DNA from: Bolinopsis microptera
Lineage: Eukaryota > Ctenophora > Tentaculata > Lobata > Bolinopsidae
NCBI RefSeq assembly: GCF_026151205.1
Contig: NC_087078.1
Coordinates: 14,897,118 to 14,961,117, forward strand
Length of the DNA stretch: 64,000 nucleotides
Direction of reading: 5' to 3'
Positions within the stretch are counted from its first letter, which is position 1. Each line of letters begins with the position of its first letter. The notes under the pieces were generated by a model that did not search any database, had not been told where the DNA came from, and saw only the letters and a list, made by a program, of their open reading frames with translations. Shown in pieces: positions 1 to 64,000 of this stretch. The position numbers were made by a program, and so were the translations under genes.

Positions 1-139
1 TGTAAACTAAAGTATAAACAATTATCTTTAAAACCTGTGGTTCGAAATGACTGTATCTTTTATACTTTTGAATCTACGGACACTTAAATGTAGGCTACAA
101 TTTACTGCAAAAGCGTCTATACATATATATATATATATA

Positions 140-567
140 CCTTATCGGACTTTATTCGGACGGACATTACTTGAACGCTGGAGGCCCTAGCCTTCATCTT
201 AATGTCCGTTCAAATAAAGTCCGTTCAATTAATGTCCGTCCAAGTTAAAGTCCGTTGAAATTTGTTCAAACATTTTTTCCATTTCGAACTTTTTGTCCAG
301 CATATGACAACTTTTTAATGTCAGTCAATTTCAATAGCTATCATTAAACTAAACAATATCGTTGAATCAATAAAAACAAGGTATTTTTCTTCCTTGCGAC
401 TATTTTTTTCTTCCTTAATCATTTGCTAAAATTAAAAAAACCTCAAAAAAAAAGATGAAAAAAATTCGGATTTTTGATGGTTTTGATCGCCTTCTAGCGT
501 TCATATTAATGTCCGTTCATAATTGTGTCCGTTCAAGTAATGTCCGTCCAAATAAGGTCCGATAAGG
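140..567. mobile_element. MITE with TIRs, inserted at TA in Y4
   Basis: The ends are inverted: it starts CCTTATCGGACTTTATT and ends with the near complement AATAAGGTCCGATAAGG, and the match continues inward for roughly 38 bp with a few mismatches. It sits inside an (AT)n stretch, with TA on each side, consistent with a TA target duplication as in Tc1/mariner-type MITEs. The interior repeats short 'aatgtccgttcaa' and 'aaagtccgttcaa' motifs in both orientations. There is no coding capacity. The uninterrupted (TA)n in the copy near 15,340 serves as an empty site. Confidence 0.8.
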
Positions 568-925
568 TATATATATATAGCTTCACGACAATCTGTCGTA
601 AAACAGGGGTTCTAGAAAACCCACTTCCCGATGCTCCTGAAACCTGAAACTTTTTTTGCAGTCGATTTGGTCAACGTCTAGACGCCCTGAAAAATTTCAG
701 ATCTCTAACTCAATTTTAACATGGTTTTTAAGGCACCTGAATATGGCGATTTTGGGTTTTTTACCGAATTTCGTATAACAGTGCTGGCGAGTATTTTATG
801 CAAATTTCTTAATAATCTCAACATAACTATTTTTTATTCCTGTCATCTTTGACATCAAATTAGAATGTTTTGAACTAAAAATAATTCTGCTTAACGACTT
901 CCGATGAGTCTTAATGCCTGAAAAA

Positions 926-990
926 CTCCTGCCGGAGGCGGCGGCCTAGTCGGCCGCCGCCTCCGGCCGGAGTGCACGCTTCGCGTGCAC
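926..990. repeat. GC-rich double palindrome (first copy)
   Basis: An outer palindrome (CCGGAGGCGGCGGCC ... GGCCGCCGCCTCCGG) is followed at once by a second hairpin, gtgcacgc-ttc-gcgtgcac. It lies in the first Y 3' module, in AT-rich surroundings. Confidence 0.85.
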
Positions 991-1468
991 AAAAGAGGCT
1001 TGTAACGTGTACCAAAGGGGGTATAATAGTAAAGGGGGTATAATAGTAAAGGGGGTATAATAGTAAATGGGGATCATAGTATACCCACAATAAATGCAAC
1101 GGTCGTGCTTGCCAGCACTGTGATATCACGACAATCTGTCGTAAAACAGGGGTTCTAGAAAACCCATTTCCCGATACTCCTGAAACTTGAAACTTTTTTT
1201 ACAGTCGATTAGGTCAACGTCTAGACGCCCTGCAAAGTTTCAGATCTCTAACTCAATTTTAACATGGTTTTTAAGGCACCTAAATATGGCGATTTCGGGT
1301 TTTTTACCGAATTTCGTATAACAGTGCTGGCGCGTATTTTATGCAAATTTTTAAAAAATCTCAACATAACAATTTCTTATTTCTGTCATCTTTGACATCA
1401 AATTAGAATATTTTGAACTAAAACTAAATCTGCTGAACGACTTCCGATGAGTCTTAATGCCTGAAAAA

Positions 1469-1531
1469 CTCCTGCCGGAGGCGTCGGCCTTCGGCCGCCG
1501 CCTCCGGCCGGAGTGCACGCTTCGCGTGCAC
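1469..1531. repeat. GC-rich double palindrome (second copy)
   Basis: This is the same insert as at 926-990, at the equivalent position of the second tandem Y module, with small differences in the first loop. Confidence 0.85.
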
Positions 1532-1660
1532 GAAAGAGGCTTCCGACGTGGACCAAAGGGGGTGTAAAGGGGGTATAATAGTAAAGGGGGTAGAATAGTA
1601 AAGGGGGTACATAGTATACCCCCAATAAAGACACCGCTCGTGCTTGCCAGCACTGTGAAA

Positions 1661-2071
1661 TAATATAGTTATCATGACACTCTGCCACTCGCCCAGTTAA
1701 CCTACCAACTACAATAGAATTTGTGAACCCCTAGTTAGTATGCGGCTCCCTAGGTCCATTCTTAACAATGATTACAATACTTACACTCTTAAAAGTAGTT
1801 CATTTTCCATCGATGGAAAGGGTGATTAGTGAGACTCGTGGGCGAGGAGCCGAGGAGCGGTGGGCATTGAATTTGCGGGCTCATTTCTGTATGACTATGA
1901 ATATTCAACGATGAATGCTCAACGTTTTCCACCCTTAATGAGCATAACTAAGAACCCCATACTGACTCCCTAGAAGCCCAATAAATTACGATGATAAAAC
2001 TTGAAACAATAATATCACAGCTATGGTTAAGTATTCAATATTCACACTTATACAGTTATACATATAACATT
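1661..2071. other. Non-coding, 3' side of the sulfotransferase
   Basis: No gene, tRNA or repeat structure recognised. It would contain the 3' UTR of the minus-strand sulfotransferase. I found no AATAAA on the minus strand here. Confidence 0.5.
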
Positions 2072-3133
2072 TTAGTGCCAACTGTGCAGAGGGAGTGGAA
2101 AATCGGGATGAGTAAAATTACTATAATTCATTAAAGTAAAGTCTGCCTTAAAAGTGGTATAAAGGCGATCAATTAGTTCAGTTTCGAGTTGAGTTAACCA
2201 CTCCTGAGCGTACAATGTAGATTTCTGATAACGCGGATCGAACGCTTCGTCGTAAGCACCCAAAAGGTTTGTCTTATTGGAATCGATCTTATGCAAAACT
2301 TCGCCTCCTAAAATTTGAGAATATTCAAGCGGAACAATAAAATCATAGACAGCATGCTGTATACACAACTCCTTAATTTGTGGATTAAAGTGGCTATCCC
2401 GATGGTATCCCTTTTTAACCATCCACTTGGCGTATTCCGGAAATGTGGGATAAAGTTGTTGAAGCAGATCCGGATCCCGGACACCTCTTATCTCACGGAC
2501 AATTGCCCTGCCAATGGGTCTGTACGGATCGTTACGTTTCTCATTCTCACCAGATAACTTGTCACGAAATCCCGACACCATTCTCGTCCACGGGTTACGT
2601 ACAACTGCAAAACTGAAGGCTTTCCGAAAAACTGAACTTTCATATCGGTCCCTGATGTTGGTGATCCTGTGAATATTGGTAGCTCTTCCGTGAATAAACG
2701 GAACTATTTTTTCAAGAGGTACTTCTTTGGTAAGTTCGCCTTCTGCACGGACTAAAGCGAAGAGCCAATTTGAACAACCAGTTTTAGGGACACCAGTAAA
2801 GATGGTATTTATCTTGGGGAAGTAATATGTCCGACTCGTACATTTTTCCCACTGGTTAGGAGGTGAGTATTTCCAGTCTAACAGAGACATACTCTTATCA
2901 AACTGCTCTAGAATCCATTCTTGAGATGGAGGTGTCAGGTTAGGGCTATCAACTGAAGGTTTGAGGTTAGGACTATCAAATAGAACTGCGCTAGTGCTTC
3001 CAAACCTTTCGTCCATGGGTGTGGATATGGGTGGGGCACCAAATGCATATTGTTGAGCGAAGTTGTACTGGGACAGAATAACAACGCATGTTATGAAATT
3101 CATACAGATAACCATCTTTAGATATTTACCCAT
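2072..3133 (-). CDS. Carbohydrate sulfotransferase (HNK-1 / chondroitin 4-O type)
   Basis: A 353-aa single-exon protein with an ATG start. An N-terminal hydrophobic stretch (residues 7-20) fits the type II membrane anchor of Golgi sulfotransferases, and a Pro/Ser-rich stem follows. The 5'-phosphosulfate-binding loop reads PKTGCSNW at 116-123, and the 3'-phosphate site reads RNPWTRMVSGFRDK at 179-192. Both are signatures of the Sulfotransfer_2 family (CHST8-14 group). A downstream YDFI-x3-E segment also matches that family. Family members transfer sulfate from PAPS to GalNAc or GlcA of glycoproteins or chondroitin/dermatan in the Golgi lumen; which sugar is used here cannot be read from sequence. 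Length is normal and there is no frameshift. The lack of introns is common for this family. Confidence 0.9.
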   Translation of the reverse strand: MGKYLKMVICMNFITCVVILSQYNFAQQYAFGAPPISTPMDERFGSTSAVLFDSPNLKPSVDSPNLTPPSQEWILEQFDKSMSLLDWKYSPPNQWEKCTSRTYYFPKINTIFTGVPKTGCSNWLFALVRAEGELTKEVPLEKIVPFIHGRATNIHRITNIRDRYESSVFRKAFSFAVVRNPWTRMVSGFRDKLSGENEKRNDPYRPIGRAIVREIRGVRDPDLLQQLYPTFPEYAKWMVKKGYHRDSHFNPQIKELCIQHAVYDFIVPLEYSQILGGEVLHKIDSNKTNLLGAYDEAFDPRYQKSTLYAQEWLTQLETELIDRLYTTFKADFTLMNYSNFTHPDFPLPLHSWH

Positions 3134-3493
3134 AGCTTTTGAAGGGTTGGGCCAGGAGTCTCCAACCTTACAAATGTTCCTTCATTGTCCCTGAGTAGAG
3201 AGACAGATGTGTTAGAAAACGTCTGTAAAATATCTAGGCTTTTCCTGTCTTGGAGGTTCTTTAGAACAACCAAAGAATTTTGTCATCGCAAATCGATTGG
3301 CAAAACCTTTCAGAGCAAGTTTTAAAGATTTCTTGTCAACAACACAAAAAAGGTACCAAAGCTACAAACATATTAAATACATTTTTTTTTTGGTTGGGGC
3401 ACCCACTTTACCTTCCTTTCGGAAGGCTACGTCCGTCTGGCGACTAACGTCTATTGGGGTACATTGTACATTGTACATAAAATTATAATATTA
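3134..3493. other. Upstream region of the sulfotransferase
   Basis: No gene or repeat recognised. It presumably carries the 5' UTR and promoter of the minus-strand sulfotransferase, but no clear core promoter motif is visible. Confidence 0.4.
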
Positions 3494-4422
3494 CTAGAAA
3501 GCCCGTGGTAACAGGGATGAATATAATAGTTTTCTATTTCTTTAGCAGTCAGTTTTTATCGCATCAAAAAATATCCGTCAGTACAACCGAAGATACAGCC
3601 GATTATAATGTAGCTAGCACTGAACAGTGAGTGAACACAACGTAATTACCACAAAACCGATCAAAATGACGTTAAAACAATCCTTGCACGTGCACGTGCG
3701 TGTAAAAACCCTCGTTACCATGGTTACTTTACAACTACCTATTTCTCGTCTAATTTGCACGTGGGCGGTCGTACATACAAAAACAATTCTCTGAATTATA
3801 GTAGAGACTAGAAAGCCCGTGGTAACAGGGATGAAGCTAGTAATATTCTTTGAAAGTAAGTTTTAATCGCATCAAAAATATCCATCCCAACCGAAGATAC
3901 AGTCGATTTGAATGTTAAAAACTTTAAACACGACGTAATTACCACAAAGCCGATCAAAATGCCGTTCCAACAATCATTGCACGTGCTCATTAGAACACCA
4001 TTGCTATGCAACCTTTTGATTTTTTACCTAACTTCATATTTCTCGTCTGATTTGCACGTGGGCGGTCGTACATACATACAAAAACAATTCTTTGAATTAT
4101 AATAGAGACTAGAAAACCCGTGGTAACAGGGACGAAGCTAGTAGTATTCTTTGAAAGAAAGTTTTAATCGCATCAAAAAATATCCATCCCAACCAAAGAT
4201 ACAGCCGATTTAAATATAAAACACTTTAAACACAACGTTATTACCACAAAACCGATCAAAATGACGTTAAAACAATCTTTGCACGTGCATGTGTGCATTA
4301 AAACACCGTTGCTATGAAACCTTTTGGTTGTTACCTAGATTCCTATTTTTCATCTAATTTGCACGTGGGCGGTCGTACATACAGACAACAAAAACAATTC
4401 TTTGAATTATAGTAGAGATAAT
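3494..4422 (+). repeat. Three tandem ~300-bp repeats with E-box cores
   Basis: The units begin 'ctagaaarcccgtggtaac' at 3,494, 3,808 and 4,109 (about 314, 301 and 314 bp) and end near 'gaattatartagaga'. Each contains 'gcacgtgggcggtcgtac' and a CACGTG-rich core. A degraded relative lies at about 23,735-24,120. No coding potential. Confidence 0.9.
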
Positions 4423-5225
4423 AGATACACAGAGAACTTTTATTAACGAATTATCAGAGATAATTATCGGTTACGATTATCGGAGTGGATAGCCTACGAT
4501 GAAGACTGTACAAAATCATATCTTTCCCAATTCCCAGTGAACCGTGGGATTCATGCTTTGGTGAGGCCAATGTTTACAGTAAACGGAGAGGAGTTACCCT
4601 GTGTTAAACCGTTAAATTAGTATACTGCCCTCGTATAGGAGGTAGGAGCTGATAGTTTAACAAAACAAGTTCATACAAGATTTTATGTCCTATAACATAA
4701 GGTTCTAGAAGAAAGAGCGATCAGGGTGAATCATATTCTATTTAATCTACGAAAATTTAAATAATAATATGAAAACATCGAGAATTTGTTGATGACTTCA
4801 TCTAATGACCAAAACATTGCTTAAAGCTTTACTTACAGGGCTAAATACTTAAATAACATGGTTTTTTAAATCATATTGGTTTGGTCTTGTTTCTGCTTAT
4901 CTGAGGTGTTCCGCGTGGTCAGGTGGTCCCGGGGTAAAACATTACATTCTTGACAAACTCATTGTAATATATCAGTCTAGTCATTGGCCCGTGTGAATAA
5001 TTATAGAAAACACTTGGGAAATAAATAAACACGACTAAGTTTTGTCTCTGTCAGCTGTCTCTGCTATAGGTATTTACTGAAAATTGATAGTTACTGAAGA
5101 TGTAACACTAACAGTTATTTTTTTATAAACTCGTTTTCATAAACTTGTTTTGTCATTGACTCTGACCCGTGTAAATAATTTTAGAAAATAACTGGAAATA
5201 AATAACCACGACTAATCTAACTCTA
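4423..5225. other. Non-coding flank shared with the second copy
   Basis: No gene found. This stretch matches about 24,120-25,340 despite many homopolymer differences there. It ends in the TTAGTT target site of transposon X. Confidence 0.6.
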
Positions 5226-5254
5226 TTAGTTAGGCCCCTTCCAGCCATTGCCAC

Positions 5255-5560
5255 CTGCCACCTAATTTGGCAGGTTTTACATTAAGACTGATAATCAATT
5301 TGAAGTCTTAAAATGATTCCTGCAAAATTAACCGAAAACCTGCCTATTTATCGTATTCGTGCAGAGATTTATCTCACGTAATTATTTAATCGAGTTATTG
5401 ATTTATAGAAAAGCCTGCAAAATTAACACAAAACCTGCCTCACCTTTCACCTACTCTCGGCAGGTTTGCTCTATTTTGGCAGGTTTTCCGTTAAATATAA
5501 AGTCGAATGCTGCAGATTTAACGCAAATCCTGCGTAAGTTGAGATAATTTGAATCAACTT
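5255..5560. repeat. Left subterminal CCTGCC/GGCAGG cluster of X
   Basis: The motif 'ggcaggtttt' and its complement 'aaaacctgcc' recur several times in an AT-rich background directly inside the left TIR. Confidence 0.75.
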
Positions 5561-5765
5561 GTGGCGTGATTAAACCTATATTCTTATATTGGCAGGGGTT
5601 TTGGATAATTTGAGTGTACAATGTGGAATACTGTAATGATCGTATAACCTTATTACTAGGTAGGGTGTAGGACTGAGACTTGGTTTGTGCAAAGCTACAG
5701 AAGTACAGAATGCTACATGCCTACATGGCTCTATAGTTTATACTTTTATACATGCAGTCACTAGT

Positions 5766-5869
5766 CAGTGGCGAAACGACCGCCCGACACTCCGGCAACC
5801 CCTGCTATGCGGAAGGGGATGGGGGGGGGGGGGGTGCAGCTGCGGCCTCTTAGGTACGTTTCGCCACTG
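5766..5869. mobile_element. Short hAT-like hairpin element
   Basis: Ends CAGTGGCGAAACG and CGTTTCGCCACTG are inverted, with a G run between. The termini resemble hAT ends. The 8-bp flanks do not match, so the target duplication is lost or the ends have changed. Confidence 0.5.
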
Positions 5870-6260
5870 CATATTATCCACTGTTACCAACACGGGGTCT
5901 ATGATAAGTTTGAGTATAAAAGTACATATAAAAACCGATTATTGGAAAATAACTGTTTGCTTAACTTCAGTTCTTAGGTTGCCATTTTTAGATTAGATTG
6001 CTATGTTCTTAAGTAGTGAGGACAGCACTTTTTCAGTTGCAGTGCCTCTACCTGTTCATTGTTCACATTGTAAGATTTAGTGAATGAAGTGATTCTGAAA
6101 GAATCTTCAATTACAATTAATATAATAGTTCTAAATATGCAGTTATTTTCAGATTATGAGATATTTGATCGGAAATTTGTCACACGTTAAAGTGACACTT
6201 AATAAGTTGGACCTTAATCGAAATTCGTATTCACGAATTGGAAATAGCTCGTACTATAAT

Positions 6261-6309
6261 TTATAGGTTGACCTCCCACATATGCTCTAAGTGGGAGGTC
6301 AACCTATAA
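6261..6309. repeat. Perfect 19-bp hairpin
   Basis: The arms 'ttataggttgacctcccac' (6,261-6,279) and complement (6,291-6,309) enclose an 11-nt loop. Non-coding, inside X. Confidence 0.9.
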
Positions 6310-7290
6310 CTCAAATTATTGCTATTTACCAATATTAATTGATCACTGATGTGGCACTTTCAGCGGAAAATTAGTAATAGAAAGCGGACAAACCAGTTTT
6401 GGTGAAGGATGTATATCTTATACTCTTATAGTAGTTGTACACTGTACAGCAATGCTAAGGTAATGAGGTAATGCTGTAATGGGACTACTGCGGACCCTCT
6501 ACCGGCCAAACATATTATCTCATTATTGAAGGGTGTAGACTGTAATATAGATGTAAGAACTTGCTAAATTGGGAGGTGACTGTTTTAAAATGATCAGATG
6601 CTTGCTTACTAACTTATTAAGAATGAGAGGTGATAGTGATTTACTTTATCTTGACAGGACAGTTAAGTATTTAAGCTTAAGAAACCACGTGGAGCTAAAC
6701 GGTGCAAGTGATATAATACTTGAAAATTGACCCCCCCCCCCCCCCCCCCGACAATTGACCAAACAAATATATTTATTATACTAACCCTAACAGTAACCCG
6801 ATTGGGCGACATCTGTCCGACAGCGACATCTGTCCGACAGCCGAATTGGGGATTTCGGACAGATTTCGCTGTCGGACAGGAGTCGTTTTTGGCGACATCT
6901 GTCCGAATTTCGGATCATATTGTAATTTCGGTTCACATTCGTATTTCACAAACTCACGGGTAATTTCGTGACGTTGCTCCCATTGTTCGAATGCTGATTT
7001 GATCCATTGAGATCTGATCCATCGATACGTGATTGACTATTTAAGGACAGGATTGTGCTAGCCGTACACTAACAAGCTGTCGATCACATCACAGGACACA
7101 GCCTACATGAGTACATATAGGATAGCAGCCGTATGGAGATCAGTTATCGCAATCCACAATGGCAACCAATCTTCAGTAAACAGACCCAGATCTGCAGCAA
7201 ACAGACCCGAGAGATCTGGAAACGCTATCCATTCCTGCAAACTAAATCCTCTCTACCGACAACAGTCCAATGATGCTCTGGGACCCTGGA

Positions 7291-7631
7291 TGGGACGAAC
7301 AGACTCGTCGATCATTCCTTTGGGGGACTCCTAAGAACGCAGATCATATGGTGGACGCGGAGCATTGCGTAGTCAACGCCCAACGGTACCTTCAAATCCG
7401 CACCTAATCTCTTCCATCAGCTCTTCACAGTCCACGGACTCTTCCCTGACGGCTGGCACCTCCCCCTCTTCTAAGGACTCATTCCTGGAAAATCGACGAC
7501 CCTCTACCGCAACATGTTCGAGGAGATAGACACCTGGGCTTCTGAGGCCTTGGGGCTACCAACCACAATACATTCTCATGGACTACGAGCTCGCCATTCA
7601 CAACGCAGTTGCTTCATGCCTGCCTGCCTAG
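7291..7631 (+). pseudogene. Decayed MULE-type transposase core
   Basis: Translating from 7,291 gives RSFLWGTPKNADHMVDAEHC, similar to the segment that precedes the first catalytic site in MULE/FLYWCH-linked transposases. After a 7-bp duplication (gcccaac) the frame from 7,382 reads NGTFKSAPNLFHQLFTVHG, matching the hallmark DGTF-x-P-x2-F-x-QL-[FY]-TIHG motif, but with Asn in place of the first catalytic Asp. An in-frame TAA follows at 7,472-7,474. The alpha-helical part (LYRNMFEEIDTWASEALG) is still readable. A further frameshift leads to DYELAIHNAVASC at 7,581, equivalent to the second catalytic Asp. Stops, shifts and the D-to-N change make it inactive. Confidence 0.75.
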
Positions 7632-7848
7632 GTCGAAAATAAACTAGTAGTACACTATGGCTCAGATCATATCTCAAATTGGCAATGTTACGTATTCAAA
7701 TTAACAGTTCAGATCACGTCTCTAATTGGAAATGTGTTGTATTGAAATCAGATCACAATTTCGGACAAATGTCGTTTTTTCTGGTACCCTGAGTCGGACA
7801 GATGTCGCTGTCGGACAGATGTCGCTGACAGGAGTCGTGTTACCCAGT

Positions 7849-8078
7849 AACCCTAACCCTGACCCTAACCCTGACCCTGACCCTAACCCTAACCCTAACC
7901 CTAACCCTGACCCTGACCCTAACCCTAACCCTAACCCTGACCCTAACCCTGACCCTAACCCTGACCCTAACCCTGACCCTAACCCTGACCCTAACCCTGA
8001 CCCTAACCCTGACCCTGACCCTAACCCTGACCCTGACCGGGACCCTAACCCTGACCCTAACCCTTACCCTAACCCTGA
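7849..8078 (+). repeat. Telomere-like (CCCTAA/CCCTGA)n array
   Basis: About 38 hexamers, mixing CCCTAA (complement of the animal telomere repeat TTAGGG) with CCCTGA. In the second half the two forms nearly alternate. It is an interstitial array inside transposon X and the resulting open frame is not a gene. Confidence 0.95.
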
Positions 8079-8145
8079 ATTGACCCCAGTGTAATTACAT
8101 GGGGGGTCAATTGTCGGGGGTAGATTGCATCAGGTGGTCATTTGT

Positions 8146-8149
<4 letters not shown>

Positions 8150-8205
<56 letters not shown>
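8150..8205 (+). repeat. Run of 56 consecutive G
   Basis: An uninterrupted poly-G tract, followed by A and five more G. It could form G-quadruplex structure. The exact length may be unreliable. Confidence 0.8.
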
Positions 8206-8206
<1 letters not shown>

Positions 8207-8399
8207 GGGGGTCAATTGTTGCGGTACCGTACTATATAAGTATATAGCGTACTATACCTCTCATTTGGAGATTCAGTGCCATGGTTGTCAGCTTTTTATC
8301 AACTCCGGCCAATTTCTTGACTGCGCTAATCAACTCGGTTTTATTGACTTTTAGTTTTGGTGCCAAATAAGCAAAATTCCAAATAACTTAAGAACTTAA

Positions 8400-8893
8400 A
8401 AGAAAGATAAAAGAAACCTGCCAATTTATAAATTTAACGCTGCCATAATAAGATTATAGCATTATAATCTATTTGGCATGGATTGATAATTTTATAACAA
8501 ATCCTGCAAAGTTAATGGAAAACCTGCCGATTTAACTTTATCACTGCCGTAATCTATCCGGCAAGGATTGATAATTTTATAAAAAATCCTGCCAAGTTAA
8601 TGGAAAACCTGCCGATTTAACTTTATCACTGCCGTAATCCATCCGGAAAGGATTGATAATTTTATAGCAAATCCTGCCAAGTTAATAGAAAACCTGCCAA
8701 ATAACAAATACCTGCGCTGTTGATGCAGGATCACTAGTTAATTAGGCAGGTTTTGACATAAAAAATTAAGAGAAAACCTGCGGATTTAGTGTAATATACT
8801 GCTGATCTGGACAGGGTAAATTAGATTACTAGGCAGGAGTGGTAATTTCGCAGTCTTCGCTATTAACTGGGCAGGTTTTAGGTTAAATTCGCA
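8400..8893. repeat. Right subterminal CCTGCC/GGCAGG cluster of X
   Basis: A roughly 105-bp unit containing 'aaaacctgccgatttaac' and 'ggattgataattttata' repeats about three times (from 8,455 to 8,700). More isolated CCTGC/GCAGG motifs follow up to the right TIR. Confidence 0.75.
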
Positions 8894-8944
8894 GTGGCAA
8901 TGGCTGGAAGGGGCCTTTAGTTGTGTATAGGTACGAGCGCGTGC

Positions 8945-9293
8945 TAAATCACTCTACAGTCGATCTTTGATATTGTTCTAAGACTAAAAGGGCCCCTTCA
9001 ATCGATGTATTTTCGGACGCTGATTCCGAATCACCCCCATGACATATAAGGGTTAAAATGCTCCCCTGACGAGATATTGTCGAAAAACTGTTTCGATCAC
9101 GTGATATGACCGTATAAGGAAGTTAGTCTAATATCTAGTTAGGGTTAGGGTTTCAGCATATGCTTTTGTTAAGGATTGGGTTAGGGTTAGGGTTGGGATC
9201 AGATTAGAGGGTTAGGGTTTCGAATAGTCGTTCAGGACCAGCTAGAGAATGGGTTGAAAAAGTCACGAGACAGTCGAGTGTAGAGTGATTAAT
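8945..9293. mobile_element. MITE-like repeat carrying TTAGGG tracts
   Basis: Imperfect inverted ends: 'aatcactctacagtcga' on the left and the near complement of it around 9,272-9,290. The core has several (GGGTTA) runs. The core 'ggacgctgattccgaatca' recurs at 52,585 and, degraded, near 25,700. It sits immediately to the right of X. Confidence 0.6.
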
Positions 9294-9693
9294 CATCATC
9301 CGTATAGGTACGTACTGAATATAACATGCCTATCATCCCCAATGATCTCTATTCTCAACATACCTAATGAGTGGTCCCAGCAATATAAAGATATAAACAG
9401 TTGTATTTATGATTTCTCGGTTAAACTTTCCTGCTGATAGTGATTCTAATTATCGACGGTTAATTATCTGATGTACGTGGTCCATCAACAGCTGCCCCTT
9501 GATGACATTCCATTTCTTAATTTATTTTCACTGCCTTGCTTTGGGAATTGAACTCCTTATTATATTTATGGAAGGATGCACTGGTAAACCTAGTAAACTG
9601 TAAATAAGTCATATTTGTTATTACATTTCCAATGTTTAAGGTATGGTAAAATCATGATTCTAATCAGCAATAAAACCAGCTGGATGAAATTTC
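9294..9693. other. Non-coding
   Basis: No gene or repeat recognised. The stretch is matched in the degraded copy near 26,100-26,690. Confidence 0.5.
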
Positions 9694-10233
9694 GAATTTC
9701 TAATTTCTAATTTCTAATTTCCAATTTCTAATTTCTAATTTCTAATTTCTAATTTCTAATTTTCCATTTCCAATTTCTCATTTCTAATTTCTAATTTCTA
9801 ATTTTCCATTTCCAATTTCCCATTTCCAATTTCTAATTTCCAATTTCTAATTTCCAATTTCTAATTTCTAATTTCTAATTTCTAATTTCCAATTTCTAAT
9901 TTCTAATTTCTAATTTCCAATTTCTAATTTCTAATTTCTAATTTCTAATTTCTAATTTCTAATTTCTAATTTCTAATTTCTAATTTCTAATTTCTAATTT
10001 CTAATTTCTAATTTCTAATTTCTAATTTCTAATTTCTAATTTCTAATTTCTAATTTCTAATTTCTAATTTCTAATTTCTAATTTCTAATTTCTAATTTCT
10101 AATTTCTAATTTCTAATTTCTAATTTCTAATTTCTAATTTCTAATTTCTAATTTCTAATTTCTAATTTCTAATTTCTAATTTCTAATTTCTAATTTCTAA
10201 TTTCTAATTTCTAATTTCTAATTTCTAATTTCG
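9694..10233 (+). repeat. Microsatellite (TTTCTAA)n
   Basis: About 75 copies of a 7-bp unit. TTTCCAA and TTTTCCA variants lie mainly in the first third, and the rest is nearly pure. The equivalent tract at 26,690-27,700 is about twice as long and full of homopolymer differences. Confidence 0.95.
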
Positions 10234-10425
10234 ATTCTTTAAAGTCTGAATATGTTATGATTTTGCTACCTGTAGTTTTTGAGGTGACATTTTAGCAATT
10301 TAAGAGTTTTTCAATTTGAATTCAACTTAAGGGAATATTGAAATTATGAAAAATAATAATTACGGTCGTGCAATTTTCTTTCACGGAATAATTCCAGATA
10401 GCCATCAAAATACAAATTAAAATTC

Positions 10426-10431
10426 TTTATT
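10426..10431 (-). promoter_or_regulatory. Polyadenylation signal of the arylsulfatase
   Basis: AATAAA on the minus strand, about 70 nt beyond the stop codon of the arylsulfatase. Confidence 0.65.
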
Positions 10432-10498
10432 TTATCGGTGTAATAACTATACCGTATTGCAAAAATATCATTGTTTAACATCTTCACATTGAACCATT

Positions 10499-12109
10499 TT
10501 ATAGTTCTACCCAGGGTTTCCAAACTCCATCAACCTTTCCTTTATTTGAAAAATTCCGTTCTTCAACCGTCTTCATCTTGTTCAAATATCCTTGTTTTTT
10601 ATCGAGCAATTTCATCACCATATCTGGATATTTATTAGCTACATTGTGTTCCTCTCTAACATCTGAGGACAGATCAAAAAGGAATGTTCCAGACACTATT
10701 CTCCATATATGCATTTTTCCTCCGTAACTTAAGAATTGTTTGTATTCGTGTCTCTGGCCACTTTCTGAAGTCCAACCTTGGAATATTACTCCTGTGCCGA
10801 CAAGAAGCTTCCAATTCTTCCATCGAATAACGAAAAAGTCTTGCGCTGAAGAAAATTTATGTTTTGCTTTGCGGAATTTTGCTTCAAATGTTTTGAGGTT
10901 GATTGGATATTTTTTGGCATTGTCAAGTCCATTTCTGCCTTCCGAGTCCAGCCTTTTAGAAGGATCCCTTAATTCATAAAGAATCTCATCGCGGCAAGAT
11001 TCGTTATTATTGATAGATCTCCAGATGTCAACTCCGTCTATTGGTAACTGTGGTTTACTGTGCTTCTCTGGGTTGTCTCCCGCTAGTTTCTGAAATGAAG
11101 CATACCAATCAGTCACATGGTGTAAGTTGGTGTTGGTGTAACCAGACTTTTCAAGGAGTGGGCTGTGAACAAAGGATACTGCTCTGACGCCTCCTTCCAG
11201 ATAAGATCTCTTACCTCCTCTCAGAGGATAGTTGCTTCCGAAATCATGTGCTCCATTGTCTGAAGTGAATAACAAAACAGTGTTGTCCATCATTCCTTTC
11301 AGACGTAGAGTGTCAATTACTTTTCCTATCCCTTCATCCATCACAGATATCTGAGTCGTATATATTTGTCTCTCTTCTCTTTGACGAGTATTTTTAGGAA
11401 TGTGTGAGGCAAATCTTTCTACATCTTCCTTAGAAGCTTGGTGGGGAACATGAGGTGCAGTGTATGCTAAATAAAGAAAGAAGGGGTTGCTTTGGTTGTG
11501 GTTTTGGATAAGCTCAACTGACTTGTCAGTGAACAGATATGTGTTATACTGTCCCGTTAGATCATTCCGTACGTCGTCAACTAAATTACTATTCTCATCG
11601 TAATAGTTTTCCCTAAAGTCTGTCAGGTTTGCCATTGTATGTTTGAAATAGTCCTGTTCACTGTTGTACGAACCAAACCAGGTATCGAAACCTCTCTTTA
11701 CGGGTGTGTGTTCCCAAGTATGCATACCAAGATGCCATTTTCCTACGCCGTGTGTCGAGTATCCGTTTGTTTTCAGCATCTCAGGGAGCAAGGTCTCGTC
11801 CAATCCCAATCCAAACTCCTCCATTGGTTTGATATTTCCCTTCCAGAATCCTGTTCGGATTGGATACCGACCAGTCATAAGAGCAGATCGAGTAGGAGAG
11901 CAGCTAGCAGCTACGATGTGATTCTCCAGAATCACACTCTTGTTAGCAAGTCTATCAATATTTGGAGTCATTGCAATAGATCCTCTGAATCCTACATCGT
12001 TGTATCCCAAGTCATCTGCTACTATTACCACTATATTGGGTTGTTTACAATCGACATGGTCTAGGAGGGTTACGAAGACAAGTGCTACCAACAAAAGTAC
12101 GTCAGGCAT
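10499..12109 (-). CDS. Arylsulfatase (ARSB/ARSI/ARSJ-like), secreted or lysosomal
   Basis: 536 aa from the ATG at 12,109; an upstream in-frame TTG at 12,136 is not a likely start. Residues 1-21 form a signal peptide. Sulfatase active-site elements are all present. The metal-binding ADDLGY has its Asp pair at 32-33. CSPTRSALMTGR has Cys70 as the formylglycine precursor in the CxPxR motif. GKWHLG gives Lys124 and His126, His219 lies in APHVPH, SDNGA gives Asp283 and Asn284, and Lys299 lies in RGGKRS. Sulfatases of this group remove sulfate from GalNAc-4-sulfate or aryl sulfates. Substrate here is inferred only to family level. Length matches animal ARSB/I/J. A single uninterrupted exon suggests ancestral intron loss or retroposition. 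A broken copy lies at 28,516-29,884 and a 5' fragment at 30,262-30,366. Confidence 0.93.
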   Translation of the reverse strand: MPDVLLLVALVFVTLLDHVDCKQPNIVVIVADDLGYNDVGFRGSIAMTPNIDRLANKSVILENHIVAASCSPTRSALMTGRYPIRTGFWKGNIKPMEEFGLGLDETLLPEMLKTNGYSTHGVGKWHLGMHTWEHTPVKRGFDTWFGSYNSEQDYFKHTMANLTDFRENYYDENSNLVDDVRNDLTGQYNTYLFTDKSVELIQNHNQSNPFFLYLAYTAPHVPHQASKEDVERFASHIPKNTRQREERQIYTTQISVMDEGIGKVIDTLRLKGMMDNTVLLFTSDNGAHDFGSNYPLRGGKRSYLEGGVRAVSFVHSPLLEKSGYTNTNLHHVTDWYASFQKLAGDNPEKHSKPQLPIDGVDIWRSINNNESCRDEILYELRDPSKRLDSEGRNGLDNAKKYPINLKTFEAKFRKAKHKFSSAQDFFVIRWKNWKLLVGTGVIFQGWTSESGQRHEYKQFLSYGGKMHIWRIVSGTFLFDLSSDVREEHNVANKYPDMVMKLLDKKQGYLNKMKTVEERNFSNKGKVDGVWKPWVEL

Positions 12110-13864
12110 GGCCTGAAATTTGTGGTGATCAACCAACCATTCAACGAACTAAGGATTAAATTATATCAGTGGGTTACGAAATTTGTCAAAATAATTAAAC
12201 GATAATAGAACTTTAGAACAAAGTTAAATATAAACACCTCCAATACCTGACAAAAAATCATGAAGATGGCCTGCAGTTTAACATCCTTATATTATGTTAT
12301 TTTATGGATCCTGGGTTAGGGCTGAGATCGGAGTTATAAGGACAGGGCTTGAGGGCTAGGAATTATCACATCATGTTTATTATTTTTTCAAGACTTGGCC
12401 TTGGTGTATGTGGACTAAGGAAGCAACTTGAGTTTTACTGGGCAAGGTTAGTCCTAAAATGTTGCAGCCAAGGGCGCCATATTTAAAATTAATGTTAACG
12501 AGCAATCTAAAAATAATTGTCAGTGCCGTACATTACAAGAACTTTAACCGTTTTACAAGTTTAACAAGATCATAATAAATTCTTCGCACGGAATATTAGT
12601 GAAGTTTATCTTCCGGTAAACTCTATTCACGTGACCTCATTTGACCGTGTCTCTCCCTGTCCCACATATGTACATTTAATTTATCATTTTGTATATCACA
12701 ACACTCCCAGCTTCTGCTAAAATACCATCTAGAAATATATTATTATTAGTGTAATATGGTATTGGTTAGTGCTACTGTTTGTGGGATATTGTCTTTGCTA
12801 GTCCTATAATACTATAATTATAATAGTGATGCGGTGATCGAGGAGGATAATAAATATAATGTTAACCAGCATTCAACGTGTTTTGAGAGCAAATATATAA
12901 TGAAACTAATAGTCTTGCTGTAAAACTACAACCATCTTGAAGATGGCTAAAACAAAGCTACTCTTCAATAAAAGAGAACACGACGTCCAAATACACGGTA
13001 TAAGTGTAAATTCAATGTAGCAGCAACATTCCATCCTAAACCAACCAGTGACATAAACAATGATTTCAGATACCTCCCCAGTTTCACCATCACAAGCCGT
13101 AGTGGCGAACCGATTCGCCTTATCATTCAGGTATTTATTAAGATAATATATCGTATCCTCCGTTTGAATTTGTTTGTAAAACTCAACACACACCAGCAGA
13201 AATGAGTTCATCATGAAATGAAATATCGCTTTTACATCCCGCTTGTATTATGAAAAATAAAATACTTTAAATTCCAAATTTAAGTTAATTTATTATTTTA
13301 CTTACCTTCTTTGTTAGAGGGAGTTATATGAATCAGTCATTGATGTTACATTTTTAATATTAATAATATTATATAATATGCACATCCTTTTCTGTACAAC
13401 CTTACCTAAAATTTCGAATTTCCCGGTCAACTTTCGAGCCAAAATCAGAACATGAGAAAGGTCACTAGTCAATTCTCTGTGGTTTCAAGTCGTTGCTGGG
13501 GGAATTTCTTCAAGTTTAAGATATAGTAGCTCAGTTAATTATACTTAATAGTTGTGCTGGGTCATCTCAGAAAAGAATAGCACAGGTTTTTCAGGAATTA
13601 TTTGGTCAAAATAATCTCAAATTCAAGTTTGTACCAGCTCCTACTGTAATCTTTACTGCATAATGTGATGATTAAATACACTAATAACACATTTTCACTC
13701 TGGACGGGTTCAAATTCGACACCTATGATTTCACAATCACAAGAACTTCCATACCTACTCAGAGGGACATTTTCACCATCTTCTGCAATCACATAAGTCT
13801 ACGATTTGATCACATTAAATTAGATACATTTTCGCTTTGTTGAAATATTTGTATAACCCGCACT
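12110..13864. other. Intergenic, repeatedly duplicated segment
   Basis: No gene I can support. Pieces recur elsewhere: 12,310-12,680 at 31,280-31,700, 12,685-12,900 at 37,640-37,800 and at about 30,060-30,245, and 12,806-13,860 at 19,303-20,430. The TA at 12,682-12,683 is the empty target site of the mariner element inserted in the 31.7-kb copy. The minus-strand open frame at 12,906-13,214 has an equivalent at 19.3-19.8 kb, but it is broken there and resembles no family I know. Confidence 0.6.
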
Positions 13865-16800
13865 ATGATTCGTTTGCTCTCTGCCCTATTATTGGTATTC
13901 CTCATGTCGGGTAAGAGATAATACATTTTTTACATTTATTAAATTGTTAACATTTAAAAAATGTATCTTTGTTATATTTGATCTACATTTTGCGGTTATT
14001 TAAATTTGACCAAAACCCATAATCATGGGTAGAGTGTACCGCTGCCAGTGTCTCTCTTTTCCAAACAAAAGGAAATGATATTAATTTGAGGAACCGTCCG
14101 CTAATGCAAATTGATACCGAGAATGAAATCGGTCGCTCGCTTTTCCCATTCATTCACGGCTTACGAATTGTAATAAAGCTTATTAAATGGGAAAAGCGAG
14201 CGACCGATTTCATTCTCGGTATCAATTTGCATTAGCGGACGGTTCCTCAAATTAATATCATTTCCTTTTGTTTGGAAAAGAGAGACACTGGCAGCGGTAC
14301 ACTCTACCCATGATTATGGGTTTTGGTCAAATATCATCTCTTTTTGATTATAATGTCAGGATAATTTACACAATCGAAACTTCATTAACAAGGAGGTAAT
14401 TCCGACGATTTCGAAATTCTGCCTTTGAAAACGTTTCCTTGTGTTTAGTTAGGTATATCTGTCGATAACCGACTGAATATGGCACTTTTTACTCATTCAA
14501 GTTGGCATTAAATTCATATATAATGCCATTTAAATATCGTGGAAAGCAGAATATATTCGAAATCACGAATGAGCAAAATTCTCACCTTTCGCACGTGCAA
14601 ACTTTGAGCGGACGTTGCGTGCGCATACAATATTGAATCACCGTAAATTTTTGCATAGTGGTATTTAATATATAGTTTGATAAGCATGCAAAGTTTCAGA
14701 AGATTTCAAAAAGAACTTGGATCACAACGGGACTCCAAAGTTGATAAAAATCGTGAAAATCAAAATTTTTAGTGATTTTAGCTATTTTAAATAAATTTGG
14801 GCGTGTCCCCACGTGTGCAACTTTTCGATTTTTAACTTTAAAACTAGCCTATAACACAATTTACACCTTTAAGAAGCAAAATTGAGCTCCACAACCCAAG
14901 GGATGACCCAACACCAGAGAATACTAATTCACAACTTTTGTGTTTTTATAAAATTATTCTTCAAAAAAGCACTAACTTCAATAGCAAATATCTTTATGAA
15001 GGAGCAAGGTAGGAAACTATTCCGGTAGATTTTCGGAATGCTTGAACAATTATCTAAGGTAAAAATGTCCTCAGATTTTGAATAAAATTACTCCTTAATA
15101 GCGTAAAATCGATTTGAAAAGTTGTTACTTTGTCAAAAATCAAGTTTTTAAAACACTTAATTTGATGACGTCATCAAGTGATGATGATGACGTTAAATTA
15201 TTTTTCAATACAATGTAAACTAAAGCTTAAACGATTATCTTTAAAACCTGTGGTTCGAGATGACTGTATCGTTTATACTTTCGAATCTACGGACACTTAA
15301 ATGTAGGCTACAATTGACTGCAAAAAGCGTCTATATTATATATATATATATCTTCACGACAATCTGTTGTAAAACAGGGGTTCCAGAAAACCCACTTCAC
15401 GATACTCCTGAAACATGAAATTTTTTTTACAGTCGATTTGGACAAGGTCTAGACGCCCTGCAAAGTTTCAGATCTCTAACTCAATTTTAACATGGTTTTT
15501 AAGGCACCTGAATATGGCGATTTTGGGTTTTTTACCTAATTTCGTATAACATGCTGGCGCGTATTTTGCGCAAATTTCTTAAAAACCTCCATATAACTAT
15601 TTCTTATTCCTGTCATCTTTAACATTGAATTAGAATGTTTTGAACTTAAATGTACCTGCTGATCTACTTTCGATGAGTCTTAATGCCTGGAAATCAATAA
15701 AGGGGATATAATAGTATAGGGGGTAAATAGTATTGTGAATATAAGGGCGACGGTAATGCTTGCCAGCATTGTGATTAATCAATTATAATGCAATGAACAA
15801 CTGTTTTAACATCATGACGTAACAATCTAATACTATTTAATAGTATATAATATACCATCACACTCAAGCGTTCAATGTAATCATGTAACCATTTTAATAA
15901 GTTAGAAGCACAATATTGGGTAAAGAAATTTAAAGTAGTGCATGCTAGTATTGCTATGACATAATATCATCTTTTTAGGGATGATTGGTTTAAATTATTC
16001 ACTACTCATTACCATGACAAAATATCATTTTCGTGACGTGGATCTATTAACTTGACTTCATAAGGCAGGTACTATGCCAACACATTCCATTAAGAAGGAC
16101 TTAGTATATTATGTTACGTACTTTGTTATTTTAGTTGTTGACGGAATGAACTGATCCTGTCATTGCAGTTGTTTTACGTCAACCTTCGGCAACACATTAC
16201 ATAATATGAATTGAACTGATTGGTAACAATTTGAACGGCAATGAACGAAATAATAAACGGGTGTTTAAATATTTTCTGTACTTGTTAGTTACTCTCCCGT
16301 TTGCTGTTTTAACTGCAAGTCTGAATTAAAGTGTACGGAATAAGGTAACATGTTAATTGCTAATAAATCTCCGATCTCGAATATTTTATAACTTACAACT
16401 TTTTAACGATATGGTAGCTGTTGATAACCACAGAACGTTACTACCTATGCCTCGCAATGAACAACAAATCTTTTCGTAAGACGCACGAAAATTTGGTTGA
16501 CTTAATAAAAACATTTTAGCGAAGGAACTTACTAATAAGGAAACAACAGAATTACTATCAGAAAGGATGCTAGTTTATCGGAACTAGTCGTTTGAGGTAT
16601 GTAGTGATATACAATTCCAAATCAATCTATCAGTAGTTATTTTCAGTCTTGATAGCCGAATTTACATTGGTGGACAGAGATGGACAGCCAATAACAACAC
16701 AAGCCGAAGGACTTCTGCTCTGGAAAGGCGGAACGGTATGCGACGACTCTTTCAACGAATATTCCGGGAATGCCATCTGTCGAAAGATGGGGTTTGGACT

Positions 16801-17548
16801 GCAGATATCTTGGAACTCGGACACCGAGTGGACAATACAGGATAACTACGAGATAGAGTTGGACAATGTGAACTGTGATAGCAGTGGAGAATGGGATAGC
16901 TGTTCCTACACAGAGACTCACAACTGTAGACATTCTGAGGATGTCTTTCTAACTTGTCAAGGTGACGTAATTATCATCTTTGCATTTCGGGTGATTATTA
17001 TAGTTTGAAAAATATATAAAATACTACCGACTGCCAATAAAAATTTGTAAAGATGTAATTTCAGGAGCACCCCAATTTCACTGATTGACAACAACGGCAA
17101 CGAAGTTCTTAACGGAGGATCACTCGCATTGCTTCTCTATAACGACGGAACAGTTTGTGACGACAGCTTTGACGACAACGCAGGTATGGCAATTTGTCGT
17201 TTTATTGGCTTCACAGGACTTCAAGAAAGGACATCTGGAAATCGACTCGGCGACATCCAAGGAGATAGAGAAATAAAGTTGGATAACGTTGACTGCTCAA
17301 GTGGAGAGTGGAACTCGTGCTCCTACTCCACTACACACAACTGTGGTCATAGTGAGGATGTGTTCTTGTCCTGTGAAGGATCTATCGATGAAGTAGCAAC
17401 GTGTCCGCCTCAAATTGAATGCACAGTCCCAATGTGCCAGGAACTAACCTGCCCAGAAGCCCCTGCTGCGCCAACTTGTCCGCAGTTGACCTGTCCTCCT
17501 GCAACCGCATTCCCCGGTTTTATTCCGATTGTCCCCAAAACCCCCCCC
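13865..17548 (+). CDS. Secreted SRCR-domain protein (three exons; 3' end lost)
   Basis: Exon 1 (13,865-13,910) encodes MIRLLSALLLVFLMS, a signal peptide, and ends at a GTAAGA donor in phase 1. Exon 2 (16,647-16,961) joins in frame after 'ttttcag' and encodes an SRCR domain with six Cys, including GTVCDDSF, AICRKMGF and SEDVFLTC, again ending in phase 1. Exon 3, from about 17,065, encodes a second SRCR domain (GTVCDDSF, AICRFIGF, SEDVFLSC) and then a Cys/Pro stalk (TCPPQIEC, MCQELTC, TCPQLTC). Phase-1 introns around SRCR exons are typical. From the 'ttcag' at 17,061-17,064 exon 3 is one base out of frame for its first codons, so a 1-bp deletion or consensus error is likely. The coding sequence ends abruptly at a C8 run where Y3 begins. 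SRCR proteins bind ligands at the cell surface or in secretions; the ligand is unknown. Confidence 0.8.
14004..14332. repeat. Perfect 147-bp-arm hairpin of Y1
   Basis: The arms 14,004-14,150 and 14,186-14,332 are exact reverse complements with a 35-nt loop. The arm starts 'atttgaccaaaaccc'. Confidence 0.95.
14004..15774 (+). mobile_element. Y-family element, complete copy Y1, in SRCR intron 1
   Basis: It starts with a long perfect hairpin (14,004-14,332). About 1,000 bp of AT-rich sequence, a (TA)n tract near 15,340 and the 3' module ending 'gccagcattgtga' follow. The paralogous intron at about 20,578-20,590 lacks it and reads straight from 'gcggttatttaaa' into 'ctaatcaa', so it inserted after, or independently of, that copy. 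No target-site duplication is visible and there is no ORF. It resembles neither a standard TIR transposon nor a retroelement, and the class is unknown. Confidence 0.85.
15775..16646 (+). other. Rest of SRCR intron 1
   Basis: AT-rich intron sequence, matched by 20,588-21,516 in the second copy. The acceptor 'ttattttcag' is at 16,637-16,646. Confidence 0.75.
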
Positions 17549-19302
17549 ACAGGTGCCTTAAAAACCAGTTTAAATTGAGTTAGAGATCTGAAATTTTATC
17601 AGGCGTCCCCCAAAGATTGACCAATCGACTGCAAAAAAAGTTCCAGGTTTCAGGAAACATCGGGAAGTGGGTTTTCTAGAACCCCTTGTTTTACGACAGA
17701 TTGACGTATATCTTATCTTATATATATACATATATATATATTATATTCAGGATAGACCTTCATGCCATCAATTGTAGCCTTATTTAATTGTCATATTCAA
17801 AAGTATAAAAGATACAGCCAATTCCCGACTCACAGGTCTGAAAATAATTATTTACAACTTTAGTTTTACATTGTATAAGCAAATTATTTTGGGGAAAAAA
17901 AACGTCATGAACACCCCTTATGACGTCATCAAGTTAACCTATTTTAAAACTAGATTTTGTACAAAGAATAACTTTTAAAAATATTTTAACACCATAAAAC
18001 GTAATTGTATTAAAAACTGAGGAAATTTTCATCTTACAGATAATTGTCAAGCATTCTGAAAATCTACCTGGAAAGTTTTTCTAGCTTTGCTCCTTCATAC
18101 AGATATTCGTCATTGAAGTTTTTGCTTTTTTATAAACATTGATTTTTATAAAAACGTCAAATTTGCGATTTAGTATTTCTCTGGTTTTGGGCCATGCCTT
18201 GGGTTGTGGACTCAGTTCTGCCTCCTTAGGATACATTGTTCATTAGGCTAGTTTTAAAGTTAAAATCGAAAGTTGCACACGTGGGACACGCCCAAATTGA
18301 AAAAAATTGCTAAAATCACTGAAAATTGCTGTTTTCGGTCATTTTCTGTCAACTTTTAGAGTGCCGTTTGATTACAGTTCTTCTTGAAATGACTTTGAAA
18401 CTTTGCGTGCTTATCAAGCTATATATAAACAATTACATCATCAAAAATTTACGGCGATTCAATATTGGATGCGCACGCAACGTCCCTCAAAGTTTGCACT
18501 TCGAAAAGGTGAGGAATTTTGCTCATTCGTGATTTTCAACAAATCCTGTTTTGCCACGACAGTTAAATGTCAAATAAATAATTTAATGCCAACTTGAATG
18601 AGTATTAAGTGTCATATTCAGTCAGTGATCGACCGATATGCTTACCTAAACATCAAGGAAATGTTTTTTAAAAGAAAAATTTCGAAATTGTTGAAACTTC
18701 CCTCCTTCTTAATGAAGAATCATTTATATTTCGACTTTATAAATACCCTGACATTATACTCAAAAAAGAGATGATATTTTACCAAAACCCAACATGGGTG
18801 AGTGAAACCGCTTGCCCAGAGTCTCTCTTTTTCCGCCAAACAAAAGGAAAATATATTAATTTGATTGACCCGTTCTCAATATGCCAAATGATACCGAGAA
18901 TGTAAATCGGTCGCTCCTCGCTTTTCCATTCATTTACATTGTAAAAGAATTCAGAAGAACTAACCGGAAAGGCAGCTTAAAACTCGGCAATAAAGATTCA
19001 ATAAACTCAGCTAATTCAATAAGTATACTACAACCCTTACCCCGAACTACTAGTATCGCCCCAAAAACGCAAACCCAAAGAAGATTATTACAGCATCTGA
19101 TTGAAATGTACCTAATCAATCTAAAGATCAATTACAAATTCGAGCCGTAATGAATGGAAAAGCGAGCGAACCGATTTCATTCTCGGTATCATGTTTGCAT
19201 TGAGAACGTCAATCAAATTAATATCATTTCCTTTTGTTTGGGAAAGATAGACTACAGGCAGCGGTTCCACTCTAACCCATGATTATGGGTTTTTTGGTAA
19301 AT
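17549..19302 (-). mobile_element. Y-family element Y3, inverted and truncated
   Basis: The reverse complement of Y1 without its last ~300 bp. It begins at 'acaggtgccttaaaaacc', abutting the C8 run that ends SRCR exon 3, and ends with the hairpin (arms near 18,780-18,955 and 19,143-19,302). The arms are imperfect and the loop holds about 190 bp not seen in Y1 or Y2. Scattered 1-base indels suggest weak consensus quality. Confidence 0.75.
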
Positions 19303-22300
19303 AATACTATAATTAATAATAGTGAATGCGGTGATCGAGGAGGATAAAAATATAATGTTAACCAGCATTCAACGTGTTTTGAGAGCAAAAAATACAATTT
19401 AAAAAAATGAAACCTAATAGCGTGCTGTAAAACTACAAACCATCTTGCCGATGCAAAAACCAAACTACTCTTCAATAAAAGAGAACACGACGTCCAAAAA
19501 CACGGTATAAGCAAGGCAACATAATAGGTGTCGTAATCTAATAAGTGCCTCTGGGGTATAAGTGTAATTCGGTGTAGCAGCAACATTGTTTATCCTAAAC
19601 CAACCATGACATAACCAATGTTTATCAGATACCTCCCCAGTTTCACCATCACAAGCCGTAAGTGGCAACTCGATTTGCCTCATCCTTCAGGTTACATGTA
19701 TTAAGATATTTGAACGTATCCCCGATTGAATTTGTTATGTAAAACTCAACACACACCAGCAGAAATGAGTTCATCATGAATGAAATATCGCCTTTTACAT
19801 CCCGCTGTATTATGAAAATAAAATACTTTATAATCAAATTTAAGTTAATTTATTATTTTACTTACCATCATTGTTAGAGGGAGTTATATGAATCCACTGC
19901 CATTGATGTTTACATTCTTACTATAAATAATATTATATAATATGCACATCCTTTTCTGTACAACCTTACCTAAAATTATCGAATTTCCCCCGGTTCAACT
20001 GTCGAGCCAAAATCCGAACATGAGAAAGGTCACTATTCAATTCTCTGTGGATTCAAGTCGTTTGCTGGGGTAATTTCTTCAAGTTAAGATATATTACCTC
20101 CATTATTATTCTTAAAGTTGTTGCTGGTCTCTCAGAAAAGAATACACAGGTTTTTTTCAGGAATTATTTGGTCAAAATAATATCTAATTTCAAGTTTGTA
20201 CCAGCTCCCTACTGTAATCTTTCTGCATAATGTGATTGAATTAAATACACTAATAACACATTTTTCACTCTGGAGATCGGATCAAATTCGCGACCCGATA
20301 TTTCAACAATCACAAGAACTTCCATACCTACTCAGAGGACATTTTCACCATCTTCTGCAACACAATAGCTACCGATTGATCACATTAAATTAGATACATT
20401 TTCGCTTTGTTGAAATATTTGTATAACCCGCAATATGAATCGTTTGCTCTCAAGCCCTATTATTGGTATTCCTCAAGTCGGGTAAGAGATAATACATTTT
20501 TTTACATTTTTTAAAATTGTTAAACATTTAAAAAAAAGTATCTTTGTTATATTTGATCTACATTTTGCGGTTATTTAAACTAATCAAGTTAAAATGCAAT
20601 GAACAAAGTTTTAACATCATGACGTAACAATCTAATACTATTTTTAATAGTATATAATATACCATCACACTCAAGCGTTTCAATGTAATCATGTAACCAT
20701 TTTAATAAGTTAGAAGACACAATATAGGGTAAAGAAATTTATAGAGTGCCTGCTAGTATTGCTATGACATAATACACTTTTTTAGGGATGATTGGTTTAA
20801 ATTATTCACTACTCATTACCAAGAGATATTTCGTACTTTGAAAGATTTACTACTACTACTCATTACCATGACAAAATATCATTTTCGTGACGTGGATCTC
20901 TTATACATACTTCATAATGCAGGTACTATGCCACACATTCCATTAAAGAAGACTTAGTAATTATGTTACGTACTTTGTTATTTTTAGTTGTTTACGGAAT
21001 GAACTGATCCTGTCATTGTCAGTTGTTTCACGTCAACCCTTCGGCAACAACATTTACATAATAGAATTGAACTGATTGGTAACAATTGAACGGCAATAAC
21101 GGAATAATAAACTGGCGGATTTAATAAATATTTTCTGTACTTGTTAGTTACTCTCCTTTGCTGTTTTAAACTGCAAGTCCTGAATTAAAGTAGTACGGAA
21201 AATAAGGTAACCATTTAAATTGCAAATAAATCTCCGATCTCGAATATATTATAAACATCAACTTTTTAACGATATTGGTAGCCTTTTTGTTGAAACCCAC
21301 AGAAACGTTACTACCTATGCTCGCAATGAACAACAAATCTTTTCGTAAGACGCACAAAATTTGGTTGACTTAATAAAAACATTTTAGCTAAGGAACTTAC
21401 TAATAAGGAAACAACAGAATAAACTATCAGACAGGATGCCTAGTTATCGGAACTAGTCGTTTGAGTAGTAGTGATATAAAATCCAAAATCAAGATCTATC
21501 AGAATAAATTTTCCAGTTGTGATAGCCGGAATTTTACATTGGTGGACCAGAGATGGAAGCCAATAACAACACAAGCCGAAGGACTTCTTCTCTGTGAAAG
21601 GCGGGGGAACGGATGCACCTACACTTCAACGAATATTCCGGGAATGCCGTCTGTCGAAAGATGGGTTAGACCGCAAGATATCTTGGAACCCGACACCGAG
21701 TGTACAATACAGGATAACTACGAGATAGAGTTGGACGATGTGACCTGTGTAGCAGTGGAGAATGGGAAAGCGTTCCTACACGAACTCCCAACTGTGGACA
21801 TTCTGAGGATGTCCTTTTCTAACTTGTCAAAGGTGACGTAATTATCCATACTGTGCAAATTTCGGGTGATTAATAGTTTGAAAATATAAAAAATACTACC
21901 GACTGCCAATTAAACATTTTCGATGAATATGAAAAGATGTAATTTCACACCCCAATTTCACTGATTGACAACAACGCAACGAAGTTCTTAACGGAGGCAT
22001 CACTCGCATTGCTTCTCTATAACGACGAACATTTGTGACGACAGCTTCACTTCCAAACCTGCATAGCCAGTTTTTTTTGGTTTTTACCCGCCGGGTCCAA
22101 TATTGGCTTCACGGATTGCTCGAGTGGTCATTATGAAAAAAATCCCCCGACATACAGGCTACAAAGATATCAATTTGGATAATGGTATCTGCTCACATGA
22201 AACTCTGGTCGGGCCTCATGCTCGTATGTCACTGAGGACAACTGTGGATCAAATTGAGGATGTGTTCTTTGTCCTTGAAGATCTGATCAATGAATTAGCT

Positions 22301-22370
22301 ACCTGTCCATCCACACCAAACCTGTCACCAAACCAACATGTCCTCCCCAACACTTGTTCCAAAACCTGAC
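19303..22370 (+). pseudogene. Second SRCR locus copy, frameshifted
   Basis: 19,303-20,580 matches 12,806-14,000, and 20,588-22,250 matches 15,776-17,370, but Y1 is absent. The exon equivalents are a signal-peptide exon from ATG 20,435, the first SRCR exon at 21,517-21,832 (316 bp instead of 315, several compensating indels) and the second SRCR exon from about 21,950. Many changes are 1-base insertions or deletions, often in runs, so the frames are broken. This may be a real paralogue, the other haplotype, or poorly corrected sequence. The nature of the errors favours a sequence-quality component. Confidence 0.7.
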
Positions 22371-23730
22371 TGTCCTCAAGGCCACACCACACACAACTTA
22401 AACCTGTGGCAATTGCCCTGCCAACTTCTTCAGACCTACTCAAGGGATCTACAATCCTGTAAAAGAATGTCCAAGGTGTCGCCACCACCAAGCCAGGCTC
22501 TGTCCAGTTGATTGCCAAGTCGGAACCAGTGGAGTGAGGGCAAGTTAGCAAATGTCCCAGTGACTCTGCAAGTGTTGAGTGGAAAATGTTTTCAGTGTCC
22601 ATTGACTATCACTTGCCTAATGATGATGGGGAGTTCTTGTGATTGTCAGACGAGGCAGTACGATTGGGATCATGAGATGGAAGAAAATGTTGCCTTTGCC
22701 CGAAGGCAAATTTAAGGCTGGAGCAGTGATGCACTGCCCAGTTGTGTCCAACCGGGGCAACATCTCTATCAGGATCAGCAGCATGTTCTTGTGAAAAAGG
22801 AAGCTTTGGAATGGGGAAAACTGTGAACCGTGTTGGCTCTGGCACAGCGAGCTTGGGAGGATCAACCTACTTGATCAACTTGTAGTGAGGTTGCAACTGA
22901 GGATCCTCACTGATGACTCTGTGAAGATGGTATAGTCTGGAATGGGATGGTCCAAGCAATGGGTCCTGCAAGCCTTGCTTATCGAACACATACACAGATT
23001 TGGGGGAATGATCACTTGTAAGACTTATGACTGCCCATCTCCTTCTAAACTGCTTCTCTTTCAGGATCACATCTTGTACCTGTCCTGCTGGATCCTCTGG
23101 AATGGGCAGAACTGTGAAGAATGCACTCTCTGGTTTCCCTAGCCAAAAGGAGCATCTAGCTGCATGACTTGTGACAGAGGAACATTAACTAACCAATCAG
23201 CGCGTTTTGTGTGGACGTAAGACCTTGGAGTGGGACAGTCCAATATAACTGATCATGTAAAGCCATGTCCAAAAAACTACTACAAGGTCGGAAACAGGAG
23301 TTTTCCCTGTAAAGATTGCACCATCCACCTCAACCTCACACCTAGAATCAAGTCACTGTCTTGGGGCACAAAAACTTTCTGGAAGCAACAGCAATGTATC
23401 CTGTGCAACAGAAATGAACTTCATCCAGAAGTCATCGGAAAATGCACCCAGTGGCCAAATGGAACTAACTTCATTCTTAACGATACTGCTTGTATCTGCC
23501 TTGCTGGAAACAACTGGCATTTCCCAAACAATGTAAATGCATTCCCTGTACTTGAGAATACTACAGTGGTGAACTTGCCGTATAGTGTACAAAATAGGGT
23601 CCCCCTCCTCTACACTATTCGAAAAAGGGATCTCCGCAATGTCAAACATGCGAATCGGCTTATTGGAAGCAATACACTTGTGATGTGTGCAATGGAACTG
23701 GACCTGAAGGCAATGGAGACTTTTGTATAA
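22371..23730 (+). pseudogene. Cys-rich modules continuing the SRCR copy, frameshifted
   Basis: Broken frames encode repeated Cys-rich modules. After repair of one base in an A run, two modules would share the pattern G-N-G-x-N-C-E-x-C: near 22,795-22,840 (CSCEKGSFG) and near 23,075-23,125 (CPAGSSG). From 23,230 the frame reads GQSNITDHVKPCPKNYYKVG, then CKDCT, QQCILCN and NDTACICLAGN. Near 23,640-23,725 another frame gives CQTCESAYWKQYTCDVCNGT. The spacing resembles ephrin-receptor-like (GCC2/GCC3) or EGF-like modules. It is probably the C-terminal part of the SRCR protein that the first copy has lost. Exon boundaries cannot be set. Confidence 0.5.
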
Positions 23731-24775
23731 TGAAGTCTCTAGGAAAAGAGGGGGTCCTCTCCCGGGGGGGGGACCGAAGCTAGAAATTTTATCTTTGAAA
23801 AAAAAAAACTTTTTTAATCACATCAAAAATACCATCCCAACCAAAATAATACAACCGTTTTTTAAAAATAAAAAACCCCCTTTTTTAAACAAACGAAAAA
23901 TTAAAACCCAAAAAAAAAAACCGAATCCAAAAATGACTTTTTTTTTTTAAAAAAAATCTTTGCCCCGTGCCATGGGGGTGTTTAAAACCCGTTCCCTTGG
24001 AAAAACCTTTTTTTGGGTTGAAACCTAAATTCCTATTTTTTAAAACTAATTTGCACGTGGGGGCGGCCCCGTACAGTGTACGTACAAAAAAAAATTCCCC
24101 TGAATTAAGTAAAGATAAATTGATCACAAGAAAACTTTTTTTAAACAAAATTATCCCAGAAAAATTTTTACCCGGTTTACGATTTACGGGGGGGAAAAAT
24201 TAAACCCCAGGGATGAAGACTGGTAAAAAATCTTTCTTCCCCCCCCAAAATTTCCCCAGTAAAAAACCCCGGGGGGGTTTTTCTTTTGCTTTTGGTGGGG
24301 CCCCCAATTTTTTTAACAGTAAAAACGGAGAGGAAAGTCCACCCGGGTTTAACCGATAAAATTTAGTTTTATTTTGGGGCCCCCCCTCGTAAAGGGGGGG
24401 TAAAAGCGGTTTTTTTTTAAAAAAAATCAAGCCCATCCAAATTTTTTTTTGGTCCCAAATAAATTATTTTCGAAAAAAAAGGGCGATCAGGGTGAAAATT
24501 TATTTTTTTTTTTAATCCCCGAAAAAATAATAGAAAAACATCGAGAATTATTGTTGATTGACCTATTCCCATCTTAATGACCCAAAACAATTGCTTTTAA
24601 AAGCTTTTACTTTACAGGCATAAAATACTTTAAAATAAACAATGGTTTTTATTAATCGTAAAAAATTTGGTTTTGGGTTTCGCCATTGTGTTCACTGCTT
24701 ATTCTGGAAGGTTGTTTCCCTGCCGTTGTCCCAAAGTGGTTCCCCCACCGGGGTAAAAACATACATCTATTGACT

Positions 24776-24945
24776 TGTAAAGCCGCGATGCAACTACTGG
24801 TGGGTCCCGCCCGCGCCCTCATATCAAATAAAATGCCTTCTCCCTCCTATTCCTCGTCAAACCACATCTCGGTAGATCGGCGCGATGACCCTCCCACTGG
24901 GGGTGCCCTCACCGAGCTGCCGAAAGGTATTTGGAACATCCGTGA
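24776..24945. repeat. GC-richer insert, copy 1
   Basis: About 170 bp absent from the matching position in the first copy (near 4,950). It shares 'atatcaaataaa' and 'gatgcaac-act-gg' blocks and a 'caccgagc' end with 25,361-25,600. It is possibly a SINE-like element; I cannot identify it. Confidence 0.4.
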
Positions 24946-25360
24946 AAAAAAAATCAAATTCTTTTGACAAACTCCAGATCCCCAATTTTTTAAATAAATA
25001 ACAGTCCACCCCCCCTAGTCCCCATTGCACCGTTGTCGGAATTAATTAATAGGAAAAACACATGTTGGGAAAATTAAATTAAACAAAAACGACATAAAGT
25101 TTTTTATGTCTCAGTCCCCACACTCCTGCCTTATAGTTACATAAGGTTTTTATTGAAAACCTCAGACTGAAAATAATTGATAGTTTAACTTTGAAGATGC
25201 AAACCAGATAAAATTTTTTATAAAACTCACTTTTTCATAAACTTTGTTATTGGTCACCATTGGAACTTCCTGAAACCCGGTGGCAAAATATTATTAGAAA
25301 ATAACTGGGAAAATAAATAAACCACTGAACTAATCTAACTCCTATTAGTTTTTGTGTATG

Positions 25361-25600
25361 GTATAACGATGCCACGAAAGCGGCGAGGGGGCTAAATCAA
25401 ACTTTTGATAACGCCGCTGAAATGCCACAACTGGGGTCCGCCCATGCGCGCCAATATCAAATAAAGCTTTTCTCGCAAACCACAGGTCCCCCCCCCCCAC
25501 CCCTTTCGGGGGTTTAATTCCGTCGGAGAATGCCCACCACTGTGGGCCTGCCCCCTCCACCGAGCCTAGCGAAAAAAGGATTGACATCGTGAATCATATT
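25361..25600. repeat. GC-richer insert, copy 2
   Basis: Related to 24,776-24,945 in the same orientation, and located just right of the X empty site. It is not present at the corresponding place near 8,930. Confidence 0.4.
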
Positions 25601-26689
25601 AAAATCACTTTCCTCCCCTACAAGACCACCCCCATACCGATCATTGAGATTGGGGTTCTAAGGACTAAAAAAGGGCCCCCCTTTCAATCGAATGTAATTT
25701 TTCCGTTACGCTGAAAAATACCCCAATTCAAACCCCCCATGACCAAAATATCAAGGGGGGTTAAAATGCTCCCCCCCCCTTAAAACCGATATTTAATATT
25801 GTTCGAAAAACTGTTTCGAATCCACCGTGATATGAAACCGTAAAAAAAGGAAGTATTAGTACCTAATTATCTTAGTTTCGGGTATTAGGGATTTATCCAG
25901 CCCAATATGCCTTTTGAGAAAAGGCATTTTGGGGTAAGAGGGGTATTATGGGGGTTTTATAGGGAAACAGAAAATTAAGAGGGGGTAAGTGGGTTTTCCC
26001 GAATAGTCCCCCGGTTGTTTTCCGGACCCCCATGCCTAGGAGACAAGGGGTAGGAAAAAAGTCACGAGACCAGGTCCAAGTTATAGAGTGATTACTCATC
26101 ATCCCCGTATATGGTAAACGTTAAAAACCAGAAAAATTATAACATGCCCTATCCACCCCCCACTGATCCCTCCTATTCTTCCCAAACATACCCATTAATG
26201 AGTGGTCCCACCCCAGCTAAAATATAAACAGTTGTAATTTAAAGAAAGTAATATGCCCCCAGAAAGCACAGATGTAAGCCCTACACGGAACCCGCCCTTA
26301 ATTTTTTTATGAATTATTTTCCTCGGTTTTAAAACCTTCCCCCTGGCTTGAATACTTTATTATCGAACCCGGTTTACTTTATCATCCCTGAAATGTAACC
26401 GTGGGGTACCCATCCAACCCGCTTCATCTGCCCCCTTCCTAATGGGACATTTTTTCCAATTTTCTTATATAAGATTTTTCACTGCCCCCTAGGCTTTTGG
26501 GAATTGAAACACCCTTATTTATATTTTAATGGAAGGGATGGCCCACTGTTAAACTCAGTAAACCCCCCTTGTAAAAAAAGTTTTTTCAAAGTTTTTGGTT
26601 TTTTTTATTGCAATTTTCCATGGTTATAAGGTAATGGGATAAAAAATCAATGAATCACTAAATCAGCCAAATAAAAAACCAGCCTGGCT

Positions 26690-27700
26690 GAAATTTTCGA
26701 AATTTCCCCTAATGTTCTAAATTTTTTCCCATTTTATCCCCCAAATTCCCCTACATTTTTTTTTTCTAAATTCAAAAATTTGTTTAATTTTTTTCCTAAT
26801 TTCCTAATTACTAATTTCTAATTTTTCCTAAATTTCCAATTTACCTAAAATTTCTAATTTCTTAAATTTTTTCCATTTCCCCCTAAATTTTCCAATCATC
26901 CCATGTGTCTAATTTTTCTAAATTTCTAAATTTCTAATTTTTTCCCATTTTCCCAATTTCCCCCCATTACCCAATCCCCAATATTCTAAATTTACAATAT
27001 TCTATTTTTTCCCAATTCAAATCTTTCCCAATTTCTTAATTTCTAATTTTTTCCATTTTTCCTAATTTATATTCTTCCCTAAATTTCTCAATGTTCCTAA
27101 ATTTTTACTAATTTCCTAAATTTTTCTCAATTTCCCCCTCAATTTCCCCCTAATTTCAAGTTTTTCCTAATTTTTCTAAATTTTCCTTAAATTTACCATG
27201 TCTTAATTTTTTAATTTGTCATAATTTCTAAATATTCTAATTTCAATTTCCCTAATTTTCTAACACATGGGTAAAGTTTTCCCAGTAAATGAATCCTTTT
27301 CTAATTTCCTTAATTTTTCTAATTTTCCTAATTATTCTAATTTTTTCCTAATTTTCTAATTTTCTAATTTTCCCCCCCATTAATTTTTCTAAATTTTTCC
27401 CCTACCCTTTAATTTCTAATTTGCTAATTTCTATTTCCTAATTTCCCTAAATTTTCCTAAATTTCAAATTATACCTTAAATTTCAAATGTTTCCTAAATT
27501 TCAAATTTCTAATTTCCTAATTTCTAATTTTCTTAAATTTAACTACCTTAATTTCCCTATTTCTTCTAAATTTTTTCTAAAATTCTAATATTCTAAATTT
27601 CTAAATTTTTCCCTAAATTATACTAAAATTTGTCCTAATTTCATTAATTTTCTAATTTTCCTTTAATTTTTCTAATTTCTAATTTTTCTTAAATTTCTAT
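26690..27700 (+). repeat. Degraded (TTTCTAA)n microsatellite
   Basis: The counterpart of 9,694-10,233, about 1.0 kb instead of 0.54 kb. The 7-bp period is blurred by homopolymer insertions. Confidence 0.8.
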
Positions 27701-28515
27701 TCTTTTAAAAGTCCTGGGAATAAGTTCAAATTGACTGTATGGCTTACCTAGTTAAGTTTTGAGGGTTGACAGTAAAAGCAATTTAAAGAAAGAGTTATTT
27801 CCAATTTTGAAATTCCCACTTTTTAAGGGAATATTTGAAATTATTAAAAACTAATTAAATGTACCGTCCCGTTGGCAATACAAATTTAAAATTCTTTAAT
27901 TGTAATCGGTGTTAATAACCTATAGCGAAATCTTTCCGAGTTACTTGGGGATCAAAAATCCCCCCAAGTTTGTCCCCCTCCCCCCCTAGTTAAATTTCCC
28001 CCAGAGTTAATCAACACAATTAAAGAACAGCCCAATTGAGAGATTAAAAAGGGCCCTTGGCCAACCCCTCGAATTGATAAAATTGACAAAAGAAATCATT
28101 GTTTTTTTAAAAAACTTTCACAAATTCCCAACCCTTTTTTTTATAGTTATTCTAAAAACCCCCTGGGGGTTTTTCCCAAACCTACCAATCCAACCTTATT
28201 TACCTTTATCTGAAAAAATTTTCCCGTTCTTTATCGACCCGTCTTCCATCTTAGGTTTCCAAGAAATCCCATTGTTTTTTTATCCAAGCAAAAATATCCC
28301 CTGATCACCCAAATCATGATATTTTTTTAAATAAATCGACCACATTGTTTATTTCCTCCACCTCCTAACAACATTTGTGGGGACAGAAACCAAAAAGAAT
28401 GTTTTCCCCAATGATCCAACTATCTCCCATTTGATGCCTTTTTCCTCCCCTTCGACACTTAAGAAGTGATTTTACGTATTCGATCCCCCCACCTACCCCC
28501 CCCCCCCCCCCCCCC

Positions 28516-29884
28516 ACTCCTACCTCTCTGTCCACTTTCTGAGGTCCAACCTTGGAGCATTATTCCTGTGCCGACAAGAAGCTTCCAATTCTTCCATCGA
28601 ATAACGAAAAAGTCTTGCGCGTCGTAAGACAATTTATGTTCTACTTTGCGGAATTTTGCTTCAAATGTTTTGAGGTTGATTGGATATTTTTTGGCATTGT
28701 CAAGTCCATTTCTGCCTTCCGAGTCCAGCCTTTTAGAAGGATCCCTTAATTCATAAAGAATCTCATCGCGGCAAGATTCGTTATTATTGATAGATCTCCA
28801 GATGTCAACTCCGTCTATTGGTAACTGTGGTTTACTGTGCTTCTCTGGGTTGTCTCCCGCTAGTTTCTGAAATGTAGCATACCAATCAGTCACATGGTGT
28901 AGTTGGTGTTGGTGTAACCAGACTTTTCAAGGAGTGGGCTGTGAACAAAGGATACTGCTCTGACGCCTCCTTCCAGATAAGATCTCTTACCTCCTCTCAG
29001 AGGATAGTTGCTTCCGAAATTATGTGCTCCATTGTCTGAAGTGAATAACAAAACAATGTTGTCCATCATTCCTTTTAGACGTAGAGTGTCAATTACTTTT
29101 CCTATCCCTTCATCCATTACAGATATCTGAGCTGCATACCTTTTTCTTTCTTTACTTTTAGAAATGTTACCAGGTATGTGTGAGGCAAATCTTTTTACAT
29201 CTTCCTTAGAAGCTTGGCGGGGAACATGAGGTGCAGTGTATGCTAAATAAAGAAAGAAGGGGTTGCTTTGGTTGTGGTTTTGAATGAGCTCAACTGACTT
29301 GTCAGTGAACAGATATGTGTTATACTGTCCCGTTAGATCATTCCGTACGTCGTCAACTAAATTACTATTCTCATCGTAATAGTTTTCCCTAAAGTCTGTC
29401 TTGCCCTTGAATGTACGTTTGAAATAATCCTGTTGACAGTTGTACAAACCAAACCAGGTATCGAAACCTCTCTTTGCAGGCGTGTGTTCCCAAGTATGCA
29501 TACCGAGATGCCATTTTCCTACGCCGTGTGTTGAGTATCCGTTTGTTTTCAGCATCTCAGGGAGCAAGGTCTCATCCAATCCCAATCCAAACTCCTCCAT
29601 TGGTTTGATATTTCCCTTCCAGAATCCTGTTCGGATTTGATATCGACCAGTCATAAGAGCAGATCGAGTAGGAGAGCAGCTAGCAGCTACGATGTGATTC
29701 TCCAGAATCACACTCTTATTAGCAAGTCTATCAATATTTGGAGTCAGTGCAATAGATCTTCTGAATCCTACATCGTTGTATCCCAGGTCATCTGCTACTA
29801 TTATCACTATATTGGGTTGTTTACAATCGACATCGTCTAGGAGGGTTACGAGACAAGTGCTACCACCAAGAGTACGTCAGGCAT
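28516..29884 (-). pseudogene. Second arylsulfatase copy, frameshifted and truncated
   Basis: Very close to the arylsulfatase at 10,499-12,109. The ATG is equivalent at 29,882-29,884. A one-base deletion in the signal-peptide part (gttacgagac instead of gttacgaagac) shifts the frame. A second one-base deletion near 28,897 splits the remaining frame into 28,890-29,807 and the part below 28,893. The C-terminal ~100 residues are lost at the C run at 28,500. Catalytic elements (VADDLGY, CSPTRSALMTGR, GKWHLG, SDNGA) remain. Several amino-acid differences (for example NISKSKERKRYAAQ for NTRQREERQIYTTQ) show a genuinely diverged gene or allele, not only errors. Confidence 0.8.
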
Positions 29885-30261
29885 GGCCTGAAGTTTGTGA
29901 TGATCAACCAACCATTCAACGAACTAAGGAGTAAATTATATCAGTGGGTTACGAAATTTGTTAAAATAATTAAACGATATTAGAACTTTAGAACAAAGTT
30001 AAATATAATTATATCTAATTGTATATTACCTAAAGTAAGTATCTAGGAATATGTTTGTGTAATACGGTATTGGTTAGTGCTACTGTTTGTGGGGTATTGT
30101 CTTTGCTAGTCCTATAATACTATAATTATTATAGTGATGCGGTCGAGGAGGATAATAAATATAATGTTAACCAGCATTCAACGTGTTTTGAAAGCAAATA
30201 TATAATGAAACTAATAGTCGTGCTTTAAAACTACAACCATCATGAAGATGGCTTGATTGAA

Positions 30262-30366
30262 CATCTTCACTATATTGAGTTGCTTAGAATCGACATGGTC
30301 TAGGAGGGTTGCGAAGACAACTGCTACCAATACCATCCAGTATAATACCCCTCATGGCCCTGACAT
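30262..30366 (-). pseudogene. Fragment of a third arylsulfatase copy (5' end)
   Basis: It matches the signal-peptide region of the arylsulfatase, from the ATG equivalent at 30,364-30,366 through 'cgacatggtctaggagggt' to the KQ-x-NIV segment, and then stops. The flanking 30,060-30,245 block is also a copy of the 12.76-12.95-kb intergenic sequence. Confidence 0.6.
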
Positions 30367-31700
30367 GGCCTGCAGATTGTGGCGGTCAAGAAAAGCAATG
30401 TCAAAGACCACGATACAGGGGTGTAGGATGCGGGGGGGGGGGGGGGGGGGGGGCAGGGTGGCCATCGCCCCCCCCCCTCCCCCATAAAATCTGGACAAGG
30501 GGCCAAAAAGAGCCTACTTTTTAATTTAGGTTTCTAAAAATTTTTGGGGGACAAAAGTTTTTCGGTTTTTATTGAAAATTTTCGAAGTCAAAACTTTTCA
30601 AAGTCAAAAATTTTCAAAATTTTTTCTGAAAATTACTTTTGTTCATGTTTCATGCTACCCTGATCATTCTGAGCCGAAAATGTTTTTCTCGGTTTTCGAA
30701 GTTCGCACCTACCCTTCGATATACGATTTTGGACTCGAGGGTTCCCCTTTGTAATGTGATCTCGGAAGACAGGACTCCCCTTCGTAATACGAGTACAGAA
30801 TCAGGAGCTCTGCTTTCAGAGGTACGTATCGAGAATTTGACTCGGACCGAAAATTTTCTAAGTCAAAATTTACCTACCCTTCGATATACGATTTTGGACT
30901 CGAGGGTTCCCCTTCACAATCACAATACGAGCTCGGAAGCGGGAGCTCTGTTTTCAGAGGTACGTATCGTGTATCGAGAATGACTCGGACCGAAAATTTT
31001 CTAAGTCAAAAATTTTCAAAGTTTTTCTGGAAACTACTTTTGTTCATGTTTCAATGAAACCGAATGAATATTTATATTTTCGGCTCAGAATGATCAGGGT
31101 AGCATGAAACTTTTATGCTACCCTGATCATTCTGAGCCGAAAATATAAATATTTATTCGGTTTTCTGAAGTCCGTACCTACATTCGGAAAGTTTTGGATG
31201 TGATTGGTTTCATATACTAATTATAGAAAACGTGATATCTGGCCATTCTGGCCCACAGATTTGAAAGAAAATACGCAAATTTGGCCCTCAGGGGTTAGGG
31301 TTGAGTTCGGAGTTAAGGGCTAGGAATTATCAAATCATGTTTATTATTTTTTCAAGAGTTGGCCTTGGTGTATGTGGACTAAGGAAGCAACTTGAGTTTT
31401 ACTAGGCAAGGTTAGTCCTAAAATGTTGCAGCCAAGGGCGCCATATTTAAAATTAATGTTAACGAGCAATCTAATCATCATATTTTGAAGGAAAAAAATT
31501 AAATCAATCATTGTAAAACTAATTGTCGTGCCGTACATTACACGAACTTCAACCGTTTTACAAGTTAAACAAGATCATAATGAATTCTTCGCACGGCGAA
31601 TATTAGTGAAGTTTATCTTCCGGTAAACTCTATTCACGTGACCTCATTTGACGGTGTCTCTCCTTGTACTGTCCAACATGTGACATGCACATTTAATTTA
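30367..31700. repeat. Repeat-rich intergenic stretch
   Basis: It contains a G run (about 30,432-30,453), a C run (30,470-30,483), and two tandem ~185-bp blocks around 30,700-30,990 with 'cgatatacgattttggactc'. A copy of the 12.3-12.68-kb sequence starts at about 31,285. No gene recognised. Confidence 0.6.
31060..31160. repeat. 46-bp-arm palindrome
   Basis: The arms 31,060-31,105 and 31,115-31,160 pair with a single mismatch around a 9-nt loop. The core is 'agaatgatcagggtagcat'. A single-arm copy is at about 30,642-30,680. Confidence 0.9.
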
Positions 31701-32048
31701 CAGGGTGGCCCATAAGTGACTACCCACACGCAACCTCTTAATAACTCACGTAATTCGTCTCCAAATTGCACCAAAATTTCAGATATTATAGATATGGGTC
31801 AAACTTAGATTTCCTGAAAGTTTCGTAAGCCACGCCCAATTACAGTGGGCGTGGCGTGACACTCCCTCTTTTTTCACTATTGTCTTCATAAAATGAGAAC
31901 GCTTTAAGCTAAGAACTCAAAATTTTTTGCACACATTTGGCTTGATAATTGAAAACCTTTCCCAAAGTTTCAAGTTCATTGGTTAAAATATGGCTAAGTT
32001 ATGACCATTTCAAAACTCATCGGATACGTGATCCGAGCACTCAGTCAG

Positions 32049-35000
32049 GATTACACAGGATTACACAGGATTTACACAGGATTAAAATTAAATTATAGAT
32101 CCATTATCATGGACCGTCATAATTGTACAGAGATTAATGAAAACATTCATCTTTCCTTGAAGTCAGGGCCAGGGTTATCCTTAAATCTTAATTATGACTA
32201 ATTCGCGAGGTTCTCACCAAATTGATAGTAAAATTGTTTAAGTTTCGTGCATTTGAATTACGTTGACGCATATCTTCGGCGAAGCTATTTCGCTCTTCGG
32301 AGCAGCGAAGGAAATAAGTGCACACACAATTGACAGCATAGGAGCGCCTTTCTTGAAATTGAATATACTGTGGGGTGTTTGGTTGAATATTAAGTGAACG
32401 GTGGCAGTGAATATGGAGGCTCTGGTGATTTTGAGGAATTACAGTCGAGTTAGGAGACAAAATTTCCATAAGATGGACTTTGAGATTTGTTTCATTGATA
32501 TTGCTTGAGTCAGTGATTTCAGTGCTTATTTCAATGAGTGGCATTTGAGAGAGATTTTTGACTAATTTAGACCTCTGTTTTGAATACAAGTCACATATGT
32601 AAAGAACATGTGACTCGTCTTCGATTGTCTCGACGCCCATACTTGATTGACACCACGCACATAGTCTTTGCTCACGGGGTGTGTTGGAGTATCTGCCTTT
32701 TTCAATATGGAGATCATGGGCGCTGATTCTAAGTTTTGTGGTGCTATAACGACGAGAGAAGCCTTTGCATAAGTGTAAGTAGGGCTCTCGTTTAAAGGTG
32801 TGTTTGATTGAGTGATAGAATGAGAGTTTGGAAGAAGTAGATTTCTGATATTCCCAACATTTTTTGAATTGATTGGTTAGAGCTTCGATGATGTTAGGAA
32901 TTCTATACTTTTTGCTGCATAGTGGTTCGATACATTGACTGAAATTTGACTGATTTTTGAGGGAGTCTTTTAAAAATTTGTGATCACTTACAGGGTTGGG
33001 CTTGGCTTTGTTGGCTGCATTTGTATTGAGAATTCGGTGCGCGGTTACGTGATCTAGTTTGTAAATTTCATCTAGTTCAAGGAGTGGTTTTATGTATCGA
33101 TACCAAGGTAAGTTTAGTGATTTTTGTTCTTTTACGGCTGCAGTAACAAACGAATTCGACTTTGATTTTGTATTTAGCCTTTTGAAGTAATTTAATGTTA
33201 AGCGAATTGATTGATAAATCAGAGGAATTCTCCCTGTTTCTCCCCATACACCTACATTTGATGCTTTACGATGGACTCCCAATGCCCATTTTAGGAATGA
33301 AATATGCACTCTTTCTTGCAGAGAGGCGCTGATTTTTTTAAGTAAGTTAGTAGCGGTTGCTTCTGTCGAGTTAATCGTTTTGCAGAGAGATTTGTTGATC
33401 GTACTAGTGGGTGTCCATATTGGAGCACCATATAATAAAATGGGCTTGATGAGAGAGTCGAACAGTGTAAGGAGTGCTTTAAAAGATAACTTTGAACGCA
33501 TGACAACCCTTTTCAGGCCAAAAAATGCACGCATTGCTTTGGTTTTAAGGTTTTGTTGAGCGATCTGCACTTGACCCGATTGATGAAGTTCAAATCCAAG
33601 GTAACAATAACTGTCAACAATTTCAAGATTAGATCCGTTGAGTGTAAATCTTATGTTTTGTACGTCCTGTTTTAACGCTTTCTTACCAAAGATGACTGCT
33701 TGAGTTTTGAGTTCATTGATTTCAATGCCCCACTCCTTACAAAAATTACCGAGAATATTAAGTTGCATTTGGGTGGTTTCCTGGTCGAGTGAAAGGAGTA
33801 TAAGGTCATCCGCCCACAGCAGGTGGCTAACAGTAATATTTGAAAGTACGGGGCAATTTGGAAAATCTAGGAGGCAGGACATATCACTGAGAAAAACTTT
33901 AAAAAGGTCAGGTGAGAGTGGGTGACCTTGTTCTGTACCTTTACGTATCTGAAAGCGTTTACTGAGATGACCAGATAATTTTATGTAAGCGTACGAGTTT
34001 GAGTACATATTTTTGAGGACATTGTAGAAGTTTCCAGTTATGCCATTTTTTGCGAGTTTGAGGAAAAGGGCTTGACGGCAGACTGAGTCGAATGCTTTTT
34101 TAAAATCAACAAATACTGCATATACAGGTTTCCCCAAAAGTTTATATTTTGATGCTATAGTTTTCATGGTTAGTATGTGATCGTATGTTTGAGCTTTCTT
34201 TGTGAAGCCTAGTTGGTTAGGTGGATCAGGGCAGTTTTCAGAACGGAAGTGAATGAGTCTTTCTAAGAGAATAGTTGAGAAGAGTTTTCCTATGACACTG
34301 CTGACAGCAACTGCACGGTAGTTATCAGGATCCGATTTATTTCCCTTTTTATGAAGTGGAGATATAATGCTGACGTTCCAGGGATAAATTCCTTGTGAGA
34401 AGCAGGCGTTAAAGAGGTTCAACATAATCAATTTATGATTGGTGTCCAGAGATTTTATAATTTCGTTATTAATCATGTCGAGTGAGGAAGCTTTACCATT
34501 TTTGAGGGATTTTATACTGGAGTCAAGTTCTGTTGTGGTGATTAAGCTGTTGAGTGACTCAGGATGAGTTGCACCTTGATTTATCAAGTCAGCTTGATCA
34601 ATCATAGAAACTTTTTTATTTTCATTTATTGTTTTGTGGTTATCAGAATATAGGTTACCAAAAAAAGTCTCGAATCTATTCATATCATGACTGTCAAAAT
34701 TTAAAGTTTCCTTTTTCTGATTTTTTAGTTTTTTGAAAGATTGCCAGTTGAGAATTTTCCCCCCCTCTATATCCTCATTCATACGTGCGAAGAATTCGTT
34801 TTTGGCAGAGTTCTTCAAACGCTTATAGCTACCCTTGACAAGATAATAGTTTTCACGTATAAGGTTGTTTGACGGGAATTTTGAGGTTGCATCTGTAGCT
34901 TTACGAAATTCTCTTTTACCTAATCTCGTTTTCCAGTTAAACCAAGGTTTGTTTGAGGTGTGAGATTTTTTGGGTGGTTTGGTTTGTTTGAAACACTTCG

Positions 35001-36114
35001 AGGCCATGTCGCGGAGATGTTCTGAAAGTCGTTTGTTAATGTCTTTAAGTTCAGTTTCATAATTACGGACATTGTCTGCTAAAATATTTTGATTGGTGAG
35101 TAAGTCGATGTTCGATTGAAGTTCTTGGATTAAGGTCAATGATAGATTTTCTGACTGAGCTTCGAAAAAGTCGTCTTTGTTCTCTTCGTTGATAATGTAT
35201 CTGGTTGGCGCTGTCTGATATGTGTCCTGTAATGGGGCACATTGGTTGATCGCGAATCTATTGCATTTTAATTCAGTACTGAGGGGCCTATGATCAGAAT
35301 GTTCGGTGAATGTCAAGATTTTGAAGTAGTTGATTCTGATCTTTGTGGAGTTGGTCACTGCAATGTAATCAATAACGCTGCACCCATTTTTTTGGATACT
35401 TGTGAAGTTTCCTACAAGATCTCCTAGGGTACGGCCATTCAGAATAGTGAGTTGGTTATGTTTGACTAGGTTAAGAAAGTGTGTACCGTAAGTATTTGTG
35501 ATAGAGTCTAGTGAGTTTCGGGGGAGAAAGTTGTCAGGCTCATAATCGTCTGGTAAGGGAACAACGTTGGTTGAGTCTTCTCTTATCATACCCGTTTTTT
35601 GTCCTATACGAGAGTTAAAGTCCCCACACAGTATGACTTCGCCCTCCTCCCGAAGTTCGTTCACAACGTCTTCAATGTTTTTTAAAGCATCTTTGCCATT
35701 GTCAGTCGGGTTTGAGGCTGATGAATTAAATGGTCTAATGTAAACGTTAACTATGAATGTATCTTCTGATAGGTTAAAGAAATCCTTGTCTAGTCGACAA
35801 ACTAGGTAGTCTGAACACTCTGTATTCTTGATAAACTCAATCCCTTCAATAAGCTCATTTTTAATGAGGATACCGACACCTCCTGATTTACCGTCTTTCC
35901 TTATGTTGCAGATTGATCGATATCCTACCAAGTGAACCTCTCTCCTAATTTCCTGAAGACAGGCTAAGTCATGATCTTTGATAACATTTTGAAATGATTC
36001 TATTTCAAATTTGCTCCCATCTACTGATGATGGCGATTGGATATTCCAAGAGAGTATTTTTATGCTATTTTTATTTATTGAAACCTGTGTATTTTTGTGT
36101 GTGTTTCTAGTCAT
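32049..36114 (-). mobile_element. Non-LTR retrotransposon (LINE) nested in the mariner element
   Basis: The 3' end lies at the left, directly abutting the mariner TIR. It ends in three copies of a ~10-bp unit (TCCTGTGTAA on the minus strand) instead of poly(A), as in several LINE clades with microsatellite-like tails. The 5' limit is uncertain and could extend beyond 36,114 by up to ~300 bp. I did not find a clear target duplication. Confidence 0.8.
32188..36114 (-). CDS. LINE polyprotein: AP-endonuclease and reverse transcriptase
   Basis: An intact 1,308-aa ORF. The N-terminal endonuclease/exonuclease/phosphatase domain (about 17-290) shows ILSWNIQSP, CLQEIRRE, CGDFNSRIG, IDYIAVTN and EHSDHRPLS, the expected catalytic set. 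The reverse transcriptase (about 560-830) shows PLHKKGNKSDPDNYR, VDFKKAFDSV (near 668), GTEQGHPLSPDLF and LLWADDLILLS, where WADD replaces the usual F/YADD (near 763). Near the C terminus a Cys-His motif, CAWC...SHVLYIC (about 1,150-1,175), resembles those of other APE-type LINEs. These proteins nick DNA and copy LINE RNA in place. Clade assignment needs a tree. No ORF1 was found, and an intact frame of this length implies recent activity. Confidence 0.93.
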   Translation of the reverse strand: MTRNTHKNTQVSINKNSIKILSWNIQSPSSVDGSKFEIESFQNVIKDHDLACLQEIRREVHLVGYRSICNIRKDGKSGGVGILIKNELIEGIEFIKNTECSDYLVCRLDKDFFNLSEDTFIVNVYIRPFNSSASNPTDNGKDALKNIEDVVNELREEGEVILCGDFNSRIGQKTGMIREDSTNVVPLPDDYEPDNFLPRNSLDSITNTYGTHFLNLVKHNQLTILNGRTLGDLVGNFTSIQKNGCSVIDYIAVTNSTKIRINYFKILTFTEHSDHRPLSTELKCNRFAINQCAPLQDTYQTAPTRYIINEENKDDFFEAQSENLSLTLIQELQSNIDLLTNQNILADNVRNYETELKDINKRLSEHLRDMASKCFKQTKPPKKSHTSNKPWFNWKTRLGKREFRKATDATSKFPSNNLIRENYYLVKGSYKRLKNSAKNEFFARMNEDIEGGKILNWQSFKKLKNQKKETLNFDSHDMNRFETFFGNLYSDNHKTINENKKVSMIDQADLINQGATHPESLNSLITTTELDSSIKSLKNGKASSLDMINNEIIKSLDTNHKLIMLNLFNACFSQGIYPWNVSIISPLHKKGNKSDPDNYRAVAVSSVIGKLFSTILLERLIHFRSENCPDPPNQLGFTKKAQTYDHILTMKTIASKYKLLGKPVYAVFVDFKKAFDSVCRQALFLKLAKNGITGNFYNVLKNMYSNSYAYIKLSGHLSKRFQIRKGTEQGHPLSPDLFKVFLSDMSCLLDFPNCPVLSNITVSHLLWADDLILLSLDQETTQMQLNILGNFCKEWGIEINELKTQAVIFGKKALKQDVQNIRFTLNGSNLEIVDSYCYLGFELHQSGQVQIAQQNLKTKAMRAFFGLKRVVMRSKLSFKALLTLFDSLIKPILLYGAPIWTPTSTINKSLCKTINSTEATATNLLKKISASLQERVHISFLKWALGVHRKASNVGVWGETGRIPLIYQSIRLTLNYFKRLNTKSKSNSFVTAAVKEQKSLNLPWYRYIKPLLELDEIYKLDHVTAHRILNTNAANKAKPNPVSDHKFLKDSLKNQSNFSQCIEPLCSKKYRIPNIIEALTNQFKKCWEYQKSTSSKLSFYHSIKHTFKREPYLHLCKGFSRRYSTTKLRISAHDLHIEKGRYSNTPREQRLCAWCQSSMGVETIEDESHVLYICDLYSKQRSKLVKNLSQMPLIEISTEITDSSNINETNLKVHLMEILSPNSTVIPQNHQSLHIHCHRSLNIQPNTPQYIQFQERRSYAVNCVCTYFLRCSEERNSFAEDMRQRNSNARNLNNFTINLVRTSRISHN

Positions 36115-36450
36115 GGTATTATGTGTATAAATGAAAACATATTATGTGAGTGTAATCACGTTCGACTAAGAGGAGAAGGTTCCAATCCTCCTGTAGAGCG
36201 GATTTTCTTTGGCTTGTTGAGAAGCAATCTTGTCAGTGATCTCGTCACTTGGTTAATGGCCTGTTTGGCTCACATGCACCGCTTGATTGGTTGCAGCCTG
36301 CTTATGGGCCGGCCTATACAGCTGACAGCACCTAAAACGCTATCACACGAATTTATGGTGGTGTCACCATTTCAGGGCTTGTTAGCCCTGCTAGTCACAG
36401 GTTCCTTACAATCAATAAAAAGGAATGAACCATCCATTGAATCATCGAAA

Positions 36451-37090
36451 ATGGTTCACTATCCTCCCTTTACTGCAGATCGACGATTGTTCGTCTACTT
36501 GAAGAAAGAAAATGGGGAGTTCTACCCTCAGATTAAACGACAATTTCAGATGAAATTCAACCGACCACCCCCTTGCCGAAAAAGCTGCTTTGACATTCAT
36601 CACAAGATCAAGTTTACGTTTTCTGCACACGATCGGCGAAGAGTCGGCAGAAGACGAACTGCGAGGACTGTAGAAAACATCACGATGGTTGTTGGTGACG
36701 TGATGGACACACCTAAGATTGGCACCCGGAAACGAGCTCCTACCTTAGACATCAGCAGAACAACCCTTCAGCGAATCCTAAAGCAAGACCTTTCTAACCA
36801 GGCCTACCGAATCACAAAGAAACACAAACTTTTGGACCGTGATTTCCAATCGAGGATAGATTTCGCCAACACATTCCTGTCCAAGCAGAATGTGGATCCC
36901 TACTTTGAGGACGAAATCTGGTACAGCGACGAGGCTCACTGCCATATAAACGGATATGTCAACTCCCAGAATGCAATTCACTGGGGCTCTACTAGACCCA
37001 GCGTTTGCTACGAACGCTTGTCGGAGTGTGAAGAAGCGGTGCCTCAAGGTGATTGCAGCTGGGGGACGACAATTTGAACATCTTAATTGA
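36451..37090 (+). pseudogene. Mariner-type transposase (DUF4817/DDE_3), internally deleted
   Basis: From ATG 36,451 (MVHYPPFTADRRLFVYLKKE) the protein has a helix-turn-helix N-terminal half with GRRRTARTVENI and DISRTTLQRILKQDL. It continues into the start of the catalytic domain: IWYSDEAHCHINGYVNSQNA, with the first catalytic Asp in SDEAH. After WGSTRPS the frame is broken near 37,020. A different frame then gives KKRCLKVIAAGGRQFEHLN and a stop at 37,088-37,090, which is the normal C terminus of this family. The region with the second and third catalytic acids is therefore deleted, and the enzyme is inactive. Upstream open sequence from 36,097 is not part of it. Confidence 0.85.
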
Positions 37091-37634
37091 AATTATTGAA
37101 TTGTTTTTGTGTGGGAATTTTTATTAGTTGATTTCATTTATTGATTTATCCTAAAAATTTGTGTTTTCCTTTCTAGCAAAGTCATCATCGGTATCCAATC
37201 AAAGCCTAATGAACCTCATTAATACACGCTAACGCCTTACTCTTGATCAGATTGGGTGACGAGATCACTAATTGAGTGCAAATATCACTGACTGAGTGCT
37301 CGGATCACATATCCGATGGATTTTAAAATGGTCATAACTCAGCCATATTTAAACCAATGAACTTGAAACTTTTGGAAAAGTTTTCAATTATGAAGCCAAA
37401 TGTGTGCAAAAAATTTTGAGTTCTTAGCTTAAAGCGTTCTCATTTTATGAAGACAATAGTGAAAAAGAGGGAGTGTCACGCCACGCCCACTGTAATTGGG
37501 CGTGGCTTACGAAACTTTCAGGAAATCTAAGTTTGACCCATATCTATAATCTCTGAAATTTTGGTGCAATTTGGAGACGAATTACGTGAGTTATTAAAAG
37601 GTTGCGTGTGGGTAGTCACTTATGGGCCACCCTG

Positions 37635-38164
37635 TATTATTTTGTGTATCACAACACTCCCAGCTTCTGCTAAAATACCATCTAGAAATATATTATTATT
37701 AGTGTAATATGGTATTGGTTAGTGCTACTGTTTGTGGGATGGATAATTAATATAATGTTAACCAGCATTCAACGTGTTTTGAGATCAAACATGGCCTGCA
37801 GATTGTGGCGGTCAAGAAAAGCAAAGATGCCCCATGAAATCTGGGCATATAATGTTAACCAGCATTCAGCGTGTTTGAATGAAACTAATAGTCGTGCTGT
37901 AAAACTACAACCATTTAACAAAATCATACCTTTGATTAACCCGTTGTTGGGCCCCACGAAAAACCTCACCGAACCTCCACGCGGTGTGGGGTGGGTGGCT
38001 CGAACGGGAGGTGCATGGGTGTTTCTAACCTATGCAAAGGAAGGGACTAGCCATCTCTACAAGTACAACAAGGAAAGGCTCTAATAGCCTCTACTAACCT
38101 TAGAACCGCAGCATAACCGCTTTTCCCACAGGCAAATAACACCTTCCGCAGGAAACTAACACGC
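37635..38164. other. Patchwork of duplicated intergenic fragments
   Basis: 37,640-37,800 continues the 12.69-12.88-kb sequence. 37,785-37,830 repeats the 30.36-30.4-kb segment. 'atgttaaccagcattcarcg' occurs twice. 37,900-38,100 is unique in the window. No gene supported. Confidence 0.6.
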
Positions 38165-39235
38165 TCACAGGCCACCACATGACGTGTAACCCCAGGATTT
38201 GGTTTTGGATCGGACACTCAAAACAACGATAGAGGAGCGGTCTACACGCTCACAGGCTGCCATGTCTCGTGTAACCCCAGGATTTGACACGTTCACAGGC
38301 TACCATGTCTCGTGTAACCCCAGGATTTGGTTTTGGATCGGACACTCAAAACAACGAAAGAGGAGCGGTCTACACGCTCACAGACTACCACGTCTCGTGT
38401 AACCCCAGGATTTAACACGCTCACAGGCTACCACGTCTCGTGTAACCCTAGGACTCTAACACTTAACAGACTCTAACACGCTCACAGGCTTCCACGTCTC
38501 GTGTACCCTAGGATTTGGTTTTGGATCGGACACTCAAAAGAACGATAGAGGAGCGGTTTACACGCTCACAGGCTACCATGTCTCGTGTAACCTCAGGATT
38601 TTACACGTTCACAGGCTACCACGCCTCGTGTACCCTAGGATTTAGTTTCGGATCGGACACTCAAAACAACGATAGAGGAGCGGTCTACACGCTCACAGAC
38701 TACCACGTCTCGTGTAACCCCAGGATTTAACACGCTCACAGGCTACCAAGTCTCGTGTAACCTTAGGATTTAACACGCTCACAGGCTACCACGTCTCGTG
38801 TAACCCTAGGACTCTAACACTTAACAGACTCTAACACGCTCACAGGCTTCCACGTCTCGTGTACCCTAGGATTTAGTTTTGGATCGGACACTCAAAACAA
38901 CGATAGAGGAGCGGACTACACGCTCACAGGCTACCATGTCTCGTGTAACCCCAGGATTTTACACGTTCAAAGGCTACCACGCCTCGTACCCTAGGATTTG
39001 GTTTTGGATCGGACACTCAAAACAACGATAGAGGAGCGGTCTACACGCTCACAGGCTACCATGTCTCGTGTAACCCTAGGATTTAACACGCTCACAGGCT
39101 ACGACGTCTCGTGTAGCCCTAGGACTCTAACACTTAACAGACTCTAACACGCTCACAGGCTTCCACGTCTCGTGTACCCTAGGATTTGGTTTTTGGATCG
39201 GACACTCAAAACAACGACAGAGGAGTGGTCTACAG
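38165..39235 (+). repeat. Complex minisatellite with higher-order structure
   Basis: Two alternating modules: a ~43-bp unit (cacgctcacaggctacca, tctcgtgtaaccccaggatt) and a ~45-bp unit (ttggatcggacactcaaaac, gatagaggagcggtct). They form larger blocks of about 310-360 bp, marked by 'ggactctaacacttaacag' at 38,451, 38,809 and 39,122. Short open frames in it are not genes. Confidence 0.9.
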
Positions 39236-40444
39236 TGACGTTACAGGAACAGTGCATACTCCTACGAGTTGCATGTAGCAGGCCATGACCGTCCCTGGAA
39301 GTCCCTGTCTCCTCATCGTTAACCCGTAAGGGGTTGCACCAGGGGCGGTGGTAACAGAACTTCAAGACTCTCGGAGTCTGTTGTCGATATCTATGTATAA
39401 TATAATTATGGTATATAACTTGGGAGTCTCTCTCTCTAGCAGCAGGAGTTGGAGAATGGGGACGCGTTGTGAAAGCCACCGCAAGGAAGGCTTACAGTCG
39501 ACGCCGACCAATCAAAAGAAGAACCCGTTGTTGGTTCGCACGCAATATAATTACTATTAATAAATAATAATTATTATAATGTTCACGTGCCCTCATTTGA
39601 CTGTGTCTACAGTGTACAGTCTAGTTCCCAGTCCCACGTGCAACTCTAATTTTATTACTTTGTTAACTGGAACACTCCGCTTCTGTCGAAACTCGAAATA
39701 CCGATACAAGAAATTATAAGAAAATAAAATAAGGTTAGAATTATCCAAACATAAATTGTAATTTCTTTGTTAGATGATCAAAACTGTGTAGTCAGATTGA
39801 AAGCATATATAACAGCCGCGCCGCCACTTCAATTATAATTGACCGAATTGTTTTGCAACTTAATTTGATTGGAACTCATGGGAGCATGTCAACAGTCCAT
39901 ATTATTGTGGTGAACAGAAAAACTCCCATGACTATGAGTTGTGCCATTGAAGTAATATAATTGTTGGTTACATCTCGTTTTGTTTATCATTATGACGAGG
40001 AAGCGGCCCCCTCTTTAAGAAAAGTTGCAGTATCTAGATAGCCCGACCCCTGTCCGCGGACAACTGTCCACGGACAACTGTCCACGGACAGTTATTTACA
40101 ATTTAAGTACAAGAGTCTATCATACATCAGTCTAGTTTAAGTTGAATTGAGCGGCTTTTTAAGAAGGTAAGTAACCTTTGTAAAACCCCACTCGTGTTAC
40201 CTGTTAATAGTATTATGGAGGTAGGGCTTATTGTTACATTGTTAAAAGTTTGAAGAGGCTATTATAATTAAAGAGGTTATTGCTACTGGATCGTATATAG
40301 CGTGTCTATAAAGCTATAACAATATAAAGTCAAAAGTGGTGGGTATTGGGTACAAGAACAACTTTTGTTCTTTCATACGACACGTCGAAATGTGACGTTG
40401 AATGTTGTGCCTCTATGCCTCTACGTTTTTTCCATATAAACAAA
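39236..40444. other. Intergenic
   Basis: No gene supported. Contains a short tandem repeat of 'ccacggacaactgt' at about 40,052-40,092 and an imperfect inverted repeat around 'actcatgggag' (39,868-39,945). A minus-strand open frame through 39,153-39,479 starts inside the minisatellite and looks non-coding. Confidence 0.5.
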
Positions 40445-40775
40445 ATTTGACCAAAACCCATAATCATGGGTAGAGTGTACCGCTGCCAGTGTCTCTCTTT
40501 TCCAAACAAAAGGAAATGATATTAATTTGAATAACCGTCCGAAAATGCAAATTGATACCGAGAATGAAATCGGTCGCTCGCTTTTTCCATTCGATCACGG
40601 CTTACGAATTATAATATAAAGCTTATTGATTGGAAAAAGCGAGCGACCGATTTCATTCTCGGTATCAATTTGCATTTTCGGACGGTTATTCAAATTAATA
40701 TCATTTCCTTTTGTTTGGAAAAGAGAGACACTGGCAGCGGTACACTCTACCCATGATTATGGGTTTTGGTCAAAT
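40445..40775. repeat. Perfect 145-bp-arm hairpin of Y2
   Basis: Arms 40,445-40,589 and 40,631-40,775, with a 41-nt loop. It differs from the Y1 hairpin at several arm positions, each matched on the opposite arm. Confidence 0.93.
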
Positions 40776-42204
40776 ATCATCTCTTTTTGATTATAATGTC
40801 AGGATAATTTACAAAGCCGAAATGTAAACTCATAACTTCATTAATATTTATATTAATAATTAGGAGGTAATTTCATCGATTTCGAAATTTTACCTGACTG
40901 AATATGGCACTTTTTACTCATTCAAGTTGGCATTAAATTCATATATAATGCCATTTAAATATCGTGGGAAAGCAGAATTTATTCGAAATCACGAATGAGC
41001 AAAATTCTCACCTTTCGCACGTGCAAACTTTGAGCGGACGTTGCGTGCGGATACAATATTGAATCACCGTAAATTTTTGCATAGCAGTATTTTATATATA
41101 GTTTAATAAGCATGCAAAGTTTCAGAAGATTTCATATAGAACTTGGATCACAACGGGACTCCAAAGTTGATAAAAATGGTGAAAACAGCAATTTTCAGTA
41201 ATTTTAGCAATTTTCTATCAAATTGGGCTTGTCCCGACGTGTGCAACTTTTTGAATTTCAACTTTAAAACTAGCCTATAACACAATTTAGACCTTTAGGA
41301 AGCAAAATTGAGCTCCACAACCCAAGGGATGGCCCAACACCAGAGAATACTAATTCACAACTTTTGTGTTTTTATAAAATTATTCTTCAAAAAAGCACTT
41401 ACTTCAATAGCGAATATCTTTATGAAGGAGCAAAGTAAGAAACTTTTCCGGTAGATTTTCAGAATGCTTGAACAATTATCTAAGATAAAAATGTCCTCAG
41501 ATTTTGAATAAAATTACTCCTTAATGGTTTAAAATCGATTTGAAAAGTTGTTACTTTGTCAAAAATCAAGTTTTAAAAACACTTAATTTGATGACGTCAT
41601 CAAGTGATGATGATGAAGATAAATTATTTTTTGATATAATGTAAACTAAAGTATAAACAATTATCTTCAAAACCTGTGGTTCGAAATGACTGTATCTTTT
41701 ATACTTTTGAATCTACGGACACTTAAATGTAGGCTACAATTGACTGCAAATTGACTGCAAAAGCGTCTATACTATACTTCACGACAATCTGTTGTAAAAC
41801 AGGGGTTCCAGAAAACCCACTTCCCGATACTCCTGAAACATGAAATTTTTTTTACAGTCGATTTGGACAAGGTCTAGACGCCCTGCAAAGTTTCAGATCT
41901 CTTACTCAATTTTAACATGGTTTTTAAGGCACCTGAATATGGCGATTTTGGGTTTTTTACCTAATTTCGTATAACATGCTGGCGCGTATTTTGCGCAAAT
42001 TTCTTAAAAACCTCCACATAACTATTTCTTATTCCTGTCATCTTTAACATTGAATTAGAATGTTTTGAACTTAAATATAGGTACCTGCTGAACTACTTTC
42101 GATGAGTCTTAATGCCTGGAAAACAATAAAGGGGATATACTAGTATAGGGGGTAAATAGTATTGTGAATATAAGGGCGACGGTAATGCTTGCCAGCATTG
42201 TGAT
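40445..42204 (+). mobile_element. Y-family element, complete copy Y2
   Basis: Same organisation and orientation as Y1: hairpin, ~1 kb AT-rich body, and 3' module ending 'gccagcattgtgat'. It lacks most of the (TA)n tract and has a small duplication of 'attgactgcaa'. No ORF and no target duplication recognised. Confidence 0.88.
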
Positions 42205-42576
42205 AAGAAGGTCATAATATGTATTTGAAATGAAAGTGAAAGAAATATTTACATAAAATAAACATAAACGGATTATCTGACATCATGTCTGAAAGTTGTA
42301 AAAATAAAATTGTATACTCATCGGGCAACAAAACGAAATCTAATTGTCATACAATTTAAAAACTTATTTATGTATTATACCTCCGCAGCTAGATCAATAA
42401 CCATAGACCAGCTCTTCAAAATAAACGTATACACTTTTCATATTATATCATGAACATTCAACAATGTCAAAAATTTCTGTAAGCTGAAACTAAATGCAAC
42501 TGCACAATCCTGTTTTCCATTTTTGAGATACATTCCTTAATTTCAATTTCCCACCTATAAAACTAAAAAGGACCCT
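42205..42576. other. 3' flank of the C2/coiled-coil/EF-hand gene
   Basis: AT-rich, presumably 3' UTR and terminator of the minus-strand gene. No canonical AATAAA on the minus strand is evident. No other feature seen. Confidence 0.5.
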
Positions 42577-45500
42577 TTAGGCACATTCCTTCATGACTTG
42601 ATCAAGCATCGCTCCGAACTCGTCTGAATCTATCACATGGTCTTGGTTCTTATCGAATTTAGAGAACTCCTGCGGAACATATTTATATTTTAATATTAAG
42701 TTCGATAAAAATTTATTAGTACAGCGTATCATTAATTTATAACAACGTATATCAATATGAAACGCATGTAAATGAAAAGGACAGCATTCTCAATTAATGA
42801 AAGACTTCAATTAACATTTAATGCTCACAATTAAATAAACAATCATTGTAAAAAAATCAATATCGAAATTAACATTAAATGCAGCTGATTATGGTGATTA
42901 TTTTTGACTCAAAAAGTTTCCTGGTATGTACCACGCAAATCAGAAAGTAATTTAATGAATGACACGAAATGTCTGTAAATGAAAGTTACAACATAGACGA
43001 TCTTTGATATTAAAAGTTTGACGTCATGCAAATGTCACGACAAGGTACTTATATTATATGGGGTAGAATTTCAATGTACCTTTTGATTGTGCTGCAGGTT
43101 AAAGAGGTTGTTATAAATCTATAGCATGTATAAAATAAACTGTGACAGATTTGAGATTGATGACCACATCGCTGCATTCGCTATTTTCTTAAATGAGATA
43201 TTCTAAATTCTTTTTTATTATGTTTTAGTTTCATACCATCAAAACCAGGGACAAAAGGATTTCGCGGTAATTTTGGCAAAAATCGCGATACCGCGATTTA
43301 CATTTCGCGGTATATTAAACTATACATAAAATTTGTCGCAAATAATGGGAAAAAATGGGATTCCGTACATGCTGCGATTTCCTTTTGTCCCTGATCAAAA
43401 CTGATTCACTCGATTACTTGTTAACAATAATTTAGATTTTAAAACAATCAAAATTTAAATGTTTACTACACTATCGAATATTTATCACTGCAATGTGGTC
43501 ACCACCTTCAAGTTCAAATGTAGATTGAAATTGAAATATGAAACAATCATTATTTATTACTAATAATCTATTAACCGTTTTTTTGTGTCTGTTAGCAGTT
43601 TACCAAGCTGCTATGACTTTTGCCATCTGTAACTTTGGCTGTTTAATTTTTGAATAGGATTTATCTAACTCACATATGCGATGACGCTGTATTATATAAA
43701 TAATGATAAAACAATTACGGATTTCATTCTAGCTTTCCAAATGTTCGGTAGCGATTGAATCTAAGGCTATCCTTAACTAAAAAGTGCTCTTGTAGGCGCT
43801 TGCAATATCTGAGGAATCATGCATATCTATTATTCACTTTACTATTTGACTCTCCATGCAATCAACTAAATACATGCGATTACCCTTACTGTTTTAGACT
43901 GTTTTACCTTTGAATCCTGTAGATAAAGAATGTTTTTGTTGGGAATTGTAGTACTAATTGTAGTACGCCTTGATTCACTGCAGGCTATTCATATATACAG
44001 GTTTGGTAAAACTAGATTATTATTTTTCAAATGGGACCAGTTTTATATCGGTTATATAAAACTAAAAGCTTAACAACCGAAAAGTGTAAAAAACGTACGG
44101 TAGCGATCTTTTGGAATTTCTCCTTCAAATGTGTAGGAACACGTTTCAAGAACTTCTCAAACTCCTCTGGTGATAATCCCTGCTCCTGGTCCATCATTTC
44201 AATGTCAGCTGCGATCTTCTCAAGCAGCGACCTGTCCATCGCTCTCATCTTCTCGTTCAGTTGAGAGAATATCATTTCTTGAAGCTTCTGGAACCCCTGT
44301 GGTTGTATGACGTTGAAATGGTGGAGTCACGGCAGTTATTATTTGAAGTACTCATGGATAAATGTGCTAACAGTATTAAATTTTAACAATATTGGTAGGG
44401 TATAATTATATCTCACTTAATGTATCAATATAAGAAATGAAATGAAATAATGTGCTTGCAATGTATATCGCCCATATGGTTAGCAAATGACACAATTACT
44501 GTCAGGTAATAGCCATGACAGAGCGGTTCTAAAGGGCGAGGTGAAAATATCCAGCAACGAAAAACTAAATCATCTCAAAAACAAATATATTCAGAAAAGG
44601 ATCATTTTAATTATAAGAATATTATAATATCATATTAAAATGCTATATTTAAATGTATGTCTAACTCTAAATATCAGAAAACAGAATAAGTAGTGACGAA
44701 CAACAATTTCGCCATCAAATAACTAAACAGTGTTCGAAAACTTACATTAAGCTGTTCCTGCATTCCGTCCCTAACTTCAGCCAACTTCTCGTTCTCCTTG
44801 GAGAGCTTCACGTAGATCTCCTTGAACTTAGCAGCTTGAGCCTCTAAATCTGATACACTAGATGACAGCTGCAGGTGGGGAATTTTGTTAATATTTCCTT
44901 TAAAAGCTTGTTCTATGTCACGGGAATTGAAATTCGTGTCTTACCGTTTATACTCAACTAACAAATTGAAATTCCTATAAGCCAAGAATTTCTCATATCG
45001 TATCATTTAATATGCACACTATAATCAATTGCATATCTTTTGAAGCTACAGGTCCTACTAGTATAATATCAGGAATTGACCGTATGAGACAAGTGACCAT
45101 GTTGCAAATAAAGTACCTGATTGTTGGTAGCCTCTAGTTTCTCTGTGTTTTCTTGTAGTGCCCTGTTGTTCTCTTGGAACTTAGCGCTCTCTTCCGCCAG
45201 AGCGTTCACCTGCACGATTAATGGTATTATGGTTCTGGTAAATGACAAGTAAATGGGTTATAATTGTTTAGATCCATCATTCATAATATCATTTATAAGC
45301 AAAGAAATAATTCGATAAAAGAGTTCTTGAGCAAACCTGAGATTCTAATTTTTGGTTGTTTTCTGCAAACTTTTTGTTCTCTTCCACCATTTTTTCTACT
45401 TCTGCCTTCAGTCTATTTATCTCTCCCTCAAGTTTCGCGTTAGATTTCTCGAGCTTGGCATTTGCCTTTTCAATTTTCCCAACTTCTTTCTCGAGCTTGG

Positions 45501-48500
45501 CATTGTTTTTCTGGAACTTTGCGTTTTCTTTCGTGAACTTGTTGATTTCTTCCTGTGGAATATAGATATAACATGAATGAAACGCATCATATAACGGTTT
45601 AAATTAAATTTTTGCACCAAGACGTTTATTGACTGAGAATGGGATGATACTCATACAATGTTAAATTTGGCTATCAGGCTATCATCAATCATGAACAAAG
45701 TGAGCGGGGAAAAAATCAGATCTAGTGCAATACCTTCATTTGACCAATTTGAGCCTCAAGTTGTTTGTTGTTCTCCTCAAACTTAGCGTTCTCATGACCC
45801 ATCTTATCAACCTGTCCCTCCAGCTGGGCTACACTCGCATTAAGGGCATCCTTGGTAGCTTCCAGCTGGTTGTTCAGCTCTCCTAGTTTGTTCACCTCAC
45901 CAGAAAGTGCGTCAACCTGTCCTTTCAAAGCGGCGTTGTTCTCAGCAAATTTGTTGTTTTCCTCTGACATTTTGTTCAGTTCACCGCTCAGTTTTCCGAT
46001 TTCAGCCGTTAGTTGAGCGTTGTTTGCTCCGAATTTCTCGTTCTCAAGCTCTTGTTTTTTGTTGTTTGCAGCAAATTTGTTGTTTTCTTCCGTCATTTTT
46101 CCGACTTCTTGTTCCAGTTTTTTGTTGTTCGCGGCAAACTTCTCGTTTTCCTGCAAACCATTTACATTAATACTTATCATCACTCAAAATTTTACTTGCA
46201 GAATCACTAAACTTGATTGAAAACCACAGCAGACTTATCAAGTTAAAAACTGCCGCTAAAGTTCAATTTATAGTTGGTTTGTCAAACCTGAGCCATTTTG
46301 TCCACTTCACCCTCCAGCCGGTTAACTTCTCCCTCGAGTTTAGCATTGTTCGCTGCAAACTTGTTGTTTTCTTCTGTCATCTTACCGACCTCTTGTTCTA
46401 GCTTCTTGTTGTTGGCAGCAAACTTGTTGTTCTCCTGCAATGTTTGTTTTATGATTACGTCAATTTGTCTGAAATCAGCAAATGATTATTCAAGTTTTGT
46501 AGCTGAGATGAAGCCTTGCATGAATTTGAAAACGAAGGTGAAAGTAACAATTCCAGTAACAATATTGTTTTCCAATGAACCTCGGTCATTTTGTCGACCT
46601 CCCCTTCCAGTCGGTTAACATTTGCCTCCAACTTTGCATTATTAGCGGAAAACTTCTCGTTCTCTACGGCCAGATTGTCAACTTCTCCTCCGAGTCTGTT
46701 AACTTCACTTTCTAGTTTATCGTTGCTAGCTGCAAATCTGTCGTTCTCTCCCGACATCCTGTTCACCTGAACAGATATTTTACAGTTATTAATTATTGTT
46801 ATTATTAGTTATTAGTTACAGTGGACGGTTATATTGATTGGGAAGTATTGTTTTGTTGAATAACCATGACATCGACATGCAGAAACATAATATGTTATCT
46901 TGTAAACTGATAATGTCATGCCAGTTATAGTACTACTTTAAAGCTTCAACTATACTATTGTCACTAATAAGCCATGAGATTCTTGGCTATTGGCTAGCTG
47001 TCAATGGCAATGTTGAACCTTTTTTCTTCTAAATACGAAGAAAGGAGGTTCAACGTTGCCATTAACGTCAGTAGCATCACTTTTAACGTATATAGCGTCA
47101 TTTCAATTTACTGTATGTGGCGCCATGTGATGGTTACTTTTGAAACCAAACACATAGTTCATACTTCACGTAGTGATCCTAATCGTTTATAATATATAAG
47201 CGCCAATCACCATTTTGTGAATTAAATCTGCAGAAGTAACATAAGTGTTTAACTTTAAGTGCTGCGTATAACCAACCATAATTCAATTCCAATGATTAAA
47301 TTATTCTGACATTATACAGTTACTGCACAGGTCACAGAACAGTAATGTTTTTCTTGTCGCTCTCAAGTTTGTGACTCGTGAGTATTCCGATTTAATTTTG
47401 GCAATTTATTTTTCTAGCTATGTATTACGTTAAACTTATAGCTGGAATTAACTATTGAACAAGTAGATATATGTTAATCATAGATACAGCATACATACTG
47501 TATATTGAGTATGTACTTACCTGGGGACCCCAGGCTATTATGTTCATAAACATAAAGATTCGGCGGAATGACAGGCTGAGCGCCGCCCAGTAAGTATGTA
47601 CAATTACATACTGTATTTAGATTTGTTGAGCTAAGTGACCGCGTAATATAACGTTTCTCAAGGTTTGTTCGGTATAATTATGGTAACGCCATACAATATT
47701 GCAATGCAGAAATGAAGGAATAAGTTTCATGCGGTAGAAATATTTAGTAGCAAAAGGTTGTCATGCCCATTTCTCTTACAGGCGTATACCTCTTTTCTCA
47801 ACAGATCGTTGTTTGAATTAGCACACACGTTTTCATTGTGTATCCTGTCTAACTGAAATTACCAACTCACTTAAAAGTTAAAAATTGTACACAAAAGTAG
47901 AAATCAGGAAAATTCTTTCAGCCAGTGGCTATCTTATTAGATTTAGGGAATGAGACCGCAAATCGAGATGAATTAACGAACCTCGTGTTCGAGTTTAGCG
48001 AACTTAGAAGCAGCAGTATCGAAGTGTGGTGTCACAAGAACGGTGAGCGAGCCTGTAGTTCCTCCCATTAGTTCCGAGATCTGAAGAATGAAATGTTAAA
48101 ACTCGGAGAGGGGGAGCCTGTAGTTCCTCCCATTAGTTCCGAGATCTGAAGAATGAAATGTTAAAACTCGGAGAGGGGGAGCCTGTAGTTCCTCCCATTA
48201 GTTCCGAGATCTGAAGAATGAAATGTTAAAACTCGGAGAGGGGGAGCCTGTAGTTCCTCCCATTAGTTCCGAGATCTGAAGAATGAAATGTTAAAACTCG
48301 GAGAGGGGGAGCCTGTAGTTCCTCCCATTAGTTCCGAGATCTGAAGAATGAAATGTTAAAACTCGGAGAGGGGGAGCCTGTAGTTCCTCCCATTAGTTCC
48401 GAGATCTGAAGAATGAAATGTTAAAATTCGGAGAGGGGGAGCCTGTAGTTCCTCCCATTAGTTCCGAGATCTGAAGAATGAAATGTTAAAACTCGGAGAG

Positions 48501-49417
48501 GGGGAGCCTGTAGTTCCTCCCATTAGTTCCTCCCATTCCTCCCATTAGTTCCGAGGTCTGAAGATTGAAGTATTAAAACTCGGAGAGGGGGATTGGGGGT
48601 CGGGTTGGTGAATTATTACTAATGGATAACTAGGAGCAGATCAAATTAAGGGGAAGGGACATAAGAGCTCTAAAATCAGGGATCAAGTAACATGAGAGAA
48701 AGGGAAGATCAAACCTTTTTAGCTTCAGTATCTTTGTAACAATCATCGAAAGCAACAAAGGAGTATCCCATAAACTCGTCACTCTTTATAGAGTTGTGAT
48801 CCCACAAGGAGACTGATATCACCTGTTTAAAATATCAAGGATTTATCATCGTAATGCTGTTTAATTTTCCATTTCCCTGACTTTATATATTATTGCGAAG
48901 GAAGGTAAGGGTAAGGTCTGCAGTTTAACCTCAAGTACTCAAGTATCAACTGATAATATTGAGTTGGTTCAATTGTTAATAATTAACATAATTAATTAAT
49001 AAATCATTGATTATTTACCTCATCCCCCTCAAAAGCCTCGAATTCAAATGTTTCATTCCATTCTGGGTTCAGTTTACCTTCCTTCGTTTTAGTTTTCTGT
49101 ACTTTTCCTCCGAGTTCTATCTGCAAAATTATGGAATTGAAGAAGTCACTGGTAATGAATTACAAAATTCAATCACAGAATCGCAATTTCTAGTGGCAGT
49201 GCTTTAGAGGACTGTTGATTACGACAAAGATTCATAAATAAACTACATAATTCGATAATATAAATGAAAGCACGGAAAAGTATGGAAACTGATAAATCTG
49301 CCATCTTACTTTGCAGTACGGATCGCTTTTTGACAGCAACTCCTTGTTTTTAAGATTACTTGCGCTAACAACTCTAACAGTGATCTTTCCGATCTTCCTT
49401 TTATCGGCAGCTCCCAT
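42577..49417 (-). CDS. C2 domain, long coiled coil and EF-hand protein (12 exons, 629 aa)
   Basis: Exons in transcription order: 49,310-49,417; 49,019-49,120; 48,715-48,822; 47,982-48,080; 46,581-46,766; 46,288-46,434; 45,734-46,150; 45,337-45,552; 45,117-45,209; 44,746-44,868; 44,099-44,296; 42,577-42,669. Every junction has GT/AG and every intron is phase 0. Residues 8-130 are a C2 domain (KSDPYC, LNPEWNETF, LWDHNSIKSDEFMG), with Asp residues placed as in calcium-binding C2 domains. Residues ~140-530 are a coiled coil of 21- and 28-residue modules (ENNKFAANNKKLEQEVGKMT). The C terminus has a degenerate EF-hand (DQEQGLSPEEFEKFL), then a canonical loop, DKNQDHVIDSDE, and ends KECA. There is no signal peptide or TM from the chosen MGAADKRK start; an upstream in-frame start would add ~22 hydrophobic residues. 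Probably a cytosolic, calcium-responsive, membrane-associated scaffold; the family is not recognised. An extra exon in the 46,767-47,981 intron is possible. Confidence 0.88.
43246..43393. mobile_element. hAT-type MITE in the last intron
   Basis: 148 bp, with ends CAGGGACAAAAGGA and TCCTTTTGTCCCTG, flanked by a perfect 8-bp duplication ATCAAAAC (43,238-43,245 and 43,394-43,401). The interior repeats 'tcgcggta'. Confidence 0.92.
47003..47063. repeat. Short hairpin, MITE-like
   Basis: Near-perfect inverted arms (AATGGCAATGTTGAACC and the complement of AATGGCAACGTTGAACC) around a short AT-rich loop, in the large intron of the C2/coiled-coil gene. Confidence 0.75.
47516..47594 (-). repeat. Short GC-palindrome repeat
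   Basis: It contains CTGGGGACCCCAG and a GGCGC-type core between TTAC and GTAA ends. The reverse-oriented relative is at 60,269-60,337 and a fragment lies at 50,024-50,046. Confidence 0.65.
48051..48592 (-). repeat. 65-bp minisatellite made of a splice-acceptor region
   Basis: Eight units start at 48,051, then every 65 bp to 48,506; the last is altered and partly expanded. In the minus-strand gene each unit holds 'cattcttcag' (3' splice site), the first 30 nt of exon 4 (ISELMGGTTG) and about 25 nt of intron-like pyrimidine-rich sequence. Only the unit at the left edge continues into the real exon 4 (47,982-48,080). The units are almost identical. Confidence 0.95.
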
Positions 49418-51944
49418 GATACAGGATACTAAATCAATATAGCCCATCATTAATATTATTACAGGATAGGGTATAGAAAACAAAAAGTAAAACTGAACGT
49501 AAACAGCTGGTGCACATTTGAACGAGGTGTTATATTAGTATTTAGTAATAGAAGAAGATGCTCTTTTTGTATGCGTTTTAACTTTAATGTGATCTTCTTT
49601 GAGACCACACGAAACGGTAATACAAGCCGTCAAGCCAAATATAAATGATATTGATAATTAAAATATTATCAAGCTTTTAGGGAGGACTGCTAAAATAACA
49701 AAAACAATTAATATTATCAATTTAGCTAGGGGTCGTTCACATATTACGTAATCAGCTGAGGGGGGGGGGTTCCGAATGATTACGCTAGTGTTATTTTGAC
49801 ACAATAGCTATGTGTAAAACTGATTACGGAGGGGGGGGGGGGAATGTTCCAAAAAATTATTACGTAATATGTGAACGACCCCTTAGAAAAGGAACCTGTA
49901 CTAACTGTTACTGACTGTTACCAATGTGTAAAAGTATCTAAGTGGAGACTGAAAAGAATTAGATTAGAACTTCCACAACGTTCACCAGCCGTTAATAAAA
50001 ACCAGTTGCTGTTGAACAATGAACATGGGGTCCCCAGGTAACAGTTGTTGTTGAATGGATATTTGAAAAGTCCTCTCACATAAGTCAATATGATAGGTTC
50101 TGGTCGGATATCTGTCTTCAATATCCAGTACCGGTCCGGTTTCCGTTTAGAAGCTGTGCTTGGCCGGATATTGATCAGAAATTTCAAGAATTTTCAGGAA
50201 ACAATTATTTGATTTCCTTTCGGGTTATTGAATCAAACATGTCGAGTTTTAAGGTTTAGATCTCGGGGTCAAGTGAGTGATCATGTGACACTGATAACAA
50301 ATATAATTAAGTCTGAACTGTGGAGTTGAAGCAGCAAGGTACGTAAAATATATAAAACTGGTCAGACGATTGGTCAGTTGCAGTTTAATATCATCTGACC
50401 TGATGCGATCCGCTCTGTTAGCAATGTACTGCTATGAGATGGAGACTGAATAGAATTATATCAGAATTCCTGAATAACTAAAGTCGTTACAATGTTAATG
50501 TCAGTCCCGTTACTTGGATATATTGTATAGAGCACAGCACATGACATATTACTGTTTCGTCACTGAGTTTATAATTTTACAAGTTCATCCATTCATGTTA
50601 CTCAGTCAGACCAACAGAATATAGACCAATGACTATAAATATAACATTACAATCGGGAGCGGACTGACATTTAAACTTTTAAAATGGACAGCTAGATGAT
50701 CACATAGCAAAATTGATAACTCACAGAAAAATTTTGTTTTAGTGAGCACCAACCGGCACTTTGAAGTGGAAACAAAACATTTAATTTATTGGCATTGCAA
50801 ATTCAAACAATTCAAGCAATTGTTTATCAAAAGTAGCAAAATCTACTGTGTTGCCAAAGGCTGGCAGAGGCTAAACTGCTATTTCTAATCAAAGCGTGAC
50901 CAGTTTTGTTTAGAGCGCGGTCATTTTAAAAATGAGAATGCTCATCCGCATTTTCTTGGTAAAACCTTTGTTAAACCTTCGATGATTTACTTTTAGCGCG
51001 GCGCGCTATTCCCTAAAAAGAGGAATGAATGATTAATAATAATAAAGATCATTTTTTTGCATATCTAATCAGAGTTTATGATACGAACTACCGTCGTAAT
51101 GTCGTATCGTCCGTCGTACAAGTTACAACCAATTAACAACATGATAGTCCATGGATGCACATCAATATCAACTTTAAAATAATAAACAAATACACACGCA
51201 TTCACAACATCAACGTTGTTGATAATATTGATAAATTTATCAATATCATCAACAATCACCGTCCTTGGTTACACAATCAAAACACACAATACTAACGCCC
51301 TAAACAGAACAGGACATTCAACGATAGTGTCGATACACAAGGAGGAACAACAAAGCCAAATGGAATGTACGTGCTACATGACGTATGATGTAAGTGCTCG
51401 TTCCATATGACTGAGGAATTCCGTAATTGAGTGTACGTGTAATTGTATAGATATAGGCATCGTAAATCAATATCGACTCATGGAATTTGTTAATCGTATT
51501 TCTCAGTCATTGGATAAATAATAAAAGGAGAACAGCCCATTTACTTCGGCTCTGATGTCCCTACATCGTAATTTGATATAATCTTTCATTGATCAAAACT
51601 CGCATGATCCTAGTTACTTTTGATAGTTGTAAACCCCTTATACAACGCGTGTAGGAAAGAATTACTTTGGGATTGTATGTTAAACGTATCTGAGAGATAA
51701 TGTGATTCATGAACCGAACTGAGGTCCACGCTTCAAAAGAAGATATTGGCGTTAAATTACATGTCCATCAGTAATTTCTGAATTTAATGAACAATGAAAA
51801 AACCATTTCAACTAACGATTCACATGCCACATACAGCAGCAAATAAATCACGACAGAAAAGCCATTACTTAAATAAACAACAAACAAGACATGAAACAAC
51901 GCATCACATTGTCACAGTTAGTCTTATTATATATAAGTGTTACT
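49418..51944. other. Intergenic
   Basis: No gene supported. It includes the MITE at 49,728-49,883. Two related stretches at about 49,920-49,970 and 50,420-50,480 share 'gagactgaa-agaatta'. The promoter of the C2/coiled-coil gene should lie just right of 49,417, but no clear motif is seen. Confidence 0.5.
49728..49883. mobile_element. 156-bp MITE
   Basis: Ends AGGGGTCGTTCACATATTAC and complement, about 25 bp perfect, with two G runs inside. Similar 'ggggtcgtt...attacgt' ends are common in invertebrate MITEs. No convincing target duplication. Confidence 0.8.
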
Positions 51945-51952
51945 GTTACCAG

Positions 51953-52390
51953 CAGTGGCGTAGCCGTAACGTTGCCTGTTGGCGCCCCCGCCGAAAAAGT
52001 GCCCCCCTGTTGGCGCAATGGCGCCCCCTCCCTAAAATTGAACAAATTAGGTGAATTTAGAGGATACGCCGGTGGCGGTAAAATCTCTAAAAAAGTGTGT
52101 ATCTAGGACTAGAGCAAAACGCGCAGTTTTGCTTGCTACACGTTGTATACCTCTCGTGCACGCGAAGCGTGCACGCCGGCCGGCCGGCCGGCGAGAGAGG
52201 CCGGCGCTTCGCGCGCGCTCAAAAGGGGTTACAGCGTGTGTCAAAGTTTTGCTAGTAGTAGTATTTTAGTAAAGTTTTCGAAATTGTCCCACATTCAAAC
52301 GACGATTTGGCGCCCCCCCTAAGACGGTGCCCCCCCCCCCCCCCCCCCCCCTGCACAGCGGCGTCAGCGGGGCCCTTCGTTACGCCACTG
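51953..52390. mobile_element. hAT-type non-autonomous element (438 bp)
   Basis: Ends CAGTGGCGTAGC and near complement GTTACGCCACTG, flanked by a perfect 8-bp duplication GTTACCAG (51,945-51,952 and 52,391-52,398). Inside are a C run of about 22 and a GC-rich palindromic cassette (about 52,110-52,245) that includes gtgcacgcgaagcgtgcac. Confidence 0.93.
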
Positions 52391-52476
52391 GTTACCAGTT
52401 TACCGTTAACTTAACACGCAACTAGGCCGGAGGGGCTACACAAAAATAATGTTTAGTAGCAACCGATAACGAAGCA

Positions 52477-52886
52477 GAAAACTTCCGCTCCTATTAAATC
52501 GCTCGCCCAAATTTTAAGAAAATCCTTGTGAAAAGGCCCTTTGAGCATGAAAGTAGGTAATCTAGATCGGTGTACAAGTATTTTTGGACGCTGATTCATG
52601 ATTCCGAATCACCCCCCATGACGTAGGGTTAAAATGCTTCCCTGGAGAGTTATGGGCAAAAAACCGTTTTGGTCACGTGACAGGCTAGTAAAATACGAAT
52701 TCGATTGTTTAGGGCCCGGGTTAGGGTTAGGGTTGTGGTAAGGGTTATGGTTAGCTTCGGGGTTATGGTTAGGGTTAGGGTTGGGATTAGGGTTTATGTA
52801 AAACCGTTTTGTACGGCTGCAAAACCATAAAAACCAAAGTCACGTGAAATTTTTGGGCGAGCGAATTAGTAAAAGCCGAAAACTTC
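52477..52886. mobile_element. TIR element carrying TTAGGG tracts
   Basis: Imperfect ~38-bp inverted ends sharing 'tcgctcgcccaaa'. The core contains degenerate (TTAGGG)n at about 52,725-52,795 and the same 'ggacgctgatt...ccgaatcac' block as 8,945-9,293. Confidence 0.7.
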
Positions 52887-53669
52887 ATTTGGTTCTTTCT
52901 GAATCAGATATCTAGTGCGCTACTCTGAAGTCTGAGTCACTAATGACTAACAGCAAACAGAGTAAGAACTATTACCATTTCAGCGGTAACAGGATCCGAA
53001 CTAGTATCTTAAAGATCTAAATCTATGTTATAGTGTATAGATTAAATCCTTAACCCTCCGACAATAAAACTTATAATATTTTCCGGTTCCGAATTGGAAG
53101 GGGTGTAATACTAATCCGATACGTGCGCATGATACAATATAGTGTCTAATATATAGAACGCCAGTGTTATTTGTTTTACAACTTGCCGCCAGCCAGTCTG
53201 AGGTCTATGCTGATAATACCTTGGCTTCCCTTGCGGGATATATCGGCAAATTATCAGCTCTCAGTGTCCGAGACTTTTAGTGGATATAATTCCCGGAAGG
53301 TATTATAAGAAATAATACCTTGGCTGCTTCGGGCCGCAAATTCCCTCCAGCAAGCTGTCGGGAATTATCACGAGCGGCCCGAAGCAGCCAAGGTATTATT
53401 GTATTACTATTAAAGAACATAACCTCGCATATCAAATCCACACTGGAATGGAGGACAGCATGTACATCATACACACCTTAACGGGTGATACTCGTAAAAT
53501 ATCTGTTCCTCGTAAATATATCTGTTCCATATCTGACCGTCGACGAGTCCAACTCGGCGCGCGTCCTGGCAGGTTGTAAACCTACAATACACACCCTGTA
53601 CCATAAAGCCAATAATGCATTTTGCAAAATAATACTAACACTCTCAAACCACAGATCGGAGAGTATCAG
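52887..53669. other. Intergenic with a hairpin
   Basis: Nothing coding. The ATCAG at 53,665-53,669 is the left target duplication of the LTR element. Confidence 0.5.
53311..53400. repeat. Perfect 27-bp-arm hairpin
   Basis: Arms 53,311-53,337 and 53,374-53,400, 'aataataccttggctgcttc' outward, with a 36-nt loop. Related 'ataccttggcttccc' at 53,215 suggests a family of such repeats. Confidence 0.92.
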
Positions 53670-55580
53670 TGTTAGGTAGGGGTATAGTGAATTGAGGGTG
53701 AACAGGTTTGCAAATATCTCACGGCCTGCATTAGTATCTTATAAAATATTTGTACTGAGAGACGGGTAGTCGGTCGATTAATTTAAAGTCTTTATCAATT
53801 TAGAAAATATTTGGAGTCAGCGTAACAAGCTGAAAGTTGTAAGGTTTGTATGATTGAGATGTCTCACGGCGTGAAGCTGTAGTTAGTATTTTAAGCCGTT
53901 GTAAATTAGTAGTTATTTGGAATTGTGACGTTCCCGGTGGGAAAAGCAGTGGCTTAAAGATTGTTAAAGTTTCAAATTTATTAGAACTTATAGTTAAAAG
54001 AATACTTACAATTATTTTAACAGCATTGATTGTTGATTATTGTGTTGACGAACTAGCCGAGGTGTTACAAGAGTGCCATGAGAATCAACTCCCCCTTCAA
54101 CTCCCCAAAGACCTGTCAACCAGCACTATACAAAAAGGGAAGCTCGCCTGCTGCTCGCTGCCTTTCGCCTTCTGCATTCATCTGTCTCCTATCATGGCCC
54201 GGGGTCTTGTTCTGCTGTGTCCGTTCTCTCTCCACATGTTACTCATTTCTATCATAGGTTCGTAATTTAGATTAAGTTCTTGATCATGTTATTGTCATTG
54301 CTTGCATTCGTATCAAAGGCTGATGTTAAGATTAATTCGTACTTATGTCAATTTCCGTCGTATAATGCTTAATATGCTGTTAACATACATAATATCTCAT
54401 CAGATTCCTCGCACTACTAGTACTACCTGTTCCCGATAGATCCTTCCAGAATTAGGCTAGGGAGTTCCTTTCCTGAGGTAACGATCCTACGTAAAACCTT
54501 AATCCATCGTTCATAATCATAGCTCTTTTCCACTTGTTAACGTTGACGATTGTAGTATTATAGGTATTTCCTGTGTACTAATTATTAGTTCTAATAGTTA
54601 TTAATCTCCAGGCAATATGATGGTGATACCCACCCTACTTGCTCTGCCTGTCCTCACCTAAGCTCCACCAGTCGTATTGCTTCGTAAGTTTATTACGTCT
54701 TCATTAAGAGGTTCCTACGAAAGATTTTCCCTTATTTTAACTTAATTAGTCTGATTATTGTCACTACTTGAACGCTCCGTACTTATAATTATCTTACTTC
54801 AGATTGATTCCCCCCTCCTTCCTCGAGAACCGTTCGTCACTATGTTAGATCCTCGAGATGACCATGCAAGATGGTTCAGTTCTAGTTGACATTCCACTAT
54901 ATGAAAAGACCAGATCGCCACTTTATATTCTTATTCCTTGGTTAGTAAATTATACTTATAGTGATTCTAGTTCGTAAGTTATCTAGAAGTAGGAAATTAA
55001 TACCTATATTCCGTATAATTAGTGTGGTCTATTAAATTTGTATTGATATATGATCTCTTCAGAGAGAGAGAGAGAACCGGAACAGCGACCTCGTGAATCA
55101 TCCTATTTAATCGCTTCACCCTCGCCACATTCGCTACTACTTCAATTATTGGGGTAAATGGACATTAAGACTAAGTTATGAGATATGAGAGTTAAATTAA
55201 TATTGTAGTCCTATTTAACCCAATTATTTTACAATCTTATTTTCTTGTTTCAATTGGTTATCTTCCAGATATAAATTCACATAAAATTCTGAAATCCATA
55301 ATTACAATAGAAATTACTGTCCTAAAATGTATCTGTACAAAGAGAGTTTGGGTTTGGACTGTGCCCTGAATGAGTCTCAAACCGGGAGGTATTCCATAAT
55401 ATCGGAACCTGAATTTCCATACTCTAGTTAAAAGGAGCCCATTATACGTAGTTAAATTAATACCATCACAATATAATGAAATATAATAAATAAATAATCT
55501 CTAGAAGTCATGGAAAATTGGAGCATTAAATAGGCCGTTAAGTAAGTTGTCGTGCTGAAACCCGAGTACGCATCTTAACA
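53670..55580 (+). repeat. Left LTR
   Basis: TG...CA ends. It includes a GAGA run near 55,063. Transcription signals are not clear. The short open frame near 54,026, identical in both LTRs, is not considered a gene. Confidence 0.95.
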
Positions 55581-55581
55581 A

Positions 55582-55599
55582 TGGAGCCCGATGCGGGGC
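55582..55599 (+). promoter_or_regulatory. Primer-binding site candidate
   Basis: TGGAGCCCGATGCGG starts one base after the left LTR; TGG complements a tRNA CCA end. The tRNA species is not determined. Confidence 0.6.
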
Positions 55600-56210
55600 T
55601 CTCTGTACAAAATTTTGTAGCAAAATTTTCAAAAAATCTGGAAGAGACGCCAAACCTTAGTTTGCTTGTAGTTGTTTTGTTAGTGCACCGTTAGTGCAAT
55701 TTATTTATTTACATTGATATTAGTTGTTGCAGCCATCGCCATAAAATGATGAAGTCACAGCAGAGAAGTAGGTTGAAGAGATAATTGTTTAGTGTAGAAG
55801 TTGAAAAGTAATTATGAGATATCGTGGGTAAGTTGTGATGATATTATATACGGCCGTATAATTAGGTAAAGATGGGAATGATACGAGAGATGTATGATGT
55901 TACGAGATAATGAGATTATGTTATAATGAGATGTTGAAATGTGAGACAATTATATTATGGGGAGATATATTAAACTGCAGTATAAATTATTACTATTAGC
56001 CGGCTAAGGGATACGGGGTTCAGAAGTTGTGAAGTTTATTGGGAGGAGGTGCTATAATGGTTGTTGACAAGGTGTTAGTTTTAATAAGTAGATGGGCTTC
56101 TTATCTGTTATTTGAGTGTTGTGATACCGCCAAAAGCGCGCTTGGTGGTTAGAAACACTTCAGATCCAGTGAGACCCTTCGAACTTTGAAACTAAGATTG
56201 GCAACATGAT

Positions 56211-56520
56211 TTAGCGTAATAGGGTATGCGGACGTGAAGAAGAGAAGATATTTGAATTATGATGAGACAGAGGGAGATTTGATAAAGGGGTTGTTGTTTA
56301 GAAATAAAGATGATTTAGCGTTATAGGGTATGCGGACGTGAAGAAGAGAAGATATTTGAATTATGATGAGACAGAGGGAGATTTGATAAAGGGGTTGTTG
56401 TTTAGAAATAAAGAAGTGTTAGTATAATAGGGTATGCGGACGTGAAGATGGGGAAGATGAATTGAGATGATACGAGATGATACGAGTAATATGAGATTTG
56501 ATAAAGGGTATATTGGTTAA
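56211..56520 (+). repeat. 104-bp tandem repeat in the LTR-element leader
   Basis: 'agggtatgcggacgtgaag' recurs at 56,221, 56,325 and 56,429. The first two units are almost identical and the third diverges after about 40 bp. Confidence 0.9.
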
Positions 56521-57155
56521 AGTTGGCATAGTTGGAAATATGTTGGGAGATAAGGGATACAAATTTTATTGGATGCAGGGTATTTTAAGTTGTGAGTGTT
56601 GGCTGGTGGCTGCACAGTTATTAATGCATATTGATTACTGCACACTGTTTACTGCATTAGGCAGTATTATTATTTTTTTATCTTGAAGTTTCCGCAGAAT
56701 ACTGAGCAAGTTCAGCAGCTGCAGTAATTCAAGTATTATACAGAGCGTGAAGAAGAATAACGCCTGTCTTTTAGTTACGAACAAAGTTGAGAGAACTTGC
56801 AGGTCAGATGTTTTAGTGATAATAAATAAGTTAGAATATTGTTTTTTTAGCAGCAAACCATTTTGTGCTGTGTTTTGAATTGTGTAACTATAAGTAGATT
56901 CGGCTGATCGAAGTATAGCCGCTAGCTGTAAGATATTTCAAAGTCAAAGTAATTTTAGTTTTGGGTCAAGCTTTTGTGGTATAGAAAGTTTATCTGTCGT
57001 GTACATTGTACAATCATTATTTCATAATACAATAGTTATGAAGTTATTCTTCACTATTAAATGACACATAGTGAAATTCTTGCTCAATGCTCATATACAT
57101 TATTTGAACACATTAGCTTAAGTATTTACCTCTAAAAAAAACATTAAAATTAGGA

Positions 57156-58040
57156 ATGGCCGAACGTGATAATGATAACTTCGACGCTGGACAGGATGAC
57201 GTCCAACCTCCATTACCTCCTAGGCAAAATCGAGTCCATCAGGGAGCCCCACTTCAATTTCTTCGAGCACCTCCCTTACTAAGAATGGACAATGAGTTAG
57301 AGTTATATATACGGCGCTTCCAAAGTTATGTCGAAAGTATTGGAGCAAGAGAGCATGAAATACCTCATATCTTAATCAACTGCCTATCTGATGAGTGCCT
57401 CCTGGCTGTAGAACGACACATAAGGCCTGACATCACGTTTGATGAGTTACTTATTATACTGAGAAGAGAGCTAGGAACTGGGGGTGGAAACAGAGAGGAG
57501 TCCAAATTCTTATTAAGAAAGACCTTAAGACAAAGAAACGAGGGTGTACGTGCATTTTACATTAAACTTTATAATGTTGCCAAGAAAGCCTATCCCGGAC
57601 CAGATCTTCAACTAGTTAGAGATAACGCACTCCGCGACGCTTTTATCAACAATATCATGGACTCCGCAATTAGTGCTAGACTCAGGGAAACCCCTGACTT
57701 ACCCAATGAGCAGCTATTAGAGCGAGCAGAACTTTTGATTAACTGCAAAAATGCGTCTCAGTTTAAAAGCAACCAGCAAGTTAATGCAACCATAGAGCTT
57801 GAAAATGCCACTACCACTGTTAGTAACCAAGACGTGTTATACAAGTTAGATACTATAATTGAGTTATTGTCTACCAATGCAAGTACACAAGTAGACCCTG
57901 GAACTTATAACCCTGCTGAGAATAGTGACCAAATTGTGTCGGACAATTACGGACAGTACTATGACAATAAAGATAATTACGACCAGAATATGCACTACAA
58001 TGACACATACAATTACAACGACTTTACTTTGAGATATTAA
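57156..58040 (+). CDS. Gag-like capsid protein of the LTR element
   Basis: 294 aa from ATG 57,156. A Pro-rich N-terminal linker is followed by an alpha-helical capsid-like core (about 45-205) with ELYIRRFQSYVESIG, DELLIILRRELG, EGVRAFYIKLYNVAKKAYPG and a 'LRDAFINNI' helix. This order is seen in Ty3/Gypsy-type Gag. There is no CCHC zinc knuckle; the C terminus is instead an Asn/Asp/Tyr-rich tail (DNYGQYYDNKDNYDQNMHYN), which is unusual. It would form virus-like particles for the element's RNA. No pol follows; the frame stops at 58,040, 250 bp before the right LTR. The assignment rests on helix pattern and position, so it is less certain than a motif match. Confidence 0.75.
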   Translation: MAERDNDNFDAGQDDVQPPLPPRQNRVHQGAPLQFLRAPPLLRMDNELELYIRRFQSYVESIGAREHEIPHILINCLSDECLLAVERHIRPDITFDELLIILRRELGTGGGNREESKFLLRKTLRQRNEGVRAFYIKLYNVAKKAYPGPDLQLVRDNALRDAFINNIMDSAISARLRETPDLPNEQLLERAELLINCKNASQFKSNQQVNATIELENATTTVSNQDVLYKLDTIIELLSTNASTQVDPGTYNPAENSDQIVSDNYGQYYDNKDNYDQNMHYNDTYNYNDFTLRY

Positions 58041-58290
58041 CTTATGGTAATTCAAATGTTTGTTTGTACGATTATATTTAATTTTGTTGGTTGTGCGCGA
58101 GAAATACGGTTCTTTAAATTAATGATTTTTTACTGTAAGAACGGGCATACCTTATTACTAATAGTTCTTTTGAAAATTTTTTTTTTAAAGAAAAAAAAAA
58201 AGAAAAAAAGAAGGTTGTAGATTTATCATTTTCTTTAATTATAGATAGTTTTGATATGACGTGGTCGTCATTAATTTTCGATCGGGGAGA

Positions 58291-60201
58291 TGTTAGGTAG
58301 GGGTATAGTGAATTGAGGGTGAACAGGTTTGCAAATATCTCACGGCCTGCATTAGTATCTTATAAAATATTTGTACTGAGAGACGGGTAGTCGGTCGATT
58401 AATTTAAAGTCTTTATCAATTTAGAAAATATTTGGAGTCAGCGTAACAAGCTGAAAGTTGTAAGGTTTGTATGATTGAGATGTCTCACGGCGTGAAGCTG
58501 TAGTTAGTATTTTAAGCCGTTGTAAATTAGTAGTTATTTGGAATTGTGACGTTCCCGGTGGGAAAAGCAGTGGCTTAAAGATTGTTAAAGTTTCAAATTT
58601 ATTAGAACTTATAGTTAAAAGAATACTTACAATTATTTTAACAGCATTGATTGTTGATTATTGTGTTGACGAACTAGCCGAGGTGTTACAAGAGTGCCAT
58701 GAGAATCAACTCCCCCTTCAACTCCCCAAAGACCTGTCAACCAGCACTATACAAAAAGGGAAGCTCGCCTGCTGCTCGCTGCCTTTCGCCTTCTGCATTC
58801 ATCTGTCTCCTATCATGGCCCGGGGTCTTGTTCTGCTGTGTCCGTTCTCTCTCCACATGTTACTCATTTCTATCATAGGTTCGTAATTTAGATTAAGTTC
58901 TTGATCATGTTATTGTCATTGCTTGCATTCGTATCAAAGGCTGATGTTAAGATTAATTCGTACTTATGTCAATTTCCGTCGTATAATGCTTAATATGCTG
59001 TTAACATACATAATATCTCATCAGATTCCTCGCACTACTAGTACTACCTGTTCCCGATAGATCCTTCCAGAATTAGGCTAGGGAGTTCCTTTCCTGAGGT
59101 AACGATCCTACGTAAAACCTTAATCCATCGTTCATAATCATAGCTCTTTTCCACTTGTTAACGTTGACGATTGTAGTATTATAGGTATTTCCTGTGTACT
59201 AATTATTAGTTCTAATAGTTATTAATCTCCAGGCAATATGATGGTGATACCCACCCTACTTGCTCTGCCTGTCCTCACCTAAGCTCCACCAGTCGTATTG
59301 CTTCGTAAGTTTATTACGTCTTCATTAAGAGGTTCCTACGAAAGATTTTCCCTTATTTTAACTTAATTAGTCTGATTATTGTCACTACTTGAACGCTCCG
59401 TACTTATAATTATCTTACTTCAGATTGATTCCCCCCTCCTTCCTCGAGAACCGTTCGTCACTATGTTAGATCCTCGAGATGACCATGCAAGATGGTTCAG
59501 TTCTAGTTGACATTCCACTATATGAAAAGACCAGATCGCCACTTTATATTCTTATTCCTTGGTTAGTAAATTATACTTATAGTGATTCTAGTTCGTAAGT
59601 TATCTAGAAGTAGGAAATTAATACCTATATTCCGTATAATTAGTGTGGTCTATTAAATTTGTATTGATATATGATCTCTTCAGAGAGAGAGAGAGAACCG
59701 GAACAGCGACCTCGTGAATCATCCTATTTAATCGCTTCACCCTCGCCACATTCGCTACTACTTCAATTATTGGGGTAAATGGACATTAAGACTAAGTTAT
59801 GAGATATGAGAGTTAAATTAATATTGTAGTCCTATTTAACCCAATTATTTTACAATCTTATTTTCTTGTTTCAATTGGTTATCTTCCAGATATAAATTCA
59901 CATAAAATTCTGAAATCCATAATTACAATAGAAATTACTGTCCTAAAATGTATCTGTACAAAGAGAGTTTGGGTTTGGACTGTGCCCTGAGTGAGTCTCA
60001 AACCGGGAGGTATTCCATAATATCGGAACCTGAATTTCCATACTCTAGTTAAAAGGAGCCCATTATACGTAGTTAAATTAATACCATCACAATATAATGA
60101 AATATAATAAATAAATAATCTCTAGAAGTCATGGAAAATTGGAGCATTAAATAGGCCGTTAAGTAAGTTGTCGTGCTGAAACCCGAGTACGCATCTTAAC
60201 A
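58291..60201 (+). repeat. Right LTR
   Basis: Same length and ends as the left LTR, offset by 4,621 bp, differing at one base that I noticed. Confidence 0.95.
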
Positions 60202-60206
60202 ATCAG

Positions 60207-61411
60207 TATGTAACTTAGCAAGTTTGTACACATTTATTATCACTTTGGTAACTGTAGCTGCCCTAGTAGTTACTGGGCGGCGCCCAGCCTGTCTCTATTA
60301 TGTTTATAAACATAGTAGCCTGGGATCCCCAGGTAACCCTACTTAACTAGTAGTGCTGTAGTGTGAGGTAGTGTACTCTTACTCTTACTCTTAGAGCGAA
60401 CTGACCAATAGGATGGAAGTAAGGTTAAACATAAGCATAGGGTCACACCTGGTTAAAGTAGCCATGATTCATATAATACTGGGGTTCAATGTCAGGTCAC
60501 ATGATCGAGAGATTGATCAGATCGTCTGACCGTCACGGCCAAGAAATCGTGGATTCATAGAGGCTCCTCGCCGATCAGAATAATACAGAGATATCGCATC
60601 TTGTTAGGCGAATATTTATCTAGCAGAGTCTTGCTATGTTTTTTTTCAAATGTAGAACAAAAGAAAAAGCGGATTTTCGAGACGGCGAAATATAAAATCA
60701 TGTATACTTAAAGCAAAACATCTCTCAAAATCTCAAACACTAAATATTAAAATTTATTCTAAATAAAAATTAAAAACCGTTACAATAATTATTTAGTGAG
60801 GATTCAAATAGTGAATTTTGTAATCAGTAACCCAATTAACCGCCCAAACAAAGAGCAGTATCTATAATTTAAGATGATGATTCGACCACTTGGTGAACCC
60901 GCAAATCAGGAGCCACCACACAGTCAAGATGATTATAATCACTTTCCCGTTCGAAACTATTCGGCTCGAACAGCCCTCGCTTCAATTCTCATCATCAATC
61001 TTATATAACTTTAAATGTAAAGATACGTAAAAATGTTGTAAGAAAAAAGATTCAAATCAAAGAAGCGTTGTCATAAGGATTTTTAATTAATCCTAATTTA
61101 ACCCGGGCCGGGCCGGGGTATACCCTATCTATGATACTATCTAGATATCATCTCTTAACAAATATTACCTACAAAGTCATCAAACATCCACTACTTTCAC
61201 TAACAGCTAAATTCACTGCAGTGTTACTTCCTATAAAACTCTATAATTAGAATCAAGATAATTATCAATCGTCATCACTCCATTTTCAACTCAATCCTTT
61301 GTATTTTGAATTTTCTAAAAATCCGTACGATCAGAAAGAGGAATCTAAACATTCCTAATGAAAGTCCGGCCATATTAGTACCCTGCTGGGCCGCAGCAGG
61401 ACATGGTCCGG
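60207..61411. other. Intergenic
   Basis: No gene supported. Contains the GC-palindrome repeat at 60,269-60,337. The 3' UTR of the minus-strand gene ending at 61,412 would lie at the right end. Confidence 0.5.
60269..60337 (+). repeat. Short GC-palindrome repeat
   Basis: GTTACTGGGCGGCGCCCAG ... GGGATCCCCAGGTAAC. The ends are GTTAC/GTAAC, and it is related in reverse to 47,516-47,594. Confidence 0.65.
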
Positions 61412-61548
61412 CTATTTACTAGATCCGGAAGAGGCGGAAGTAGGTGACGTGTTGTTGCGGAGTATTTGCTGTTGGAAGCGGGACACGTCGAATATCTTGT
61501 TTTGGGAGTTAGGAGAGAGAGCCTTGAGAGTGGGTCCATGTGGTCCAC
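61412..61548 (-). CDS. Last exon of a Ser/Asn-rich protein gene
   Basis: After the acceptor 'tgtatcctcag' the exon begins in phase 1 and encodes GPHGPTLKALSPNSQNKIFD, then VSRFQQQILRNNTS, ending SGSSK-stop at 61,412-61,414. The phase matches the donor of the exon at 63,075-63,290 exactly. The acceptor is the last unit of the minisatellite to its right. The family is not recognised. Low complexity and short length limit confidence. Confidence 0.6.
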
Positions 61549-62980
61549 CTGAGGATACAACAGTTAAATAACCGGTTCAGTGAGAAGGGAAACCATGTGG
61601 TCCACCTGAGGATACAACAGTTAAATAACCGGTTCAGTGAGAAGGGAAACCATGTGGTCCACCTGAGGATACAACAGTTAAATAACCGGTTCAGTGAGAA
61701 GGGAAACCATGTGGTCCACCTGAGGATACAACAGTTAAATACCCGGTTCAGTGAGAAGGGAAACCATGTGGTCCACCTGAGGATACAACAGTTAAATAAC
61801 CGGTTCAGTGAGAAGGGACACCATGTGGTCCACCTGAGGATACAACAGTTAAATAACCGGTTCAGTGAGAAGGGAAACCATGTGGTCCACCTGAGGATAC
61901 AGCAGTTAAATAACCGGTTCAGTGAGAAGGGAAACCATGTGGTCCACCTGAGGATACAACATTTAAATAACCGGTTCAGTGAGAAGGGAAACCATGTGGT
62001 CCACCTGAGGATACAACAGTTAAATAACCGGTTCAGTGAGAAGGAAAACCATGTGGTCCACCTGAGGATACAACAGTTAAATAACCGGTTCAGTGAGAAG
62101 GAAAACCATGTGGTCCACCTGAGGATACAACAGTTAAATAACCGGTTCAGTGAGAAGGAAAACCATGTGGTCCACCTGAGGATACAACAGTTAAATAACC
62201 GGTTCAGTGAGAAGGAAAACCATGTGGTCCACCTGAGGACACAACAGTTAAATAACCGGTTCAGTGAGAAGGGAAACCATGTGGTCCACCTGAGGATACA
62301 GCAGTTAAATAACCGGTTCAGTGAGAAGGAAAACCATGTGGTCCACCTGAGGATACAACAGTTAAATAACCGGTTCAGTGAGAAGGAAAACCATGTGGTC
62401 CACCTGAGGACACAACAGTTAAATAACCGGTTCAGTGAGAAGGGAAACCATGTGGTCCACCTGAGGATACAGCAGTTAAATAACCGGTTCAGTGAGAAGG
62501 GAAACCATGTGGTCCACCTGAGGATACAGCAGTTAAATAACCGGTTCAATGAGAAGGGAAACCATGTGGTCCACCTGAGGATACAACAGTTAAATACCCG
62601 GTTCAGTGAGAAGGGAAACCATGTGGTCCACCTGAGGATACAACAGTTAAATAACCGGTTCAGTGAGAAGGGACACCATGTGGTCCACCTGAGGATACAA
62701 CAGTTAAATAACCGGTTCAGTGAGAAGGAAAACCATGTGGTCCACCTGAGGATACAACAGTTAAATAACCGGTTCAGTGAGAAGGAAACCATGTGGTCCA
62801 CCTGAGGACACAACAGTTAAATAACCGGTTCAGTGAGAAGGGAAACCATGTGGTCCACCTGAGGATACAGCAGTTAAATAACCGCGACCGGTTCAGTGAG
62901 AAGGGAAACCATGTGGTCCACCTGAGGATACAACAGTTAAATAACCGGTTCACTGAGAAGGGACACCATGTGGACATGGA
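61536..62980 (-). repeat. 57-bp minisatellite made of a splice-acceptor region
   Basis: About 25 full units start with 'ccatgtggtccacctgagg' from 61,536. The period is 57 bp except one 56-bp unit (ending 62,788) and one 63-bp unit (near 62,880). On the minus strand each unit reads as a good 3' splice site: a pyrimidine-rich stretch ending 'ttgtatcctcag' and then the first 15 nt of the downstream exon. Because 57 is a multiple of three, long frames are open on both strands, but they are repeat artefacts. Confidence 0.95.
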
Positions 62981-63074
62981 TGTTAATAGTCAAATACAAG
63001 AACGCCACAAACGGGAGAAAATAGTGAGCGGAAAAATGTAAATTACTCGTGGGGCAAAGGATTCAAAAACTAAC

Positions 63075-63290
63075 CAGGTTTTGGAAGGGAGCTGTTGGAA
63101 GAAAGGGACGGCAAATCAGCTGGTCTAGAAGACTGGGGCGGCATGTTGTTATTTGCCCGGGGGTCAGTAACACGGGGGTCCGTCATCCTGGGGTCCGCGT
63201 GGGGGGTGTTGTGGTGCTTTCTCGTGTTGTGGTGGTAGTTGTTCGTAGCTTGCTGGTAGAGAGAGGGTTTAGAGGCTTTGTTGGTGATCA
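63075..63290 (-). CDS. Penultimate exon of the same gene
   Basis: Bounded by acceptor 'ttatactag' and donor 'gttagt'. It encodes a Pro/Ser/Asn/His-rich stretch (ITNKASKPSLYQQATNNYHH, then HADPRMTDPRVTDPRA, ending SSNSSLPKP), open throughout in the phase required by the last exon. MTDPRVTDPR is a short internal repeat. Likely disordered; no domain recognised. It is 216 bp with phase 1 at both ends. Confidence 0.6.
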
Positions 63291-63521
63291 CTAGTATAAG
63301 TTGAGTATTAGGTTTAGTGTAGGTTTACTGGGTATGCAGCTAAACGCAGCTGCTAAACTCACACGCATAGCCTTCTCAATTCTCATGCTTAATCAAAAAA
63401 TCGATGCAGAAAAAAAGGGCGAAAACAAATCTCTCGGACACAAATAAATCTCTCAAACAAAAACACACAAAGGCACACAACTCAATCATTGTAATCATTG
63501 TAATCACACACGTTCTCACAC
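63291..63521. other. Probable intron
   Basis: No clear feature. If the exon at 63,522-63,650 is real, an additional small exon or different splice site is needed to reconcile phases. Confidence 0.3.
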
Positions 63522-63650
63522 CTGATACAAATGTGGCGGTATTTGCGTCATTTGGTAGCCGTGGAAGACGGGAGGAAAAGAGGGAGGACCGTTTCCGAGT
63601 TGGGGCGGCGCCCCTGGGCCCCCGGTGGGGTTGTATAGGGACACAGGGAT
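63522..63650 (-). CDS. Candidate upstream exon, Pro/Gly-rich
   Basis: Open from 'gacctcag' to 'cag|gtgtgag'. It encodes IPVSLYNPTGGPGAPPQLGN and then GPPSFPPVFHGYQ, ending HLYQ in phase 0. The composition fits the neighbouring exon, but the phase does not (phase 1 is required). Another frame is also open here. Treat as tentative. Confidence 0.35.
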
Positions 63651-64000
63651 CTGAGGTCACATAATGACCGTTACGTTATGTTGTAGGTAGAGATCGGTTA
63701 CTTAATAAATATTATGTATTACAAATTGACGCAGAAAGCCACCCACAATCCAATGTTATATTGAGCTCGAGAGTAGAGGGCAAGGGATTCAGTAGTATGG
63801 TGACGGATATGATATTCAGTGTCTGGCGTTTAAAAAAAGTCATAGACACAATTGATTTTTTTGATAATGTTTAAACTTTTTTATTTCATGTCAGATAAAG
63901 CCACTCCATACCCCACGTCACGTTGAACTATTATGTTTGATATAATAACAAAACATTCTCATTATTACTTTTCATGAATGATGATCGCATTCTCAATCTC
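63651..64000. other. No feature recognised
   Basis: AT-rich sequence up to the end of the window. It may be intron of the minus-strand gene, whose 5' part lies outside. Confidence 0.4.

Follow-up and report, generated by a model that had tools for sequence, protein, structure and literature searches.

The predicted last intron of a gene of the ctenophore Bolinopsis microptera, lying in the 64-kb window (the whole stretch of DNA analysed, C7:14897118-14961117), carries a 57-bp minisatellite whose unit extends across the intron-exon boundary. This array is probably a minisatellite of the type called mirages in amphioxus, born by slippage or unequal exchange, with the exon-proximal acceptor being the one used. 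Because only that acceptor is presumably used, the array itself is most likely without function. Such arrays occur repeatedly in the genome, at donors as well as at acceptors, and a homeobox gene with tandem donors lends itself better to testing than the focal gene does. The genome searched comprises 264.65 Mb in 232 contigs, and the features are collected in Table 1.

Table 1. Arrays, predicted gene parts and host domains in the window and in the 240-kb sample (L loci).
Feature	Position in window	Strand	Period (bp) × copies	Details
57-bp minisatellite	61536..62973	minus	57 × 25.1	TRF: 96% matches, score 2654
CCACATGG, 8-bp direct repeat, intron copy, upstream array edge	62966..62973	minus		Edges compared one period apart
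CCACATGG, 8-bp direct repeat, exon copy, downstream array edge	61536..61543	minus		Edges compared one period apart
Branch-site-like TTTAAC, exon-proximal unit	61563..61568	minus		Sequence; putative branch role
Predicted last intron, 1526 nt	61549..63074	minus		Donor GTTAGT at 63074-63069; sequence prediction
Predicted start-codon exon (MTDPRVTDPRANNN...)	63075..63186	minus		ATG at 63186, ends in phase 1; frame joining
Predicted terminal coding exon (GPHGPTLKALSPNSQNKIFDVSRFQQQILRNNTSPTSASSGSSK and stop)	61412..61548	minus		Frame joining
Unrelated array at last acceptor of C2-domain gene	48049..48530	minus	65 × 7.4	TRF
C2-domain gene, host of 65-bp array	47973..49417	minus		ATG 49417, stop to 47973; Pfam C2 E 1.9e-25
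L014, acceptor			40 × 2.2	No Pfam match in either frame tried
L024, acceptor			30/44-bp units, three TRF rows	Coiled-coil-like exon, weak Pfam matches only
L020, donor			35 × 21.5	Homeodomain E 4.4e-23
L006, donor			45 × 2.1	OCRE domain E 1.9e-16
L008, donor			37 × 1.9	WSC E 1.4e-5, below Pfam cut-off
L004, donor			67 × 2.1	No Pfam match

Structure of the 57-bp Array

The first-pass annotation had described a 57-bp minisatellite of about 25 copies that is built on a 3′ splice acceptor and makes up most of the last intron, and both points hold, as TRF counts 25.1 copies and these fill most of the predicted 1526-nt intron. It had, by contrast, carried the array to 62980 and allotted 15 nt of exon to each unit, where TRF ends at 62973 and 13 nt are counted. 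Twenty-five acceptors read CAG/GTGGACC (the slash marks the cut on the minus strand), with the last base of the AG at 62922 in the most distal and at 61549 in the exon-proximal one. Between the acceptors lie 24 complete units, of which 22 measure 57 bp, one 63 bp, and one 56 bp; they comprise 11 distinct sequences, and each starts with GTGGACCACATGG, identical to the opening 13 nt of the predicted terminal exon. The branch-like TTTAAC starts 17 nt 5′ of the CAG at 24 of the 25 acceptors, the exception being TTTAAA in the unit ending at 61948. The units that end at acceptors 6-7 carry the variants GTGTCCC and CGGGTA in that order, and so do those that end at acceptors 21-22, a recurrence suggesting block exchange within the array; coming from one haplotype, the 11 unit types speak of past turnover only.

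Two other identities of the repeat were rejected. A genome search, of a kind that can miss copies, found the 57-bp unit at no other place, which speaks against a dispersed element. Rfam gave no match within the window. A coding repeat was rejected as well: the array is open in one frame per strand (434 and 421 aa), some open frame being expected from six frames and a 57-bp unit, and in the plus-strand frame six of the seven variable sites alter the amino acid (judged by eye).

Origin of the Array

The octamer CCACATGG stands at both edges of the array, which is what slippage or unequal exchange would need to produce exactly such an array. In the course of events that we infer, CCACATGG occurred by chance both in the intron and at the start of the exon, 57 bp apart; replication slippage or unequal exchange between the two copies would have duplicated the segment in between, and further exchange would have enlarged and homogenised the array to 25 copies. 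In each unit a branch-like word and pyrimidines precede the CAG and 13 nt of exon come after it, so that the array amounts to 25 competing acceptors. The array would have been tolerated through exon definition, the exon-proximal acceptor presumably being used because it alone has the whole exon after it. The structure of the array is read directly from the DNA, and slippage or unequal exchange is the process that it suggests. Edge repeats elsewhere are variable or minimal: GCAACC at L014, TAAGT or longer at L020, where it overlaps the donor word, 2 bp (TC) at the array of the C2-domain gene, and 3 bp (AAC) at L006. Direct-repeat slippage is thus not established as the general route, and the focal array is its clearest case.

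The Host Gene and the Choice of Acceptor

When the start-codon exon was joined to each of the 25 acceptors, the junction of 63075 with 61548 alone gave an open frame, of 82 aa in phase 1, as the first-pass annotation had read it. The 24 other acceptors all truncate the protein. The annotation had given all of them the ending GPHGFPSH or GVPSH and a stop; this stands for 23, which end in GPHGFPSH or GPHGVPSH and a stop, and fails for one, where the 56-bp unit leads to ...GPHGFLLTEPVI and a stop. Since the gene model has no downstream intron, the decoy stops would fall in the last exon.

The focal host gene, predicted and without a recognisable homologue, is plausible. It is unlikely that the 57-bp array lies outside any gene and that its flanking open frames are due to chance, although open frames of such a length are not uncommon by chance, and the 82-aa protein has no Pfam match and only a chance-level match in the PDB (E 1.5); no second copy of the terminal coding exon or of the protein was found in the genome. 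In a hexamer coding model, which is weak and had mostly transposon-like frames as its training set, the right frame of the terminal exon comes out first of six, but exon 1 is not favoured, a reverse-strand frame scoring above its own. The exons themselves rest on the frame, the GTTAGT donor, the branch-like TTTAAC, and the CAG. Against chance stand the agreement of donor, branch-like word, acceptor, and phase, the appearance of the long frame at one of 25 acceptors only, and the presence of the same architecture in domain-supported genes of the same genome.

The decoy acceptors might themselves be used, yielding a truncated isoform of 46-50 aa, with copy number setting the ratio and the array acting as a splicing regulator. 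The preservation of CAG at 25 of 25 acceptors and of TTTAAC at all but one would fit such use, and so would a first-come rule, which would favour decoys, as the first acceptor leaves an intron of 153 nt and the exon-proximal acceptor one of 1526 nt. We consider it very unlikely, given that every decoy truncates the focal protein, that the C2 and homeobox genes would suffer in a similar way, and that the variation among units resembles ordinary turnover. Selection for acceptor arrays as a splicing regulator, which the first reading had offered as one explanation, finds no support here. The other sites truncate or frameshift the protein without exception: all 24 do so in the focal gene, all 6 in the C2 gene, and all 20 in the homeobox gene.

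Recursive removal, in which units would leave as GT...AG segments and a second step from a regenerated donor would restore the mRNA (a ratchet of dual-specific AG/GT sites), is highly improbable, since GTGGAC is a poor donor against the usual consensus and the 65-bp array has AG/AT (AG/GT at 0 of 7), which makes it unworkable there. In its favour are AG/GT at all 25 focal acceptors, the strong donor word in the TTTCAG/GTAAGT units of locus L032 on C8, and the tandem dual-specific sites reported for UBC in PMC10809524.

The Second Array of the Window and a Homeobox Gene

That two independent arrays of the same architecture lie in the window is confirmed by the 65-bp array at the last acceptor of the C2-domain gene. 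It holds seven acceptors, CTTCAG/ATCTCGG, with the first base of the exon at 48470 to 48080; just upstream, near 48557, lies an eighth, degenerate copy, CTTCAG/ACCTCGG. Six of the seven acceptors change the tail of the protein to ...GTTGSPSP(S/N)FNISFFRSRN and a stop, with the C2 match remaining whole; the seventh gives ...LTVLVTPHFDTAASKFAKLEHEVR and a stop.

At the donor side, the homeodomain intron of the homeobox gene (L020 6600-7800, C10 at about 4.507 Mb) opens with 21 tandem donors, 20 of them CAGGTAAGT and one AAGGTAAGT. Donor 1 leads to ...QIQVQVWFQNRRAKCKKTGV and a stop, completing the homeodomain with WFQNRRAK, which is lost from all 20 other products; the homeodomain match covers 57 of 57 positions with donor 1 and 46 of 57 in the decoy form. 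One rule would serve both kinds of array, namely that the copy adjoining the complete exon is used.

Other features of the window were also recorded. Two 135-codon open frames (53857-54262 and 58478-58883) on the same strand, about 4.6 kb apart, have identical first 60 residues and flank a retroelement-gag-like frame (57156-58040), possibly as long terminal repeats. A 7-bp AATTTCT satellite of 78 copies occupies 9688-10232, and 26792-27699 is a degenerate, strongly strand-asymmetric stretch made up of related AATTTC/CCTAA words. Two frames at 10499-12136 and 28890-29807 are similar to each other, and we take them to be sulfatase-like.

Arrays at Splice Sites in a 240-kb Sample

The sample consisted of 24 pieces of 10 kb from C1 to C13, placed at round-number coordinates and picked before reading. 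Arrays with a period of 20-200 bp numbered 76 in these 240 kb and 15 in the window. A script proposed exons beside arrays, giving 18 acceptor and 14 donor rows that were then judged by eye; because it accepted only exons followed by a donor word, neither window array is on its list. Dropped by eye were L007, L012, L016, L018, L026, the window arrays at 7169 and 39043, the plus-strand row of L008, the minus-strand rows of L024, and the other L020 rows, and L020 4037 and 5216 were counted neither as kept nor as dropped. Six loci, two acceptor and four donor, were kept by eye as spanning a predicted splice site, so that the recurrence proposed in the earlier reading extends beyond the two window arrays. 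The array-host genes with a domain over the Pfam cut-off are those with the C2, homeodomain, and OCRE domains; at L014 the hexamer model prefers a frame other than the one read.

By eye, L024 (3797-6859) is an acceptor array of about 3 kb, broken by an insert of some 1.3 kb that has G and C runs on either side and contains inverted words.

A chance model with 80,000-150,000 introns predicts 1.0-1.8 acceptor arrays and as many donor arrays per 240 kb, and the probability of at least six arrays in all is 0.014-0.157, so the sample by itself is no proof of enrichment. A generic acceptor-motif test likewise gave no clear enrichment, with 17 of 49 arrays against a random-segment mean of 12.1 (SD 3.0).

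Donor and Acceptor Words across the Genome

The genome was searched for three copies of CAGGTAAGT at gaps of 20-50 bases, with the mirror word as control. Triples numbered 447 against 0 for the mirror, and single words 2463 against 1212, array copies counted; the first 100 of the 447 matches form at least 10 clusters on C1 to C10. Among 10 clusters read, five adjoin a plausible coding exon at the donor (L020, L028, L029, L030, and L034), L032 is an acceptor array, and no splice site, or no clear one, is seen at L027, L031, L033, or L035, the last of which comes without upstream sequence. The word MAGGTRAGT gave 1485 matches against 51 (single words 10388 against 8308), the first 100 of the 1485 forming 8 clusters on C1 up to 21.73 Mb, and its mirror forms 7 clusters genome-wide, of which 2 fall in that part of C1. 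Seven of the C1 clusters were new; five adjoin a plausible exon (L036, L038, L039, L040, and L041, with L039 and L041 weakly so), and no plausible exon adjoins L037 or L042. Altogether, 10 of 17 donor-word clusters with flanks adjoin, by eye, a plausible coding exon at the donor and one at the acceptor. For most exons recognised by eye no domain backs the reading: none of 10 peptides yielded a Pfam match over the cut-off, the best being Sushi at L036 (E 0.002), and WD40 at L030 (E 0.0015) is likewise under the cut-off. In L032 (C8:7268300-7269700), the units are 37 bp long, join an acceptor to a strong donor word as a tandem set of ratchet-type sites, and precede a coding-looking exon.

The donor excess is 14-fold if C1 is typical of the genome (binomial P 4e-6) and 4-fold when C1 is compared with C1 only (8 against 2 clusters, P 0.07), with clusters counted by eye and mirror words serving as a less than perfect control. 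In the first 59.8 Mb the acceptor word TTTTCAG forms 22 clusters (19 with families merged) and its mirror 6, with single words at 100152 against 55701; given these single-word counts, acceptor-word arrays are not significantly enriched in that stretch (P 0.08-0.15). The earlier suggestion of a mechanism favouring polypyrimidine/AG sites finds no support in this comparison, donor arrays being at least as common.

The donor-word excess is above what blind insertion predicts, and something further may act. Donor arrays fit a first-transcribed, first-used rule and acceptor arrays do not, which may be why donors are more enriched. It is conceivable, though we rather doubt it, that splice sites in this genome, and donors most of all, are real hot spots at which minisatellites arise or survive. 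Splice consensus words would then perhaps offer the short stretches of homology that slippage needs, or selection would perhaps not see an array in which the exon-proximal donor is the first to be transcribed; intron ends would in that case be a systematic source of tandem DNA and new introns.

Significance

The array loci are natural competitions in which one site must win among at least 20 near-identical copies a few dozen bases apart, and in the homeobox gene 20 of the 21 donor choices spoil the protein. Should RNA show the exon-proximal copy to be used almost without exception, exon definition could be measured directly in a lineage that has been proposed to be the sister group of all other animals; otherwise, copy number would be a heritable splicing dial. 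The arrays also offer a starting point for measuring the rate at which new introns arise from tandem duplication at splice sites.

Comparison with Known Systems

A minisatellite in the human interferon-induced gene 6-16 (IFI6) reportedly gives multiple splice donor sites (Turri et al., 1995), and the units described here resemble it in carrying a splice site. One study is said to have found intron gain via tandem duplication of AGGT segments. The Rogers model of intron gain, as cited in the available text of PMC3087553, invokes such duplication. The present arrays share with it a tandem duplication around a splice-like word, but no new intron is evident and an existing predicted intron is lengthened. 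In UBC, according to the available text of PMC10809524, tandem dual-specific sites lie in coding units spliced to variable number; AG/GT is likewise repeated at every unit boundary of the focal array, whose units are by contrast intronic with a weak GTGGAC, and the 65-bp array, unlike UBC, lacks AG/GT. Human minisatellites at exon-intron boundaries within segmental duplications, with 27 intron modifications in the available text of PMC2812944, are similarly tandem, of minisatellite size, and situated at gene boundaries of this kind. They are tied there to alternative splicing and new introns among recent paralogues, whereas the extra B. microptera sites look like silent decoys.

The closest resemblance is to the mirages of amphioxus. 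Canestro et al. in 2002 reportedly provided the founding paper on them. Mirages are given for Adh3, the globins BflGb6 and BflGb9, troponin C, and PGBD5, with 3 and 6 units in two haplotypes of BflGb6, in the available text of PMC3087553 and PMC3902484; the authors state that Adh3 data and RT-PCR suggest normal splicing (PMC3087553, available text). As to the features that define mirages, the tandem units are of minisatellite size (57 bp × 25.1 and 65 bp × 7.4); the unit spans the exon-intron boundary, with 13 nt of predicted exon per unit and the focal boundary taken from sequence; the C2 and homeobox genes with arrayed splice sites are domain-supported; and 5′ and 3′ boundaries are both affected (four donor and two acceptor loci by eye, plus the word clusters). 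By these testable features the B. microptera arrays would belong to the mirages and would work like them. The differences lie in the phylum and in the numbers (25 acceptors or 21 donors here against the 3 and 6 units of BflGb6). Searches of the open-access literature showed, among the papers listed, no ctenophore report of mirages or of minisatellites at splice sites. The kind of repeat is thus known and little studied, from amphioxus mirages and human exon-intron-boundary minisatellites; what is new, as far as these searches show, is the phylum and the donor excess.
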